From Geothrix limicola (GTDB lineage: Bacteria > Acidobacteriota > Holophagae > Holophagales > Holophagaceae): a stretch of DNA of 64,000 bases. The position numbers were made by a program, and so were the translations under genes. The stretch is from positions 186,001 to 250,000 of the forward strand of contig NZ_BSDE01000003.1 in NCBI RefSeq assembly GCF_030268085.1, in the 5' to 3' direction. This document shows, piece after piece, positions 1 to 64,000 of this stretch. Position 1 is the stretch's first letter. The number at the start of each line of letters is the position of its first letter. The notes below the pieces were generated by a model, which did no database searches, had not been told where the DNA came from, and saw only the letters and a list, made by a program, of their open reading frames with translations.

Positions 1-632
1 TTACCCAGCACGGATACGAGGCCCGAGGCACCCACGGCCATGGAGGCCAAGGCCAGGTTGTCGTCACCCGACAGCAGGGTCTTGCCCTTGGGCAGGGTCC
101 GGGCCACCTCGGCGATCTGGGACAAACTGCCGCTGCTTTCCTTCACGGCCACCACCTGGGGGTTCTCCCAGAGCCGCATGAGCAGGGCGGGCACCACGTT
201 CTGGCCCGTCCGGCCCGGCACATTGTAGGCCACAAGGGGGAAGCCCGGCGCGGCCTCGGCGATGGCGGCGTAGTGGGCCACCAGGCCATCGGGGTTGGGC
301 TTGTTGTAGTAGGGCGTCACCACCAGGGCGCCGGCGGCGCCCAGTTCCTGCGCGCGCCGCGTCAGGGCCGCGGCCTGGCGCGTGGCGTTCGAGCCCGTGC
401 CGACGATCACCGTGCGGCCCTGGCTTTCTTCGAGGCAGGCCGTGATGATCGCGTCGCGCTCCGCATCCAGCAGGGTGGACGCCTCGCCCGTCGTGCCCAG
501 GGGCACCAGGGTGTCCACCCCGCCCCCCACCACGTGGCGCACCAGCTTGCGGAAGGCGGGAAGGTCCAGGTCGCCCGCAGACGTGAAGGGCGTGGCCAGC
601 GCGACGGCGAGGCCGGACAGATCCAGGGTCAT
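1..632 (-). CDS. dapA: 4-hydroxy-tetrahydrodipicolinate synthase, C-terminus cut by window edge
   Basis: This is the N-terminal 210 residues of DapA, which condenses pyruvate with aspartate semialdehyde at the first committed step of lysine/diaminopimelate synthesis in the cytoplasm. The translation begins MTLDLSGLAVALATPF and carries the family motifs PLGTTGEASTL and YYNKPNPDG, then YNVPGRTGQN. The Schiff-base lysine lies in VVAVKESSG. The ATG overlaps the dapB stop as ATGA, so the two genes are translationally coupled. It is the last visible gene of the minus-strand lysine operon. The end is missing only because the window stops. Confidence 0.95.
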   Translation of the reverse strand, partial: MTLDLSGLAVALATPFTSAGDLDLPAFRKLVRHVVGGGVDTLVPLGTTGEASTLLDAERDAIITACLEESQGRTVIVGTGSNATRQAAALTRRAQELGAAGALVVTPYYNKPNPDGLVAHYAAIAEAAPGFPLVAYNVPGRTGQNVVPALLMRLWENPQVVAVKESSGSLSQIAEVARTLPKGKTLLSGDDNLALASMAVGASGLVSVLG

Positions 633-1447
633 GGCTTGCCTCCGAAGGACGGGGTATCGGGGCTTTGCCCGGATACCCCGTGGGGGAGTTCGAGGGGGGA
701 CGAAGAGCGAGCACCGCGAGCGGACGATCCCCCCTCGTTCAAGTTGGTGAACAAGGGGTCGAGCAGGTCCGCGCCCAAGTCGTCCATGGTGAAGAGGCCC
801 TTGCGTCCGTGCAGCCAGCGGGCGGCGGCGAGGGCGCCCTGGGCGAAGGGCGCCCTGGAGCGCGCCCTGTGCGTGAGTTCCAGCACCTCGGCGGGGGCGT
901 CGAGGCCCACCGTGTGGGTGCCGAATTCGGCGCCGGCGCGCAGCACGCCCAGGCTGAGCTGGTGCGGCGCGGGGGTACCGAGGGTCCATTCGGTCTTGCG
1001 CGGGCAGCCCGCCATCAGGGCCGCCGCCAGAGTCCTGGCGGTGCCCGAGGGCGCATCGGCCTTGAGGCGGTGGTGGTGCTCGAAGAGGTAGGGATCGCGA
1101 GTCGGGTCCAGGGCCGCGAAGCGTCCCATCACTGTCGCCAGGCGCGCCATGAGGGCCACGGTGAGCGAGAAGTTGGTGGCCGTCAGCACGCCGATGCGAC
1201 CTCCGATCCGCGTTTCCAGATCCGGGATGGACCAGCCCGTGGCGCCGATCACCAGATCGGTACCCGTTTCCAAGGCCCAGTCCAGGTGGGCTTCCACGCC
1301 TTCCGCCAGGCTGGCGTCGATGGCCACGTCCACGGCGCCGCCGGGCGCCTCGCCCCTATCCACGGTCCAGGCCAGGCCTTCGCCGGCCTCCGCGAGGATG
1401 GCCGAGCCCAGACGGCCTCGGCCGAAAAGTCCGATGCGCAAGGTCAC
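629..1447 (-). CDS. dapB: 4-hydroxy-tetrahydrodipicolinate reductase
   Basis: DapB reduces the DapA product with NAD(P)H in the lysine/diaminopimelate pathway. The N-terminus has the dinucleotide-binding loop GLFGRGRLG (residues 6-14). The substrate-binding and catalytic signature EHHHRLKADAPSGTA is at residues 123-137. The start is GTG and overlaps the lysC stop (GTGA). After about residue 235 the protein continues into a tail rich in Ser, Pro and Gly that is not part of the normal fold. That tail is encoded by a double-hairpin repeat at 637-737. At 272 aa it is slightly long for the family, entirely because of the tail. Confidence 0.95.
   Translation of the reverse strand: MTLRIGLFGRGRLGSAILAEAGEGLAWTVDRGEAPGGAVDVAIDASLAEGVEAHLDWALETGTDLVIGATGWSIPDLETRIGGRIGVLTATNFSLTVALMARLATVMGRFAALDPTRDPYLFEHHHRLKADAPSGTARTLAAALMAGCPRKTEWTLGTPAPHQLSLGVLRAGAEFGTHTVGLDAPAEVLELTHRARSRAPFAQGALAAARWLHGRKGLFTMDDLGADLLDPLFTNLNEGGSSARGARSSSPLELPHGVSGQSPDTPSFGGKP
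637..737. repeat. Double-hairpin (REP-like) element inside the 3' end of dapB
   Basis: Two adjacent inverted repeats are directly visible. The first has arms 649-658 (acggggtatc) and 672-681 (gataccccgt), with an inner ggggc/gcccg continuation around a ttt loop. The second has arms 691-700 (cgagggggga) and 728-737 (tcccccctcg), 27 bases apart. The element starts with TGCCTCCGAAG, which also precedes a related hairpin at 463-473 of the 51-kb segment (51463-51473). It supplies the extra C-terminal tail of DapB. It could be a REP/BIME-type repeat or a translated regulatory hairpin before dapA. Confidence 0.6.
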
Positions 1448-2784
1448 GCGGCGCCTCCCACCAGCACGCGGTGCAGGCGGCGCAGCGCCTCGGCGGTGCT
1501 TTCCCCCTTCACGACGAGGCTCAGGTTGATCTCGTTGGCGCCCATGCTGATCATCTCCACGTTGATGTCGCCCAAGGCCGTGAGTAGCTGGGCGCCGAGG
1601 CCCGGCGTGGATTTCAGGCGCTCGCCCACGGCGGCGATGATGGCGCGGTCCTCGTGCACCTCCACCGTCGCGAAGACCGCCAGATCCTGCAGCAGGGGCT
1701 TCAGGGGCACGTCGGCTTCCACGGTCAGCGACACGCTGACTTCAGCCGTGGCAACGAGGTCGACGCTCACGCCCCGGCGACCGAAGACTTCAAAGAGCCG
1801 CGCGAGAAACCCGCTCTGCGCGAGCATCCGCGTGCTGCTCACCGTCAGCACCGTTACCGGCCCGCGGTTGGCCAGCGCCGTGATGGGACGACCCGTGCGC
1901 ACCTCGGCCGAGATGGTCGTGAAGCGGCCCTCGGGCTTCTGCGTGTGGCGCACGGTGACGGGGATGCGCGCTTCGACGGCGGGCTGGATGGTGGCGGGGT
2001 GCAGCACCTTGGCGCCGAAGGCCGCGAGTTCGGCGGCCTCCGCGAAACTCAGATCGGGAATGGGCAGGGCCTCGGGCACGATGCGCGGATCGCAGGTGAG
2101 CACGCCTTCCACGTCGGTCCAGATCTGCACTTCTTCCGCGCCGAGCGCCGCGCCGAAGAGGGCCGCCGAGTAGTCGCTGCCCCCCCGACCCAGCGTGGTG
2201 GTGAGGCCGTCCTCCGTGGCGCCGATGTAGCCCTGGGTGACGACGGATCGGCCTGCGCCAAGGCGGGGTGCCAAGTGCTCCGCCGCCAGGGTGCGGATCG
2301 CGTCCTGCTGGGGCACCGCCTCACCGAAGACGTCATCCGTGCGCAACACCGTGCGTGCGTCCACCCAAGTGCCACCCACGAAGGCCGCGAAGATGCGCGT
2401 GGACAGCCGCTCGCCGAGGGAGGCGATGGCGTCCATGCTGCGGGGGCTCAGTTCGCGCAGCAGGGCCACGCCGCGCAGCAGCAGCTCCAGTTCGCCGAAG
2501 AGGTCCGTCAGGGCCACGTCCAGGCTTTCGGGCACGGCGCCGTCGAAGAGTTCCTCCGCCGCCTTGCGGTGGGCGGCCATGAGGGCGCGCTGGCACTCCA
2601 TGGCCGCGGCCAGGTCGCCCGCCTCGGCGGCCTTGGCGGCGTCGAAGAGGCCGTTGGTGGTCTTGCCCATGGCCGAGAGCACGACGAGAGGCGCTTTGGA
2701 CAGAGCCGCCTGCACGAGGCCCGCCACCTGCCGCATGCAGGCCGCATCCGCGACGCTGCTGCCGCCGAACTTGAGGACGATCAT
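1444..2784 (-). CDS. lysC: Aspartate kinase, monofunctional with C-terminal ACT domains
   Basis: LysC phosphorylates aspartate, the first step for lysine, methionine and threonine. The protein starts MIVLKFGGSSVADAA, the KFGGSSV motif being the nucleotide/aspartate-binding signature. TTLGRGGSDYSAAL and the WTDVEGVLTCDPR block follow at mid-length, and the last 150 residues form the paired ACT regulatory region. The length is 446 aa, close to the single-chain E. coli LysC class. An open frame extends upstream, but the ATG at 2784 overlaps the asd stop as ATGA and gives the canonical N-terminus, so I chose it. Allosteric lysine inhibition is typical of the family and is inferred here. Confidence 0.95.
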   Translation of the reverse strand: MIVLKFGGSSVADAACMRQVAGLVQAALSKAPLVVLSAMGKTTNGLFDAAKAAEAGDLAAAMECQRALMAAHRKAAEELFDGAVPESLDVALTDLFGELELLLRGVALLRELSPRSMDAIASLGERLSTRIFAAFVGGTWVDARTVLRTDDVFGEAVPQQDAIRTLAAEHLAPRLGAGRSVVTQGYIGATEDGLTTTLGRGGSDYSAALFGAALGAEEVQIWTDVEGVLTCDPRIVPEALPIPDLSFAEAAELAAFGAKVLHPATIQPAVEARIPVTVRHTQKPEGRFTTISAEVRTGRPITALANRGPVTVLTVSSTRMLAQSGFLARLFEVFGRRGVSVDLVATAEVSVSLTVEADVPLKPLLQDLAVFATVEVHEDRAIIAAVGERLKSTPGLGAQLLTALGDINVEMISMGANEINLSLVVKGESTAEALRRLHRVLVGGAA

Positions 2785-3836
2785 CGGAGGTACCCCTTCG
2801 CGTGGGCGAGTTCGGCGTTGAGGATGCTGCCGCCCGCCGCTCCGCGTTCCGTGTTGTGGCCCAGCAGCGCGAACTTGAGGCCGAGGATGGGGCACACGCG
2901 GATGCGGCCCACGTGGATGCTCATGCCCTCGTCCTGCTCCACGTCGCGGCGCACCTGGGGACGATCCTCCAGGGTGTGCACGTGGATGGGCACGGCGGGC
3001 GCCGAAAAGAGGCCCAGGCGCTGGGGCTCGGGTTTCCAATTCAGGAACGCTTCGCGCACGGCGTCGAGGGAGGGGTTGCCCTTCAGCTTCACGCTGACGG
3101 CCTCCGTGTGGCCCTCGAGCACGGGCACGCGGTGGCAGAGGGCGCTGACGGCCATGGGCGCCAGCTCCACGCCGCTGCCCGTGAAGCAGCCCAGCATCTT
3201 GGGCGTCTCCTCTTCGACCTTCGGCTCCTCATTACGGATGAAGGGGATGACGTTGCCCAGGATGTCGAGGCTGGGCACGCCGGGATAACCCGCGCCGCTG
3301 ATGGCCTGCATGGACGTCATCATCACCGCCTCGACACCAAAGGCTTCGTGCAGCGGCGCCAGCGCCATCACGAGCACGGTGGCCGTGCAGTTGGCGTTGG
3401 TGACGATGCCGCCCTTCCATCCGTGGTGGTGGCGCTGGAGATCCAGCAGACCCAGGTGGGCGGCGTTCACCTCAGGCACCAGGAGGGGCACTTCCGGTGA
3501 CATGCGGAAAGCCGCGGCATTGGAGAAGACCATGGCCCCGGCCCGCGCGAAGGCCGGCTCCAGCTCGCTGGCGGGGGCCGTGTCGAGGGCGCTGAAGACC
3601 ACGGGCGAGAGCGCGAATTCCGGCGTGCCCTCGGCCATCACCTGATCGCCCAGGCCGCCGTAGGGCTCGCCGTCCAGACGCCAGGCGCAGGCGTCGCGGT
3701 AGCGCTTGCCGGCGCTGCGCTCGCTGGCCGCGAGGTGCTCCACGCGGAAGAGGGGGTGGTTTGCCAGGCGGCGGACGAAGCGCTGGCCGACGACGCCGGT
3801 GGCGCCCAGGACGGTGACGGGGATCTTGGTGGTCAT
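2781..3836 (-). CDS. asd: Aspartate-semialdehyde dehydrogenase
   Basis: Asd reduces aspartyl phosphate to aspartate semialdehyde using NADPH. The Rossmann loop is VTVLGATGVVGQRF near the N-terminus. The catalytic cysteine is residue 150 in TNANCTATVL. The 351-aa length and the NCTATV signature fit the archaeal/fungal-like Asd branch rather than the E. coli branch. It sits between the M20 deacylase (4 bp upstream) and lysC (ATGA overlap), so it belongs to the riboswitch-led lysine operon. Confidence 0.94.
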   Translation of the reverse strand: MTTKIPVTVLGATGVVGQRFVRRLANHPLFRVEHLAASERSAGKRYRDACAWRLDGEPYGGLGDQVMAEGTPEFALSPVVFSALDTAPASELEPAFARAGAMVFSNAAAFRMSPEVPLLVPEVNAAHLGLLDLQRHHHGWKGGIVTNANCTATVLVMALAPLHEAFGVEAVMMTSMQAISGAGYPGVPSLDILGNVIPFIRNEEPKVEEETPKMLGCFTGSGVELAPMAVSALCHRVPVLEGHTEAVSVKLKGNPSLDAVREAFLNWKPEPQRLGLFSAPAVPIHVHTLEDRPQVRRDVEQDEGMSIHVGRIRVCPILGLKFALLGHNTERGAAGGSILNAELAHAKGYLR

Positions 3837-3839
3837 GGT

Positions 3840-4874
3840 TCAGTCTCCCAGGAAATGCAGGGCCAGGCGGCGGTTGAGGTCCACGCCGGCTTCAAGGTCG
3901 GAAAGGGTGAGGTGTTCATCCAGCGTGTGGGCCACGGTGATGCTGCCCGGTCCCGCCAGCACTACGGTGCGATCCGGCACCAGCGCGCGCAGGGCCGGCG
4001 CATCGGAGCCGAAGGGCATGGGCGCACGGTCGAAGCCGGGCACCGCCGGGTAGAGGTCCGCGGGTTCGTCGAGGCGCAGGTCCACCGAGCCTTCGGGCGG
4101 CGCCAGGCGGCGGATCTCGTCGAGGAGGGTGCTGCCCGGCACCACGCGGGCCATGAGGTGGGCCTCGGCCTTCGCGGGCACGGAGTTGAGGGCCTCGCCC
4201 GCCTGCAGCAGGCCGAGATTCCAGAGTTCTGGGCCCAGCTGCGGGTCCACGGGTCGCGCCTGCTCACGCAGCCGCTGCAGCCAATCCAGCAGGGGCCAGG
4301 TGGCGTTGCGGCCCAGCTCGGGGCTGCCGCTGTGGGCCGCCCGGCCCTGGCAGTGGAGGCAGACGTGCTGCACGCCTCGCTGGCCCGTGGCCAGCTTCAG
4401 CTCCGTGGGTTCGCCATTGATGAGCGCCTTCAGATCCTGCAGGCGGTCCGCCAGGCCCAGGGCCGCCGCGGCGCCGGCGCTGTCGGTCTCCTCGCCCACG
4501 ACGCCCAGCCAGGCGAAGCCGTCGCGGCCCTCGGCCAGCAGCGTCTTCAGGGCCCCTAGCTGGGCCACGATCTGACCCTTAGCGTCGCAGGTGCCGCGGC
4601 CCCAGAGCGTCTCGCCCTCCAGGCGCGGCGACAGGTAGGGCGGCACCGTGTCGAGGTGCGTGGAAAACAGCACCTGGGGCCGGCCCCAGATGGCCAGTAC
4701 GTTGGTGCGGCCCGGCGCCACCGGCTGTTCCACGAGGGTCGCGCCCAATTCCGCCAGCAGCGCGCGGAGGTCCGGCAGGCCGGCATCCTCGGCGCCCGAG
4801 GTGGTTTCCGACGCGCAGAGCGTCAGCAGCCGGCTGCTGAGCCAGCTTCGGAGTTCTGCGGGGGATGCGTTCAT
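3840..4874 (-). CDS. M20 family metallo-deacylase, probable succinyl-diaminopimelate desuccinylase
   Basis: This cytoplasmic M20 zinc hydrolase has the expected ligands: H73 and D75 in STHLDTVP, D97 in GRGTCDAKGQ, the E128-E129 pair in VVGEETDS, and a late histidine in AHTLDEH. The family includes DapE, ArgE and LysK, which remove N-acyl groups from diaminopimelate, ornithine or lysine precursors. As first gene behind a lysine riboswitch and ahead of asd-lysC-dapB-dapA, it most likely does the DapE step. The sequence alone does not separate DapE from ArgE. The ATG at 4874 follows GAGG by about 5 bases. The length of 344 aa is normal for the compact members. Confidence 0.85.
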   Translation of the reverse strand: MNASPAELRSWLSSRLLTLCASETTSGAEDAGLPDLRALLAELGATLVEQPVAPGRTNVLAIWGRPQVLFSTHLDTVPPYLSPRLEGETLWGRGTCDAKGQIVAQLGALKTLLAEGRDGFAWLGVVGEETDSAGAAAALGLADRLQDLKALINGEPTELKLATGQRGVQHVCLHCQGRAAHSGSPELGRNATWPLLDWLQRLREQARPVDPQLGPELWNLGLLQAGEALNSVPAKAEAHLMARVVPGSTLLDEIRRLAPPEGSVDLRLDEPADLYPAVPGFDRAPMPFGSDAPALRALVPDRTVVLAGPGSITVAHTLDEHLTLSDLEAGVDLNRRLALHFLGD

Positions 4875-4954
4875 GGAAACCTCGGCGTGCCGACGGTGCC
4901 CTCAGGAACGCGGTGGGAGCGATCCCGCCGCTGCGCCTCAGGCCCTCCGTACCG

Positions 4955-5156
4955 GGTGACCGGCACGACAGCCGCCGGGCTTTCGCCTCGACGTCCAGGG
5001 GGCGCGTTGATGATCCGCGTTCCCTTCGGCGATTCTCCCCTTTCCCAACGGGTCATCGGGTTCATCGCCCTCGCCGCCGGTAATGATGGGAATCGCTCCT
5101 CCATCGGAAGCTCCACCTTCCCATGGCGGCGCCTCAAACGCAACTAGGCCGGTACC
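4955..5156 (-). promoter_or_regulatory. Lysine riboswitch (L box) aptamer
   Basis: Reading the minus strand, the leader of the lysine operon matches the lysine aptamer block by block. In order it shows TTGAGGCGCC, then GATGGAGGAGCGATTCCC, then GGCGAGGGCGATGAACCC, then GGGGAGAATCGCCGAAGGG, then GCGGCTGTCGTGCC. The closing P1 stem is GGTACCGGC (5156-5148) with GCCGGTCACC (4964-4955), one bulged C. P1's 5' strand covers the last codons and stop of tetR. The remaining 80 bases before the ATG at 4874 hold GC-rich hairpins and the GAGG ribosome site, with no T-run. That favours translational control, but the switching helix is not resolved by eye. Confidence 0.9.
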
Positions 5157-5728
5157 AAGGCATCCGCCAGGCGCCGGACATAGCCGCTCAGATCGGTCAC
5201 GGCCTGCACCGCCTCGGGCGTGCTTCGCAGCAGCTGGAAGTAGCCCGCGTAGGCCGCGTAGGCGAGCAGGGCCTTCTCTCGGGCCTCCCCTTCGGCGAGG
5301 CCGAGGGCCTGGAAGGCCTGCACGCCGAAGGCCAGCCGCTGCTCCGTCGCCCGGCGCAGGTAGGGCTGCACGCGGGGATCCTCGCTCGATACCGCCAGGG
5401 CTGCGAAGAAGCGCCCGTTCTCCACGTCCTCGAAGGCCGCGAAGAGCAGCACCCGCAGGCGGCGCCGCGGATCGCTGATGCCGCCGTAGCGGCTCACCAC
5501 GTCCCGGCTCTGATCCTGTTCCCAGGCCTCCAGGGCCGCGTGGATGAGCTCGTCGCGGTTCTGAAAGTGCCAATAGAAGCTGCCCTTCGTCACGCCCAGG
5601 GCCTGGGCCAGCGGTTCCACCGCCACGGCCTGCACCCCCTCCTGGGCGATGAGGTTCGTGGCGGCCTTCACCCAGGCCTCCCGCGAGAGCGGGACGGCGG
5701 TACGGGGTTTCTTCTTCGGTGTGGGCAT
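5144..5728 (-). CDS. TetR/AcrR family transcriptional regulator
   Basis: A 194-aa repressor with the TetR N-terminal helix-turn-helix. The recognition region reads AVEPLAQALGVTKGSFYWHF followed by the NRDEL segment at about residues 45-70. The C-terminal half is a helical ligand domain with no recognisable effector signature. The ATG at 5728 starts a basic leader (MPTPKKKPRTAV). The frame is open further upstream, but that would run through the operator region. The gene diverges from the rhombotail/rhombosortase operon, and two palindromes lie between them, so it probably controls itself and that operon. Its stop codon lies inside the lysine riboswitch P1 stem. Confidence 0.9.
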   Translation of the reverse strand: MPTPKKKPRTAVPLSREAWVKAATNLIAQEGVQAVAVEPLAQALGVTKGSFYWHFQNRDELIHAALEAWEQDQSRDVVSRYGGISDPRRRLRVLLFAAFEDVENGRFFAALAVSSEDPRVQPYLRRATEQRLAFGVQAFQALGLAEGEAREKALLAYAAYAGYFQLLRSTPEAVQAVTDLSGYVRRLADALVPA

Positions 5729-5764
5729 GGCGGCCTTGACAGAGAACCCGACCAGCCTACCATA

Positions 5765-5777
5765 CCATACCGTATGG
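5765..5777. promoter_or_regulatory. Palindromic operator 1 between tetR and the rhombotail operon
   Basis: A perfect inverted repeat CCATAC-c-GTATGG lies in the 85-bp divergent gap. It shares the ATAC/GTAT core with the second palindrome 18 bp further on. Paired sites of this kind in a tetR divergent promoter are typical TetR-family operators. Binding by the adjacent repressor is inferred. Confidence 0.65.
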
Positions 5778-5782
5778 CATCC

Positions 5783-5796
5783 ATACGCAAGCGTAT
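5783..5796. promoter_or_regulatory. Palindromic operator 2 between tetR and the rhombotail operon
   Basis: A perfect palindrome ATACGC-aa-GCGTAT lies 18 bases before the ATG of the lipoprotein gene at 5814. It sits where it would block initiation or an adjacent promoter. The half-site ATACGC resembles the ATAC core of operator 1. Confidence 0.65.
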
Positions 5797-5813
5797 TGAG
5801 ACTGGAGATCCCC

Positions 5814-6680
5814 ATGAATCCTCGTCTGATCCTCAACGCGGCCCTGCTGGGCGCCCTCCTCGCCACGGTTGCCTGCAACACGCCCCAGACCCACGCCCGG
5901 CGCAGCAGCCTGATGGACTACCTCTACCCCAAGCAGCAGAGTGCCCCCTTGCCCAACCCCGCCGGGGCGCGGCTGAAGCTGCCCCTGAAGCTCGGCATCG
6001 CCTTCGTGCCCGCCACCTCCGCCTCCTGGCGGGTGCAGGGCCTCATGGCCCCGGGCCAGGAGAAGCCGCTGCTCGACGTCGTCAAGCAGAGCTTCAGGGA
6101 CAAGCCCTGGGTGGCAGACATCAAGCTGGTGCCCAGCACCTACCTCCGTCCCAATGGAGGCTTCGACAACCTGGACCAGGTGGCCCGGATGTACGGGGTG
6201 GACGTGATGGCCCTCGTCAGCGTCGACCAGATCCAGTACACCGATCCCAAGTGGTACAGCTTCACCTACCTGTCCATCGTCGGTGCCTACGTGCTGCCCG
6301 GCGACGCCAACGACACGCGCACCCTCATCGATGCCGCCGTCTACGACGTGCCCAGCCACACCTTCCTGCTCCGAGCCCCGGGCCAAAGTCAGATCAAGGG
6401 CAGCTCCACCTGGGCCCATCGCGAGGTGCAGCTGCGCGCGCACTCCCAGGAGGGCCTCCAGAGCGCGATGACGGATCTGGCGAAAAACCTCGATGTCGAA
6501 GTCGCCAACTTCAAGGCCGAGATCGCCCGCGGCGAACGCAAGGACGTGGAGGTGGTGGACCGCCAGGGCGTGTCGCTGCGCCAGAGCGGGGGCCGGAACT
6601 TCGGCGGCAGCTTCGGCTGGGTCGAGGCCCTCGGTGCCCTCTCGATCCTCGGCTTCGCCCTTCGTTCGCGGAGGTCCTGA
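5814..6680 (+). CDS. Lipoprotein with C-terminal rhombosortase-type sorting tail (rhombotail lipoprotein)
   Basis: A 288-aa exported protein. The N-terminus is a lipoprotein signal (AALLGALLATVACNTP, lipidated Cys at about 21). The middle holds KLGIAFVPA and a GVDVMALVSVDQIQYTDP strand, resembling small beta-rich lipoproteins of unknown function. The extreme C-terminus is a GG-rich patch (GGRNFGGSFG), a short hydrophobic helix and an RSRRS end, the layout of the GlyGly-CTERM signal cut by rhombosortases. The next gene overlaps its stop (TGATG) and encodes the rhombosortase. From memory, NCBI/TIGRFAM curates a rhombotail lipoprotein family of this design. The start was chosen because it gives the signal peptide. 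Being lipidated at one end and sorted at the other is unusual. Confidence 0.85.
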   Translation: MNPRLILNAALLGALLATVACNTPQTHARRSSLMDYLYPKQQSAPLPNPAGARLKLPLKLGIAFVPATSASWRVQGLMAPGQEKPLLDVVKQSFRDKPWVADIKLVPSTYLRPNGGFDNLDQVARMYGVDVMALVSVDQIQYTDPKWYSFTYLSIVGAYVLPGDANDTRTLIDAAVYDVPSHTFLLRAPGQSQIKGSSTWAHREVQLRAHSQEGLQSAMTDLAKNLDVEVANFKAEIARGERKDVEVVDRQGVSLRQSGGRNFGGSFGWVEALGALSILGFALRSRRS

Positions 6681-7177
6681 TGGATCCTCTCGCCCTGACC
6701 TCGGAGGCCCTGCAGGAGCCCTGGCGCCTCTGGACCGCGCACCTCGTCCACTTCGGATGGGACCACGCCCTCGCCAACCTGATGGCCCTGGCCGTGCCCG
6801 CGCTTCTGGTGCGCCGCCAGGAGCGCCTCCGCCTGCTGGCCGCTGCCCTCCTCATCGCGCCCCTGCTGAGCCTGGCGCTCCTGCCCGGGCTCGGCGGCGG
6901 CCAATACCGCGGAGCCTCCGGCCTGGCCTGCGCGCTGTGGGCCTGGACGGGCCAGCGCCTCCTACAGCGTGAGGAATCCCTCAGCGTCGGACTGCTTCTG
7001 CTCGGTGGCCTGGGCCTGAAGCTCGGCCTCGAAGGGTGCCTGGGGCTCTACGTCCTGCCCTCCCAGGCGGCCTGGCGCCCCCTGCCTGAGGCTCATGTAT
7101 GGGGCGCCCTGCTGGGCCTCCTCGCGGCGGCGCCTTCCCTGCTCCCCATGCGCCGCTGGCACCCGCGCCGAATCTGA
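6680..7177 (+). CDS. Rhombosortase, rhomboid-family intramembrane serine protease
   Basis: A 165-aa polytopic membrane protein with about five or six hydrophobic segments. WRLWTAHLVHFGWDHALANL is the conserved loop/TM2 region of rhomboids, RGASGLA holds the catalytic serine (GxSG), and EAHVWGALLG holds the catalytic histidine. The short length without extra domains matches rhombosortases, which cleave GlyGly-CTERM tails and may transfer the protein onward. It overlaps the stop of the rhombotail lipoprotein, its evident substrate. I see no second GlyGly-CTERM protein in the window. Confidence 0.85.
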   Translation: MDPLALTSEALQEPWRLWTAHLVHFGWDHALANLMALAVPALLVRRQERLRLLAAALLIAPLLSLALLPGLGGGQYRGASGLACALWAWTGQRLLQREESLSVGLLLLGGLGLKLGLEGCLGLYVLPSQAAWRPLPEAHVWGALLGLLAAAPSLLPMRRWHPRRI

Positions 7178-7194
7178 GCCCCTGGAGGGCCGCC

Positions 7195-7860
7195 ATGAAA
7201 ACCATCCTCTGCACGCTCCTGCTCCTCCTGGAAAACCTCGCCTGCGCGCGGATCTACCGTCCCATCGAGGTGCTCGCCGCGCCCATCCCGGGCCGGGCCG
7301 AAGATCTGAGCGGACACCTGGCGCCCCAACCCTGGGGGGACAACTCCCGCTACGAGGACCGGGCCCGCGAGGCGGGGCTTCAGCTTCTGGTCCTCGGTCT
7401 GGAGAACCACGCGCCGGAGGCCCTCGACATCCTGGGGCTGGAGGGCCCTACAGGCGCCGCCCTCCTCTCGCCCGAAGCCGCCCTCGACCTCGTGCGCCAG
7501 AGGCCCATCCGCTACCTGATCTATCCCCTGATTCCCGCGGGCCTCATGGGCCTGGCCTTCAGCAACACCGCGAGCAGCCTGGCCGACCCCGCCTTCTGGC
7601 TCTTCATGGCGACCACCGACCTGGTCTTCGGCCTCCCCAACGCCTGGGTCGCCGCCCGCAGCAATGCGCGGCTCGGCGCCTGCTTCCGGGAGCGGGCCTT
7701 CCGTCCGGGTAGCCTGCCCGCGGGCGGGATTCAGCGGGGGCTCGTCTTCCTGCGAAGCCCGGTAACCCAGCCGCCCCCCTGGCTGCGGATTCGCTTCCGG
7801 TCGACAGCAGGCGAGCAGCGGCTGGACGTGCTCTGTTCCGGCACCTCCCACGAGCCCTGA
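7195..7860 (+). CDS. Exported protein of unknown function
   Basis: I do not recognise this 221-aa protein. It starts with a hydrophobic leader ([20 protein letters not shown]) that could be a signal peptide, or a lipoprotein signal with a non-standard lipobox (N at -3, A at -1, then C). The middle has one or two hydrophobic stretches ([16 protein letters not shown] and [13 protein letters not shown]). The region around residues 38-75 contains [20 protein letters not shown]. It lies 17 bp after the rhombosortase and is probably in the same transcript, so it may belong to that envelope unit. Confidence 0.7.
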
Positions 7861-7910
7861 GACCGGGTCGAGCCTCGGCAGCGGCGCTAGACTGGAGGTT
7901 CGGAGCGCCC

Positions 7911-8687
7911 ATGTCCCTCGTCATCGCCGGCAAGACCTTCAACAACCGCCTCGTGCTCGGCACGGGCAAGTACAAGGACTTCGCCACCATGCAGGCCTGC
8001 TACCGGGCCGCGCGGGTGGAGATGGTCACCCTGGCCGTGCGCCGCTTCGACCTCGCCGCCAAGGGCGAGGACAACATCCTCAACTGGATCCCCAAGGATA
8101 TCGCCCTCCTGCCCAACACGGCGGGCTGCTTCACCCGCGAGGACGCCCTGCGCGTCTCCCGCCTGGCCCGCGAAGCCCTGCAGACGGACTGGGTGAAGCT
8201 TGAGGTCATCGGCGATCCCAAGAGCCTCTACCCCGACAACGAGGAGACGCTGGAAGCCGCGAAGATCCTCGTGAAGGAGGGCTTCATCGTGCTGCCCTAC
8301 GTGAACGCCGATCCCATCCTCGCCAAGAAGCTCTGCGACGTGGGCTGCGCCGCCGTCATGCCCCTGGGCAGCGCCATCGGCTCGGGCCTGGGCGTGCAGA
8401 ACCCCATGACCCTGCTGCTCATCAAGGAAGTCGTCGACTCGTTCAAGCTGCCCATGATCGTGGACGCGGGCGTGGGCACGGCTTCGGACGCGGCCCTGGC
8501 CATGGAGCTGGGCGCGGACGGCGTGCTGCTGAACACGGCCGTGGCCGAGGCGGGCGAGCCCACCAAGATGGCCCAGGCCATGGATCACGCCGTCCTCGCC
8601 GGCCGCCTCGCTTTTGAAAGCGGACGCATGCCCAAGCGCCTCTACGCCAGCGCCAGCAGCCCCATGGCGGGCCTCGTCGGCCGGTAG
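7911..8687 (+). CDS. thiG: Thiazole synthase
   Basis: ThiG builds the thiazole moiety of thiamine from deoxyxylulose phosphate, dehydroglycine and sulfur from ThiS thiocarboxylate. The 258-aa TIM barrel shows [17 protein letters not shown] at the start, the Schiff-base lysine K96 in [15 protein letters not shown], and the phosphate-binding [11 protein letters not shown] and [12 protein letters not shown] blocks. No thiS, thiF or thiH flanks it. A ThiS lies 36 kb away at 45123. It follows the rhombosortase unit after a 50-bp gap. No TPP riboswitch is visible in that gap. Confidence 0.95.
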
Positions 8688-8694
8688 GCTCGGT

Positions 8695-10026
8695 TCAGGA
8701 CGCCAGCGCCCGCACCGCGACCAGGGCCTGGTCCACCTCCTCGGGCGTGTTCATCAGGCCCGCGGAAAGCCGCGCGTACGTGATGGCGTAGGGGCTCGTG
8801 CTGGCGACGATGCGCTTGTCCAGCAGCGCCTTCACGACGGCGGCCGGGCTGTGGCCCGCCACTTCGAAACAATTGATGCCCGCCGAAAGCTCCCGGGCCA
8901 GCGGGGTGTGCAGCTTCACGCCCGGGATGGCCGCGAGGCCGCGCCGGCAGCGATCATTCAGTTCGAAGACGCGATCGGCGATGCGCGCCGGGCCGATCTT
9001 CATGTGCATGCGGAAGGCCGCGCCCGCGGCCCACTGATGCTCGAAGGCGTGGAATCCCCCGGGGCAGACGCGGGCCGCGATGGTCGGCCCCTTCACGGGG
9101 CGGCCCTCGGCCCAGGCGTTGAAGCACTCCATGTCCGAGAAGGTCGGGATGAGGGGCGTGAGCCGCGCCCAGCTCTTCGCCGGGGCCCACAGGATGCCCG
9201 TGCCCCTCGGAGCGAAGATCCACTTATGAGTGCCGGCGCTGAAGAAATCGCAGCCCATCCGGGGGATCGAATCTTCCACGGCGCCCAGGCCGTGCACGCC
9301 ATCGACGACGAGGAGCACGCGCTCGGCCTCGCTGCGGCTGCGGTTAATCTCGTCGAGCGCATCGGCGATGCGGCGGATGGGCAGGCGGATGCCCGTGGCC
9401 GAATGAACCCAGGTCAGGCCCAGCACCCGCGTCGCCGGCCGGATGGCGGCGCGGATCCGCCCGACGATGTCTTCCGTCGTGGCCGCGGCCGCCTCCTCGA
9501 AGAGCGCGATCTTGCGCACGGAGGCGCCGTTCCGCTGGGTCGACAGCCGGATGCTCTCGTGGTGCACGACGTGATCGTGCGTGGTGGTCAGGATCTCGTC
9601 CCCCGGCTTCAGGGGCAGCCCGTGGTAGATGAGCGCCAGCCCCATGGTCGTGTTGCCCGTGAGGGCGATCTCCTCCGGCCGCGCTCCCAGGTAGGCCGCG
9701 ATGTCTTCACAGACGCGATGTTCGAGATTGGTCGCCTCGGATTCGAAGAGGCCCTGCTCCACCGCCAGGAAGGGATTCTCGTCGATGGCCCGCCGATAGC
9801 CCTCGATGGCCGCCCGCACGGGCTCGGGATGCGAGGCGATGAAGAAGCCCGCCAGGTGGATGAAATCCCGGGACAGCCGGAACTGGGCCCGGACCTGGGC
9901 CCAGTCCTCCAGGGCCGGCGCCGCGGGCGTGGCGGCCTCCACCGCCGAAAGCAGACCTCCCGGCAGGAGCAGGGCCCCCAGCGCGGCCCCCTGGGTGGCT
10001 AGAAAGCTGCGGCGTGATAGGTCCAT
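8695..10026 (-). CDS. Tat-exported class V aminotransferase (isopenicillin-N-epimerase/SufS-like fold)
   Basis: A 443-aa PLP enzyme of fold type I. The N-terminus is a twin-arginine signal (LSRRSFLATQGAALGALLLP), so it is probably exported folded with its cofactor. The PLP-binding lysine is K268 in SAGTHKWIFAPRGTG, and D242 in VVDGVHGLG is the pyridine-nitrogen partner. A NTTMGLALIYHGL motif and the THDHVVHHES segment fit the cysteine-desulfurase/epimerase group. The substrate is not evident. The gene is convergent with thiG (7-bp gap) and divergent from the YceH gene, with no metabolic partner beside it. Confidence 0.85.
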   Translation of the reverse strand: MDLSRRSFLATQGAALGALLLPGGLLSAVEAATPAAPALEDWAQVRAQFRLSRDFIHLAGFFIASHPEPVRAAIEGYRRAIDENPFLAVEQGLFESEATNLEHRVCEDIAAYLGARPEEIALTGNTTMGLALIYHGLPLKPGDEILTTTHDHVVHHESIRLSTQRNGASVRKIALFEEAAAATTEDIVGRIRAAIRPATRVLGLTWVHSATGIRLPIRRIADALDEINRSRSEAERVLLVVDGVHGLGAVEDSIPRMGCDFFSAGTHKWIFAPRGTGILWAPAKSWARLTPLIPTFSDMECFNAWAEGRPVKGPTIAARVCPGGFHAFEHQWAAGAAFRMHMKIGPARIADRVFELNDRCRRGLAAIPGVKLHTPLARELSAGINCFEVAGHSPAAVVKALLDKRIVASTSPYAITYARLSAGLMNTPEEVDQALVAVRALAS

Positions 10027-10144
10027 ACTGTCCCTCGCTTTCGCGAAACGCCTGATTGGGTTTGCAAACTATAGACACTTTTCAAGCGCGTTTAGCCGTT
10101 TTATTCATGTTCCACACCCTTTCCAACCGGAGCTTCGTCCTCTC

Positions 10145-10768
10145 TTGAACCTGAGCCTGCTCGAATGTCGCATCCTGGGCTGCCTGCTGGAAAAACAGCT
10201 GAGCACGCCCGACGTCTACCCCCTCTCCCTGAACGCGCTGCTCAACGCCTGCAACCAGTCCAGCAACCGAGATCCCGTGCTGTCGCTGACGGAAGCCGAG
10301 GTGCAGGAGGGCGTGGCCGCGCTCATCGAGAAAAACCTCGCGGAGCACTGGCCGGGACGCGTGCTGAAGGTGGCCCACACGGCCAAGCCCACCTGGAACC
10401 TCTCGGTGCAGGAAGGCGCGCTGCTGGCCGAGCTCCTGCTGCGCGGCCCCCAGACGCCCGGCGAGCTGCGCACCAACAGCAAGCGGATGTATGCCTTCCC
10501 CGATCTCGCCGAAGTAGAGGGCTGCCTGGCGGTGCTGATGGAGGCCGAACCGCCCCTCGTGGTGCGCCTGGCCCGGGCCCCCGGCGCCCGCGAAGCACGC
10601 GTCGCCCACCTGCTCTCCGGCCCCGTGGACACCGCTTCTACCGCCCTTCCGGAGCCCTCGCCCGCCCGCTCAGGCCGCATCGATCAGCTGGAGGCGGAGG
10701 TGGCCTCCCTGCGTGAAGAACTCGCGGAGCTGCGCCAGGCCTTCGAAGCCTTCAAGGCCCAGTTCTGA
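10145..10768 (+). CDS. YceH family protein (DUF480)
   Basis: A 207-aa cytoplasmic protein with the DUF480 signature near its N-terminus: LLECRILGCLLEKQLSTP, then YPLSLNALLNACNQ and SSNRDPV. The fold is a pair of winged helices, and its biochemical role is unknown. The C-terminus ends in a short coiled coil (LEAEVASLREELAELRQAF). The only start that keeps the conserved region and avoids promoter sequence is TTG at 10145. The in-frame upstream extension reads through the divergent promoter. Its stop overlaps the next start as TGATG. Confidence 0.85.
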   Translation: MNLSLLECRILGCLLEKQLSTPDVYPLSLNALLNACNQSSNRDPVLSLTEAEVQEGVAALIEKNLAEHWPGRVLKVAHTAKPTWNLSVQEGALLAELLLRGPQTPGELRTNSKRMYAFPDLAEVEGCLAVLMEAEPPLVVRLARAPGAREARVAHLLSGPVDTASTALPEPSPARSGRIDQLEAEVASLREELAELRQAFEAFKAQF

Positions 10769-11241
10769 TGTCCCCCGCCGAGGTGGCGAACCGCTTCTAC
10801 GAGGCCTTCGCCCGGCATGATGCTGAGGCCATGGCCGCCTGCTACCACCCGCAGGCCACCTTCGAGGATCCGGCCTTCGGCCCCCTGCCCCGCGCCCAAG
10901 CCTGCGCCATGTGGGCGATGCTGCTGAGCCGCTCCGCCGACCTCCGCATCACCCACCAGGTGTCCAGCGAGATGGGCGCCACGGTGATCGTCCGCTGGGA
11001 GGCCCGCTACACCTTCAGCCGCACGGGCCGTGCCGTCCTCAACCGCATCGAGGCCACCCTGGGCTTCGAAGACGGGCTCATCCGCACCCATCAGGACCGG
11101 TTCGATTTCTGGGCCTGGGCCCGCCAGGCCTTCGGCCTCCCGGGAGTCCTGCTGGGTTGGACGCCCTGGTTCCAGGCCAAGGTCCGCGCCCAGGCCCTTC
11201 ACGCGCTGGAGGCCTACCTGGCCAAAACGGCGCGGCCCTAG
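10768..11241 (+). CDS. SnoaL/NTF2-like fold protein
   Basis: A 157-aa protein typical of the SnoaL-like group: FYEAFARHDAEAMAACYHPQ at the N-terminus, then ATFEDPAFG and a beta-rich second half with HQDRFDFWAW. Members are polyketide cyclases, isomerases or ligand-binding proteins, and the function cannot be told from sequence. It is translationally coupled to the YceH gene. It ends 4 bp into the convergent barstar gene. Confidence 0.75.
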   Translation: MSPAEVANRFYEAFARHDAEAMAACYHPQATFEDPAFGPLPRAQACAMWAMLLSRSADLRITHQVSSEMGATVIVRWEARYTFSRTGRAVLNRIEATLGFEDGLIRTHQDRFDFWAWARQAFGLPGVLLGWTPWFQAKVRAQALHALEAYLAKTARP

Positions 11242-11669
11242 GCCAGTCCCATGGCCCTCAGGCCTTCCACCAGGGTTTCGTATCGCCCGGGCTCCGCCTG
11301 AAGCACCACCCAAAAGGGCCTGGGCGCCAGGTCTTCACGCACATCCTCCAGCACCCGCCAGAGGGTGGCCACCTCTTCGGGCGGCGCGTCCTGGAGCAGC
11401 TGATCCGCCTCCAGCACGAGGAACACGCCGCCTTCCGGAAGATCGGAAAGACAGTCCCGCAGTCCATCCCAGGTGCCTCCGAAATAGGACGGGAACCCGG
11501 CCGCGACGGCCCATTCGTCCATCAGCCCCTGGCGGGTGCGCATGCGGGATCCATGAAGCCACCCCTGGCCCGTGCGATTCCCGAGGGCAGCCCTGAGGGC
11601 CCCCGTGGACCCGCACCAGGGGCGGATCAGGGGGCCTCCGGGATCCATCGGAAGCGTCGGCTGGGTCAT
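11238..11669 (-). CDS. Barstar-family ribonuclease inhibitor
   Basis: A 143-aa protein whose core matches barstar: FPSYFGGTWDGLRDCLSDLP is the helix/loop region that plugs barnase active sites, with acidic residues following, and VFLVLEADQLL is the next strand. Barstar is cytoplasmic and neutralises newly made RNase. It overlaps the upstream barnase gene by ATGA, so the inhibitor is made in step with the enzyme. The N-terminal 45 residues are an extension not found in short barstars. Confidence 0.88.
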   Translation of the reverse strand: MTQPTLPMDPGGPLIRPWCGSTGALRAALGNRTGQGWLHGSRMRTRQGLMDEWAVAAGFPSYFGGTWDGLRDCLSDLPEGGVFLVLEADQLLQDAPPEEVATLWRVLEDVREDLAPRPFWVVLQAEPGRYETLVEGLRAMGLA

Positions 11670-12076
11670 TTCACTTCGGTGAAGCTGCGGTAGTGATCCG
11701 CGGTGTACCAGGCCCGGCCGTCACTTCCCGTGATCAGGCGCTCGGCGCCCCGGTTGTGGCCTTCGGCCTTCGGCATCACGTCCCACTCCCGGTACTCGAT
11801 GCGCTTGCGGCGCACGTTGTAGCGCGGCAGCTGGCCTTCGTAGTTCCCGAAGACCCGCCCGCCCACAAAGCCCGGCGGGGCGTAGCCGTGCTGCCGGACA
11901 TAGGCCAGGGTCTCGCGCACGTACGGCGGAATCGAATCCCGTGGCGCGGCCTGCGCCTGGACCGGAGGCGGCGCGGGCGCAGGCGCGCCCGAACCGCAGG
12001 CCAGCGCCGACAGAAGCACCACGGCGCCAACCAGGCCAGAGGCCAGGTGAGCCAGGATCCTCCGCCAGCGGGTCAT
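11666..12076 (-). CDS. Secreted barnase-type guanyl-preferring ribonuclease
   Basis: A 136-aa precursor with an N-terminal membrane-targeting segment (GLVGAVVLLSALACGSG, possibly lipidated at the Cys) and an Ala/Pro linker. The catalytic domain ends YREWDVMPKAEG, RGAERLITGSDGRAWY and TADHYRSFTEVK, giving the expected Glu, Arg and His triad of the barnase/T1 superfamily. The ATG is preceded by GGAGG at a good distance. It is co-expressed with barstar. It may serve in extracellular RNA scavenging or interbacterial killing. No secretion-system marker or Rhs/PAAR domain is attached. Confidence 0.88.
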   Translation of the reverse strand: MTRWRRILAHLASGLVGAVVLLSALACGSGAPAPAPPPVQAQAAPRDSIPPYVRETLAYVRQHGYAPPGFVGGRVFGNYEGQLPRYNVRRKRIEYREWDVMPKAEGHNRGAERLITGSDGRAWYTADHYRSFTEVK

Positions 12077-12101
12077 GTGTCCTCCGGAAGCCGCTCCCAG
12101 T

Positions 12102-13448
12102 CTACTCGGGCTGAAGCTCCGTACCCCGGCTTCCCGCGCCCGATCCCGCCTCCAGCACACCCCCGTGGCGCTTGTCCGCGCGGAGGAGCAGGAAGGCGAA
12201 GAGGAGGCCTGCCGCGCCCAGTCCCGAGAACATGATCTGGGTGGACGTGTAGGTGCCGGTCTTGTCCCGCAGCCAGCCGTTGAGCAGCGGGAACAGGGCC
12301 AGGCCGCCGTTCTGGATGGCCGTCATGAGACCGAAGGCCGTGCCGACCCGCTTCTCCTCCACCACCAGGGGCACCGAAGGCCACATGGCCGCGGGCACCA
12401 GCACGAAGGCGACGCCCAGCAGGGCCATCATCGGAATGGGGTTCCAGTGGGTGACCCCCAGCAGCAGGTGGGCGGGGATCATGATCAGCGCGCCCACCAC
12501 CATCAGGGAGGCGCGGCGTCCGATGCGGTCCACCAGACCGCCCGCGAAGGGCGCGAAGATCATCGAAGCGGCGATGGTGATGCTGGTGATGCCCGGCGCC
12601 GTGTTGAACATGTGGGTGAAGTTGTAGAACACCTTGGTCAGGAAGCCGCCGCTCATGGCCGTCACGTTGGGAATGCCCCACTTGTCGTGGAACATGTCCG
12701 AGGACAGGGCCGTGAAGGGGAAGATGGCGCTGTAGAAGGTCACGCAGAGCAGCACCACGAACCAGTAGGACGAGGTGAACTTCTTGAGGTCGGAAAACAC
12801 GATCTTGTCGCCGGCTTCGGCCTTCTGCAAGGAGAGCACCTTCTCGCCGTGGCGGTCCATGGCGATGAAGACCAGGTTGCAGAGCACCGAGAAGAGGCAG
12901 AGCAGGGCCGCGGCCCAGAGCGCCACACGGAAGCTGTGGAAATGGTCGGCGATGAGTTCTTCCGTGTTGAAGGAGAACACCGTGCCCACGCGGCTGAGGG
13001 TGAGGGCGATGCCGAAAGCCATGGCCATTTCCTTGCCCTTGAACCAGCGGCTGATGATGGCGCTCTGCACCACGATCAGGGATTCGGATCCGGCGCCGAA
13101 GATCAGGCGGCCGAAGATGAGCATCCACTTGCCCTTGGCCACGGCGACGATGACCGCGCCCAGGAAGACCAGCACGCTGAAGAGTAGGCTCGCCTTGCGA
13201 GGCCCCAGCTTGTCGTAGAGCATGCCGCCGAAGAACACGATGGCGATGGCGGCCACGGAGTAGGCGGTGTAGAGCGATCCGATGGTGCTGCGGTCCAGGT
13301 GCAGTTCCGCCATCAGCGTGTTCTCGAGGGCGCCGATGCTGTCGTAGGCAAAGTAGCTCCCGAGCACCAGCAGGCTGATGAAGATCAGGATGGTGAACCG
13401 GTAGAACCGGCCACTCGGGTGGAAGACGCCCAGGGGTTCGCTCGTCAT
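12102..13448 (-). CDS. Major facilitator superfamily transporter
   Basis: A 448-aa inner-membrane transporter with about 12 hydrophobic helices. The MFS loop-2 motif is GGMLYDKLGPRKASLL, and GGLVDRIGRRASL repeats it in the second half. SESLIVVQSAIISRWFKGKE resembles the MFSD1/oxalate-formate branch. The substrate is not evident. The gene is monocistronic, with 25 bp before the barnase gene on the same strand and a 235-bp gap upstream shared with the M4 protease. Confidence 0.85.
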   Translation of the reverse strand: MTSEPLGVFHPSGRFYRFTILIFISLLVLGSYFAYDSIGALENTLMAELHLDRSTIGSLYTAYSVAAIAIVFFGGMLYDKLGPRKASLLFSVLVFLGAVIVAVAKGKWMLIFGRLIFGAGSESLIVVQSAIISRWFKGKEMAMAFGIALTLSRVGTVFSFNTEELIADHFHSFRVALWAAALLCLFSVLCNLVFIAMDRHGEKVLSLQKAEAGDKIVFSDLKKFTSSYWFVVLLCVTFYSAIFPFTALSSDMFHDKWGIPNVTAMSGGFLTKVFYNFTHMFNTAPGITSITIAASMIFAPFAGGLVDRIGRRASLMVVGALIMIPAHLLLGVTHWNPIPMMALLGVAFVLVPAAMWPSVPLVVEEKRVGTAFGLMTAIQNGGLALFPLLNGWLRDKTGTYTSTQIMFSGLGAAGLLFAFLLLRADKRHGGVLEAGSGAGSRGTELQPE

Positions 13449-13683
13449 CGTCGGGTCCTTATCGGCCGGGGGATCGCGGAGGGGAATCGGACCTGCAGGC
13501 CCAAACCACCGATGGTGACATGGCCCCGCCCCCTTTCCATCAAACGGAACCCATTTTCAACAAACTTAACAACTCTTAACCATCCAAAGCCGGCCGCCCC
13601 CTCCAGGCTTAAATTCGTCTCCCCCATTCCTTCTCACCTTTTCCACGCCTCGCGGAGCCTCTCGGCTCCCATAGGAGATTTCT
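13449..13683. other. Divergent intergenic region, MFS gene and M4 protease
   Basis: A 235-bp gap with a relatively AT-rich patch at 13545-13585 (caacaaacttaacaactctt), which contains TTAAG/CTTAA repeats and is the likely promoter zone. I see no clear -35/-10 pair, riboswitch or strong palindrome. The last bases, taggagatttct, give the M4 gene its ribosome site. Confidence 0.5.
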
Positions 13684-15360
13684 ATGCCTTCACGCCTCGC
13701 CCTCCGCCTCGCCGTCGCCGCGGTCCTGCTGGCTCCGGCCCTCACCGCCCACCCCGCCGGCCAGCCCCTGGCCGACGCGGCCCAGCGACACCTGGACACC
13801 CGGGTCTACCAGCTGGGACTCAGCCGCGACCACAGCTTCGCGACGAAGAACGTCTTCGAGGAAGCCACGGGCGAAGCCCACGTGCGCATGCACCAGCTCT
13901 ACAAGGGCGTGCGCGTCTTCGAAGGGGAATCCATCGTCCACATGCGGGGCGGCCTGGTGACCGAGCACACGGATGCCCTCGTGCGCGGCCTCAATCTCAG
14001 TGTCTCCCCCACCCTCGGCGCCTCCGAGGCCCTGGCCTCCGCCCACGCCTTCCTGGCCCCCAATGGCGATTACGCCTACGCGCCCAGCGCCGAGCTGGTG
14101 ATCGCCACGCCGGATCGCGCTTCGGCGCGTCCCACCCTCGTCTACCACGTGCACACCGAGCTCGAGAACGCCCAGGACGGCATCCGCCACACGGATTTCT
14201 TCATCGACGCCCACAGCGGCGCGGTGCTCGAATCCTGGAACAGCCTGCACACGGCGGGCGCCACGGGCACGGGCAACTCCCAGTACTCGGGCGTCGTCTC
14301 CATCCCCACCAACAGCACGGGCACGGGCTACGAACTGCGCGACACCACCCGCGGCACCGGCGGCACCTTCGGCGCCAACGTGGTGACCAACGCCAACCAC
14401 GCCTCCACCTCCTCCACGGCAGCGGGCAGCATCTACACCAACACCACGAACACCTGGGGCGACGGCGCCAACTACGTTGAAGGCACCTCCACCACGGCGG
14501 CCAACGGCCAGACCGCGGCCGTGGACGCCATGTACGGCATGTTGAACACCTGGGACTTCTACAAGAACGTGTTCGGCCGCAACGGCATCGACAACGCGGG
14601 CACCGCCACCTACAGCCGTGTCCACATCGGCAACGGCTACGACAACGCCTTCTGGTCCGACAGCTGCTTCTGCATGACCTACGGCGATGGCACCAGCTTC
14701 CAGACCCTCACTTCCATCGACGTGACGGGCCACGAAATGAGCCACGGCGTCTGCGCCCGCACCGCCAACCTCACCTACCGCGGCGAGTCCGGCGGCCTCA
14801 ACGAAGCCAACTCCGACATCTTCGGCACCATGGTCGAGTTCATGGGCCACGGCGGCGGCACGACGACCATCCCCAACTACACCAGCATCGGCGGCACCAT
14901 CTCGACGGTGGGTGGCGTCGTTCCGGCGGCCAACTACCTCATCGGCGAGCAGCTCGAAACCTCCTCCTTCGCCCACCCGCTGCGCTGGATGTACAAGCCC
15001 AGCCTCGATGGCAGCAGCGCGGACGCCTGGTCCAAGTCCGTGGGCCGCCTCGACGTGCACTACAGCTCCGGCGTCGCCAACCACTTCTTCTTCCTCCTGG
15101 CCCACGGCAGCCAGATCGACGCCTTCTCGGGCAACATCCAGTCCCCCATGGCCAACGGCGTCACCAGCATCACGGGCCTTGGCAACGACCTGGCCGCCCG
15201 CATCTGGTACAAGGCCCTCACGGCCTACATGACCAGCAGCACCACCTATGCCGGGGCCCGCACGGCCACCCTCAGCGCCTGCACGGCCCTGGGCTATCCC
15301 TCGGGCAGCTCGGTCTACAACACCGTCAACACGGCCTGGCTCGCCGTGAACGTGAAGTAG
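13684..15360 (+). CDS. Secreted M4 (thermolysin-like) zinc metalloprotease
   Basis: A 558-aa preproenzyme. Residues 1-25 are a signal peptide. Residues about 40-175 are the FTP/PepSY propeptide (GVRVFEGESIVHMRGG, TDFFIDAHSGAVLESWN). The catalytic domain follows, with the zinc site H350-E351-M-S-H354 in VTGHEMSHGV, the third ligand Glu in GGLNEANSDIFGTM, and the transition-state histidine in RLDVHYSSGVANH. A SDSCFCMTYGDG loop is typical of the family. It ends shortly after the M4 C-terminal helical domain, without secretion extras. A strong terminator follows. Confidence 0.94.
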   Translation: MPSRLALRLAVAAVLLAPALTAHPAGQPLADAAQRHLDTRVYQLGLSRDHSFATKNVFEEATGEAHVRMHQLYKGVRVFEGESIVHMRGGLVTEHTDALVRGLNLSVSPTLGASEALASAHAFLAPNGDYAYAPSAELVIATPDRASARPTLVYHVHTELENAQDGIRHTDFFIDAHSGAVLESWNSLHTAGATGTGNSQYSGVVSIPTNSTGTGYELRDTTRGTGGTFGANVVTNANHASTSSTAAGSIYTNTTNTWGDGANYVEGTSTTAANGQTAAVDAMYGMLNTWDFYKNVFGRNGIDNAGTATYSRVHIGNGYDNAFWSDSCFCMTYGDGTSFQTLTSIDVTGHEMSHGVCARTANLTYRGESGGLNEANSDIFGTMVEFMGHGGGTTTIPNYTSIGGTISTVGGVVPAANYLIGEQLETSSFAHPLRWMYKPSLDGSSADAWSKSVGRLDVHYSSGVANHFFFLLAHGSQIDAFSGNIQSPMANGVTSITGLGNDLAARIWYKALTAYMTSSTTYAGARTATLSACTALGYPSGSSVYNTVNTAWLAVNVK

Positions 15361-15375
15361 GCTGCACCGCCTTCC

Positions 15376-15401
15376 CCGCGCCCCGGCTTGCCGGGGCGCG
15401 G
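15376..15401 (+). terminator. Rho-independent terminator after the M4 protease
   Basis: An 11-bp perfect stem (ccgcgccccgg with ccggggcgcgg) around a cttg loop, starting 16 bases past the stop codon. It is followed by ctgttt, only a weak T-tract. The stem stability makes a terminator or a 3'-end stabiliser likely. Confidence 0.75.
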
Positions 15402-15441
15402 CTGTTTACAGGCCTCACCCCCCTGGCGGATAGTGGTTCCG

Positions 15442-16161
15442 ATGGCCACGCCCACCCGCCGCACCTGCCCCAGCTGCCACACCCGCCTCTCACCCCTCGC
15501 GGCGGAGTGCCCGGAATGCGGCCTGGCCCTGGCCCCGCCCCGGCAGGGACGCCCCCTGCTCTTCCAGGCCTCGGCCCTGGCCCAGGCCTCGTTCCAGACA
15601 CCCGCCCGGGCCCTCACGGCCCCGGCCCTCGGGCGGGTGGCCCCGGTCACGGTGGAGATCAGCCCCGAGGAACTGGAACGTCCAGGCGGGCCCGAGCCCA
15701 CACCCTCGCCTGCGCCCGCCCAGCCGACCCTCGGTGCCCAGGAACCCGCCTCGAGCTTCTGGCCCCTCGTGAAGGTCGAGGCCAGCGAAGCCCTCCTCCT
15801 GGTGTTTGTCCAGGCCCTCGCGATGCTCCTTCCGGCCCTGGTGCTGGGCGTGTCACCGAACCGCCTCTTCACCGGCGCCTGGCCCCTGGTCCTGCCCTAC
15901 CTGGTAGCGGTCTCGTGGATGCTCTTCATGGCCCCCCTCGTGCTCACGGGCCAGTCGCCGATGATGGGCACCTTCGGCGTCACCCTGCCCGAGAACAGCC
16001 CCGAACGGCGTATGGCCTTTTCCCTCGTCCACCTGCTTTCCGTCGTCTGCTTCCCGCTGAGCTTCCTGTGCATGGTGCTCAGCCCCCGGCACCAGACCCT
16101 CGCCGAGTGGCTCAGCGGCCAGGAACTGCTGTCGCGGCCCACCTCGCGGATGCGCGGATAG
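15442..16161 (+). CDS. Zinc-ribbon protein with RDD-like membrane domain
   Basis: A 239-aa protein. The N-terminus is a double-CxxC zinc ribbon (CPSCHTRLSPLAAECPECG). A Pro/Ala linker leads to about three hydrophobic segments. The C-terminal LSPRHQTLAEWLSGQEL resembles the end of RDD-family membrane proteins (RRQTL-DxLxGT). The function of this combination is unknown. The ATG at 15442 is the first after the terminator. A zinc ribbon joined to an RDD domain suggests a small membrane assembly or sensing role, but that is a guess. Confidence 0.7.
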   Translation: MATPTRRTCPSCHTRLSPLAAECPECGLALAPPRQGRPLLFQASALAQASFQTPARALTAPALGRVAPVTVEISPEELERPGGPEPTPSPAPAQPTLGAQEPASSFWPLVKVEASEALLLVFVQALAMLLPALVLGVSPNRLFTGAWPLVLPYLVAVSWMLFMAPLVLTGQSPMMGTFGVTLPENSPERRMAFSLVHLLSVVCFPLSFLCMVLSPRHQTLAEWLSGQELLSRPTSRMRG

Positions 16162-16173
16162 CCCAGGGGCCTC

Positions 16174-18105
16174 CTACTGCGGCAGGTGCATGGGCACCGA
16201 GGTCACGATCACGCCGGGCTTGAGCAGCAGCCTCGCCTTGATGCGGAAGGCGCTCTGGGTGTGGAGGATCTGCTGCCACCACTTGGGCGTGATGAATTCC
16301 GGCAGGATGATGGTGAGCGCGAGTTCGGGCTCCGCGTCCCGGATGCGGTCAACCTCCTCCAGGATCGGTTCCACCATCTTCCGATAGGGGCTCGGAATGC
16401 ATCGCAGCGGGATGCCCAGCCCGTAGATGGACCAGTCCGCCCGCAGTTTCTCCATGGCCGGGCTCTCGTGGTAGCCGTCCGAACCCAGGTCCACCGTCAG
16501 GGCCTCCACACGGTCGCCCGCGATGAGGCGCGCGTACAGGAGCGACTGCACCACCCCGCGGTGGATGCCGTTCACGAGCACGATGGCGTGGTGCTTGTTG
16601 GGCAGGAAGGCGTCCGTGCGGCTGGCCGCCAGCTTGGACTTCACGCCGACGTAGTGGCGGCGGATGTTGAAGTGGACCACCACCAGCACGGGCACCAGCA
16701 GGATCACCACCCAGGCGCCGTGGATGAACTTGGTGATGGCGATGTCGAGCAGCACGATGGAGGCCGTGATGGCCCCCAGGCCGTTGACCACCGCCTTGGC
16801 GTGCCAGTGCCGGCCGCGCACCTTGCGCCAGTGGACGACCATGCCCGTCTGGCTGAGGGTGAACCCCATGAAGACGCCCGCCGCGTAGAGCGGAAGCAGG
16901 ATGTCCGTGTTGGCGTGGAAGGCCCAGACGAGGGCTGCCGAAAAGAAGAAGAGGATCAGGATACCGTTGGAGAAGACGAGGCGATCCCCCTGGCTGGCGA
17001 ACTGGCGCGGCAGGAAGCCGTCGCGGGCCTGCAGGGCCGCCAGCCGCGGGAAATCCGCGAAGGCCGTGTTCGCCGCCACCACAAGGATGGCGAAGGTGAA
17101 TCCCTGGACCAGGTAGTAGATGATCTTGGGCAGGCCGTGGCTGACATCGCCGAGGATGGCCTTGTTCAGTTTCGACAGCAGGGTTTCGGCCACCACGGTG
17201 GGATCGGCGCTGTGCTGGTAGGTCACGCCGAAGCGGTGCGCCAGCAGCGTGATGCCGAGGAACATGGTCCCCAGCAGCAGCACCATCCAGATCATGGTCT
17301 TGGCTGCGTTGGGCCCGGCGGGATCGCGGAAGGCCGTCGTGCCGTTGCTGATGGCCTCCACGCCCGTGAGCGCGGTGCAGCCCGCGCTGTAGGCGCGCAT
17401 GAAAATCCAGACCATCGACAGGCCCGCCAAATGGGCGCCCTGCTGGGCCGCATGCTGGACCTGGACCACGGTGGGGCCGCCGCCCAGCGCCAGCTTCAGT
17501 GTCCCGTAGCCCAGGATCAGGAAGATGCTGAGCACGAAGCCGTACGTGGGAATCGCGAAGAGGCCGCCGCTCTCCTTGATGCCGCGCAGATTCATGAGGG
17601 CGATGAAGCCGATGGAGAGGATCGTCAGCGCGACGTTGTGGCCTTCCAGTACGGGCAGGGCTGCGGTGATGGCCGCCACGCCTGAGGAAGCCGACACCGC
17701 CACCGTCAGGATGTAGTCGATGAGCAGGGAGGCGCCCGCCGTCAGCGCCGCGATGTCGCCCAGGTTCTCCATGGAGACGATGTAGGCGCCGCCGCCACCG
17801 GGATAGGCCAGGATGGTCTGCCGGTAGCTAATGGCGAGGATCATCAGCAGCGCGATGATGCCCAGGGCCACGGGAATCGACCAGCCGAAGATCGCGTGGC
17901 CCGCCACACCCGCCAGCGCGCCCGCGCCAAGCGCGTGCATGAGGGCCCCCGAGAGCGAGGCCATGATCTCCTGCGTCGCGTAGGCCACAGAGGAGAGCGC
18001 GTCCGAGCTGAAGACGGCCAGGGCGATGGGGTTGCTGATCTTGGTGTGTTGGGTTTCTTCGCTGGCCAGCCGCCGCCCCAGCAACATCCGTCTCAGGCTC
18101 TGCAT
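16174..18105 (-). CDS. APC-superfamily permease, KimA-like (putative potassium importer), copy 2
   Basis: A 643-aa inner-membrane transporter. The N-terminal SNPIALAVFSSDALSSVAYA and YRQTILAYPGGGGAYIVS blocks match the KimA/YdaO group of the APC superfamily, whose B. subtilis member imports K+ with protons. About 12 helices are followed by a C-terminal cytoplasmic part of about 150 residues (HHAIVLVNGIHRGVVQSLLYA) that resembles a nucleotide-binding alpha/beta fold. It lies 21 bp after a close paralogue on the same strand. Potassium specificity is inferred from family resemblance only. Confidence 0.8.
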   Translation of the reverse strand: MQSLRRMLLGRRLASEETQHTKISNPIALAVFSSDALSSVAYATQEIMASLSGALMHALGAGALAGVAGHAIFGWSIPVALGIIALLMILAISYRQTILAYPGGGGAYIVSMENLGDIAALTAGASLLIDYILTVAVSASSGVAAITAALPVLEGHNVALTILSIGFIALMNLRGIKESGGLFAIPTYGFVLSIFLILGYGTLKLALGGGPTVVQVQHAAQQGAHLAGLSMVWIFMRAYSAGCTALTGVEAISNGTTAFRDPAGPNAAKTMIWMVLLLGTMFLGITLLAHRFGVTYQHSADPTVVAETLLSKLNKAILGDVSHGLPKIIYYLVQGFTFAILVVAANTAFADFPRLAALQARDGFLPRQFASQGDRLVFSNGILILFFFSAALVWAFHANTDILLPLYAAGVFMGFTLSQTGMVVHWRKVRGRHWHAKAVVNGLGAITASIVLLDIAITKFIHGAWVVILLVPVLVVVHFNIRRHYVGVKSKLAASRTDAFLPNKHHAIVLVNGIHRGVVQSLLYARLIAGDRVEALTVDLGSDGYHESPAMEKLRADWSIYGLGIPLRCIPSPYRKMVEPILEEVDRIRDAEPELALTIILPEFITPKWWQQILHTQSAFRIKARLLLKPGVIVTSVPMHLPQ

Positions 18106-18126
18106 GGAGGCTCTCCAGGATGGAGG

Positions 18127-20016
18127 CTACTCCACCAGGGGCTCCAGGTGGTAGGGGATCGAGATCACCACGGTCTTGGGCTTCATCAGCAGGGTGCCCT
18201 TGATGCGCCAGGCCGTCTGGTTGTGCAGCAGGTTCGCCCACCAGTGCCCCGTCACGAATTCGGGCAGAATGACGGTGATGGTGTATTCAGGCTCCGCGCG
18301 CCGCATGCGGTCCAGTTCATCCACGATGGGCTCGACGATCTTGCGGTAGGGGCTGCGCAGCGCCCGGAGGGGGATGCCCTCGCAGTAGCGCGGCCAGTCG
18401 GAGCGAAGCTTCTCCAGGGCGGCGCTGTCGCGGCCGTTCTCATCGGGGAAATCGACGGTGAGGGCCTCCACCTCGCCGTGGTCGGCGATGACCTTGGCGT
18501 AGTTGAGGGCCTGAACCACACCGGAATGGATGCCCGAAACCAGCACCACCACGCGGTTCTTGCGGGGGCTGTGAAATTCCGCCCGGCTGCCCGCCAGGAT
18601 CGACTTCACGCGGATGTAGTGGCGGTGGATGTTGAAGAAGGTCATCACCATCGCGGGCACGAGCACCAGCACGATCCAAGCGCCGTGGGTGAAGCGCGTC
18701 ACGGCGATGACCAGCATGACGATGAGGGTCGTCACCGCACCCATGCCGTTGATGAGCGCCTTCAGCTGCCAGGCCTTGCCCTTGAGGCGGAACCAGCGCA
18801 GCACCATGCCCGACTGGCTGAGGGTGAAGCCCAGGAACACGCCCACGGCGTAGAGGGGCAGCAGGTGGTCCTCCTTCGCACCGAAAACCAGCACAAGGAA
18901 ACCCGCGGCCATGGAGAGGATGAGGATGCCGTTGGAGAAGACGAGGCGGTCGCCCTGGCTCGTGAACTGGCGGGGCAGGAACCCGTCCTTGGCCTGGAGC
19001 GCGGCCAGGCGCGGGAAATCCGCATAGGCCGTGTTGGCCGCCAGGGCCAGGATGGCCATGGTGAAGCCCGTGGTGATGAGGTAGACCGCCTTGGAGAAGC
19101 CGTGGTCCACCCCGCCGAGGATGGCCCGCGTCAGCTGGGAGAGCAGGGTCTCCGGCGCATCCGGGTGGTAGGTCAGGCCGTAGTGGTTCGACAGGAACGT
19201 GATGCCGAGGAACATCGTTCCGAGGATCGCCACCATCCACGTCATGGTCTTCGCGGCGTTGTGGGCCGAGGGGACCTTGAAGACGGTCACGCCGTTGCTG
19301 ATGGCCTCCACGCCCGTGAGCGCCGTGCAGCCCGCGCTGTAGGCCCGGGCGAAGAGCCACATGGCCGCCAGCTTGGAGGTGCCTTCCAGGTGGACCACCG
19401 CGTGCTGGGTGACGACCGCCTGACCCGTGGCCACGTTCCAGAAGCCCTTGATCAGCAGGCCCAGGATGCAGAGCACGAAGCCGTAGGTCGGCACCGAGAA
19501 CACGAGCCCGCTTTCCTTCACGCCCCGCAGGTTCATCAAGCCAATGAAGGCGATGATGCCTTCGGCGAGGAAGATCCGGTGGGCTTCCAACCCGGGAAAG
19601 GCCGATACGATCGCGGAGACGCCCGCGGACACGGACACCGCCACCGTCAGGATGTAGTCGATGAGCAGCGAGGCGCCGGCCGTCTGCGCCGCCACCTCAC
19701 CCAGGTTGTCCTTGGCCACCAGGTAGGCGCCGCCGCCGCTGGGGTAGGCGTGGATGGTCTGGCGGTAGCTGACGTTCAGCACCAGCAGCAGGCCCACGAT
19801 GCCGAGAGCCACCCACCAGGACCAGCCCAGCACGCCCGCGCCGAAGATGGCCACGGCCGCCGTGAGGGGCGCCATGATTTCCTGCGTGGCGTAGGCCACG
19901 GAGGAGAGCGCGTCCGAGCTGAACACCGCCAGCGCGATGGGATTGCTGATCTTGGTTTCGTGACTTTCTTCGCTGGCGAGGCGACGGCCCAGGAGGATTC
20001 TGCGGAAATTGGGCAT
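18127..20016 (-). CDS. APC-superfamily permease, KimA-like (putative potassium importer), copy 1
   Basis: A 629-aa paralogue of the downstream gene, with the same N-terminus (RRILLGRRLASEES), the SSDALSSVAYATQEIMAPL helix, the YPSGGGAYLVAKDNLGEVA loop and a C-terminal soluble domain (KNRVVVLVSGIHSGVVQALN). The two share organisation throughout, pointing to a tandem duplication that has since diverged. Both have conserved GCTALTGVEAISNG and LAANTAYADFPRLAALQAKD segments. I see no c-di-AMP (ydaO) riboswitch in front. Confidence 0.8.
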   Translation of the reverse strand: MPNFRRILLGRRLASEESHETKISNPIALAVFSSDALSSVAYATQEIMAPLTAAVAIFGAGVLGWSWWVALGIVGLLLVLNVSYRQTIHAYPSGGGAYLVAKDNLGEVAAQTAGASLLIDYILTVAVSVSAGVSAIVSAFPGLEAHRIFLAEGIIAFIGLMNLRGVKESGLVFSVPTYGFVLCILGLLIKGFWNVATGQAVVTQHAVVHLEGTSKLAAMWLFARAYSAGCTALTGVEAISNGVTVFKVPSAHNAAKTMTWMVAILGTMFLGITFLSNHYGLTYHPDAPETLLSQLTRAILGGVDHGFSKAVYLITTGFTMAILALAANTAYADFPRLAALQAKDGFLPRQFTSQGDRLVFSNGILILSMAAGFLVLVFGAKEDHLLPLYAVGVFLGFTLSQSGMVLRWFRLKGKAWQLKALINGMGAVTTLIVMLVIAVTRFTHGAWIVLVLVPAMVMTFFNIHRHYIRVKSILAGSRAEFHSPRKNRVVVLVSGIHSGVVQALNYAKVIADHGEVEALTVDFPDENGRDSAALEKLRSDWPRYCEGIPLRALRSPYRKIVEPIVDELDRMRRAEPEYTITVILPEFVTGHWWANLLHNQTAWRIKGTLLMKPKTVVISIPYHLEPLVE

Positions 20017-20033
20017 CGTTCAGGAGTCCTGGA

Positions 20034-20444
20034 TCAGCGGGCCATCAGCCAAAGGCCGGAGAGGGTGGCCGCGAGACCCAGCAGCTTGGAGGGCTGGAGG
20101 TGCTCGCGGAAAAGCAGGAAGGCCAGAAGCGCCACCAGGATGAAGTTGGCGTTCATGATGCCGACGGCGAGCGCGGCCTTCGCGCCGCGGGAAAAGCTTT
20201 CGTTCAGCAGGATGAGGGCCACGGCCGTGAAGACGCCCGCCCCCAGGGCCCATGCCGCGCCGACGGTGGGGCCCGTCTGACGCCCGCGCCAGGTCCAGTA
20301 GATCAACGCCAGCGGAAGTTCGCCGAGCACCACCCAGAACAGCACCGAGGCCGATCCGAGCCCGCGCATGCTTGCCGCCTTCATTCCCAGATTGGCCAGG
20401 CCCATGAAGCCCAACGCCGCCAATGCCCAGCCCAACCACGCCAT
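20034..20444 (-). CDS. Small DMT-superfamily (EamA/EmrE-like) transporter
   Basis: A 136-aa protein with four hydrophobic helices (for example ALAALGFMGLANLGMKAA and FILVALLAFLLFREHL), the size of one EamA half. The ending FREHLQPSKLLGLAATLSG matches the conserved end of the DMT repeat. It would work as a dimer. The substrate is unknown. It ends 17 bp before the KimA-like pair starts and may share a transcript with it. Confidence 0.75.
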   Translation of the reverse strand: MAWLGWALAALGFMGLANLGMKAASMRGLGSASVLFWVVLGELPLALIYWTWRGRQTGPTVGAAWALGAGVFTAVALILLNESFSRGAKAALAVGIMNANFILVALLAFLLFREHLQPSKLLGLAATLSGLWLMAR

Positions 20445-20523
20445 ATCCGACACACCCCAAGGAAAACCATTATGGCCTTTGCTGGAGCTTGTGGGGACAA
20501 GGGTTGATCGAGGCCACAGAGAT

Positions 20524-21429
20524 TCACCGGCTGCGCCGGAAGGCCAGGGCCTCGACGAGGTGCCTTTGCCCTGGCGCCAGGGGCCAGATCCAGCGCTCCT
20601 GCCGCGCCAGCTCCAGGCCGCCGCCCCGAACATGGGCCGCCACATCCAATCCACCGAGGGGATCGCTCGCCTCGATGGGCACGCCATTCCCGCGCAGTTG
20701 GCGCGACCAGTCTTCATCCCAGGGCCCCAGCTCCAGGGCGCCGCCACTGAAGACCACGGCCCGATCATACAGGAGCCACAGGTCTGCGCCGCTGTCGCGC
20801 AGCGCGTCCAGGAAGGCCGCCAGGGCCCGCCCCGTCCAGCCTTCCAGGGCTTCGGCCAGGGGATCGGGCGTTTCTGGATCCAGTCTCCAGGGCGCGAACC
20901 CGAAGGCCGCCTCCACCACCCGCTCGGCCACGACACCGAACTGACCCATGACGTTCGCGCAAAGGATCGCCCCGGGGCGGTGCGCCGCAATCCAGGCGCG
21001 TAGCGGGGCCGGGTCGGGGTGCAGGAAGGGGATCAGGCCTGCCAGACGCCGGGCCGCCGTGTCCCGATCGCGACGGTGGCCCGACCAGGGCTCTGCCACG
21101 GCCCGCCGCGCCGTGGCTTCCAGATCCGCCAGGCCTCCGGTCATGTCGTCGAAGATCCAGGCGGGCCAGCGACGGTGGCGCAGGGCCGTCCAGACCCGGC
21201 TCCAGGGATCCGCGTCCCAGCCGATTGTGTGCTTGGGCGTCAGGGACCAGGGCAGCTCCAGGCCCGCACCCGCCCCGAGCACCAGCACGGGGTGCCCCGG
21301 ATCCGCCGCCTGCAGGCCCTCACCGAGGAAGGCCCGCGCCCGCCCCAGATGCTCATCCCAGGCCGAGCGTTCCCGGCCCAGGAAGGCGAACTGCTCCCGG
21401 CGCAGGAGTCTGGAAAGCGACTTGGACAT
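20524..21429 (-). CDS. Uncharacterised protein with a methyltransferase-like glycine loop
   Basis: I do not recognise this 301-aa protein. It has a nucleotide/SAM-type motif, HPVLVLGAGAGLELPW, near residue 45, followed by TIGWDADPWSRVWTAL (an acidic end of the next strand) and PGAILCANVMGQFGVV later. These are consistent with a Rossmann-like SAM methyltransferase fold, but no substrate motif is visible. The ATG at 21429 was chosen over upstream in-frame codons because those run into the lipA promoter. It is divergent from lipA with a 40-bp gap. Confidence 0.7.
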   Translation of the reverse strand: MSKSLSRLLRREQFAFLGRERSAWDEHLGRARAFLGEGLQAADPGHPVLVLGAGAGLELPWSLTPKHTIGWDADPWSRVWTALRHRRWPAWIFDDMTGGLADLEATARRAVAEPWSGHRRDRDTAARRLAGLIPFLHPDPAPLRAWIAAHRPGAILCANVMGQFGVVAERVVEAAFGFAPWRLDPETPDPLAEALEGWTGRALAAFLDALRDSGADLWLLYDRAVVFSGGALELGPWDEDWSRQLRGNGVPIEASDPLGGLDVAAHVRGGGLELARQERWIWPLAPGQRHLVEALAFRRSR

Positions 21430-21469
21430 TCCATGAATCCTACGGGAAACTGAAAGATCAGGAGTCCGA

Positions 21470-22396
21470 ATGCCCCGTTTCTCAAAGCGTGTCGGCCGCG
21501 AAGTGCTCGAAGGGCATCCCCGCCTGCCCGAATGGATCACCAAGGAGCGCGTCAAGCTCTCCGATCTGCATGGCATGAAGAAGGACCTGCGAGATTCGCA
21601 CCTACACACGGTCTGCGAGGAGGCGCGCTGCCCCAACCGGACCCACTGCTTCACCCACGGCACGGCCACCTTCCTGCTCATGGGTGAGGTCTGCACCCGC
21701 GCCTGCGGCTTCTGCAGCATCCAGAGCGGCAAGCCCCGGCTCCTGAACCCCCATGAACCGCAGGAGACCGCCGAGCGTGTGGCGGCCCTGAACCTGCGCT
21801 TCGCCGTGCTCACGAGCGTGAACCGCGACGACCTGCCCGACGGCGGCGCGGCCCACTTCGCCGAGACCGTCCTCGCCATCCGCCGCCGCAATCCCGGTGT
21901 GGACGTGGAGGTGCTGGTGCCCGACTTCATGGGCGATCTCGACGCCGTGGCGCGCGTGGTGGCGGCGCGTCCCGCCGTGTTCAACCACAACACCGAGACC
22001 GTGCCCAGCCTCTATTCGGAAGTGCGTCCCGCGGGCCGCTTCGAGCGCAGCCTCGCCGTGCTGCGGCACGCCAAGGACCTGGGCACCTCGCTCTACGGTT
22101 CGTCGTTTCGCACGAAGAGCGGCATGATGCTGGGCCTGGGCGAGACCGAAGCCGAGCTGATGAGCACCTTCGAATCGCTGGCCCGGGCCGGTGTCGACAT
22201 CCTCACCCTGGGCCAGTATCTGCGCCCCACGCGCCACCAGCTGCCGGTGAAGCGGTACGTGCATCCCGACGAATTCGCCGAGCTCGGCGCCAAGGCCAAG
22301 ACCTTCGGCTTCGCCACGGTCTACGCCGGGCCCCTCGTGCGGTCCAGTTTCAATGCCCACGAAGTGGCGGAGATGGAAGGCATCAGCATCGCCTAG
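21470..22396 (+). CDS. lipA: Lipoyl synthase
   Basis: LipA is a radical-SAM enzyme that inserts two sulfurs into protein-bound octanoate. The auxiliary cluster cysteines are C49, C54 and C60 (VCEEARCPNRTHCF), and the radical-SAM cluster cysteines are C75, C79 and C82 (CTRACGFC). TSVNRDDLPDGGA and the C-terminal RSSF complete the family pattern. The length of 308 aa is standard. lipB is not beside it. It ends 2 bp before the convergent ferredoxin gene. Confidence 0.96.
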   Translation: MPRFSKRVGREVLEGHPRLPEWITKERVKLSDLHGMKKDLRDSHLHTVCEEARCPNRTHCFTHGTATFLLMGEVCTRACGFCSIQSGKPRLLNPHEPQETAERVAALNLRFAVLTSVNRDDLPDGGAAHFAETVLAIRRRNPGVDVEVLVPDFMGDLDAVARVVAARPAVFNHNTETVPSLYSEVRPAGRFERSLAVLRHAKDLGTSLYGSSFRTKSGMMLGLGETEAELMSTFESLARAGVDILTLGQYLRPTRHQLPVKRYVHPDEFAELGAKAKTFGFATVYAGPLVRSSFNAHEVAEMEGISIA

Positions 22397-22398
22397 GC

Positions 22399-23043
22399 TC
22401 AGTCCCGGCGCGGATCCACGACGATGGCCGAGGGTTCGGCGGGACAGGCGAAGACGCAGAGGCCGCAGCCCGTGCACGCGTCGGCGTACACCACCGGATG
22501 ACCAATCGTTTCCCCCTCGAAGGTCACGATGCGGATGGCCTCTTCGGGATAGGGACAGCGGTCCACGCAGATGCGGCAGGCCCGGGCCTCGCGATCCAGG
22601 CTGCCCCAGGTGACGCATTGGCTGGGTTTCACGCGGGCCGTGCCCATGCGGGTGGCCTTGGGCCCCTCGATCTCTTGACCATCGGCCCGCTTGAGCCGCG
22701 GCCAGACGAGGGCCTCGTCCTCGCAGGCGGCCACGCAGGGAAGCGTTGTGCAAAGGAAGCAGGGCACGCTGCGCGGATCGATATAGGGCGTCTTCAGGGC
22801 CAGGCCCGCCGACGCGGGCGCCATGAGGATTGCATTCTCGGGGCAGGCCCGCATGCACTTGTCGCAGCGGGTGCATTTGGTGAGGAATTCCAGCTCGTCG
22901 AGGGCGCCCGGGGGCCGCAGCAGCTTGGGGCCGAGGCCCGTCACCGCATCCTCGATGCGGTTCGCGACGAAGCCGGCGAACAGGGTGCCCAGGGACTTGA
23001 AGAAGTCGCCGCGCTCCTGGGGTTCGTCGAGCTTCTTGGCCAT
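22399..23043 (-). CDS. NapG/NapF-like polyferredoxin with four 4Fe-4S sites
   Basis: A 214-aa cytoplasmic iron-sulfur protein. It has CTRCDKCMRACPENAI, then a modified CFLCTTLPCVAAC set, then CRICVDRCPYPEEAI, and finally CTGCGLCVFACPAEPSAI. The spacing resembles the NapG/MauM ferredoxin group that passes electrons to periplasmic reductases, but no Tat signal or reductase gene is present. The ATG at 23043 is 6 bp after the Asd-like gene, so the two are probably co-transcribed. The redox partner is unknown. Confidence 0.85.
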   Translation of the reverse strand: MAKKLDEPQERGDFFKSLGTLFAGFVANRIEDAVTGLGPKLLRPPGALDELEFLTKCTRCDKCMRACPENAILMAPASAGLALKTPYIDPRSVPCFLCTTLPCVAACEDEALVWPRLKRADGQEIEGPKATRMGTARVKPSQCVTWGSLDREARACRICVDRCPYPEEAIRIVTFEGETIGHPVVYADACTGCGLCVFACPAEPSAIVVDPRRD

Positions 23044-23048
23044 GGCGC

Positions 23049-23876
23049 CTACATCAAGCCCAGCACGCGCAGAGTGGGCCGCAGCACGCCCCATAGCACG
23101 GGGTCGAAGCCCAGGGTGAGCATGGCCGCCTTGTTGTCGCCCGCGAGGTCCATGTGGGCCAGTAGGTCGGCGCTCACGGCCACGTCCCGGGAACTGGGCG
23201 CCGCGTCCACCCACTTCACGCCGGCGGGCGCCTCCTTCTTCACGAGGCTCTTGCCCTCGGCGGCGCGGATCTGGAGGATCAACAGGTCGCCATGGAAGGA
23301 GGGCACGCGGACCTCCATCAGGCGGCCCTTGCCCGCGGGCGGCGTCACGGGCACGACCTCGAAGGCCTGCCGGTAGCCCAGCTTCGCCAGGTCCGGATCC
23401 TCACCGTTGAGCACGGCGAGGGTCTGCTCCACGAGGCCGTCCAGCCCCTGGTCGCCCATCCAGGCCACGGATCGCAGGTGGGTTCCGCCCACGTCGCCCA
23501 GGCCCTCCAGCAGGCTGGGAAGCAGCGCCAGCACCTGTTCCAGGGCCGGGCGGCTGCGAAGCGCCCGGGCGTCCTTGGGCCAGGCTCCGGCCAGGGGCAT
23601 GGGGTCGGTCTTGGCTTCGGGCTCGGAACGCAGATCCAGGATGCGACCGGGGAAATCGGCCAGTAGCGCGGGGTCCGGCGTGTCGGCCAGGATCACCGCG
23701 TCCAGGCCTTCCAGCAGCAGCGGCGTCGGCGCGAAGACCACCAAGTCGCCGATCTCTTCCTCCACGGTGAGGGGTCCCGTGGAAAGCGGCACCACGGAGG
23801 CCTCGCGCGCCTCCAGGGCGTTCACGAGTTCGCGGCCCAGCAGGGATTGGGCGCCGATGACGGCCAGCTTCAACAT
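23049..23876 (-). CDS. Asd-like (USG-1-type) protein lacking the catalytic cysteine
   Basis: A 275-aa protein with an Asd/ArgC-like Rossmann start (LKLAVIGAQSLLGRELVNAL) and a C-terminal half related to the Asd dimerisation domain (MEVRVPSFHGDLLILQIRAA). The catalytic region, NCT in true Asd, is absent. Around the equivalent place the sequence reads GTHLRSVAWMGDQGL. E. coli Usg is a similar inactive relative. The genuine asd of this genome is at 2781-3836, so this copy probably has a non-enzymatic or different role. It is translationally close to the ferredoxin gene. Confidence 0.7.
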   Translation of the reverse strand: MLKLAVIGAQSLLGRELVNALEAREASVVPLSTGPLTVEEEIGDLVVFAPTPLLLEGLDAVILADTPDPALLADFPGRILDLRSEPEAKTDPMPLAGAWPKDARALRSRPALEQVLALLPSLLEGLGDVGGTHLRSVAWMGDQGLDGLVEQTLAVLNGEDPDLAKLGYRQAFEVVPVTPPAGKGRLMEVRVPSFHGDLLILQIRAAEGKSLVKKEAPAGVKWVDAAPSSRDVAVSADLLAHMDLAGDNKAAMLTLGFDPVLWGVLRPTLRVLGLM

Positions 23877-23892
23877 GGGAAACCTTTCAAGC

Positions 23893-25344
23893 TCAAACGC
23901 GGACGGCGGCTTCTTCGGCGGGGGCGTGATCCTTCAACGCCTCGGCCACGGGACCCGCCAGGAACTGGCGGACCTGATCGCCGGCCCGGCCCGTGAACCG
24001 CGTGGCATCCAGCAGGGCGGCCAGTTCGGACTCGTTCATGGCCCAGGCGGGATCTTCCGCCAGCAGCTTCAACAGATCATTGGAACGGCCCTCGGCCTTG
24101 ATGCGGCGACCCGCCTCCAGCGCCGCGACACGGAAGCGCTCGTGGAGATCCTGACGGTCCCCGCCCCGCTTCACCGCTTCCATGAGCAGCACCTCGGCGG
24201 CCATGAAGGGGAGTTCCTGCGCCAGGCGCGCCTCGATCATCTTGGGGTAGACCACGAGGCCCGAGGCCACGTTGCGCAGCAGCACGAGGATGGCATCGGC
24301 CGCCAGCAGGCCCTGGCTGATGGTGAGGCGCCGATGGGCGCTGTCGTCCAAGGTGCGCTCCATCCACTGGCTGGCGCTGGTCTGGTAGCTGGAGGGCATG
24401 AGCCCGAGCACGAAGCGGGCGAGGCTGTTGATGCGTTCCGAGCGCATGGGATTGCGCTTGTAGGGCATGGCGCTCGAACCGATCTGCTTCGTCTCGAAGG
24501 GTTCTTCCACTTCCTTCAGGTGCTGCAGCAGACGCAGGTCGCAGGCGAACTTGGAAGCCGAGGCGGCGATGCCGCATAGCACCTGGCCGATGCGGTCCTC
24601 CAGCTTGCGCGTGGCCGTCTGGCCGCTCACGGGGATCGCGGGGAAACCCACCTTGGCGCAGAAGCGCTGCTCCAGGGCCTCCACCTTGGCGCCGTCGCCT
24701 TCGAAGAGTTCCAGAAAGCTGGCCTGAGTGCCCGTCGTGCCCTTCACGCCACGCACGGGCGTGGTGCGGATGAGGTGGTCGAGGTCCTCCAGGTCCAGCA
24801 GCAGGTCCTGGATCCAGAGGCTGGCGCGCTTGCCCACCGTCGTGGGCTGGGCGGGCTGGAAGTGGGTGAAACCGAGCGTCGGCTGGTCCTGCCACTGGGC
24901 GGCGAAACCGGCCAGGGCCGCGATGACGTCCTGCAGGCGGCGACGCAGCAGGGCCAGCGCCTCCTGCACGATGAGCAGGTCGCCGTTGTCCGTGACGAAG
25001 CAGCTGGTGGCCCCGAGGTGGATGATGGGCCGCGCGCCGGGTGCCTGCTCACCCCAGGCGTGGATGGCGGCCATCACGTCGTGGCGCAGGGCGGCTTCGT
25101 GCTTGGCAATGGTCTCCAGATCCACCGCGTCCTGGCTGGCCTTGAGCTCAGTGATCTGGGCAGCGGTGACGGGCAGGCCCAGCTCGGATTCGGATTCCGC
25201 GAGGGCGATCCAGAGGCGGCGCCACACGCGCTGCCGGTAGAGCGGCGACAGCAGACGCACCATGGCCTTGCTGGCGTAGCGGCTCGCCAGCGGATGCTCG
25301 AACCGCTCCAGTTCGGGTCCATCGTGAGGGGGCAGGAAGGGCAT
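23893..25344 (-). CDS. purB: Adenylosuccinate lyase
   Basis: PurB acts twice in purine synthesis, splitting fumarate from SAICAR and from adenylosuccinate. The 483-aa protein carries the flexible signature loop IGSSAMPYKRNPMRSER and the THFQPAQPTTVGKR region. This sequence style is closer to the eukaryotic/Legionella branch (about 480 aa) than to the B. subtilis branch (430 aa). GGAG lies properly before the ATG at 25344, whereas the upstream in-frame ATG has no comparable site. Confidence 0.93.
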   Translation of the reverse strand: MPFLPPHDGPELERFEHPLASRYASKAMVRLLSPLYRQRVWRRLWIALAESESELGLPVTAAQITELKASQDAVDLETIAKHEAALRHDVMAAIHAWGEQAPGARPIIHLGATSCFVTDNGDLLIVQEALALLRRRLQDVIAALAGFAAQWQDQPTLGFTHFQPAQPTTVGKRASLWIQDLLLDLEDLDHLIRTTPVRGVKGTTGTQASFLELFEGDGAKVEALEQRFCAKVGFPAIPVSGQTATRKLEDRIGQVLCGIAASASKFACDLRLLQHLKEVEEPFETKQIGSSAMPYKRNPMRSERINSLARFVLGLMPSSYQTSASQWMERTLDDSAHRRLTISQGLLAADAILVLLRNVASGLVVYPKMIEARLAQELPFMAAEVLLMEAVKRGGDRQDLHERFRVAALEAGRRIKAEGRSNDLLKLLAEDPAWAMNESELAALLDATRFTGRAGDQVRQFLAGPVAEALKDHAPAEEAAVRV

Positions 25345-25461
25345 AGACTCTCCGACCTTCCAGTGTCGCACGTCTGTAGACCTGTGACCCTGCTCACGAA
25401 GAGGGGCTCTGCGGGGCGACGGTCGCGGCTAGGATGAATACATCACACGGGAGCCCCGGCC

Positions 25462-26700
25462 ATGTACGAAGTGATCCGAACCTCAGACCCCGCCGTGTTC
25501 CAGGCCCTGGAACTGGAAGTCCAGCGCCAGCGGCATCACCTGGAACTCATCGCGTCTGAAAACTACGCCTCCCGCGCGGTCATGCAGTCCATGGGCTCCC
25601 ACTTCACCAACAAGTACGCCGAGGGCTACCCGGGCAAGCGCTACTACGGCGGCTGCGGCCAGGTGGACATCATCGAGAACCTGGCCCGGGATCGCGCCAA
25701 GGAGATCTTCGGCGCCGAACATGTGAATGTGCAGCCTCACAGCGGCGCCCAGGCCAACATGGCCGTCTACCTCGCCGCCCTCAAGCCCGGCGACACGGTC
25801 ATGGGCCTCGATCTGGCCCACGGCGGCCACCTCACCCACGGCCACCCCCTGAACAGCTCTGGCATCCTCTACAAGTTCGTGCCCTACCACGTGAAGAAAG
25901 AAGACGAACGCGTGGACATGGACGAGGTCCGCAGCCTGGCCCTGCAGCACCGCCCCAAGATGATCGTGGTCGGCGCCTCGGCCTACAGCCGCACCTGGGA
26001 TTTCCCCCTCTTCCGCCAGATCTGCGACGAGGTGGGCGCCATGCTCATGGTGGACATGGCCCACATCGCGGGCCTCGTGGCCACCGGGCATCACCCGAGC
26101 CCCGTGCCCCACGCGGATTTCGTCACCTCGACCACGCACAAGACCCTCCGCGGTCCCCGCGGCGGCATCATCCTTTGCAAATCCCAGTACGCGAAGGATC
26201 TCGACCGCGCGGTCTTCCCGGGCGTCCAGGGCGGCCCGCTCATGCACGTCATCGCCGCCAAGGCCGTGGCCTTCCATGAGATCCTGCAGCCCGAATTCAA
26301 GGCCTACAGCGGCCAGGTGATCCGCAACGCCCACGCCCTCGCCAAGGGCCTGCAGGAGCGCGGCTGGCGCATCGTCAGCGGCGGCACGGACAACCACCTC
26401 TTCCTCGTCGATCTGCGCGATCACGGCCTGCTGGGCCATGAAGCCGAGGAATGCCTGGGCCGCGCCGGCATGACCACCAACAAGAACGGCATCCCCTTCG
26501 ATCCCAACCCGCCCCTCAAGCCCTCGGGCGTCCGCCTGGGCAGCCCCGCCCTCACGACCCGCGGCATGAAGGAGGAGGAGATGGATCACATCGCCCGCTT
26601 CTTCGACGTGACCCTCCGCCACCGGGCCGACGACAGCACCTTCGCGCGGGTGCGCCAGGAAGTCTTCCACCTGACCGACCAGTTCCCCATTCCCGAGTAG
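25462..26700 (+). CDS. glyA: Serine hydroxymethyltransferase
   Basis: GlyA converts serine and tetrahydrofolate to glycine and methylene-THF, feeding one-carbon units. [15 protein letters not shown] and [14 protein letters not shown] are at the N-terminus, [11 protein letters not shown] follows, and the PLP lysine is K227 in [14 protein letters not shown]. The length of 412 aa is standard. It is divergent from purB, both serving purine supply. No glycine riboswitch is recognisable in the 117-bp gap. Confidence 0.97.
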
Positions 26701-26703
26701 TCC

Positions 26704-28752
26704 ATGACCGAGCGCCCGGGCCCAGCCGTCCCTCCGCCCCAGGAGAGGGGCGGCTCGGTCCGGGTGCTTCAGGTCCTGGCGCTGGCCCTGGTTTTCCTGG
26801 CGACGGCGAAGATCCCGCTCGCCTCGGGCCTGACCTTCCAGGCCTACCTCTTCTGGCCCGCCGCCGCGTTATCCCACACCGCCTTCTTTGTGCTGGGACG
26901 AAGGGCCTGGTGGGGCCTCGCCCTCGGCAGCCTCCTCCTCAACCTCACGGGATGGCTGCCCTGGCCGCACGCTCTCGCCATGGCGGCCCTGCAAACCTTC
27001 GGACCCTGGGCCGCCTGGCGGATCATGGTCCGGCTGGGCTGTCCTCATCCGGATTTGAGCCGCACCCGAGATCTGGTTCGTTGGCTCGGCACGGCCCTGC
27101 TTTCCAGCGCCCTCTTTTCGGCCTGCCTGGGATCGGTCATCGTGGGCCTGAACCTCCCGGGTCACGGCTTCCCCCACGCCGTGGCCACTGCCTTCTCCTG
27201 GTTCCTCGGGGACCTGACGGCCATCCTGTGCCTGGGCCCCTGGATCCTTCACTTCGTTCCGGCCTGGATGGAAGCCGAGACAGGCCCGCCTCAGGTCGGC
27301 CCCACCCCGCCCCTCGCGGCCAAGCTTCTGGTCGGGGCCTTCTGCCTGTTGCTGCTCTTCGGGGGGCGCATCAATCCAGGCCTCTCCGGGGACTTCAGGC
27401 TCGCCCTTCAGTTCGCCCTCGTGCTGCCGGTCCTGTGGATGGCCCTCCGCTTCGGCCCGCGGGACAGCAGCGCCGGAGTGGCCTTGTTGTCCCTCGCCTT
27501 CCTCGCCCACCTCGGTGCCTTCGGGTCCAAGCTGCCGGACGAGGCCTTCCGTTTTTCCCAGCTCCACCTGCTGGTTCTGGCCCTGGCCGCGCTTGTCACC
27601 TCCGCGGTGGCCGAAGAATCCCGACTCGCCCACCAGGCATTGCAAGCAAGGGATTTACAAGCCCTACGCATGGAGGCGGTCGGCACCCTGGCCGGAGGTC
27701 TCGTCCACGAATTCAACAACCAGTTGACAGTGGTCTTCGGCAATCTCGACCGGTTACAGGACCTTTTGCCGGCGGAGAGCCAAGCCTCCCTGTTCGTTCA
27801 AAAGCTGGACGAGGCCGCCTTTTCCCTTGGCCAGACGGTGCAGCAGTTGAAGGCCCTCTCCCACCAGGTCCCCCTGCAGGCCCACCCCCAGCCCCTCCGG
27901 GAGGCTCTGGGTCCCTTTTTCCAGCGGACGGGCGACCTGCCTGCCCGCATCTCCTTCGAGCTGGCCCTCGAGGAGGGGCTGGTGGTCAGCCTCGACCCCG
28001 ACCTCCTGAACCAGACCCTGCAGCACCTCCTGGCTAATAGTCTGGACGCCATTCCCGACCGGGGCCGCATCAAGCTGCAGGCCTGGCACGAAGAAGACTC
28101 GGTTCACCTTACTTTGGAGGACAACGGCACGGGCATGAGCCCCGAAATCCTGCGCCGGGCCTGTGACCCCTTCTTTTCCACCAAGCCCATGGCCAAGGGT
28201 CGCGGGCTCGGTCTCTCCTTCGCGTTCTCCCTCGCCCGCCAGATGGGTGGGCGGCTCAGCCTGGAGAGCCATCCTGGCGAGGGCACCCGCGCCGAGCTGG
28301 TCTTCCCCCTCGATCGGACCGCACCGGCCCCGCTGAAGACCGCGCCCGGGGCCCCCAAGTCCCGGCGGATCCTGCTCGCCGACGACGAGGCCGGGATCCG
28401 GGAATTGACCCGGGAATTCCTTGAAAGCGAAGGCTTCCACGTGTCCGAAGCCGCCGATGGCCAGGAGGCCCTGGAACGCTTCGAATCCGACCCCGAGGCC
28501 TGGGATCTCGTCATCCTGGACCTGGTCATGCCCCGACTAGGCGGCGCCGAAGTGCTGAGCCGGATCGAAGCCCTCCGCCCCGATCTCCCCGCCCTGATGA
28601 TCAGCGGCTACAGTTCGGAGGCGCGGCCCAACCTCTTGAACGGCCCCCACCGGCGTTTCCTGACCAAGCCCTTCCGGTTGCATGAATTGGCCGAAACCCT
28701 CGACACCCTCGGGCTGCGGGGCTCCGGAAAGGACACCCCCCATGGAGAGTGA
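26704..28752 (+). CDS. MASE1-type hybrid sensor histidine kinase with receiver domain
   Basis: A 682-aa membrane kinase. Residues about 20-300 form eight or so helices of the MASE1 sensor kind. The phospho-acceptor is H335 in GGLVHEFNNQL. The ATP lid has NQTLQHLLANSLDAIP (N box), DNGTGM (473-478) and GRGLGLS (499-505). The C-terminal receiver (about 555-670) has the DD pair 560-561, phospho-acceptor D606 in VILDLVMP and K655 in LTKPF. No separate response regulator with an output domain is beside it, so the target is unknown. It starts 3 bp after glyA. Confidence 0.9.
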   Translation: MTERPGPAVPPPQERGGSVRVLQVLALALVFLATAKIPLASGLTFQAYLFWPAAALSHTAFFVLGRRAWWGLALGSLLLNLTGWLPWPHALAMAALQTFGPWAAWRIMVRLGCPHPDLSRTRDLVRWLGTALLSSALFSACLGSVIVGLNLPGHGFPHAVATAFSWFLGDLTAILCLGPWILHFVPAWMEAETGPPQVGPTPPLAAKLLVGAFCLLLLFGGRINPGLSGDFRLALQFALVLPVLWMALRFGPRDSSAGVALLSLAFLAHLGAFGSKLPDEAFRFSQLHLLVLALAALVTSAVAEESRLAHQALQARDLQALRMEAVGTLAGGLVHEFNNQLTVVFGNLDRLQDLLPAESQASLFVQKLDEAAFSLGQTVQQLKALSHQVPLQAHPQPLREALGPFFQRTGDLPARISFELALEEGLVVSLDPDLLNQTLQHLLANSLDAIPDRGRIKLQAWHEEDSVHLTLEDNGTGMSPEILRRACDPFFSTKPMAKGRGLGLSFAFSLARQMGGRLSLESHPGEGTRAELVFPLDRTAPAPLKTAPGAPKSRRILLADDEAGIRELTREFLESEGFHVSEAADGQEALERFESDPEAWDLVILDLVMPRLGGAEVLSRIEALRPDLPALMISGYSSEARPNLLNGPHRRFLTKPFRLHELAETLDTLGLRGSGKDTPHGE

Positions 28753-29179
28753 CGGCCTCTTCGTGTACGGCACCCTGCGTGAAGGCGGGTCGAACCACGG
28801 TTGGTTGATGCGCACCCACCCCCAGGGCCTGACCCGTGCCTGGGCGGCCGGGCGGCTCTTCCACCTTCCTGCGGGTTACCCGGCCCTGGTGCCTAGCCCC
28901 GAACCCCCCGACGGTCCACCGGGCCCAGGCTGGGTCCGCGGGGACTTCGTCGGTTACGACGACGAGGCCGACCTCGACTCCGCCCTGGCCGATCTGGATC
29001 CCCTCGAAGGGGTGGAAGAAGGCCTCTTCACCCGCGAAATTCGCCCGGTGATCCTCGATGGCGGCCAGCACTACCGGGCCTGGGTCTACGTGTTCCATGT
29101 GGAACGCCTGCCCCGGCTGGAACGGGAGGCCGTGGAGCTGCTAAATGGGGATTGGACGAGCTGGTTGAATGGCGAATAA
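28742..29179 (+). CDS. Gamma-glutamylcyclotransferase-fold (AIG2-like) protein
   Basis: A 145-aa protein with the GGCT-fold start FVYGTLREGGSNHGWL and the mid-chain DLDPLEGVEEG, where the conserved acidic residue of the fold resides, followed by RAWVYVF. Members cyclise gamma-glutamyl amines or have no known activity. The start overlaps the kinase stop by 11 bp. A ParB-type palindrome variant (29091-29106) lies in its 3' part. It marks the left border of the AT-rich island. Confidence 0.8.
   Translation: MESDGLFVYGTLREGGSNHGWLMRTHPQGLTRAWAAGRLFHLPAGYPALVPSPEPPDGPPGPGWVRGDFVGYDDEADLDSALADLDPLEGVEEGLFTREIRPVILDGGQHYRAWVYVFHVERLPRLEREAVELLNGDWTSWLNGE
29091..29106. other. parS-like palindrome, variant
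   Basis: TGTTCCATGTGGAACG differs from the perfect copies (GTTCCACGTGGAAC core) at one core base (C to T). It lies within the GGCT-fold gene, 9 kb from dnaA. The match is close enough to be a weaker ParB site. Confidence 0.5.
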
Positions 29180-29195
29180 TTAACGAAAATCCGTC

Positions 29196-29225
29196 TTGAC
29201 TTTTTTATCGCAATCCAGCATGTTA
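29196..29225 (+). promoter_or_regulatory. Putative sigma70 promoter of the structured-RNA candidate
   Basis: TTGACT (29196-29201), then 17-18 bases of AT-rich spacer, then CATGTT/ATGTTA as a weak -10. It stands at the start of the low-GC island, on the plus strand, about 6-10 bases before the folded RNA region. Confidence 0.4.
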
Positions 29226-29230
29226 GGCTA

Positions 29231-29324
29231 CGCGTGAGCGCCACTCATTCCCGAAAACCACGGTTCACCCGTGGCAACCCCCAGAGGGTAGCCCAACAGG
29301 GCCTAGGGTTGAGGGCGCTTTTTT
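29231..29324 (+). ncRNA. Candidate structured RNA next to the DUF3800 gene
   Basis: A compact fold is visible. A closing stem agcgcc (29237-29242) pairs with ggcgct (29314-29319) and continues as ctca/tgag after a bulged A. Inside are a hairpin ccacgg-ttcac-ccgtgg (29258-29274), a stem aaccc (29276-29280) with gggtt (29306-29310), and a small hairpin gccc-aaca-gggc (29291-29302). The closing stem is followed by TTTTTT, so it also looks like a terminator ending an RNA of about 90 nt made from the plus strand. Its complement would be the 3' UTR of the DUF3800 gene. From memory, Rfam and comparative surveys list RNA motifs named after DUF3800 genes. I could not match a specific one. Confidence 0.55.
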
Positions 29325-30045
29325 ATTTTCGAAATCGAAAATGCCAACTCGAGAACCCGTGTTCCTCAATTGGGTGGGCTAAGCTTCGAATTTTAAGATT
29401 CATTTCGATATGAGCGCAAAGCGCCAACTTTGCACTGCAAGCATTCGCTGCCAGTTCTTTGCCATTCACTCGAAAGCCGATTGCCCCCATAAAAACATCG
29501 GCCATTTGAATCAAGTCGTGTTCTTTTGAATTCAGAGGTACCACATCTCTTAGTGGGTTTTGAGGCAAACCATATCTCTTGACTAAACCTCTATTCATTA
29601 TGGTTTTAAAATCACTCAATGAATACGAAGTGCTTCTTTGATCAAGAAATAACGAAAATCGATCACCCACTTTTAGATATTTCCCAAACCGATGTAAAAC
29701 AAATTGATACATCATTTTATAAAATGTGGTTTCAGCATTGCCTGCGCTATATTTTTTATGGTCATATTGATGACTATCTATTACCAGCGCATGAAAATGA
29801 GCTACATCATCAAGAAACAATTGCGAGCCTATGTCAACAAATTGAACATATTGTTCGCGTTTTTGGTTCTTCACCTTTGTCCACTTCAACTCTTTGCTCA
29901 TATTTGTTGAAGATCTAAAGGTTTTAATTTTTTCTATTATTGCTGATTCGTGTTTCCTATTTAAAATCAAGCCGCCTATTACATGGTAACGATCAGAAAT
30001 ACATGATTCGTCACAATAGATCTGATAATAGGCGCTTTCAGACAT
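29323..30045 (-). CDS. DUF3800 protein
   Basis: A 240-aa protein of the DUF3800 family, thought to have an RNase H-like fold. The first acidic site is YYQIYCDESCISD near the N-terminus, a second is LFLDQRSTS mid-chain, and the last is DLIQMADVFMGAIG. The function is unknown. The gene is strikingly AT-rich and uses codons unlike its GC-rich neighbours, a sign of transfer. The ATG at 30045 is 9 bases after the gyrA stop, so it rides on the gyr transcript. An in-frame TTG at 30057 is the alternative start. The stop abuts the T-run of the convergent structured RNA. Confidence 0.8.
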   Translation of the reverse strand: MSESAYYQIYCDESCISDRYHVIGGLILNRKHESAIIEKIKTFRSSTNMSKELKWTKVKNQKREQYVQFVDIGSQLFLDDVAHFHALVIDSHQYDHKKYSAGNAETTFYKMMYQFVLHRFGKYLKVGDRFSLFLDQRSTSYSLSDFKTIMNRGLVKRYGLPQNPLRDVVPLNSKEHDLIQMADVFMGAIGFRVNGKELAANACSAKLALCAHIEMNLKIRSLAHPIEEHGFSSWHFRFRK

Positions 30046-30053
30046 TTCGACGT

Positions 30054-32663
30054 TCAATCCAATGACAGCTTTGGTTGAACCCCACCTTCATCGGGGCCCG
30101 GGTGCGCCACTTCGGTTTCACCCAGATCCTCTTCCTCGTCCAGGGCCATGGCGCTGGCGTCGATCTTGGCCAGACCCACCACCCGGTCCTCGGCACTGGC
30201 CAGCTTGAGCAGGCCGACGCCCTGGGCATTGCGGCCCGTCTTGCGGACCTCGTCGATGAGGAAGCGGATGACCATGCCTTCCTGGCTGATGAGCAGGCAC
30301 CCTTCGCCAGGCTTGACGAGCTTGAAGCCCACCACGTGGCCGTTGCGAACCCCGGCGCGGATATTGATGACGCCCGTGCCGCCCCGGCCCTGGAGCCGGT
30401 AGTCCTGGAGGAGGCTGCGCTTGCCGTAGCCCTTTTCGCAGACCGTCAGGAGCATGCCGTGATCCTCGGTGCTTTCGTCGGGCTCGATGCCTTCGGGCAG
30501 GTCCGGCAGGGGATCGGCCACTTCCATATCCACGATGTGATCGCCCTTCGCGAGCTTCATGCCGCGAACGCCCGTGGTGGCGCGACCCGTGGCCCGCACG
30601 TCCTCCTCGGGGAAGCGGATGGCCTTGCCCTGGGCCGTGGCCAGCACGATCTGCTGGGAACCCGTCGAGCGCCGCACGGCCACCAGGCTGTTGCCGTCAT
30701 CGATGTTGAGGGCGATGAGGCCGTTGGCCCGGATGTTGGCGTAGGCCGCCAGGCTGGACTTCTTCACGGTGCCGTCGCTGGTGGCGAAGACCAGGTTTTC
30801 GCCCTCGGGGAAGTCCCGGATGGCCATGAGGGTGACGACGTTCTCCCCGTCCTTCAGCGAGATGAGGTTGCGGATGTGCTTGCCGCGGGTGGAGGCGGCG
30901 GCCTCAGGCAGGTCGTAGACCTTGAGGGCGTAGACAATGCCCTTGTCCGTGAAGGCCATGAGGGTGTCGTGGGCCTTGGTCATGAAGAGCTGTTCGACGA
31001 AATCCTCGTCCTTCGTCTTCATGCCCACCTTGCCCTTGCCCCCGCGGCGCTGGCGCCGGTAGGCCGTGAGATCGGTGCGCTTGATGTAGCCGGCCTTGGA
31101 CATGGTGACGACCATCGGGTCGTCGGGAACCACGTCCTCCATGCGGATCTCGCCGGAGTAGCCGACGATTTCCGTGCGGCGGTCGTTGCCGAACTGCTCG
31201 GCCACCTGCTGCAGCTCTTCCTTGATGACCTTCAAGAGCAGCTTCTCGTCCGCCAAAATGGCCTTGAGACGGGCGATGAGCTTTTCGATCTCGGCCAGTT
31301 CCTCGAGGATCTTCTCGCGCTCCAGGCCCGTGAGGCGCTGGAGGCGCATGTCCAGGATGGCCTGGGCCTGGATGGCGGACAGGCAGAGGCTGGGGTCCTT
31401 CTTGATGGCCGCGGCGGTGGCGAAGGCACCGGCCATGAGGCCGGCCTTGGCCTCCTCAGGGCTCTTGGCGGCGCGGATGAGCTTGATGACCGCGTCCAGG
31501 TGATCGAGGGCGATCTTGAGGCCCAGCAGGACATGGTGCCGCTCCTCGGCCTTGCGGAGCTGGAAGAGGGTCCGGCGGGTGACGACCTCGCGGCGGAAAC
31601 CGATGAACTCCTGCAGCACCTCGCGCAGGGTGCAGATGCGCGGCTGCCCGTTCACGATGGCGAGCATGGTGATGGGGAAGCTGTTCTGGAGCTGGGTCTG
31701 CTGGTAGAGCTGGTTCAGGACGATGTCGCTGGGCTCGTTCTTCTTGAGCTCGATGACCAGGCGGATGCCCTCGCGATCGCTCTCATCCCGCAGGTCGCTG
31801 ATGCCGTCGATCTTCTTGTCGCGCACCAGCTCGGCGATCTTCTCGATGAGGGTGGATTTGTTCACCTGGTAGGGCAGTTCGGTGAACACGATCTGCTCGC
31901 GGTCGCCCGCCCGCTTGATCTGCTCCACGTGGGCCTTGCCGCGGACGACGCAGCGGCCACGGCCGGTGCGGTAGGCGTCCAGCACGCCCTCGGTGCCAAG
32001 CATGAGGCCGCCGCCGGGGAAATCGGGGCCCTTGATGTGGGCCATCAGGCCTTCGAGGCCGAGGCTGGGCTGGTCGATCAGATCCACCAGGGCGTTGCAG
32101 CATTCCCGCAGGTTGTGGGGGGGGATGCTGGTGGCCATGCCCACGGCGATGCCCTGGGAGCCGTTGACCAGCAGGTTGGGGAACCGCGAGGGCAGGACGA
32201 GGGGCTCCTCCATGCTGCCGTCATAGTTGGGCCCGAAATCCACCGTGTCCTGGTCGATGTCGCCCATCATCTCGTTGGCGAGGCGGGAGAGGCGGGCTTC
32301 GGTGTAGCGCATGGCCGCGGGGCTGTCACCGTCGATGGAGCCGAAGTTGCCCTGGCCATCCACCAGCACGTGGCGCATGGAGAAGGGCTGGGCCATGCGG
32401 ACGAGGGTGTCGTAGATGGCGGAGTCGCCATGGGGATGGTACTTACCCATCACGTCACCGACCGTGCGGGCGGACTTCTTGTAGGCCCGGTTCCAGTCGT
32501 TCCCGGCCTCCTTCATGGCGAACAGCACCCGGCGATGGACGGGTTTGAGGCCGTCGCGGACATCGGGCAGGGCCCGGCCGACGATGACGCTCATGGCGTA
32601 GTCCAGGTAGGACTTCCGCATTTCCTTTTCAATTTCCAGGGGCTCGATTCGATTCTGATTCAT
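30054..32663 (-). CDS. gyrA: DNA gyrase subunit A
   Basis: GyrA cuts and rejoins DNA in the gyrase heterotetramer. The catalytic tyrosine is Y120 in [11 protein letters not shown]. The quinolone region [13 protein letters not shown] keeps S81 and D85, the susceptible-type residues. The gyrase box of the C-terminal beta-pinwheel is present as QRRGGKGK. The length of 869 aa is standard. It follows gyrB by 54 bp, with a ParB-type palindrome in the gap. The acidic tail ends ...KLSLD just before the foreign DUF3800 gene. Confidence 0.97.
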
Positions 32664-32674
32664 GGTTCTTCCGA

Positions 32675-32690
32675 TGTTCTACGTGGAACG
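32675..32690. other. parS-like palindrome, variant, between gyrB and gyrA
   Basis: TGTTCTACGTGGAACG differs from the perfect sites by one core base (C to T). It lies in the 54-bp gap between gyrB and gyrA, 4 kb from the dnaN-dnaA region. Confidence 0.55.
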
Positions 32691-32717
32691 CTGCTCGACC
32701 GGTTGTAAAACAAGGGC

Positions 32718-35276
<2,559 letters not shown>

Positions 35277-35317
35277 TCACTTGGTTGGGTACGGTGAAAT
35301 GCGGTGCTGCAGGCGCC

Positions 35318-36451
35318 TCAGGCGGTGGCGCTGTTGGCGAAGCGGACGGGCATGAGGACATAGCGGAAGCTGAAATCCTCGAGGCTGGGCGACATGAAGA
35401 CGCCCTGGCCGACCTCGTCCTTGAACTGGTAGACCACTTCCTCGCCCGGGAGCCGCTCCAGCAGCTCCGTGAGGTAGTCGATGTTGAAGGCCAGTTCGAA
35501 GGGATGTTCCTCGCCCGTGAAGGGCAGCGTCGCCTGGTTCACGCCTTCGTCGGGATGCTGGAAGACCGTGCGCAGGTTGGGGAATTCGTAGAACAGGCGC
35601 ACGTTCTTGTTGTAGTCATCCTTCTTCAGGCCGACGAAGCGCAGGGTGCGCAGGAAGACTTCGCGGTCCATGATGACGCGCTTGGGCAGCTCGGCGGGCA
35701 GCACCTTCTCGTAGGCCGGGTAGTTGCCGGTAACGAGGCGGGTGCTGAACTTCAGGCCGGGCTGATCGAGGAAGAGGGTCGTGCCGTCCCAGCAGAGTTC
35801 CACCTCGCCCTCATCGCCCAGCAGGGTAGGAATAAGGTCCAGGGCGCGCTTGGGGACGATGAGCCGCACCTCGTCCTTCAGCTTCGTGTCGCAGGGCACT
35901 TCGGCCACCGCCAGACGGAAGCCGTCCGTGGAGACGACGCGGACATGGTGCTTGGACAGGTGCAGCAACACGGCAGACAGCGTGGGCTTGGTGGCGTCCT
36001 TGCTCACGGCGATCGATCCCAGCTGGATGGCGCGCTTGAAGCGCAGCACGGGGATCTTCACGACGGGCAGTTCCTTGCCAGGGGCGGGAAGTTCAGGGAA
36101 GCCCTCGCCGGGTTGGATGTTGTGCTCGGAGTTCATGCCCTTGGCGCGCAGCCAGAGACGGCCGCCCGCATCCGGACATTCGAGGCTGAGGATGCCTTCA
36201 GGGAAGACCCGCACGGTCTCGATGAACTTCTTCCCAGGCACAGCCATGGTCCATTCGCCCTGCCCTTCGCCAGGCACGGTGGCTTCAAAGGCCAGTTCCA
36301 TGTCTGTCGCCTTCATCACCACTTCCTTGGGACGGACGTCCACGAGGATGTGCTGAAGGATCGGAAGGGTCACCCGGCGGTCGAGGGCATGCTTCAGCAG
36401 ACCCAGAGTCCGGTCCAGACGATCCTTGGAAACCTGTAACTGAAGATTCAT
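35318..36451 (-). CDS. dnaN: DNA polymerase III beta subunit (sliding clamp)
   Basis: A 377-aa ring-clamp protein that tethers Pol III. Three clamp domains are recognisable. The first starts MNLQLQVSKDRL, the second has KDATKPTLSAVLLHL and VSTDGFRLAV, and the third ends FRYVLMPVR, the conserved clamp terminus. It lies between dnaA and gyrB on the same strand, the classical origin arrangement. recF is not between dnaN and gyrB, unlike E. coli or B. subtilis. Confidence 0.97.
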   Translation of the reverse strand: MNLQLQVSKDRLDRTLGLLKHALDRRVTLPILQHILVDVRPKEVVMKATDMELAFEATVPGEGQGEWTMAVPGKKFIETVRVFPEGILSLECPDAGGRLWLRAKGMNSEHNIQPGEGFPELPAPGKELPVVKIPVLRFKRAIQLGSIAVSKDATKPTLSAVLLHLSKHHVRVVSTDGFRLAVAEVPCDTKLKDEVRLIVPKRALDLIPTLLGDEGEVELCWDGTTLFLDQPGLKFSTRLVTGNYPAYEKVLPAELPKRVIMDREVFLRTLRFVGLKKDDYNKNVRLFYEFPNLRTVFQHPDEGVNQATLPFTGEEHPFELAFNIDYLTELLERLPGEEVVYQFKDEVGQGVFMSPSLEDFSFRYVLMPVRFANSATA

Positions 36452-36487
36452 GAATCACCCTTGATGATGCTGAGGACCTGGGCAACC

Positions 36488-36709
36488 TGTGGAAAGACGT
36501 GTCAAAGCCCTATCCTACCGGAGTTTCACTGCCTGGGACAGGCTGTGGAAAGCGCCTGGATGCCTGCGGAACAAAGCCCTCGGGGCCGTCTGGCGGGGCA
36601 GGAAGCGCCCGGGTGTGGATCCAGATGGACAGGGGCCTGTGGAAAAGACCATAACAACAGGTAAATCAGTGGATGCTGTTCAGTAAAGCCTGGACCATCC
36701 TGTGGAATT
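36488..36709 (-). other. DnaA-box cluster, candidate oriC or dnaN promoter zone
   Basis: Five same-direction TGTGGA-type sites occur in 222 bp: TGTGGAAAG at 36488 and 36544, TGTGGATCC at 36614, TGTGGAAAA at 36638 and TGTGGAATT at 36701, the last within the dnaA 3' end. Read on the complementary strand the 36638 box is TTTTCCACA, a full match to the E. coli-style consensus TTWTNCACA. The rest are one or two bases off. The dnaA-dnaN gap (36452-36665) carries four of them. An AT-rich unwinding element is not obvious. Confidence 0.65.
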
Positions 36710-38045
36710 CGGGATCGCGCTTCATCCGGTCCCGCACCGAGTCGATGGCGTTCATCACGGTGGAGTGGTGCATGTTGAAGGATCGTCCGATGTCAGCGAA
36801 GGGCAGTGATGAAATCTCGCGGGCGAGATACATGGCCACCTGGCGCGGAAGCAGGATGGCCTGCTGGCGGGACCGCTTCTTCATCAGGTCGACGAAGGAC
36901 ACATTGAAGGTCTCCGCCGTCATGCGGTAGATGCGGTCGGGATGGATGGGGGCCGTGGGCTCTTCCCCACTCTGGCCCTGGAAGGCCGCGTGAGCCACCT
37001 CCAGAGAGGGCGGCACGCCGATGAGGCTAGCCTGGAAGATGACGCGGGTGAGGAACCCTTCCAGATCGCGCACGCTGCCCTTGGCCTTGTGGGCGATGAA
37101 GGTCAGCACGTCCTCGGGGATGGGCGGGACATGGCGGAAATCCACATCCTCGAGCTTCTTCTTCAGGATCGCGATGCGCGTTTCGAAGTCGGGCGGCTGG
37201 ATGTCAGCCGTGAGTCCCCACTTGAAGCGCGTGATGAGTCGTTCGTGGCATCCCTCCAGGCGTTGCGGAGGCTTGTCGGAAGTGATGACGATCTGCTTCC
37301 CGTGCTGAAGCAGGTGCTCGAGGATGTGGAAGATCTCCTCCTGCGTGCGCTCCATCTTCCCGAGGGTCTGCACGTCATCGAGCAGCAGCACGTCGTTCTG
37401 CTGGTACTTCTTGCGCATGGGCTCGGTGTTCTTCGCCCGGATGGCCACGGTCAGTTCGTTGAAGAAGTTGTCCACCTTGAGGTAGACGACCCGCAGCTTG
37501 GGATCGCGCTCCAGCAGGCCCTTGCCGATGCCGACCATGAGGTGGGTCTTGCCCAGGCCCGCGCCGCCGTAGATGAACAGCGGGTTCATGCTGAGGGGTG
37601 TGGCCGCCTTGCCGTAGCTGTCCACCACGGCCTTGGCCGCGGCGAAGGCCAGCTGGCTGCCCGGGCCCACGACGAAGCGGTCGAGGGTATAGCGGTTGAA
37701 GAGGTGTGGAAACGAGGCTGGTGGCTCGGGTGCGGGGCCGGAAGCCGTGTGTGCGGCCTTCTTGGAGGCCACCTTGGGAAGGACGGCCGGTGTGCCGTTG
37801 ACGTGGAATTCGAGGCGCAGGTCCGCCAGCCCGCCCTGGGCCAGCGCATCGCTGAACTCTTCCGGCAGCTGCTGCTCGATCCAGAGCTTCGCGGCGGCGC
37901 TGGGCACCTGGATCCAGAGTACGCCGTCCTTCACCCGCAGCGGTTCGCAGGGGGCGACCCACTCTCTGAAACTGGCCTCGGGCAACTGCTTGGACAGGCC
38001 CTGGCGGATGGTGTCCCAAAGGGTTGTGGGATCGGCGGATGGCAT
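36666..38045 (-). CDS. dnaA: Chromosomal replication initiator DnaA
   Basis: A 459-aa AAA+ initiator. Domain I covers about 1-85, and a short Pro/Ala-rich domain II follows. The Walker A is GGAGLGKTHL (160-169) and Walker B is LLDDVQ (221-226). The C-terminal DnaA-box binding domain contains SFNMHHSTVMNAI. The ATG at 38045 gives the usual N-terminus (LWDTIRQGLSKQLPEASF). The upstream frame is open, but its sequence has no DnaA character. It is divergent from rpmH. Confidence 0.97.
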   Translation of the reverse strand: MPSADPTTLWDTIRQGLSKQLPEASFREWVAPCEPLRVKDGVLWIQVPSAAAKLWIEQQLPEEFSDALAQGGLADLRLEFHVNGTPAVLPKVASKKAAHTASGPAPEPPASFPHLFNRYTLDRFVVGPGSQLAFAAAKAVVDSYGKAATPLSMNPLFIYGGAGLGKTHLMVGIGKGLLERDPKLRVVYLKVDNFFNELTVAIRAKNTEPMRKKYQQNDVLLLDDVQTLGKMERTQEEIFHILEHLLQHGKQIVITSDKPPQRLEGCHERLITRFKWGLTADIQPPDFETRIAILKKKLEDVDFRHVPPIPEDVLTFIAHKAKGSVRDLEGFLTRVIFQASLIGVPPSLEVAHAAFQGQSGEEPTAPIHPDRIYRMTAETFNVSFVDLMKKRSRQQAILLPRQVAMYLAREISSLPFADIGRSFNMHHSTVMNAIDSVRDRMKRDPEFHRMVQALLNSIH

Positions 38046-38260
38046 GGGTTCACCAGCAAGGGCGGGACGGATCGCGGGGCACACGCCGTTGGCGGAGGGT
38101 GCATCGCACGCTCCGTCCACGCCAGGCTCGCGGGGGGGAACCCAATCTAGCATCCCTCGGCGGGGATGGGAGAGTGGAAATCCCCTTGAGGGCGAGCCTC
38201 CTCGCTGGTAGGCTCGAAGGTTCGTCCTCCTCCCAGGGAGGGGACCCCTGAGGTGGAATC
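38046..38260. other. Divergent dnaA-rpmH intergenic region
   Basis: A 215-bp gap with no DnaA-box match. It holds several inverted repeats: ggacgga (38065-38071) with tccgtcc (38112-38118), catccc/gggatg near 38150-38168, gagcct (38194-38199) with aggctc (38210-38215), and cctc/gagg just before rpmH. These may form mRNA leader structures for rpmH or dnaA. GAGGTGG at 38250-38256 is the rpmH ribosome site. Confidence 0.5.
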
Positions 38261-38395
38261 ATGAAGCGGACCTTTCAGCCCAACAACCGTCGCCGCGCCA
38301 AGACCCATGGCTTCCTGAGCCGCATGAAGACGAAGAACGGCCGCCTGGTGCTCAAGCGCCGCCGCGCCAAGGGTCGCCACGTCCTGGCGCTCTAG
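38261..38395 (+). CDS. rpmH: Large ribosomal subunit protein bL34
   Basis: A 44-aa, very basic ribosomal protein: [18 protein letters not shown], then [18 protein letters not shown] and KGRHVLAL. It matches the bL34 family over its full length. A strong GAGGTGG site precedes the ATG. It heads the rpmH-rnpA-yidC-khpB-mnmE-gatB run on the plus strand. It is too short for many automatic gene calls. Confidence 0.97.
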
Positions 38396-38403
38396 CCCCT
38401 TCC

Positions 38404-38772
38404 GTGATCTACAGAGGCCGCTTCCGCACGGTGCGGCACAAAGACCACGCCGTTCCGACCCCCTTGCCCCGGCCCTTGCTGGGGCAATCGTCGTGTTTGG
38501 ATATTCGCGCCTGGCACCGGTCGGATGCTGAGGGGCCGTTGCTTCTCGTGACCTCGCCCCGGAGGACCGGCGGCGCGGTGCAGCGCAACCGGTTCCGCCG
38601 CCGCGTGAGGATGGCCTTCCTGGCTGGCGTGGAGCCCCTGCTGAACCTTCCCTGGGTGGTGTGGGTGCGGCCTGGCCGAACGGCCCCTCCGCTCGATACG
38701 ATCAGTTTCCAGGTCATTGAAAGCCAGCTCCAACTGGCCCTGCAGCGCCTTCCAGCCTTGGATACCCCATGA
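38404..38772 (+). CDS. rnpA: Ribonuclease P protein component
   Basis: A 122-aa basic protein that assists RNase P RNA in maturing tRNA 5' ends. The family signature is GAVQRNRFRRRVRMAF, the RNR motif helix that contacts the RNA. The start is GTG at 38404, 8 bases after the rpmH stop with no separate ribosome site, so it depends on rpmH translation. Its stop overlaps yidC as ATGA. The N-terminal part is less conserved than usual. Confidence 0.9.
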   Translation: MIYRGRFRTVRHKDHAVPTPLPRPLLGQSSCLDIRAWHRSDAEGPLLLVTSPRRTGGAVQRNRFRRRVRMAFLAGVEPLLNLPWVVWVRPGRTAPPLDTISFQVIESQLQLALQRLPALDTP

Positions 38773-40319
38773 ACAACCGCAACGTCCTCCTCTTCGTCAT
38801 TGGCAGCATGATCCTGCTCGGCGGCCAGTTCTGGCTGTCGTCGCGGTATGCCAAGCCCCTCCCCAAGGCTGAACTTCAGCAGGCGGGCCCCGTGACGGTG
38901 AAGCCCGCGACGCCAGCGGCTCCGGAAGCCGCGCCCGCGGCGATCTCCACGGCCCAGGTCACGAACGGCGTGAAGGCGGCGGATCCCGCGGCCACCCACA
39001 CCCTGACCGCCGGGGAATTCACCCTCACCTGGCAGGTGGCCACCGGCGCCCTCAAGCAGGTGAGCTGGCATCAGGACGGCACCCTGTTCTTCCCCCAGGC
39101 CTTCGCGGGCCTCGGCGCCCTGAAGGGCGCAGGATTTGAAACCGTGCGCGATGAGCGGGGCCCGAACGGCACCGCGGTCATCTTCGAGAATGCGGCCGGA
39201 GAACGCCTCAGCTACCTCGTTCCGACCGATGGCCATGTCCTGAAGGTCGAGGCCGTCTCCCCCCGCAACGCCTCCCTGCAGCTCCTGTCGGCCCCCGCCT
39301 CCGACGAGCCCGTGAAGCAGCTGGGCCGCGTGTTCACGCTCACCGAAAAAAGTGTCGAGGCCGTGACCTGGGCCGAGACCCTGCACGATCCCTTCTTCAG
39401 CTTCCTGGGTGCCAAGCGCAAGGTCCTGCCGCCCGTGGCAGAACGCCTGGGCCTGGACGCGGGTCTGGAAAAGGATGTGAAGAGCCAGCGCAACCACTAC
39501 TTCGCCGCCCTCTGGAAGCTGCCCCGCCCCGCTGGACGGGATACGTCCGGCTACGAGCTGCTGCCCCAGAACGGTCGCCTGGAAGCCTCCCTCTACCTCG
39601 GCCCCAAGCAGGCCGAGCACCTCCTCGCCTTCGAAAAGCCCTTCACCCAGGTCATCGACTACGGCTTCTTCGGCGCCGTCTCCCACCTGCTCTTCTGGAT
39701 CCTGAAGAAGGTCCACGCCCTGGTGGGCAACTGGGGCTGGGCCATCGTGCTCTTCACCGTGATCATCCGCCTGGCCACCTGGCACCTGAACACGAAGCAG
39801 ACCATCTCCATGCTGCGCATGAAGGACTTCGAACCGCACCAGAAGGCCATCCAGGCCAAGTACGAGAAGTTCGGCAGCGACATGACGAAGAAGGCCGAGA
39901 TGCAGAAGGAGCTCATGGAGCTCTACAAGAAGAACGGCCACAACCCCATGGGCGGCTGCCTGCCCATGCTGCTCCAGATGCCCATCTTCCTGGCCCTCTG
40001 GTCCATGCTCAACAACGTCTTCGAGCTTCGCCACGCGGCCTTCTTCGGTTGGATCACCGACCTGTCGGCCAAGGATCCCTTCTACATCTTCCCGGTGCTG
40101 ATGGGCGCCTCGATGTTCGCCCAGCAGGCCATGACGCCGGCCGTGGGTGACCCGGCCCAGCGCAAGATGATGATGGTCCTCATGCCCGTCATGATGACCT
40201 TCTTCTTCGCGCAGAGCCCCGCCGGTCTTACGATCTACTACTTCGTCTTCAACCTCATCGGCCTTGCCCAGACCTGGTGGATCATGCGGTCCTACCAGCC
40301 CCAGCCCATCACTGTGTAG
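38769..40319 (+). CDS. yidC: Membrane protein insertase YidC
   Basis: A 516-aa insertase of the Gram-negative (Oxa1/YidC long) form. The N-terminus is a signal-anchor helix (VLLFVIGSMILLGGQFW). Residues about 30-310 are the periplasmic beta domain, with a Pro/Ala linker before it. The C-terminal 200 residues hold five helices, including WGWAIVLFTVIIRLATWHL, GGCLPMLLQMPIFLALWSML and a late SPAGLTIYYFVFNLIGLAQT. The arginine in the first of these is the conserved hydrophilic-groove residue. The long periplasmic domain argues for a Gram-negative envelope. Confidence 0.96.
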   Translation: MNNRNVLLFVIGSMILLGGQFWLSSRYAKPLPKAELQQAGPVTVKPATPAAPEAAPAAISTAQVTNGVKAADPAATHTLTAGEFTLTWQVATGALKQVSWHQDGTLFFPQAFAGLGALKGAGFETVRDERGPNGTAVIFENAAGERLSYLVPTDGHVLKVEAVSPRNASLQLLSAPASDEPVKQLGRVFTLTEKSVEAVTWAETLHDPFFSFLGAKRKVLPPVAERLGLDAGLEKDVKSQRNHYFAALWKLPRPAGRDTSGYELLPQNGRLEASLYLGPKQAEHLLAFEKPFTQVIDYGFFGAVSHLLFWILKKVHALVGNWGWAIVLFTVIIRLATWHLNTKQTISMLRMKDFEPHQKAIQAKYEKFGSDMTKKAEMQKELMELYKKNGHNPMGGCLPMLLQMPIFLALWSMLNNVFELRHAAFFGWITDLSAKDPFYIFPVLMGASMFAQQAMTPAVGDPAQRKMMMVLMPVMMTFFFAQSPAGLTIYYFVFNLIGLAQTWWIMRSYQPQPITV

Positions 40320-40328
40320 GAGGTCGTC

Positions 40329-40793
40329 ATGCGGAAAAGTGGCGCCACGCTGGAGTCTGTTCCCGAGCTCATCGTCCGCTGGGGCGCGCATCTGGGCCTC
40401 GGCCTGGAGGCCCGCTTCGCCCCCTCCGGGGACGAGGAGGCCTTCCCCAATCGCGTGGCCGTGGCCGGCCCCGATGCCTCCTTCCTCGCCGCCAATCGCG
40501 GCGCGGCCCTGGATGCCCTGCAGTTCCTCGTGCACGAGGCCCAGGGTGAACGGGAGGATCAGAAGCTCGCCTACCTGGACGTCAAGGGCGCCCGCCTCTT
40601 CCGCATGCAGGAAGTCATGGCCATGGGCCAGTTCGCGGCCGAAAAGGCCCGGGAGCTGGGCAGCCACACCCTCGGTGCCCTCAGCGCCCGCGAGCGCCGC
40701 TGGGTGCACCTGGTGGTGAGCCGCGAAGCGGGCCTGGGCACGGAAAGCGAAGGCACGGGCACGTTCAAGCCCGTGAAGGTGTTCCGGAAGTAG
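40329..40793 (+). CDS. khpB: KH-R3H RNA-binding protein (KhpB/Jag)
   Basis: A 154-aa RNA-binding protein. A degenerate KH region (LIVRWGAHLGLGL through ALDALQFLVHEAQ) is followed by an R3H domain ending SARERRWVHLVVSREAG and TESEGTGTFKPVKVF. It lacks the N-terminal Jag_N domain, so it is shorter than the B. subtilis Jag (about 208 aa). Its position right after yidC is conserved across bacteria. It probably pairs with KhpA to bind many mRNAs. Confidence 0.88.
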   Translation: MRKSGATLESVPELIVRWGAHLGLGLEARFAPSGDEEAFPNRVAVAGPDASFLAANRGAALDALQFLVHEAQGEREDQKLAYLDVKGARLFRMQEVMAMGQFAAEKARELGSHTLGALSARERRWVHLVVSREAGLGTESEGTGTFKPVKVFRK

Positions 40794-40802
40794 ACTGGCG
40801 CG

Positions 40803-42107
40803 GTGCACCCGGCCTCTGATCCCATCTGCGCGCCCGCCTCGCCCCTGCTCCCCTCGGCGGTGGCCCTGGTGCGGGTGTCAGGAGCCGGCCTGGCGTCCCG
40901 CCTGGGTTCCCTCCTGAAGCTGCCCGAACCCCGGGTGGCGACCCTGCGCACCCTGCGTTGGGGCGGCTTCGCCGAGCGCGCCCTGGTGCTGTTCTTCCCG
41001 GGGCCGGCCAGCTACACGGGCGAGGACCTGGTGGAATTCCAGGTGCACGGGAATCCACTTCTGGTCCGCCGTCTCCTCGGCCACCTGGCCTGCCTGGGTG
41101 TGAGGCAGGCGGAGCCCGGCGAGTTCACCCGGCGGGCCCTGCTGAATGGCAAGCAGAATCTGCTGGAGGCGGAAGCCCTGCGGGACCTGGTGGCCGCCGA
41201 AACGGACACCCAGATCCGCCTGGCTCAGGCGCGTGCGGGGGCCCAACCCGGGTGGATCACGGAGGCGCGCCGCGCCCTCGCCCCCTGGATGGCCCGGGCC
41301 GAAGCGGCCGTGGACTACGGGGAGGAAGAAGGAATTTTGTTGAATCTCAAGGACTTGGCCGCTGAATTGGAGCCGCTTCGCGCGCGGTTCCACGTGGAAC
41401 AAAGGCGTTCCCGGGCGGCCAGGCACCTGCAGGATGGAATCCGCCTGGCCCTCGTGGGCCGGCCCAATGCCGGGAAGAGCACCCTCTTCAATGCTCTGGC
41501 CGGGGAGGACCGGGCCATCGTCACCGACATTCCGGGAACCACGCGGGACGTCCTGGAGGTGCGCTGCGAATGGCGCGGCCTGCCCCTTCGCCTGTACGAC
41601 ACCGCCGGCCTGCGGGAGACGGAGGATCCCGTGGAGCGTTTGGGCGTCGCCCGCGTGGGGCCGATCCTCGAATCCGCCGACCTGGTACTGCACCTGGTTC
41701 CGGCCGGCGAAGAAGGCTCCAGCCTGTCCAAAACCACCCTCGCCCCCTACCAAGGCAAGGTGGTCGAGATCCGAACCTTCGCGGACCTGGCGGAGTCTTC
41801 GGGCATCGCCATCGCGGCCAACCTGGGGCACCTGGATGCTCTGGAGTCCGCTCTGAAGGAACGGTTGCTGGGCGGCCTGGCTCCGGATGCCTGTTTCGGT
41901 GCCCTGGCCACGGATCGGCAGGTGCGCCTGCTGGATGATCTGACGGAGCAGTTGGATCTGCTGCTCGGTTTGGAGCCGGGATGCCCGCCGGAACTGCCGG
42001 CGTCCATGCTCCAGGGGGCCTGGGGTCTGCTTGCCCGGCTCACGGGAGAGGACCGCGCCGAAACGGCCCTGGACGCGCTCTTCAGCGGGTTCTGTCTGGG
42101 CAAGTAG
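40803..42107 (+). CDS. mnmE: tRNA modification GTPase MnmE with diverged G4/G5 motifs
   Basis: MnmE with MnmG modifies U34 of some tRNAs. The 434-aa protein has the N-terminal formyl-THF domain (SYTGEDLVEFQVHGNP), the helical domain, the GTPase insert and the catalytic C-terminal FCLGK (430-434). G1 is GRPNAGKST (219-227), DIPGTTRD is switch I and DTAGLRE (266-272) is G3. The G4 guanine-specificity motif, normally NKAD, reads TFAD (325-328), and the G5 SA pair is also lost. It starts with GTG 9 bp after khpB. A perfect parS palindrome is embedded at 41386-41401. mnmG is not in the window. Confidence 0.93.
   Translation: MHPASDPICAPASPLLPSAVALVRVSGAGLASRLGSLLKLPEPRVATLRTLRWGGFAERALVLFFPGPASYTGEDLVEFQVHGNPLLVRRLLGHLACLGVRQAEPGEFTRRALLNGKQNLLEAEALRDLVAAETDTQIRLAQARAGAQPGWITEARRALAPWMARAEAAVDYGEEEGILLNLKDLAAELEPLRARFHVEQRRSRAARHLQDGIRLALVGRPNAGKSTLFNALAGEDRAIVTDIPGTTRDVLEVRCEWRGLPLRLYDTAGLRETEDPVERLGVARVGPILESADLVLHLVPAGEEGSSLSKTTLAPYQGKVVEIRTFADLAESSGIAIAANLGHLDALESALKERLLGGLAPDACFGALATDRQVRLLDDLTEQLDLLLGLEPGCPPELPASMLQGAWGLLARLTGEDRAETALDALFSGFCLGK
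41386..41401. other. parS site, perfect core, inside mnmE
   Basis: GGTTCCACGTGGAACA contains the perfect 14-bp palindrome GTTCCACGTGGAAC. This is the ParB-binding parS type found near bacterial origins (family consensus TGTTNCACGTGNAACA). It lies 3.3 kb from the start of dnaA and is tolerated in coding sequence as RFHVEQ. Confidence 0.85.
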
Positions 42108-42126
42108 ACTGGACCAAGGAGTCGCG

Positions 42127-43587
42127 ATGAAGCCTGGCTATGAAGCGGTGATCGGCCTGGAAGTGCACGTTCAGTTGAGGACGCGCTCCAAGATGTTCTG
42201 CGCTTGTCCGAACGCCAGCGGCGAGGCCCCCAACAGCCGCACCTGCCCCGTGTGCCTCGGCCTTCCCGGGGCCCTTCCGGTCCTCAACGCGGAGGCGGTC
42301 CGCATGGCCATCACCCTGGGCCTGGCGGTCGAGGCGAGGATCCGGCCCGAGAGCGCCTTCTACCGGAAACAGTATTTCTATCCGGACTTGCCCAAGGGCT
42401 ATCAGATCACCCAGGGTCCCGTGGCCCTGGTGGAGGAGGGTCACTTGGACATCCCTGGCGACGAGCGCGTGCGGGGAGGGAGAGGACCGGTCCGGGTGCG
42501 TCTGGAACGGGCCCACCTGGAGGAGGATGCCGGGAAGAGCCATCACGATCTGGATGGGAAGGCCAGCCACGTGGATCTGAACCGCGCCGGCCTGCCCCTC
42601 CTGGAAATCGTCGGGGCCCCGGACCTGCGCAGCGCCCAGGAGGCCTCGGACTACCTGAAATCCCTCCACCGGCTGGTGGTGGCCCTCGGCATCTGCGACG
42701 GGAACATGGAGGAAGGCAGCTTCCGCTGCGACGCCAACGTGAGTGTTCGGAGGCAGGGTGACGCGGACTTCGGCACGCGGGTCGAGGTGAAGAACCTCAA
42801 CTCGTTCCGCTTCGTCCGCCAGGCGCTGGATTACGAGGTGGATCGGCACGTGACTCTTCTGGAGGCGGGCGGTTCCGTGGCCATGGAGACCCGGGGCTGG
42901 GACGCCGCCGCTGGCGAGACCCGGGCCCAGCGCACGAAGGAGGCGGCCATGGACTACCGGTATTTCCCGGAGCCGGACCTGCCCCTGCTGGTGGTGGACT
43001 CCTCCGAGATCGAGGCCGCCAAGGCGGCCCTGCCCGAACTGCCCGATCAGCGCATCAAGCGCTGGTGCGAAACCCACGAGCTTGGCCTGGAAGAGGCCCA
43101 GACCCTGGCCCAGAGTCCGGCCTTCGCGGCCTACTTCGAGGCCCTGGCCGAGGCGAGCGGGACGGGCCGGGGGGCGGCCGCCTGGATGCTGGGGGAGGTC
43201 AGTCGGACCCTCAACGAGCGGGGGATCGGGATCGAGGCCTTCCCGCTCGCGCCGGAAACCCTAGCGGGTCTCGTGCGCCTGGTGGAAGCGCGGACCCTTG
43301 CCTTCGGCACGGCCAAGGATCAGGTCTTCCCCGCCCTCCTGGCTGGAGCGCCGAGCGCCGAGGCCATCGTGGCCGAGCGGGGACTCGCCCAGGTGGGCGA
43401 TAGGGTCGCCATCCTCGCCCTCGTGGAGGAAACCCTGGCCTCAAATCCGGGTCCCGTGGCCCAGATCCGGGCCGGCAAGGAGAGCCTCCGGGGCTTCCTG
43501 GTGGGCCAGGTGCTCAAATCGGGGGGGGGGCGGCTGGATGCCCGGATCGTGCAGGAAGTGCTGACGGAAGCCCTAGCCAAACCTTGA
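42127..43587 (+). CDS. gatB: Asp-tRNA(Asn)/Glu-tRNA(Gln) amidotransferase subunit B
   Basis: GatB is the kinase/tRNA-binding subunit of the amidotransferase that corrects mischarged tRNAs. The 486-aa protein begins [20 protein letters not shown] and has the [15 protein letters not shown] zinc/family motif. It continues with [16 protein letters not shown] and ends with the tail domain ([18 protein letters not shown]). gatC and gatA are not adjacent. A run of ten G at 43521-43530 lies in the codons for SGGGR near the C-terminus. Confidence 0.96.
43521..43530 (+). repeat. Ten-G homopolymer inside gatB
   Basis: An uninterrupted run of ten G encodes three Gly codons with the flanking Ser and Arg. 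The reading frame is intact at this length. Such tracts can slip or be miscalled. Confidence 0.95.
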
Positions 43588-43608
43588 TTTCCGCCCCATG
43601 CTGGGCCT

Positions 43609-43896
43609 ATGACGAACGAGATCCCTTCCGCGCTCGAAGCCTATCATCCGGGCGTGGTGCATCATTGCGCGCGATGCGGCTGCTCGGTGATCGATGCGGT
43701 GGAAACGCCCGGTGAACCCTTCCGTTGCACGGATTGCCGGGGGCTGGTGCCGGCTCCCGAGGACGAGCTCACCCGGGCGGCCCTGGAGGACCGGGGACCC
43801 TTCGACATGCCCGAGGACCGCCCCACCGTCTGGCGGCTCGTGGTGGTGATCACCTTCGCCGTGGTGGCCTTGGCCATCGTGTTCTGGAAGCGATAG
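43609..43896 (+). CDS. Small zinc-ribbon protein with C-terminal membrane helix
   Basis: A 95-aa protein I cannot assign. It has two cysteine pairs, HHCARCGCSV and FRCTDCRGLV, that would hold zinc. A C-terminal membrane segment (LVVVITFAVVALAIVFWKR) ends in positive charges, so the ribbon would face the cytoplasm. It lies between gatB and the PLP enzyme on the same strand with short gaps. Confidence 0.7.
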   Translation: MTNEIPSALEAYHPGVVHHCARCGCSVIDAVETPGEPFRCTDCRGLVPAPEDELTRAALEDRGPFDMPEDRPTVWRLVVVITFAVVALAIVFWKR

Positions 43897-43932
43897 GCCT
43901 GCGCGCACTATCCTGGGAAGTGGAGCCTTCCG

Positions 43933-45126
43933 ATGCCCAAACCCTGGGGACCCACCACCACCGCCATCCACGCCGGTAGGCGCTTCAATCCGACGCGGGC
44001 CGTGACGACGCCCATCTTCCAGACCTCCGTGTTCCAGTTGCTGGAAAACCGCGAGGGCGCTGAGTTCGCGGCCAGCGTCGAGCCGCCGGCCTTCTACACC
44101 CGCTGGGGCAATCCCAACCAGAGCGAAGTCGAGGCGGTGCTGGCTGAACTCGAAGGGGCGGAACGGGCCCTGGTGACGGCCTCGGGCATGGCGGCCTTTG
44201 CCCTCGTCTTCGAGGCCTTCCTGAAGACGGGGGATCACCTGGTGGCGCCATCGGCCATCTACCTGGGAACGGAACAACTGATCCGGCGCTGGGAGGCCGA
44301 ACGGGACCTGAAGGTGACCTGGGTGCAGAACACGCTGGACCAGGGCGAATGGGAGGCGGCGATCCGTCCCGAGACACGTTTGATTTGGGTGGAGACCCCA
44401 TCCAATCCAACGCTCGCCCTCACGGACCTCGCGGCCGTGGCGGCCTTGGGCAGAAAGCACGGCATCCGGACTGTGGCCGACAACACCTTTCCCAGCCCCA
44501 TTCACACGAAGCCCCTGGACTTCGGCATCGACCTGAGCGTGGCCTCGGCCACCAAGTACCTGGCGGGCCATTCGGATGTGGTGGCAGGGGTTCTCGCGGG
44601 CCGCGAAGCGGATGTGGTGGCCTGCTGGCACCTCAGCAAGATCTGGGGGCCGACCCTGGATCCCATGGCCGCCTGGCTGCTGCACCGGGGGCTGAAGACC
44701 CTCGCCCTCCGGGTGAGGCGCTCCTCCGACAACGCCCAGGCCCTCGCCCAGTGGCTGCTGTGGCAGCCCCATGTGGCGCGGGTGGACTATCCGGGCCTGC
44801 CCACCCACCCCGGCCACGTGGTGGCGGCGCGGCAAATGGACAAGGGGTTCGGCGGCATGGTCTGCTTCGAACTGGCCGCGGGTCTTCTGGCGGGCCAGCG
44901 CTTCTGCGAGGCCCTGGAGGTCATCACGCGCGGTGTGAGCTTAGGGGGTGTGGAGAGCCTCATCCAGCATCCGGCGAGCATGAGCCATCTGAAGACGGCC
45001 CCCGAGGTGAAGGCCCGCCTGGGCATCACCGATGGGCTGCTGCGCTTTTCGGTGGGCATCGAAGATCAGCCCGACCTCATCGCCGACCTTGAAAAGGGCT
45101 TCCAGGCTGCGGCGGGGGCGCGATGA
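43933..45126 (+). CDS. Cys/Met metabolism PLP-dependent enzyme
   Basis: A 397-aa enzyme of the cystathionine gamma-synthase / gamma-lyase / O-acylhomoserine sulfhydrylase family. The N-terminus has TTAIHAGRRFNPTRAVTTPI and the PLP lysine is K208 in SVASATKYLAGHSDVV. VETPSNPTLALTDLAAV and FGGMVCFEL are typical. Which reaction it catalyses cannot be read from these motifs. Its stop overlaps the ThiS-type carrier gene, so a role that uses protein-bound sulfur is possible. Confidence 0.9.
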   Translation: MPKPWGPTTTAIHAGRRFNPTRAVTTPIFQTSVFQLLENREGAEFAASVEPPAFYTRWGNPNQSEVEAVLAELEGAERALVTASGMAAFALVFEAFLKTGDHLVAPSAIYLGTEQLIRRWEAERDLKVTWVQNTLDQGEWEAAIRPETRLIWVETPSNPTLALTDLAAVAALGRKHGIRTVADNTFPSPIHTKPLDFGIDLSVASATKYLAGHSDVVAGVLAGREADVVACWHLSKIWGPTLDPMAAWLLHRGLKTLALRVRRSSDNAQALAQWLLWQPHVARVDYPGLPTHPGHVVAARQMDKGFGGMVCFELAAGLLAGQRFCEALEVITRGVSLGGVESLIQHPASMSHLKTAPEVKARLGITDGLLRFSVGIEDQPDLIADLEKGFQAAAGAR

Positions 45127-45323
45127 GGCTGCACATCAACGGCGATGTCCGCGAGACGCCGGCCCTGGGCACCCTGGCCGATCTGGCCGCCTGGCTGGAA
45201 CTGCCCGACTTCGGGAGTGCCATCGAATTGAACGGCGAGGTCATCCGTCGGGCCGATCACCCGGCCACGGCCCTGAGCGAAGGCGACCGGCTGGAGGTGG
45301 TCCGGCTGGTGGGCGGCGGCTGA
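45123..45323 (+). CDS. thiS: ThiS-family sulfur-carrier protein
   Basis: A 66-aa ubiquitin-fold carrier that accepts sulfur as a C-terminal thiocarboxylate. It starts MRLHINGDVRETP and ends LVGGG, the GG tail needed for adenylation, with IELNGEVIRR and LSEGDRLEVVRLV as family features. It overlaps the stop of the PLP enzyme as ATGA. thiG is 36 kb away, so this ThiS may serve thiazole synthesis, homocysteine/cysteine synthesis, or both. No ThiF-type activating enzyme is in the window. Confidence 0.88.
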   Translation: MRLHINGDVRETPALGTLADLAAWLELPDFGSAIELNGEVIRRADHPATALSEGDRLEVVRLVGGG

Positions 45324-45329
45324 TCGCGG

Positions 45330-46457
45330 CTAACGCCAGACTTCCCATTGTCCCGTGGACCAGCGGGCCGAGGCCGATCGGGTCCAGGTGGGGGGAAGCT
45401 CAAGGGGCAGCACGGGGCCGCCGGCCGGCGAGTCGCTTTGGAAGCGGTGGAATTCATCCACCAGGCCCTGGCTGAGGAATCCGCGCGCCAGCGTACCCCC
45501 GCCTTCCACGAGGACCCGCCCCACCCCGAGGGCGACGAGCTCGTGCAGGAGGTGGCGCAGACTGCAGCCCCGCCCATCCGGGGGAAGGTGCAGGTCCTCG
45601 ACGCCCCGCAGCGGCGTGGGATCACCGGTCACCGCGCGGTAGGCCGGCTGGCCGGCAACGGGGGCCCAGACGCGGGCGGTGAGGGGAATACGGCCGTCCT
45701 CATCCATCACCACGCGGGCGAAGGTCCGGTGGGGGGCCGTGGGGGCGGGCCAGCGATCGGTCAACTGGGGGTCGTCCACCTCGATGGTGTGGCGCCCGAC
45801 CACGATGGCTTCGGAGGCCCGCCGGAGGGCGTGGGCCAGGCGCTGGACGTCAGGCGGGGTGACCTGGGTGGTCTGTCCCGCGGGGCCAAGGGACCCGTCC
45901 GAACCCAGGGCCAGCTTGAGGGTGACCCAGGGCAACCCGGTGCGGATGAACTTGAAGAAGGGGGCGTGGAAGCGGCCGCAGGCTTCGCCGAGCACCCCCT
46001 CCTGGACGGAGACACCCTGGGCACGCAGGATCGCCAGACCCCCCCCGTCGACCCTGGGATTGGGATCCCGGACGCCCACCACGACGCGGGTTACGCCCGC
46101 CTGCAGAAGGGCCAGGGTGCAGGGCCCGGTACGGCCCTGATGACAGCAGGGTTCCAGGGTGACGTAGGCCGTGGCACCCACGGGATCCTCGCCACGGGAT
46201 TCGGCGTCGCGAAGGGCCATGATCTCGCCGTGGGGATCCCCGGCGCGGGTATGAACCCCCCTGCCCAGGATCCGGTCCTCCTTCACCAACACGCATCCCA
46301 CGGGAGGGTTGGGGCTGGAGAGGCCGACGCCCTTGAGACCCTCCTGGAGGGCCAGGGCCATGAAATGGGCGTCGCCCTGTAGGTCGGCGGGGTTCGGCCA
46401 GGGGCCGCCCGTGGCCAGGGCCCATGCGCTGTCAGGCGTGAGGATCGGGTCAGGCAT
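45330..46457 (-). CDS. ribD: Bifunctional riboflavin deaminase/reductase
   Basis: RibD performs the deamination and side-chain reduction steps of riboflavin synthesis. The deaminase zinc ligands are H76 with the catalytic E78 (DPHGEIMAL) and C104 and C113 (PCCHQGRTGPC). The reductase domain follows (PWVTLKLALGSDG, VVGRHTIEVDDPQLT, RVLVEGGGTL). The length of 375 aa is normal. It overlaps ftsY by 8 bp upstream on the same strand. No FMN riboswitch is present because ftsY lies directly in front. Confidence 0.93.
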   Translation of the reverse strand: MPDPILTPDSAWALATGGPWPNPADLQGDAHFMALALQEGLKGVGLSSPNPPVGCVLVKEDRILGRGVHTRAGDPHGEIMALRDAESRGEDPVGATAYVTLEPCCHQGRTGPCTLALLQAGVTRVVVGVRDPNPRVDGGGLAILRAQGVSVQEGVLGEACGRFHAPFFKFIRTGLPWVTLKLALGSDGSLGPAGQTTQVTPPDVQRLAHALRRASEAIVVGRHTIEVDDPQLTDRWPAPTAPHRTFARVVMDEDGRIPLTARVWAPVAGQPAYRAVTGDPTPLRGVEDLHLPPDGRGCSLRHLLHELVALGVGRVLVEGGGTLARGFLSQGLVDEFHRFQSDSPAGGPVLPLELPPTWTRSASARWSTGQWEVWR

Positions 46458-47424
46458 TGAGGAGACCGTCTACGAAGGCTTCGGCATCGAAGGGGATCAG
46501 GTCGTCCACCCCTTCCCCCACCCCCACGAAGGCGATGGGGAGCTTGAGGCGGTCGAGGATGGGCACCACCACGCCCCCCTTGGCGCTGCCATCCAGTTTC
46601 GTGAGCACCAGGTCCGTGACGCCCGCCACCTGGGCGAAGGCTTCGGCCTGCACCAGCCCGTTCTGGCCCGTCGTGGCATCCAGCACCAGCAGCACGCGGT
46701 GGGGGGCTTCGGGGATCACCTTCTGGAGGCTGCGCCGGATCTTGTCGAGCTCCTTCATCAGGTGGTCCTTGGTGTGCAGGCGGCCCGCGGTATCGATGAG
46801 CACCCAGGGCGTGCCCTTGGCCTTGGCGCTGGTGGCGCCGTCGAAGGCGATGGCCGCCGGATCCCCGCCCATCTGGTTGCGGATCACGGGCACGCCGGCC
46901 CGCTCCCCCCATCGTTCCAGCTGGTCGATGGCGGCGGCACGGAAGGTATCACCGGCGACCACCAGCACACCCTCGCCGCGGGCCTTGAGGTGGGCCGCCA
47001 GCTTGCCGAGGGTCGTCGTCTTGCCGACGCCGTTGACGCCCACCAGCAACACGATCTGGGTGCCCGATTCGGCGAAGGGCCGGGCCGGTCGCTGGCGGAG
47101 CAGCTTCAGCAATTCATCCTTCAGCACGGCCTTGGGATCGATTTCGGTTTGGCTTTTCAGTTCAGCGCGGAGCCGGGTCATGAGTTGGTCCACGGCCTTC
47201 ACCCCGAGGTCGGCCTGGAGGAGCAGGTCTTCCAGCTCTTCCAACTGGGCTTCGTCCAGCCGCCTCAGCCCGAGCAGGCGCCCCATGGGCGCCAGCACCA
47301 ATTCCTGGGTGCGCTTCAGGCCTTTTTTGAACTGGTTGAACAGGCCGTCAAGCAGACCCACGGGCACCTCGCGAAGGTCCAGTTTACCCAGGCGGAGGCT
47401 TCTTCCCGGCGGCCTTCTTTTCAT
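46450..47424 (-). CDS. ftsY: Signal recognition particle receptor FtsY
   Basis: A 324-aa SRP GTPase that docks ribosome-SRP complexes to the membrane. The N-domain is helical (residues 25-110) and no long acidic A-domain precedes it, only a basic leader (MKRRPPGRSLRL). G1 is GVNGVGKTTT (129-138). DTFRAAAIDQLERW, DTAGRLH, TKLDGSAKGG and GVGEGVDDLIPF are the remaining SRP GTPase motifs. A perfect parS site lies 12 bp upstream of the start. Confidence 0.95.
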   Translation of the reverse strand: MKRRPPGRSLRLGKLDLREVPVGLLDGLFNQFKKGLKRTQELVLAPMGRLLGLRRLDEAQLEELEDLLLQADLGVKAVDQLMTRLRAELKSQTEIDPKAVLKDELLKLLRQRPARPFAESGTQIVLLVGVNGVGKTTTLGKLAAHLKARGEGVLVVAGDTFRAAAIDQLERWGERAGVPVIRNQMGGDPAAIAFDGATSAKAKGTPWVLIDTAGRLHTKDHLMKELDKIRRSLQKVIPEAPHRVLLVLDATTGQNGLVQAEAFAQVAGVTDLVLTKLDGSAKGGVVVPILDRLKLPIAFVGVGEGVDDLIPFDAEAFVDGLLNA

Positions 47425-47435
47425 GGGCCCAGAGA

Positions 47436-47451
47436 TGTTCCACGTGGAACT
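47436..47451. other. parS site, perfect core, upstream of ftsY
   Basis: TGTTCCACGTGGAACT contains the perfect palindrome GTTCCACGTGGAAC. It lies between ftsY and the hypothetical gene at 47450, and the stop codon of that gene uses its last bases. It is 9.4 kb from the start of dnaA. Confidence 0.85.
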
Positions 47452-47827
47452 ACCGGTGGGTCATGCCCCAGGAGGGGGGCGCCATCGGAGGGATCAGGAC
47501 CGGCGTGACGGCCCCGGTGGCATCCCAGGCTCTCACCCCCCAGGGCCGGTCATCCCAGCCTCCCCGGGTGGCGGCAAGGGCGCCCAGGATGAGGGCGGCT
47601 TCCAGGGCAGGATGGGTGAAGTGGCGATCGAGTCCGGGTCCCACGGCCGGGATCCTGAGGAGCTTCCGTTGGGCCGGCCAGGGCGGCCGGACGGGTTCCT
47701 GGATCCGTCCCAGGTCGCGGATCTCGCAGGTCAGCGCCCTCGGAAGGGCGAAGGCGGGCGGCGGCAGGGCCGGCCCGAAGGCCAGGGGCGGGAGCTGGAT
47801 TAGGAATGCGAAAGCCTCAATCCACAT
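47450..47827 (-). CDS. Hypothetical protein, weakly supported
   Basis: A 125-aa reading frame with GGGAG placed correctly before the ATG at 47827. The N-terminus is hydrophobic (MWIEAFAFLIQLPPLAF) and could be a signal or anchor. The rest is rich in Pro, Arg and Trp with an Ala-rich helix (ALEAALILGALAATRGG). I recognise no domain. The opposite strand is also open here, so coding is not certain. The last codon runs into the parS site. Confidence 0.45.
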   Translation of the reverse strand: MWIEAFAFLIQLPPLAFGPALPPPAFALPRALTCEIRDLGRIQEPVRPPWPAQRKLLRIPAVGPGLDRHFTHPALEAALILGALAATRGGWDDRPWGVRAWDATGAVTPVLIPPMAPPSWGMTHR

Positions 47828-47932
47828 GAGGATCTCCCGGTTGGGAATGTAACCCTCTGGAATGCGTGGAACAAGGTTCGGGTTGTTTTTAAGGCACTCG
47901 GAATCACTGCGAACTTGACAGGTGCCGGGGAT

Positions 47933-50344
<2,412 letters not shown>

Positions 50345-50371
50345 GGAAAACCTCGGTATTTCAGAATACCC

Positions 50372-50956
50372 CTACTTCTTGCGCGTCCTCAGGATCGGGG
50401 CGTCCGCTTCTCCGGGGAAAAGCGCCTGGGGCACGGGTTTCGCCGGCTCGATGGGCGGGGTGGAGGGCGGAAAGGGTGGAACGGAATGGCGGCCCGCGGC
50501 GGCCTCTTTGTGCATGAGGCCTTCGAGGGCCTTCACGAAATCGGGCAGGTCCTTGAAATCGCGGTACACGCTGGCGAAGCGCACATAGGCGACCTGATCG
50601 AGGCCCTTGAGTTCGTCCATGATCAGTTCGCCCAGTTCGCGGCTGCGGATCTCCCGGTCAGGGCGCTCCATGAGGCGGGCCTGGAGGTCGCCTACCAGTT
50701 CTTCGATGCGGGCCAGTGAGACGGGCCGCTTCTGGCAGGCCAGCAGCAGGCCCTTCATGAGCTTCTGCCGATCGAAGGGTTCGCGGCGTCCGTCCTTCTT
50801 GAGGATCACCAGGGGCACCTCCTCCACCCGCTCGTAGCTGGTGAAGCGGCGGGCGCAGGACAGGCATTCGCGGCGGCGACGGATGGAGTCGCCTTCGCGG
50901 GATTCACGGGAATCCACGACCTTGTCCTCGAGGTGTCCGCAGAAGGGACAGCGCAT
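50372..50956 (-). CDS. nrdR: Transcriptional repressor NrdR
   Basis: NrdR represses ribonucleotide reductase genes in response to ATP/dATP. The zinc ribbon uses C3, C6, C31 and C34 ([19 protein letters not shown]). The ATP-cone follows ([20 protein letters not shown]). The core ends near residue 150, and the rest is a Pro-rich tail ([17 protein letters not shown]) that makes it 194 aa rather than the usual 150-160. No nrd gene is in the window. Confidence 0.94.
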
Positions 50957-50970
50957 GAATCTCCCGGTGT

Positions 50971-51417
50971 CTAGACTTCCACCACGCGGGGCGCCATGAC
51001 GGCCTTGCTGGTGATGGAGTTGGCCACGAAGCAGTACTTGTGAGCCTTTTCGAACAGCTCGACCACCTTGGCCATGCTGGTGCCGCGGGTGACGCGGATG
51101 ACGGGGCGCAGGTGGATCTCGGTCACGCGGGTGACCTTGTCGATCGTGTCCAGCACGGCTTCGGCGTGATCCTCGTAGCCCACGACTTCCACCTTGGCCT
51201 TCGAGCAGAGGGCGAGGAAGGTGAGCATGTGGCAGGTGGAGAGCGCCGAACCCAGCAGATCCTCGGGGTTCCAGCGGGTGGGGTCGCCCGCGTATTCCGG
51301 CGCGCTGCTCACGGACAGCGGATGCTTGCCGTCGGTGGTGACGGTGGCGTTGCGGGTGTAGCTGCCTTCCAGGGTGTTGCCGGTCCAGTTCAGCTGAAGG
51401 GGGTAGTGGTGGGCCAT
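50971..51417 (-). CDS. OsmC family peroxiredoxin-like protein
   Basis: A 148-aa protein of the OsmC/Ohr fold. The N-terminal half has the sequence [20 protein letters not shown] followed by [14 protein letters not shown], where the Cys is the second catalytic cysteine of the family. The first conserved cysteine of Ohr is not clear, so it resembles the YhfA-like/organic-hydroperoxide group loosely. GGAGA precedes the ATG at 51417. It is 14 bp upstream of nrdR. Confidence 0.85.
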
Positions 51418-51462
51418 GGGATCTCCTTGTCGTTGCCTTGGACAGAGTAACCGTTGCGCGCC

Positions 51463-51510
51463 TGCCTCCGAAGCGGGGGGACGCAGAGGCAAAGCCGGGC
51501 GGTCCCCCCG
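51463..51510. repeat. GC-rich hairpin sharing a leader with the dapB element
   Basis: TGCCTCCGAAG (51463-51473) is followed by cggggggac (51474-51482) and gtccccccg (51502-51510), a 9-bp perfect inverted repeat. A smaller ggc-aaa-gcc hairpin sits inside. The leader and the ggcaaagcc core also occur in the element at 637-737. It lies between osmC and the CsgG-like gene. Confidence 0.5.
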
Positions 51511-51554
51511 GAGAACGATGGATGCTAGCCTGGACCGGCCTGTCCGGAGTCCCC

Positions 51555-52736
51555 ATGCGCCCGTTGATGACCGCCTCCCTGGCCTTGCTCGCCCTGCCCG
51601 TCCAGGCCCAGTTCTGGAGCGAACTGGCCAACCCCAAGGTGGAGGTCACGCTGGTCCATCCGCCGGGCCTGGGTCTGAAAGTGGAGCGCCTGGCCTTCGC
51701 GCCCTCGCATGACCGGAACTCCCGCGAGCTGGTGGACGCTCTCACGGCGGACCTGGTGCAGAGCCGCCAGGTGGAGGTGGTGGACCGCGCCCACCTGGAT
51801 GCGGTGCTGAAGGAGCAGGAACTGGGGGCCAGCGGCTACGTGGAGCCCGCCACCATCGCGCGGTTGGGCAAGCTGCTGGGCCCCAGCGTGCTCGTGATCG
51901 TGAACGTGAACCGCTCGGACCTCAGCCGCAACCAGTCCTCCAAGGAAGAACGGAGCACCGACTACAAGACCAAGCAGGAGATCGTCCGCCGCAAGCACAC
52001 GAGCATCACCAGCCTCGATTTCAGCGCCACCGTGCAGGTGGTGGACCTCAGCACCGGGCGGGTCTTCGCCGCCCAGCGCATGGAGGATGCGCCGAACCTC
52101 AGCAACACCTCGTACGAAGGTTTTCCGGCCTATCCGCCGGATGCCGACGTGCGGCGCCTGGCCTTCGAAACCGCCAAGGTGAAGGTGCTGCACCTGCTGC
52201 TGACCTGGAGCGAACCGCGCAAGCTCACCTTCTTCGACGACGACACCTTCGGCATGGACCGGGCCCACAGCCGCCTCAAGGCCGGCGATCTCCGCGGTGC
52301 GCTGGACCAGGCCCTGGACGGGCTGGACCAGTCCAAGCGCGATACGGGCCGGAAGCCCAAGTACTATCCGCGCGTCCAGTACAACGTCGGCATCATCCTC
52401 TTCGCCCAGGGCAGGTACAGTGAGGCCCTGCCCTACCTTCGCGCGGCCCTGGACATGCAGCCCGATGCGAGCATCTTCCAGACCGCGCTGCGGGAATGCC
52501 AGGAGGCCATCGACCTGCAGGGGGCGATGCGGCGGGCCGAGCGCCAGGGTGAGCGTTCCGTCGAATCGCGTCCCGCCCCCCCGCCCTACGATCCTCCGGT
52601 CCAGCGCAAACCCGAAGCGCTCGCCAAGCCCAGCCCCGAGGAGCGCCTGCAGAAGCTGCAGGAGCTCTACAAGAAGGGTCTGCTCGACAAAAAGGAGTAC
52701 GAAGCCAAGAAGGCGGAGATCCTGAAGGAGTTGTAG
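51555..52736 (+). CDS. Exported CsgG-like protein with C-terminal SHOCT-type motif
   Basis: A 393-aa protein. Residues 1-20 are a signal peptide ([15 protein letters not shown]). The next 220 residues resemble CsgG/curli-assembly or FlgO-type domains ([50 protein letters not shown]). A TPR-like stretch follows ([20 protein letters not shown]). The C-terminus is a SHOCT-like module ([19 protein letters not shown]). GGAG precedes the ATG at 51555. No curli genes are nearby, and the function is unknown. Confidence 0.75.
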
Positions 52737-52777
52737 CCCCGACGCGAGATAATCGGGGTTCTGCCTTCCGGAGCCCC

Positions 52778-54079
52778 ATGCCCACGCCCGCCCGCATCCA
52801 TGTCGCCCACGCCCTGCACGAAGTCTTTGGGGAGGGGGGGCGGGTGCCCGATATCTGGGACCGCGACCTCGGCGAGGACGCCCAGTTGGCCCAGGCCCTG
52901 CTGGGCCTCTGCCTGCGCCGATGGGGCCGCCTCCAGGCCTGGGTGAAGCCCAAGCTGAAGGATCCGGATCGCGGTGTGCCGCTGGGCACCCGCGTGTGCC
53001 TGGCCATGGGCCTCGCCCAGCTGGCCTGGCTGCCGGGTGTGAGCGACCACGCCGCCGTGAACGAATCCGTGGACCTGGCCGCCAACCGCGACCTGGGCTT
53101 CTTGCCCCACAAGGGACTGGTGAACGCACTGCTGCGCAAGGCCTCCAAGGATCGCTCGGCCCTGGCCGCCGAGCTTGAAGCCCTGCCCTCGGCCTTGGAT
53201 CGCAGCCCCGCGGCTGATCGCGTGTTGAAGGCGGCTCTCGCGCCCCATGTTTGCCAAGAGGGGGGCGCCGAGGCGGAATTGGAAACGCTCTGGGCGCGGC
53301 TGCAGCAGCCCCCCCGCCCGGATTTCCGCCTGCTGAAGGGTGAGGTGCCCGAGGGCCTGGTGCCCGAAGCCGGGCTGCCGGGCTGTCTGCGTCTGGAGGA
53401 TGGCGCTCCCTTCCCCCGCCCCTGGCTGGAATCCGCCCAGGGCATGGTGCAGGACCGAAGCTCCCAGGCCTTGTTGGCTTACCGGTGGGAGCGTCCCGTC
53501 GCTCGCATCCTGGACGCCTGCGCGGCCCCCGGCGGCAAGACGACGACCCTGGCCCTGCGTCATCCCGGTGCGGCGATCACGGCCCTTGAGGTGCACCCCA
53601 AGCGCGCCGCCCGCCTGCGCCAGACCCTGCAGCAGCGCGGCCTTGAGGCTCAGGTGATCCAGGCGGACGCGGCCGAATGGCTGGAGGGGAATGAAGGGAC
53701 CTTCGACCTCATCCTGCTGGACGCGCCCTGCAGCGGCAGCGGCACCCTGCAGAAGCATCCCGAGTGGCCCTGGCTCAAGCACGAGGATCTGCCCCGTCTG
53801 ACGGGTCTCCAGCGCCGCCTGTTGGCCGCCGCCGCGGATCGCTTGGCCCCCGGAGGGCTCCTTATCTACGCCGTCTGCTCCTGGCTGCCGGAAGAGGGCG
53901 CGGCCCACCGCGAATGGCTGAGGGAGGCCCGCCCCGAGTTCCGTCCCGAGGCCGTCTGGCCCGCGTCCCTGGGTGTCGCTTCTGAAGCGGAGAACGAGGC
54001 GACATCGTTCTTCAGGCCCCATCCCCTGCAATGGGAGGGGGAAGGCTTCCAGGCTTTCGCGACGAGCCGGAGCCTCTGA
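52778..54079 (+). CDS. rsmB: 16S rRNA m5C967 methyltransferase
   Basis: A 433-aa RsmB-type enzyme. The N-terminal NusB-like domain has VSDHAAVNESVDLA. The SAM site is DACAAPGGKTTTLAL, and the two RNA m5C cysteines are in LDAPCSGSGTLQKHPE and YAVCSWLPEE. It methylates C967 of 16S rRNA. It stands alone, 41 bp after the CsgG-like gene and convergent with the LacI regulator. Confidence 0.93.
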   Translation: MPTPARIHVAHALHEVFGEGGRVPDIWDRDLGEDAQLAQALLGLCLRRWGRLQAWVKPKLKDPDRGVPLGTRVCLAMGLAQLAWLPGVSDHAAVNESVDLAANRDLGFLPHKGLVNALLRKASKDRSALAAELEALPSALDRSPAADRVLKAALAPHVCQEGGAEAELETLWARLQQPPRPDFRLLKGEVPEGLVPEAGLPGCLRLEDGAPFPRPWLESAQGMVQDRSSQALLAYRWERPVARILDACAAPGGKTTTLALRHPGAAITALEVHPKRAARLRQTLQQRGLEAQVIQADAAEWLEGNEGTFDLILLDAPCSGSGTLQKHPEWPWLKHEDLPRLTGLQRRLLAAAADRLAPGGLLIYAVCSWLPEEGAAHREWLREARPEFRPEAVWPASLGVASEAENEATSFFRPHPLQWEGEGFQAFATSRSL

Positions 54080-54098
54080 GCCCGATGCTTGCTTGGGC

Positions 54099-55073
54099 CT
54101 AGTGAGGCCGCTTTCCCGGGGCGGGCCCCAGGGTGGTGCCTTCGATGATCTGCACGGGCACGACGACGTGTCGCACCACTTCCCGCTCGATGGCGCCCAG
54201 GGCGAGAGTGACGGCTTCCTGGGCGATGGCGGGAATGTCCTGGGCCACGGAGGCCAGGCCCGGGTAGAGGTCCACCAGGCCGTCGAAGCCCAGCACGGAA
54301 ACCTGGCCGGGCACGGAGACGCCGAGGTCGGCCAGGGCCCCGAGGGCGCCCACGGCCATTTCATCCGTGGCGCAGAAGATCCCCGTCGGACGGTGGCCCT
54401 GCTGCCAGGCGTCGCGCATCAGGCGATAGCCGCCCAGCACGGACCCGCCGCCGCGAAGGATCACGGGCGCCAGCGAGGCGCTGCTACCTTCGGCGAGGGA
54501 GGCGGCGAAGCCGGCGGCGCGGTCGACGGCCCACTGGTGCTCGTCGGACACCGTGAGGTGCAACAGGTCCCGGTGGCCGAGCGAAAGCAGTTTGGCCGCG
54601 GCCATGCGTCCGCCGCCCATGTCGTCGGGGGCCACGCAGGAGACGCCGGGATGATGCCCGATGAGCGCGCCGGGCACGCCGCGCCGCCAGAGCGTGTCCA
54701 GGCGCTGATCGATGTCGGCGCAGTGGAAGAGCAGCACCGCGTCCATGCGCCGCCGCACCTGGGTGATGTCGACGGGCAGCTCGACGAACTGGGTGGCATG
54801 CAGCTGCATCTCGCGCATGAGCGCGCGCCAGATGACGTTGAAGTAGGGCGAGAGGCGGTTCTCGCCCGCGCCCACCCAGATGCCGAGGGTGTGTTTCGTG
54901 CGCCGGGAGAGCTCGCGGGCCACGGGATCGGGCTCGTAGCCCAGCTTCTTCATCACTGCGAGCACCGTGGCCCGCGTCTCCGAGGCGACCGTGGGCTTGC
55001 CGTTGATGACGCGGCTCACGGTGCCCGTGGACACGCCGGCCTGGTTTGCGATCTCGCCGATGGTGATCTTCAT
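54099..55073 (-). CDS. LacI family regulator of the maltose genes
   Basis: A 324-aa repressor. The N-terminal helix-turn-helix with hinge is ITIGEIANQAGVSTGTVSRV followed by INGKPTVASETR, and the rest is a periplasmic-binding-protein-like sensor (VSVLGFDGLVDLYPGLASV). It lies just after glk on the minus strand. LacI-type palindromes are found in the glk/alpha-glucosidase gap. The ligand is probably maltose or a maltodextrin, by context. The ATG at 55073 begins the standard LacI N-terminus. Confidence 0.92.
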   Translation of the reverse strand: MKITIGEIANQAGVSTGTVSRVINGKPTVASETRATVLAVMKKLGYEPDPVARELSRRTKHTLGIWVGAGENRLSPYFNVIWRALMREMQLHATQFVELPVDITQVRRRMDAVLLFHCADIDQRLDTLWRRGVPGALIGHHPGVSCVAPDDMGGGRMAAAKLLSLGHRDLLHLTVSDEHQWAVDRAAGFAASLAEGSSASLAPVILRGGGSVLGGYRLMRDAWQQGHRPTGIFCATDEMAVGALGALADLGVSVPGQVSVLGFDGLVDLYPGLASVAQDIPAIAQEAVTLALGAIEREVVRHVVVPVQIIEGTTLGPAPGKRPH

Positions 55074-55180
55074 GGGTGGCCGGGGGAAAGGGGCAGAGGA
55101 AGAAAGCGGTTCCCATGAATACCGTTCGCTTTCCGCCACTGTCAATGAAGCGTTGGCGCCGCGCCGGGAGACACCGCGGC

Positions 55181-56215
55181 TCAGGAGGTGCAGTCCGGCG
55201 CGTGGGCCGCGCCGTAGAGGCTGAGGTCGTAGTCGTGCACCAGGTAGACCGGCGTGGCCCGCGTCAGTCCATCGAGGTGCGCGCGGTAGTTCCGTTCGAA
55301 GCGGGCCATGAAGCGGCCTTCGTTCAGGAAGTGCTCGCGGTTCTTCGCGGCGATGCCGCCGGCGAGGAAGAGCCCGCCGGTGGGAAGGAAGGCGGCGCAG
55401 AGTTCGGCGCAGACCCGCGCGTAGAGGTCCACGAAGAGGGCCATGGTGCGGGCGCAGGCCGGATTGGCGGTGGCCTGCGCGGAAATGGCGGCGGGCTGAT
55501 CCGCGACAGGAAGGGCCAGGATGGCCGCCGTCTCCGGTGTGCGGGCGACTCGTCCCGAATCCAGGAGGAAGCGGAAGAGGTGTCCGATCCCCATGCCCGA
55601 GACCGCCATTTCCGCGCCCGGAGGCCCGGGCAGTCCCTCCTGGAGGTACTGCCATAGGGCGAGGGTCTCCGCGTCGAAGAGGGGCAGGCCGATGTGTCCG
55701 CCCTCGCTGGGAAAGGCGCGGGTCCCCTGCGCCGTCCGGGTGATGAAGCCTACGCCCAGGCCCGTGCCGGCGCCCACCACGAGGGCCAGGCCCCGCGGGT
55801 CGGCGGCCGGGAGGCTGCCGTCACCATGAGGCAGGGGCGTGACCTGGCGGGGGTCGGTCAGGTCCAGCTGGATGACGCCGCAGGACAGGGCGATGAAGTC
55901 GTTCACCAGGTGGACGGGGATGCCGAGCTCCCGCTCCAGGGCCGCACCGTCGATGTCCCAGGGGGCGTTGGTGAGACGGATGCAGCGCTGGAGCACGGGG
56001 CCGGCCGCCGAGAAGCAGGCCCGTCCAGGCTGGAGGGCGGGACTGGCCGCCAGGAAACGACGGATGGGATCCAGGAGGGACCGTTCGTCCTGGGTGCTGA
56101 AGCGCGCCTTGCGAAGGAGGCGGAAGCGGCCCTCTTCGGGAGCGAGAAGGGCCAGGTTGAGGTTGGTGCCGCCCACATCGGCGACCAGAACCGGATTGTT
56201 AGCGCTTGCAATCAT
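55181..56215 (-). CDS. glk: Glucokinase
   Basis: A 344-aa ATP-glucose kinase of the proteobacterial Glk group. The phosphate loop is LVADVGGTNLNLAL near the N-terminus, with CIRLTNAPWDID and VHLVNDFIALSCG (containing the catalytic Asp), then VVGAGTGLGVGF and FPSEGGHIGLPLF. It phosphorylates glucose released from maltodextrins. It is divergent from the alpha-glucosidase gene, and an operator-like palindrome covers its start codons. Confidence 0.94.
   Translation of the reverse strand: MIASANNPVLVADVGGTNLNLALLAPEEGRFRLLRKARFSTQDERSLLDPIRRFLAASPALQPGRACFSAAGPVLQRCIRLTNAPWDIDGAALERELGIPVHLVNDFIALSCGVIQLDLTDPRQVTPLPHGDGSLPAADPRGLALVVGAGTGLGVGFITRTAQGTRAFPSEGGHIGLPLFDAETLALWQYLQEGLPGPPGAEMAVSGMGIGHLFRFLLDSGRVARTPETAAILALPVADQPAAISAQATANPACARTMALFVDLYARVCAELCAAFLPTGGLFLAGGIAAKNREHFLNEGRFMARFERNYRAHLDGLTRATPVYLVHDYDLSLYGAAHAPDCTS
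56196..56211. promoter_or_regulatory. Candidate third LacI-type operator at the glk start
   Basis: TTGTTAGCGCTTGCAA is an imperfect palindrome with half-sites TTGTTAGC and TTGCAAGC, differing at two positions. It overlaps glk codons 2-7 and resembles the TTGTAACC half-site of the upstream operators, so it could be a roadblock or auxiliary site. Confidence 0.45.
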
Positions 56216-56479
56216 GAAAGGAGGGCCTCGCTGAAACAGAATATGACTGAAATACGGTATTCCATGCCTCCCCGTCGCGGAGAGGCCGGTTCTTTGCTTG
56301 AAGCTTGAGTGTCTCCCGGATCCCCATTATGTGATTCTTGTCATAATCAGGTTGATTTGGATGCGAAACACGGCATCTGTTTATTTGTTGCGACTTAAAT
56401 TGTCGAAAAACGCGAGGGATCCCGCCTGATTCCCCACTTGACAGACCTGTGACCCGGGTCGACCATACCTGGGACCTTC

Positions 56480-56495
56480 TTGTAACCGTTTACAT
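56480..56495. promoter_or_regulatory. LacI-family operator O1
   Basis: TTGTAACCGTTTACAT is a near-perfect copy of the O2 palindrome, with a single change in the right core and one at the edge. It is centred 92 bp from O2, a spacing that allows DNA looping. It is probably bound by the LacI protein encoded at 54099-55073. Confidence 0.8.
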
Positions 56496-56571
56496 TTTTC
56501 TCAATCCATACCCGCTTGTCCGCGTTCCGCGGGCACCCCAGCCAGGCAGGCCGCTCTTTCGCGCCTTAACT

Positions 56572-56587
56572 TTGTAACCGGTTACAA
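56572..56587. promoter_or_regulatory. LacI-family operator O2, perfect palindrome
   Basis: TTGTAACCGGTTACAA is a perfect 16-bp palindrome with the central CG of LacI-family operators. It lies 66 bases before the alpha-glucosidase start. Confidence 0.88.
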
Positions 56588-56653
56588 CGATCATTTCGAA
56601 GGCCACCCAGCCCCCCCGCCGATTCGACCCATCACGCCCCGGACCTTTCCCTC

Positions 56654-58336
56654 ATGTCACTTCCCCCCCCATCCCGAATCCCTGCGCGCAGGCCCACCTC
56701 GGAGGCCCCGGACCAGCGACCGGCTTCCGAGTGGTGGCGGGGCGCGAGCATCTACCAGATCTATCCCCGGAGCTTCCAGGACACGAACGGGGATGGGGTG
56801 GGGGACCTGCCGGGCATCACCAGGCACCTGCCCTACGTGGCCGATCTGGGGGTGGATGCCATCTGGATCTCGCCCTTCTTCACCTCGCCCATGAAGGATT
56901 TCGGCTACGACGTCTCCAACTACCGGGACGTGGATCCGACCTTCGGCACCCTGGGGGATTTCGACCATCTGGTGGCCGAGGCCCATCGCCTGGGCCTGAA
57001 GGTGCTCATCGATCAGGTGCTATCCCACTCTTCCGACCAGCACGCCTGGTTCAAGGAAAGCCGCACGAGCCGCACCAATGCCAAGGCCGACTGGTACGTC
57101 TGGGCCGAGGCCCGGCCCGACGGCACCCCGCCCAACAACTGGCAGTCCGTCTTCGGCGGATCCGCCTGGTCCTGGGAGCCGCGGCGACGCCAGTACTACC
57201 TGCACAACTTCCTGGAATCCCAGCCGGACCTGAACTTCCACCACGAGCCGGTCCAGGACCAGCTGCTCGAGGAAGTGCGCTTCTGGATGGAGCGCGGCGT
57301 GGACGGCTTCCGCTTCGACGCCTGCAACTTCCACTTCCACGACAAGCTCTTGAGGAACAACCCGTCCGCCAAGCCCGGGCAGGTGGAACTGACCTCGGTG
57401 CGCGAAGGCAATCCCTACGGACTGCAGATTCACCGCTACGACAAGAGCCGTCCCGAGAACCTGGGTTTCCTCAAGCGGCTCCGCAGTCTCATCGACGAGT
57501 ACGGCGCCATGAGCGTGGGCGAAGTGGGCGACGAGGGCGCCCTGGCCACCATGGCCGAATACACGGCGGACGGTGACAAGCTGCACATGGCCTACGGCTT
57601 CAGCCTCTTCACCGAGGAATTCACCGCCGCCCGCATCCGCGGCGTGGTGCAGGAGTACGAGAAGCGCATCCGCCGCGGCGGCGGATGGGGCTGCTGGTCC
57701 CTGTCCAACCATGACTGCGTGCGCGTGGTCACCCGCTGGGGCAAGGGCGTGGATGATCCCGCGCTGGCCAAGCTGCTGCTGGCCATGCTGGGATCGCTGC
57801 GGGGAAGCTTCTGCATCTACCAGGGCGAAGAGCTCGGGCTGCCGGAGGCGGAAGTGCCCTTCGACCGGCTCATCGATCCCTACGGACGCGCCTTCTGGCC
57901 CGACTACAAGGGGCGCGACGGCTGCCGGACGCCCATGCCCTGGACCGACGAGGCGCCGCGCGGCGGCTTTTCGGAGGTGGAGCCCTGGCTGCCCATGTCG
58001 CCGGATCACCTGCGCCGCTCCGTGGTTCGGCAGTCCGCGGACCCAGCCTCGGTGCTGCGCTTCTACCGGCAGTTCCTCGCCTGGCGGAAGGGTTCGGAAG
58101 CCCTCTGCCGTGGAAGCATCCGCTTCGACGTCACGCCGGAACCCCTGCTCCTCCTGCGACGCCAGGCCGGGTCCGAGCGTGTGCTCGCAGCCTTCAACCT
58201 CAGCGCCGAACCCCTTCGCCACACGCTCTCCGCCCAGGTCCGACCCCTTGATGGGCACGGCCTGGACGCCGGGCGCCTGGACGGCCGCGACCTGTTCCTT
58301 CCCCCCTGGGGGGGCTTCTTCGGACACCTGGCCTGA
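56654..58336 (+). CDS. Intracellular GH13 alpha-glucosidase (AglA-like)
   Basis: A 560-aa glycoside hydrolase without a signal peptide. The (beta/alpha)8 core begins WWRGASIYQIYPRSFQDTNG. The catalytic nucleophile is D222 in DGFRFDACNF, the acid/base is in VGEVGDE, and the third carboxylate is in LSNHDCVR. The GEVGD pattern fits the GH13_23 alpha-glucosidases. It would cut imported maltose and maltodextrin to glucose. It is the first gene of the plus-strand mal unit. Confidence 0.9.
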   Translation: MSLPPPSRIPARRPTSEAPDQRPASEWWRGASIYQIYPRSFQDTNGDGVGDLPGITRHLPYVADLGVDAIWISPFFTSPMKDFGYDVSNYRDVDPTFGTLGDFDHLVAEAHRLGLKVLIDQVLSHSSDQHAWFKESRTSRTNAKADWYVWAEARPDGTPPNNWQSVFGGSAWSWEPRRRQYYLHNFLESQPDLNFHHEPVQDQLLEEVRFWMERGVDGFRFDACNFHFHDKLLRNNPSAKPGQVELTSVREGNPYGLQIHRYDKSRPENLGFLKRLRSLIDEYGAMSVGEVGDEGALATMAEYTADGDKLHMAYGFSLFTEEFTAARIRGVVQEYEKRIRRGGGWGCWSLSNHDCVRVVTRWGKGVDDPALAKLLLAMLGSLRGSFCIYQGEELGLPEAEVPFDRLIDPYGRAFWPDYKGRDGCRTPMPWTDEAPRGGFSEVEPWLPMSPDHLRRSVVRQSADPASVLRFYRQFLAWRKGSEALCRGSIRFDVTPEPLLLLRRQAGSERVLAAFNLSAEPLRHTLSAQVRPLDGHGLDAGRLDGRDLFLPPWGGFFGHLA

Positions 58337-58414
58337 GGCCCGGCGCCGAGCCCCCCAAACCAACCCCCCACCCCCACACGCCGCGCCGCGGCAACTCACA
58401 CCGGAGGCAAGACA

Positions 58415-59788
58415 ATGAAGCGTCTCTCCCTACTCAAGGCCGCGCTGCCCATGGCGCTGGTCTGTGGCCCCCTGCTCTCCCAGGACGTGTTCGACATCCA
58501 CGGGTACATGCGCGCCGGCGCCGGGCGCTCCTCCAACGGCGGCGAGCAGGGAAGCTTCTACCTTCCCGGCACGCCCAACAACCCCTCGGGCGGCCCGGGC
58601 TACCGCCTCGGCAACGAAGAGGACAACTACTTCGAGCTGGCCATCGACGTGAAGGCCTACGAGAAGGGCGAGACGAACTTCAAGCTTCACTTCCGTCCCA
58701 CCTTCCGCCAGTGGTACGACGCTCGGGACGCCAGCGTGGACGCGGGCGGCAACGTGGACTACTCCCACTCGGCCCCCCAGAACCAGATGGTCTTCCTGCG
58801 TGAGGGCTGGGGCGAGGCGAACGGCGTGCTCGGCAACTCGTCCATCCTGAAGGACGCCAGCCTCTGGATGGGCCGCCGCTTCTACCAGCGCCACGACATC
58901 CACATGCTCGACCTCTACTACTGGAACAACAGCGGCGACGGCGTCGGCATCGAGAACATGAACGTGGGCCTCGGCAAGCTGAGCTACGCCTACATCCAGG
59001 CCGACCGCAACAACGTCGACGGCGGCTGGGGCGCGGGCCACTTCCCCGGCGCCATCCAGACCGACGTCTTCAACTACAACGGCAAGGTGGTGGTGGCATC
59101 CCACGACCTGCGCTGGTCGGGCCTTTCCGCCTGGCAGGGCTCCTCCTTCACGTTCGGGTTCCAGTACAACGAGCCCAGCGTGCGCAAGGGGACGGGCAAC
59201 CAGGCCTTCACCAACCTCGGTCGCCGCTACACCTTCGAGTACCAGCAGTCCAACATCCTCGGCGGCGACAACAAGCTCTACTTCACCAAGGGCGACGGCT
59301 CCACCTTCTGGAACTGGTACAACCCCGAGGTGAACACCAAGAACAACTGGTGGATGGTGATGGACAACCTCTTCGTCCAACCCATCAAGGAGCTGGGCAT
59401 CGGCGCCGTGGCCATCCACCGCGTGCAGACCGAGGATCCCACCCAGGCTGGCCATCGCGAAATGATCTGGGACTCCATCGGCGCCCGTCCCGTCTACTTC
59501 TTCACCAAGCACATCAGCCTGGCGGCCGAAGTGGGCATGGATCACTTCAAGGTCAGCGGCGACGGCTCCGCCGCCGACGGCCAGACCCGCAGCATGCTGA
59601 AGAAGACGCTGGCCCTGCAGTTCAGCCCCCAGGCGAGCTGGTGGTCGCGCCCCGTGCTGCGCCTCTTCGTCACCAAGGCCAACTGGAACAAGTACGCCAC
59701 GGCCTGGGGCACCCCCAGCGGCCTCGGCGTGTTCCAGGGCTCCCAGGCCGGCACCACCTTCGGCGCCCAGATCGAAGCCTGGTGGTGA
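58415..59788 (+). CDS. lamB: Maltoporin-like outer-membrane porin
   Basis: A 457-aa precursor with a signal peptide (LPMALVCGPLLSQ) and a beta-barrel pattern of alternating residues ending in an aromatic Trp (QIEAWW), typical of outer-membrane insertion. The start FDIHGYMRAGAGRSSNGGEQ matches the LamB N-terminus. MGRRFYQRHDIHMLDLYYWN is the conserved mid-barrel region. GGAGG precedes the ATG. It shows the organism has an outer membrane. A strong terminator follows. Confidence 0.92.
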   Translation: MKRLSLLKAALPMALVCGPLLSQDVFDIHGYMRAGAGRSSNGGEQGSFYLPGTPNNPSGGPGYRLGNEEDNYFELAIDVKAYEKGETNFKLHFRPTFRQWYDARDASVDAGGNVDYSHSAPQNQMVFLREGWGEANGVLGNSSILKDASLWMGRRFYQRHDIHMLDLYYWNNSGDGVGIENMNVGLGKLSYAYIQADRNNVDGGWGAGHFPGAIQTDVFNYNGKVVVASHDLRWSGLSAWQGSSFTFGFQYNEPSVRKGTGNQAFTNLGRRYTFEYQQSNILGGDNKLYFTKGDGSTFWNWYNPEVNTKNNWWMVMDNLFVQPIKELGIGAVAIHRVQTEDPTQAGHREMIWDSIGARPVYFFTKHISLAAEVGMDHFKVSGDGSAADGQTRSMLKKTLALQFSPQASWWSRPVLRLFVTKANWNKYATAWGTPSGLGVFQGSQAGTTFGAQIEAWW

Positions 59789-59800
59789 GTTCGAAGGTTG

Positions 59801-59828
59801 AAACGGCCCGTCTTTGGACGGGCCGTTT
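59801..59828 (+). terminator. Rho-independent terminator after maltoporin
   Basis: A 12-bp perfect stem, aaacggcccgtc with gacgggccgttt, around a tttg loop, 12 bases past the stop. The hairpin ends in TTT. It probably attenuates reading into the amylase gene. Confidence 0.88.
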
Positions 59829-59861
59829 CCTGCCCGATTCAAGAAAGGAATGGATGTGAGG

Positions 59862-61532
59862 ATGCGCCCCGTTCTGACCGCAGTCGCCCTGCTCCTGGCA
59901 GGGCTGGCCTGCCAAGGGCCCAACTCGGACGCCCACAGCCGCTACCCGGTGGACACCACGACCATCGAGCCGGGCCAGCAGCTGGAAAGCGCGCCGGGCT
60001 GGTACGGGGATGCCGTGATCTACCACATCTGGGTGAAGGCCTTCGCCGATGGCGTCTACCAGGACGGCATCGGCGACTTGCCTGGCATCCAGTCCAAGCT
60101 GGACTACCTCCAGTCCCTGGGCGTGAACACCCTGTGGCTGTCGCCGATCTTCGAGTGCGCCTACAAGGGCGACAACATGCACGGCTACGACACGACGGAC
60201 TACTACGCCATCAACGACCGCTTCGGCACTCGCGCGGATCTGAGGGCGCTCATCGACGCCGTGCATGGCCGCGGCATGCGGATCCTCTTCGACTTCGTGC
60301 CGAACCACACGTCGACCCAGCATCCCTGGTTCACCCAGGGATCCACCCGGAACGACTGGTACGTCTGGAAGGGCGCCCAACCCGCCGGCTGGGGCCTGCC
60401 CTGGGGCGGCGGCTCTTCGCAGGATGTCTGGAAACCCAATGGCGGAGCCTATTTCTACACCTCCTTCGCCACGGACAGCCTGGCGGATTTGAACTTCTAC
60501 AATCCGGCGGTGCAGGCGGAGATGCGCAAGGTGCAGGCCTATTGGCTGGACCGCGGCTTCGACGGCATGCGCGTGGATGCCGCGCGCTACCTCTGCGAAT
60601 CGGGCCCGGGCCAGCAGGCGGATCAGCCGGACACGCACACCCGGTTGCAGGCTTTCCGAAGCCTCCTGGACGAGTACAGCACCGGCGACCTGCATCCGCA
60701 CCCCGGCGGTGACGCGGCCAAGCACAGCGCCAAGGCCATGATCGCCGAGGCCTGGACCAACGACGCCTCCGGCGTGACGCCCTACTACGGCAACGGCGCC
60801 AACGAATTCCACATGTGCCTGGATTTCAGCGCGCCGTGGGCCATCGCCAACGCCATCACCAAGGGCGATGCCACCCAGGTGAGCTCGCTCTGGGAGTTCG
60901 AACAGAGGACCTACCCGGCGGGCACGCGGTCAGCCACCTTCGATTCGAACCACGACAACCTGATCTCGCGGCCCGGCACCCAGTACGGCGGCGCCAAGGC
61001 GAAGATCATCCTGGCCGAGGCCCTCACCCTGCTTTCGCCCGGCACGCCCATCCTCTACTACGGGAACGAGGTCGGCATGACCGGCCAGTCGGGAACGGAC
61101 CTCAACCTGCGCCAGCCCATGGACTGGGCCGCCGTGGCGACGCAAACCAGCCAGCCGGATTCCATCCTCAGCTGGTGCCGCTACCTGATCCAGGCCCGCA
61201 GGGCCTATCCCGCGCTGCGGGGCGGCTACACCACCCTGAGCACGGACCTGGGGCCCACGAAGGCCCTCGCCTACCTGCGGAACGCGGGCACCGAGCGCGT
61301 GCTCGTGGTGGCCAACCTCAGCGCGGTCAGTCAGACCATCACCGTGTCCGGATTGACCGGCCAGGGCGTGCCCGCGGGCGGCCCCGTGCAGGCCATCCTC
61401 GGCGACCTGAAGGGCCAGGATGCCCTCTCCGGCGATACCTACACCGCCACCTGTCTCCCGGCTTACGGCGTGCGCGTGCTCTACGTGGCGGGCACGGGCT
61501 TCCAGACCACCCTGCACGGCGACCTGCCCTGA
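59862..61532 (+). CDS. GH13 alpha-amylase, lipoprotein
   Basis: A 556-aa glycosidase with a lipoprotein signal (LTAVALLLAGLACQGP, lipobox LAC), so it is anchored in the envelope. The barrel starts DAVIYHIWVKAFADGVYQDG. The catalytic nucleophile is in DGMRVDAARYL, the acid/base in MIAEAWTN and the third acid in FDSNHDNL. NGGAYFYTSF and YYGNEVGMTGQSG are further family motifs. In-frame alternative starts exist at 59850 (ATG) and 59856 (GTG), and AAGGA at 59845-59849 fits the GTG best. It likely trims dextrins near the maltoporin. Confidence 0.88.
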   Translation: MRPVLTAVALLLAGLACQGPNSDAHSRYPVDTTTIEPGQQLESAPGWYGDAVIYHIWVKAFADGVYQDGIGDLPGIQSKLDYLQSLGVNTLWLSPIFECAYKGDNMHGYDTTDYYAINDRFGTRADLRALIDAVHGRGMRILFDFVPNHTSTQHPWFTQGSTRNDWYVWKGAQPAGWGLPWGGGSSQDVWKPNGGAYFYTSFATDSLADLNFYNPAVQAEMRKVQAYWLDRGFDGMRVDAARYLCESGPGQQADQPDTHTRLQAFRSLLDEYSTGDLHPHPGGDAAKHSAKAMIAEAWTNDASGVTPYYGNGANEFHMCLDFSAPWAIANAITKGDATQVSSLWEFEQRTYPAGTRSATFDSNHDNLISRPGTQYGGAKAKIILAEALTLLSPGTPILYYGNEVGMTGQSGTDLNLRQPMDWAAVATQTSQPDSILSWCRYLIQARRAYPALRGGYTTLSTDLGPTKALAYLRNAGTERVLVVANLSAVSQTITVSGLTGQGVPAGGPVQAILGDLKGQDALSGDTYTATCLPAYGVRVLYVAGTGFQTTLHGDLP

Positions 61533-61613
61533 CTCTGCCCTGACCTTGCACCACCCGCTCCGCGGACCTATCCCTCAAGCACCACCCTCTTCTGCTTTCG
61601 TCGGACTCATCCC

Positions 61614-62711
61614 ATGGCCAACCTTCAATTCAAAGCCCTGCGCAAATCCTTTGGTGATGTGGAGATCCTCCATGGGATCGACCTCGAGATCCAGGACGGC
61701 GAATTCGTCGTGTTCGTGGGGCCCTCGGGCTGCGGAAAGTCCACCCTGCTCCGCTGCATCGCGGGTCTGGAGGAGATCAGCGAGGGCGAGCTGTTCATCG
61801 GCGGCCAGCAAGTGAACGAGGTGCCGCCTTCCAAGCGCGGCATCGCCATGGTGTTCCAGAGCTACGCGCTCTATCCCCACATGACTGTGGCCGAGAACAT
61901 GGCCTTCGGTCTGAAGCTGGCCGGCCATTCGAAAACGGAGATCGCCGCGGCCGTCCAGCGCGCCGCCCAGATCCTCCAGATCGAATCCCTGCTCGATCGC
62001 CGCCCGAAGGCGCTGTCTGGGGGGCAGCGCCAGCGCGTGGCGATCGGCAGGGCCATCGTGCGCAAGCCCGGCGTCTTCCTCTTCGACGAGCCCCTCTCCA
62101 ACCTCGACGCGGGCCTGCGCGTGCAGATGCGCGTCGAGCTGGCTCGCCTGCACGCGGACCTGCGCACCACCATGATCTACGTGACCCACGACCAGGTGGA
62201 GGCCATGACCCTGGCCAACCGCATCGTCGTCATCAACCAGGGCCGAATCGAACAGGTGGGCGCGCCGCTGGAGCTCTACCACCGACCCGCCAACCGCTTC
62301 GTGGCGGGCTTCATGGGCTCGCCCAAGATGAACTTCCTGCCCTGCACGCTGGTGTCGGCCACGGAGCGCCTGGCCACCGTGCGCCTGAAGGATGGCACCC
62401 CGGTGACCGTATCTGCGGACGCTCGCGGGCTCGGCGACGGCGCCGCGCTCACGCTGGGCATCCGCCCCGAGCACCTCCTGGCCGGCAGCGAGGCCGGCGA
62501 AGGCCGCGCCCGCACGGCGGTCCGCGTGGCCGAGCACCTGGGCGATACGGTCTTCCTCTACGTGGAATCGCCGGGGTCGCCCGAATCGCTGACGGTGAAG
62601 GCGCTGCCCGAAAACCGGCTCGGCATGGGCGACCCGGCCCACCTGAGCTTCCCGCCGGAACACGGCTACCTCTTCGGTCCCGACGACCGGACCCTTCCCC
62701 GCACGTCCTGA
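61614..62711 (+). CDS. malK: ABC transporter ATP-binding protein, MalK-type
   Basis: A 365-aa ATPase of the carbohydrate CUT1 group. The Walker A is [23 protein letters not shown] is the signature, [11 protein letters not shown] is Walker B and [14 protein letters not shown] is the H-loop. The C-terminal TOBE/MalK regulatory domain has LGIRPEHLL and [10 protein letters not shown]. It powers maltose/maltodextrin import with MalFG. malE follows. Confidence 0.92.
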
Positions 62712-62768
62712 TCCGCACCACTTCCTCATCAGGGGGCCCTCGGGCCGCCATCCAACCAAGGAGACACC

Positions 62769-63965
62769 ATGACTTCATCCAACCTCCGCAAGCTGGTGAC
62801 CGCCGCGGCCCTGACCCTCGTCGCCGGCGTTTCGATGCAGGCCGCCGAAAAGGGCAAGCTGCTCATCTGGATCAACGGCGACAAGGGCTACAACGGCCTG
62901 CAGAAGGTGGGCGACGAGTTCACCAAGAAGACGGGCATCAAGGTCATCGTCGAGCATCCCGAAGACGCGCCCGGCAAGTTCCAGCAGGCCGCCGAAGAAG
63001 GCAAGGGCCCCGACATCTGGATGTGGGCGCACGACCGCGTGGGCGAGTGGGCCGAGAGCGGCGTCATCAACGCCATCAACCCCGGCAAGAAGATCAAGGA
63101 CGACATCGAGCCCAGCGCCTGGCAGGCCTTCACCATCAAGGGCAAGGTCTGGGCCTACCCCGTGGCCATCGAAGCGGTCTCACTCATCTACAACAAGAAC
63201 CTGGTGAAGACGCCGCCGAAAACCTTCGAAGAGATCTTCGCCCTGGACAAGGCCCTGGTGGCCAAGGGCAAGAAGGCCATCCTCTGGGACTACACCAACA
63301 CCTACTTCACCATGCCCATGCTGGCGGCCAACGGCGGCTACGCCTTCAAGATGAAGGCCGACGGCACCTACGATCCCAAGGATACGGGCGTGAACAACGC
63401 CGGGGCCCTCAAGGGCGCCGAGATGCTCACCCGCCTCGTGAAGGAAGGGGTGATGCCCAAGGGCGCCACCTACGCCGACATGGAGTCCAACATGGCCCAG
63501 GGCAAGCTGGCCATGATGATCAGCGGCCCCTGGGCCTGGGACAACCTCAAGAAGGCCAAGATCAACTTCGGCGTGGCCAAGATCCCCAGCGTGGGCGGCA
63601 AGGCCGCTTCGCCCTTCGTGGGCTACCTGGGCGCCATGATCACCAAGGCGGCCTCCAGCGTGGGCAACGTCGACATCGCCCGCGAGTTCATCGAGAACAA
63701 CATGCTGAGCCTCAAGGGCCTGGAGACCATCAACGCCGACGTGGCCATCGGCACGCCCGCCAGCAAGGCCGCCTTCGCCAAGATGAAGGCCGATCCCTTC
63801 ATCCAGGTATCGATGGCCAGCGCCAAGGACGGCGTCGTCATGCCCAACAACCCGCAGATGGGCCGCTTCTGGGCCGCCATGGTCTCGGCGCTGAACAACA
63901 TGACCGAAGGCCGGCAGACCCCCAAGGAAGCTCTGGACGCCGCCGCCAAGCGGATCCTGAAGTAG
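62769..63965 (+). CDS. malE: Maltose/maltodextrin-binding protein
   Basis: A 398-aa periplasmic solute-binding protein close to E. coli Mal[46 protein letters not shown] and [16 protein letters not shown] signal peptide precedes residue 25 ([11 protein letters not shown]). It delivers maltodextrins to MalFGK. malF and malG are expected just past the window. Confidence 0.94.
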
Positions 63966-63981
63966 TCGTTCCCCTCTCCAG

Positions 63982-64000
63982 AAGCGGGCCCGGCCCGCTT
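63982..64000. terminator. GC-rich hairpin after malE, cut by window edge
   Basis: aagcgggcc and ggcccgctt form a 9-bp perfect inverted repeat with one base between arms (effective loop slightly larger), 16 bases past the malE stop. Such hairpins between malE and malF commonly lower expression of the permease genes. The bases that would follow are not visible. Confidence 0.6.

What the first reader, a model, noticed from the sequence alone, without database searches (positions are those of the whole stretch)
29180..30050. AT-rich DUF3800 island lodged exactly behind gyrA
Seen: an 870-bp stretch is strongly AT-rich in an otherwise GC-rich window. It contains one gene (DUF3800) starting 9 bases after the gyrA stop and a folded RNA at its far end. 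Known: DUF3800 proteins look RNase H-like and have no settled function. Inference: this is a one-gene transferred cassette that uses the end of gyrA as landing site and its transcript for expression, possibly a small defence or mobile unit.
Basis: partly seen in the sequence, partly recalled or inferred. Interest (0 to 1): 0.75.

Follow-up and report, generated by a model that had tools for sequence, protein, structure and literature searches.

The report
Mobile nuclease gene with partner RNA
Behind a DNA gyrase gene sits a small foreign two-part unit, a nuclease-like protein gene and a facing, strongly folded RNA gene; related units recur behind unrelated genes in many bacteria, and in several the RNA survives where the protein gene is broken or gone, which looks like a toxin held in check by an RNA, though this has not been tested at the bench.

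Summary
The AT-rich island is real (39.8% GC in a 67.1% GC window) and is an insertion: in 17 of 24 same-genus genomes gyrA and the facing GGACT gene are readable and lie 14-136 bp apart; the other 7 are uninformative. It is not a one-gene cassette. It holds (1) a 240-aa DUF3800 protein, modelled confidently (pLDDT 94.7) on an RNase HII fold, and (2) an 87-nt structured RNA on the opposite strand, converging on the DUF3800 stop codon. On a tree of 100 DUF3800 proteins the RNA marks 26 of the 29 rows outside the RlfA clade and none of the 71 inside it, where 67 have an adjoining ORF instead; the partners tested match PADLOC PDC-M04B. In 17 RNAs, 23 of 30 pairs covary. No Rfam 15 family matches, though DUF3800-linked RNAs as a kind are known. 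RNA-led searches found 15 RNA loci, 7 without an intact DUF3800 gene; in two related orphan copies the RNA diverged less than its flanks. Best reading: an RNA-neutralised nuclease toxin, probably phage defence, carried as a ~0.8 kb cassette. Toxicity, neutralisation, defence and movement are inferred. New variant of a known kind.

The parts
29168..30065 (.). Foreign segment (outer bounds): replaces the short gyrA-GGACT intergenic region and the last codons of both genes
   Evidence: Alignment with 17 closed junctions in the same genus: gyrA tail QPKLGL or QPKLDL became QPKLSLD; GGACT tail, GDWxxYL in 15 of the 17, became GDWTSWLNGE (exceptions L008 GDWAVYF and L019, which also has a longer tail). 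Exact ends are uncertain by about 10 bp on each side.
29323..30045 (-). DUF3800 gene, 240 aa; RNase HII-like fold; D12-E13, D135, D183 conserved; stop codon 29323-29325
   Evidence: PF12686; PADLOC PDC-M04A 126 bits; AlphaFold2 pLDDT 94.7; RNase HII 1eke Z 12.0; D12, E13, D183 invariant and D135 at least 90% in A4 and A5
29236..29322 (+). Structured small RNA, facing the DUF3800 gene; its basal stem is followed by a U-run that abuts and overlaps the DUF3800 stop codon
   Evidence: Covariance model R1 88.6 bits, E 6.6e-21 (this row is one of the 17 that trained the model); 23 of 30 pairs with changes on both sides across 17 rows. The simple terminator scan reported no terminator here; it looks for single hairpins with short loops.
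29236..29320 (+). RNA helices: P1 29236-29252 with 29306-29320; P2 29258-29263/29269-29274; P3 29277-29280/29286-29289; P4 29291-29294/29299-29302; conserved unpaired CGAAAACC and UAGG at the junction
   Evidence: strand folding, alignment A3
29196..29229 (+). Possible promoter of the RNA: TTGACT at 29196-29201, then CATGTT (17-nt spacing) or TTAGGCT
   Evidence: Weak in the window: 19% of shuffles score as well, and the consensus scan did not report it. Of the 17 RNAs of A3, 8 have an upstream promoter score reached by under 5% of shuffles.
30054..32663 (-). gyrA, the upstream neighbour; its stop is 8 bp before the DUF3800 start
   Evidence: ORF; main same-genus DNA matches at 86-91% identity
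28682..29179 (+). GGACT (gamma-glutamyl cyclotransferase-like) gene facing gyrA
   Evidence: PF06094, 74 bits

Best explanation
It is a horizontally acquired two-component cassette of about 0.8 kb: a DUF3800 nuclease with an RNase HII-like fold and a convergently transcribed, highly structured small RNA. Most likely the protein is a conditional toxin (cleaving an RNA or an RNA/DNA hybrid) made at a low level from read-through of the upstream gene, and the RNA, made from its own promoter, binds the protein and holds it inactive, as RCd22 RNA does for AbiF. When a phage disturbs RNA supply or transcription, the nuclease is freed and infection aborts. SHOWN by computation: insertion, RNA, strand, covariation, protein-RNA co-occurrence, fold, RNAs that outlast the protein gene. 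INFERRED: catalysis, toxicity, binding, neutralisation, defence, and how the cassette moves.
For: Insertion: 17 closed sites in the genus and a second closed site in another lineage (L057 versus L193: the same two neighbours 858 bp and 41 bp apart). RNA: 23 of 30 pairs covary, 93.5% of cells paired against 78.4% in shuffles, 0 of 500 shuffles as high. Partnership: on the tree of 100 DUF3800 proteins the RNA marks 26 of the 29 rows outside the RlfA clade and 0 of the 71 rows inside it (one of the 71, L108, has no 3' flank held); RNA and protein identities correlate, r 0.71, 0 of 2000 permutations as high (n 17). Partner exchange: 67 of 71 RlfA-type genes have an adjoining same-strand ORF of at least 100 aa against 3 of 25 of the RNA type; the partners tested (three of the 71, plus P1 RlfB) match PDC-M04B. 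Toxin/antitoxin asymmetry: RNA-led searches gave 15 RNA loci, 8 with an intact DUF3800 gene and 7 without; among the 10 not already known, 3 and 7. Orphan RNAs are constrained: 88 of 91 identical against 66 of 90 and 101 of 116 in the flanks (Fisher p 6e-6 and 0.02). Fold: RNase HII. Defence or mobility genes beside 9 of 19 related cassettes. Precedent: AbiF/RCd22 (PMC12373285, abstract and passages read).
Against: No experiment that I saw shows that a DUF3800 protein is toxic or binds its RNA. The orphan RNAs could be recent remnants, and the two G420 orphans share a loop change, so they are not independent. L174 shows no promoter-like hexamer by eye, and L176 may be an assembly frameshift. 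HHalign finds no sequence-profile support for RNase HII (probability 0.1). The window's own RNA promoter is weak, 9 of 17 RNAs have no promoter score beyond shuffles at the 5% level, and the simple scan reported neither promoter nor terminator for the RNA. The defence-neighbour tally has no background control and not every neighbour was tested. In known type III systems the RNA lies upstream on the same strand, which is not so here. No orphan RNA was found in phages or plasmids by the searches made.
Confidence: 0.55

Rival explanations
1. The RNA is an activating cofactor or scaffold: protein and RNA form an active ribonucleoprotein nuclease that attacks phage nucleic acid, and the RNA is required for activity rather than inhibitory.
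For: Conserved unpaired junction bases; co-inheritance of RNA and protein; the RNase HII / PIWI-like fold suits RNA-dependent cleavage. Elsewhere DUF3800 proteins accompany Cas12a2 (PMC10910872, passages read).
Against: Seven of 15 RNA-led loci keep the RNA without an intact protein gene, which a mere cofactor does not explain. The RNA ends in its basal stem and U-run and has no variable guide-like part.
Confidence: 0.2
2. The RNA acts only in cis: a convergent transcription unit and terminator that limits DUF3800 mRNA by RNA polymerase collision or by closing the transcript, with no protein binding.
For: In the loci that have it beside a DUF3800 gene it lies at the 3' end and converges; in the window it replaces the region between gyrA and GGACT.
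Against: Conserved unpaired sequences across phyla and a three-hairpin junction exceed a terminator's needs. Orphan copies without the protein gene stay conserved.
Confidence: 0.12
3. The cassette is a self-moving element in which DUF3800, alone or with the RNA, makes the cut for its own insertion behind genes.
For: Compact, often placed just behind stop codons (8 of 19), two sets of closed sites, nuclease fold, integrase or recombinase beside L035 and L063 and L043 (as annotated).
Against: No convincing terminal inverted repeats. One RNA copy per genome in 16 of 17 host genomes. Rare: 1 of 396, 2 of 400, 1 of 345 and 9 of 298 genomes (strict filters, which lose weak matches).
Confidence: 0.08
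4. An ordinary AT-rich host gene with a 3' hairpin, inherited vertically.
For: Intact frame directly behind gyrA.
Against: Absent from all 17 informative same-genus junctions; in 396 Acidobacteriota genomes the best other match is 34% identical and the RNA model hits only its own genome. One Acidobacteriota genome outside that draw, L062, has a 39% identical gene with the RNA, in another part of the tree.
Confidence: 0.02

Closest known systems
DUF3800 RNA motifs (Weinberg et al. 2017, cited in PMC10910872 as reference 59; Rfam e.g. RF03075 DUF3800-VIII, RF02969 DUF3800-I)
   Same: Structured RNA next to a DUF3800 gene. In L037 the Rfam DUF3800-VIII RNA has the same convergent 3' position, and its consensus shares CGAA after the basal stem and UGUAGg before its closing strand.
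   Different: This RNA matches no Rfam 15 family: none at gathering score in the 20 loci, and no DUF3800 family up to E 10 for the window or L050. It has three hairpins. Whether one of the 2017 motifs not held in Rfam equals it could not be checked, as the paper is not held.
PDC-M04 (PADLOC-DB candidate phage-defence pair; P1 RlfA-RlfB type)
   Same: The protein matches PDC-M04A (126 bits); P1 RlfA matches at 317.6 bits.
   Different: No PDC-M04B-like partner gene adjoins; the partner is an RNA. Separate clade on the tree.
AbiF with RCd22 RNA (Clostridioides difficile prophage; PMC12373285, abstract and passages read)
   Same: Toxic protein with a small structured RNA that has its own promoter and terminator; the abstract reports neutralisation by direct RNA-protein interaction, in cis and in trans.
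   Different: AbiF belongs to the Abi_2 / Cas13-related family, not the RNase H fold; RCd22 lies upstream of abiF on the same strand, not convergent.
Type III toxin-antitoxin (ToxIN)
   Same: Proposed logic: RNA antitoxin binds a nuclease toxin.
   Different: Recalled, with search listings only: the antitoxin is a repeat array; here it is a single RNA unit, convergent, and the protein fold is RNase HII-like.
RNase HII
   Same: Fold: 1eke_B Z 12.0, 172 residues, rmsd 3.4; D-E tandem in the first strand.
   Different: 12% identity; no profile-profile support; an RNA partner.

Membership tests
DUF3800 (Pfam PF12686) | Score above the curated Pfam cut-off | tested here: met
   51.4 bits against 21
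DUF3800-associated RNA (as a kind) | Conserved structured RNA at DUF3800 genes | tested here: met
   R1 in 26 of 100 tree rows, all outside the RlfA clade; covariation 23 of 30 pairs
Any Rfam 15 DUF3800 RNA family | Covariance-model match at gathering score | tested here: not met
   None at gathering for L048-L064, L067, L070, L073; no DUF3800 family up to E 10 for the window and L050
PDC-M04 candidate defence pair | PDC-M04A protein | tested here: met
   3.6e-37
PDC-M04 candidate defence pair | PDC-M04B partner gene adjoining | tested here: not met
   The neighbours are gyrA and GGACT; 22 of 25 RNA-type relatives also lack an adjoining same-strand ORF of 100 aa or more
Type III toxin-antitoxin | RNA antitoxin made of tandem repeats upstream of and co-transcribed with the toxin (recalled) | tested here: not met
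   One unit, opposite strand, 3' side
Type III toxin-antitoxin | RNA neutralises the toxin by direct binding | not testable with these tools
   Needs expression and binding assays
RNase HII | Fold | tested here: met
   Foldseek 1eke E 1.5e-6; VIA Z 12.0
RNase HII | DEDD active-site residues superposed (catalytic set recalled) | tested here: inconclusive
   D12-E13, D135 and D183 are conserved and the aligned range fits, but coordinates were not superposed residue by residue
RNase HII | Sequence-profile similarity | tested here: not met
   HHalign probability 0.1 against five RNase HII rows
RNA-guided nuclease | RNA with a variable guide segment | tested here: not met
   The RNA is a closed fold ending in a U-run, conserved throughout
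Transposon / insertion sequence | Terminal inverted repeats | tested here: inconclusive
   Only short imperfect inverted matches, e.g. 10 nt in the window

The most novel reading that the evidence does not exclude
The DUF3800 family holds two versions of one anti-phage system that differ in what restrains the nuclease: a co-encoded protein (PDC-M04B/RlfB) in one clade and a convergent structured RNA in the other. The RNA version would be a new RNA-neutralised toxin with an RNase HII-like effector, travelling as a ~0.8 kb cassette behind expressed genes, and its orphan RNAs would protect their hosts against incoming DUF3800 nucleases.
Probability: 0.35. Interest if true: 0.85.

Novelty: new variant of a known kind. 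Interest (0 to 1): 0.68.

Why it matters
RNAs linked to DUF3800 genes are named in Rfam. Eleven papers in the held library contain the word DUF3800; the ten listed do not have it in title or abstract, and the passages read in four of them give the protein-RNA pair no tested function. This locus joins a defined protein clade to a defined RNA family, gives the RNA's strand and structure, an RNase HII-like fold, a sister clade with a protein in the RNA's place, and natural cases where the protein is broken but the RNA stays. Together these turn 'unknown function' into one testable prediction: the protein is harmful without its RNA.

Tried and rejected
Rfam as explanation of the RNA: no family. 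Terminal inverted repeats: GGATTGAACGTCGAA / GGTTGAATGGCGAA at the two ends looked alike by eye, but the search gave only short imperfect matches, no better than internal ones, and nothing convincing in L035, L052 and L057; dropped. Homology to solved structures: none by sequence or by profile. RNase HII by profile comparison: no support. RNA-like sequences on phages or plasmids: two exact-pattern scans of viral contigs and two blastn searches with L049's RNA gave nothing, although the viral contig L035 and the Moorella phage L043 do carry diverged copies next to DUF3800. The relative L179 of the L052 host has other sequence after the shared neighbour, so it is not a clean empty site. PADLOC's name PDC-M04 is in no held paper.

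Rows dropped or limited before counts: L067 (internal stop), L069 (cut by contig end) and L128 (same contig as L035) were left out of the tree. L045, L073 and L037 are counted as lacking R1: L037 has Rfam DUF3800-VIII; L045 folds well at the same place (z -4.36), L073 only weakly (z -2.29). The R1 labels of L043, L086, L092, L100 and L120 rest on the unfiltered search (E 0.004 or better); L073 scored E 0.74 and was not counted. Of the 71 RlfA-type rows, those among L065-L134 were searched with default filters and L135-L145 plus eight of the others with filters off; the only match up to E 1 was L142, E 0.27, some 900 bp beyond its DUF3800 gene. L108 has no 3' flank held. Of the four RlfA-type rows without a partner ORF, L071, L108 and L117 end within 300 nt of the gene. 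In the gap tally L064 (overlap of 35 nt with a 102-aa ORF) was not counted.

Full report
WHAT IS THERE. Between gyrA (minus strand, stop at 30054-30056) and a facing GGACT gene (plus strand, stop at 29177-29179) lies a segment of 39.8% GC in a window of 67.1% GC; no other 723-bp stretch of the window is below 58.2%. It holds a 240-aa DUF3800 gene (29323-30045, minus; PF12686 51.4 bits) starting 8 bases after the gyrA stop, and a stable RNA fold at 29236-29322.

IT IS AN INSERTION. I compared the junction in 24 same-genus genomes. Seventeen have both flanks readable and closed: gyrA stop to GGACT stop 14-136 bp, median 58 bp, in most of them one GC-rich terminator-like palindrome by eye. The remaining seven are uninformative: three show no GGACT after gyrA (another gene by eye), one ends at a contig edge, one has gyrA split at the contig ends and its 3' piece was not fetched, one has Ns at the junction, one gave no gyrA match. 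In the 24 genomes only two DUF3800 homologues were found (G009, G019); they are 34% and 30% identical, not at gyrA, and R1 does not hit those loci (L003, L004). In the window the last codons of both flanking genes are changed (gyrA ends SLD instead of GL or DL; GGACT gains NGE; L019 also has a longer GGACT tail), so the segment replaced the short intergenic region and a few codons on each side. In 396 Acidobacteriota genomes the best other match is 34% identical; one Acidobacteriota genome from the other collection, L062, has a 39% relative with the RNA. On the protein tree the window groups with seven rows, six from Chloroflexota and one viral contig (support 97/86), and L062 lies elsewhere.

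THE RNA IS A CONSERVED PARTNER. All 17 have a matching RNA facing the DUF3800 gene at or within about 30 nt of its stop codon (15 of them, with the window and L035, trained the model; L063 and L064 did not). Alignment of 17 RNAs (A3): a long basal stem, then CGAAAACC, three hairpins, and UAGG before the closing strand. Twenty-three of 30 pairs change on both sides while staying paired; 93.5% of cells pair against 78.4% in shuffles; for all five measures 0 of 500 shuffles reach the observed value; sliding the partner columns destroys the signal. G.U cells outnumber A.C cells 51 to 10, so the facing strand is the transcribed one. A covariance model (R1) also finds the RNA at the same place in genes that did not train it: L063, L064, L067, L069, L070, L079 (E 4.3e-6 or better) and L043, L086, L092, L100, L120 (unfiltered, E 0.004 or better). 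Upstream of the RNA, 8 of 17 have a TTGACA/TATAAT-like pair that under 5% of shuffles reach (mean score 9.2 against 7.5); in the window itself the promoter is weak, and the simple scan reported neither a promoter nor a terminator for the RNA there.

IS THE RNA KNOWN? The kind is: Rfam holds DUF3800 RNAs, and the Science 2023 paper (PMC10910872, passages read) cites Weinberg et al. 2017 for DUF3800-linked ncRNAs. Homologue L037 carries Rfam DUF3800-VIII in the same facing position. But the window's RNA matches no Rfam 15 family, nor do those of L048-L064 at gathering score, and L050 gave only unrelated families up to E 10. The 2017 paper is not held, so a motif published there but not in Rfam cannot be excluded.

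PARTNER EXCHANGE. The tree of 100 DUF3800 proteins has a clade of 71 rows (support 98/96) and 29 other rows. R1 RNAs are in 26 of the 29 and in 0 of the 71 (L108 of the 71 has no 3' flank held); the label needs 3 changes on the tree against 23.2 in shuffles. The three others are L037 (Rfam DUF3800-VIII), L045 (a good fold at the same place, z -4.36) and L073 (weak, z -2.29). In the clade of 71, 67 have a same-strand ORF of at least 100 aa adjoining or overlapping the DUF3800 stop, against 3 of 25 RNA-type genes; three of the four exceptions end near the gene. Three of these partners and P1 RlfB were tested, and all four match PADLOC PDC-M04B; P1 RlfA matches PDC-M04A at 317.6 bits. Five partners, P1 RlfB among them, have no Pfam family. 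So the same nuclease family has a protein partner in one clade and an RNA partner in the other. RNA and protein identities correlate (n 17, r 0.71; 0 of 2000 permutations), as expected of an inherited pair.

RNA WITHOUT PROTEIN. Searching by RNA alone (strict filters), R1 was found in 1 of 396 Acidobacteriota genomes, 2 of 400 of the phylum of G416, 1 of 345 of the phylum of G420 (three copies) and 9 of 298 of the class of G415: 15 RNA loci. Eight have an intact DUF3800 gene: the window, L049, L050, L052 and L054, which were known before from the protein, and L171, L175, L177. Seven do not: L168 (residues about 31-199 deleted, frame lost), L172 (only the first codons left), L170 (only the last codons left), L169, L173 and L174 (no match found), L176 (frameshift, perhaps an assembly error). 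Whether these genomes hold a DUF3800 gene elsewhere was not searched, except that G420 holds an intact pair. In G420 the two orphan RNAs are each 88 of 91 identical to the intact one, with all three changes in the P4 loop, while flanks are 66 of 90 and 101 of 116 identical (Fisher p 6e-6 and 0.02). The two orphans share the loop change, so they are not independent. By contrast, all 17 best protein-led genes have the RNA. Keeping the RNA while losing the protein is what an antitoxin predicts and what a mere cofactor does not.

THE PROTEIN. AlphaFold2 on 25 rows: pLDDT 94.7, pTM 0.92. Foldseek and VIA-align rank RNase HII first (1eke_B, Z 12.0, 172 residues, rmsd 3.4), Argonaute PIWI domains lower (Z about 8). 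D12-E13 (in CDES), D183 and, at 90% or more, D135 are conserved; RNase HII also has a D-E tandem near its start (seen in the host's own RNase HII, GVDEAGRG). No sequence-profile support was found, so the relationship to RNase HII rests on fold alone, and catalysis is inferred.

HOW THE CASSETTE SITS. In 8 of 19 relatives the gap from an upstream same-strand gene to the DUF3800 start is -1 to 19 nt, as behind gyrA here. Thirty neighbour proteins of the 19 loci were scanned with Pfam, not every neighbour. Defence or mobility genes adjoin 9 of 19: L035 (DNA methylase, serine recombinase), L043 (Mrr nuclease; integrase as annotated), L048 (Eco57I, Mrr_N), L049 (BrnA), L050 and L054 (N6 methylase), L061 (Cas6, WYL), L063 (phage integrase), L064 (HerA, which may also be repair); L051 (helicase with HNH) is doubtful; three are housekeeping (CoA transferase L052, biotin carrier L057, acyltransferase L058); for the rest the tested neighbours gave no family or only a zinc ribbon. 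No background rate was measured. The gene is more AT-rich than its flanks in 18 of 19. A second closed site supports a cassette of about 0.8 kb: L057 has DUF3800 and RNA between a biotin-carrier gene and a flavin-reductase gene, 858 bp apart, while the relative L193 (biotin carrier 51% identical) has the same two genes 41 bp apart. No shared terminal repeats were found, so how it moves is unknown.

MECHANISM, WITH WHAT IS SHOWN AND WHAT IS NOT. Shown by computation: a foreign two-part unit, a real and strongly constrained RNA, its strand, its tie to one side of the DUF3800 tree, an RNase HII-like fold, and RNAs that outlast the protein gene. Inferred: the protein is a toxic nuclease, low-level translation comes from the upstream transcript, the RNA binds and silences it, and phage infection releases it. 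The nearest tested analogue is AbiF with RCd22 RNA, where the protein is toxic and the RNA neutralises it by direct interaction in cis and in trans (PMC12373285; abstract and passages read). It differs in protein family and gene order.

VERDICT. The 'one-gene cassette' is in fact a protein-RNA pair. As a kind it is known; as a defined RNA family with a partner exchange and orphan RNAs it is a new variant, with a clear test to make.

Noticed in passing
L166 (G420 C180) and L167 (G420 C200): One Ignavibacteriales genome holds an intact DUF3800-RNA pair and two orphan RNAs with promoter-like hexamers; the two contigs are about 92% alike around the locus, and one lacks the protein gene.
   Followed up: partly
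L044:2483-3651 (phage P1 rlfA-rlfB): P1 rlfA-rlfB matches the PADLOC candidate pair PDC-M04A/PDC-M04B; the record's annotation calls it possibly associated with lytic replication.
   Followed up: partly
L061:1-2422: The DUF3800-RNA pair of Thiomargarita lies beside a Cas6 gene; the stretch before the gene has CRISPR-repeat-like short repeats by eye.
   Followed up: no
L070, L086, L092, L100, L120 (3' end of DUF3800): Melainabacteria-type DUF3800 genes carry a shorter, AT-rich version of the RNA with the same CCGAA and GUAGG junction bases; these five loci gave no Rfam match at gathering score.
   Followed up: partly
gyrA-GGACT junction, L012, L014, L020: In three same-genus genomes gyrA is followed by a different gene instead of GGACT, so this junction is rearranged in part of the genus.
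   Followed up: no
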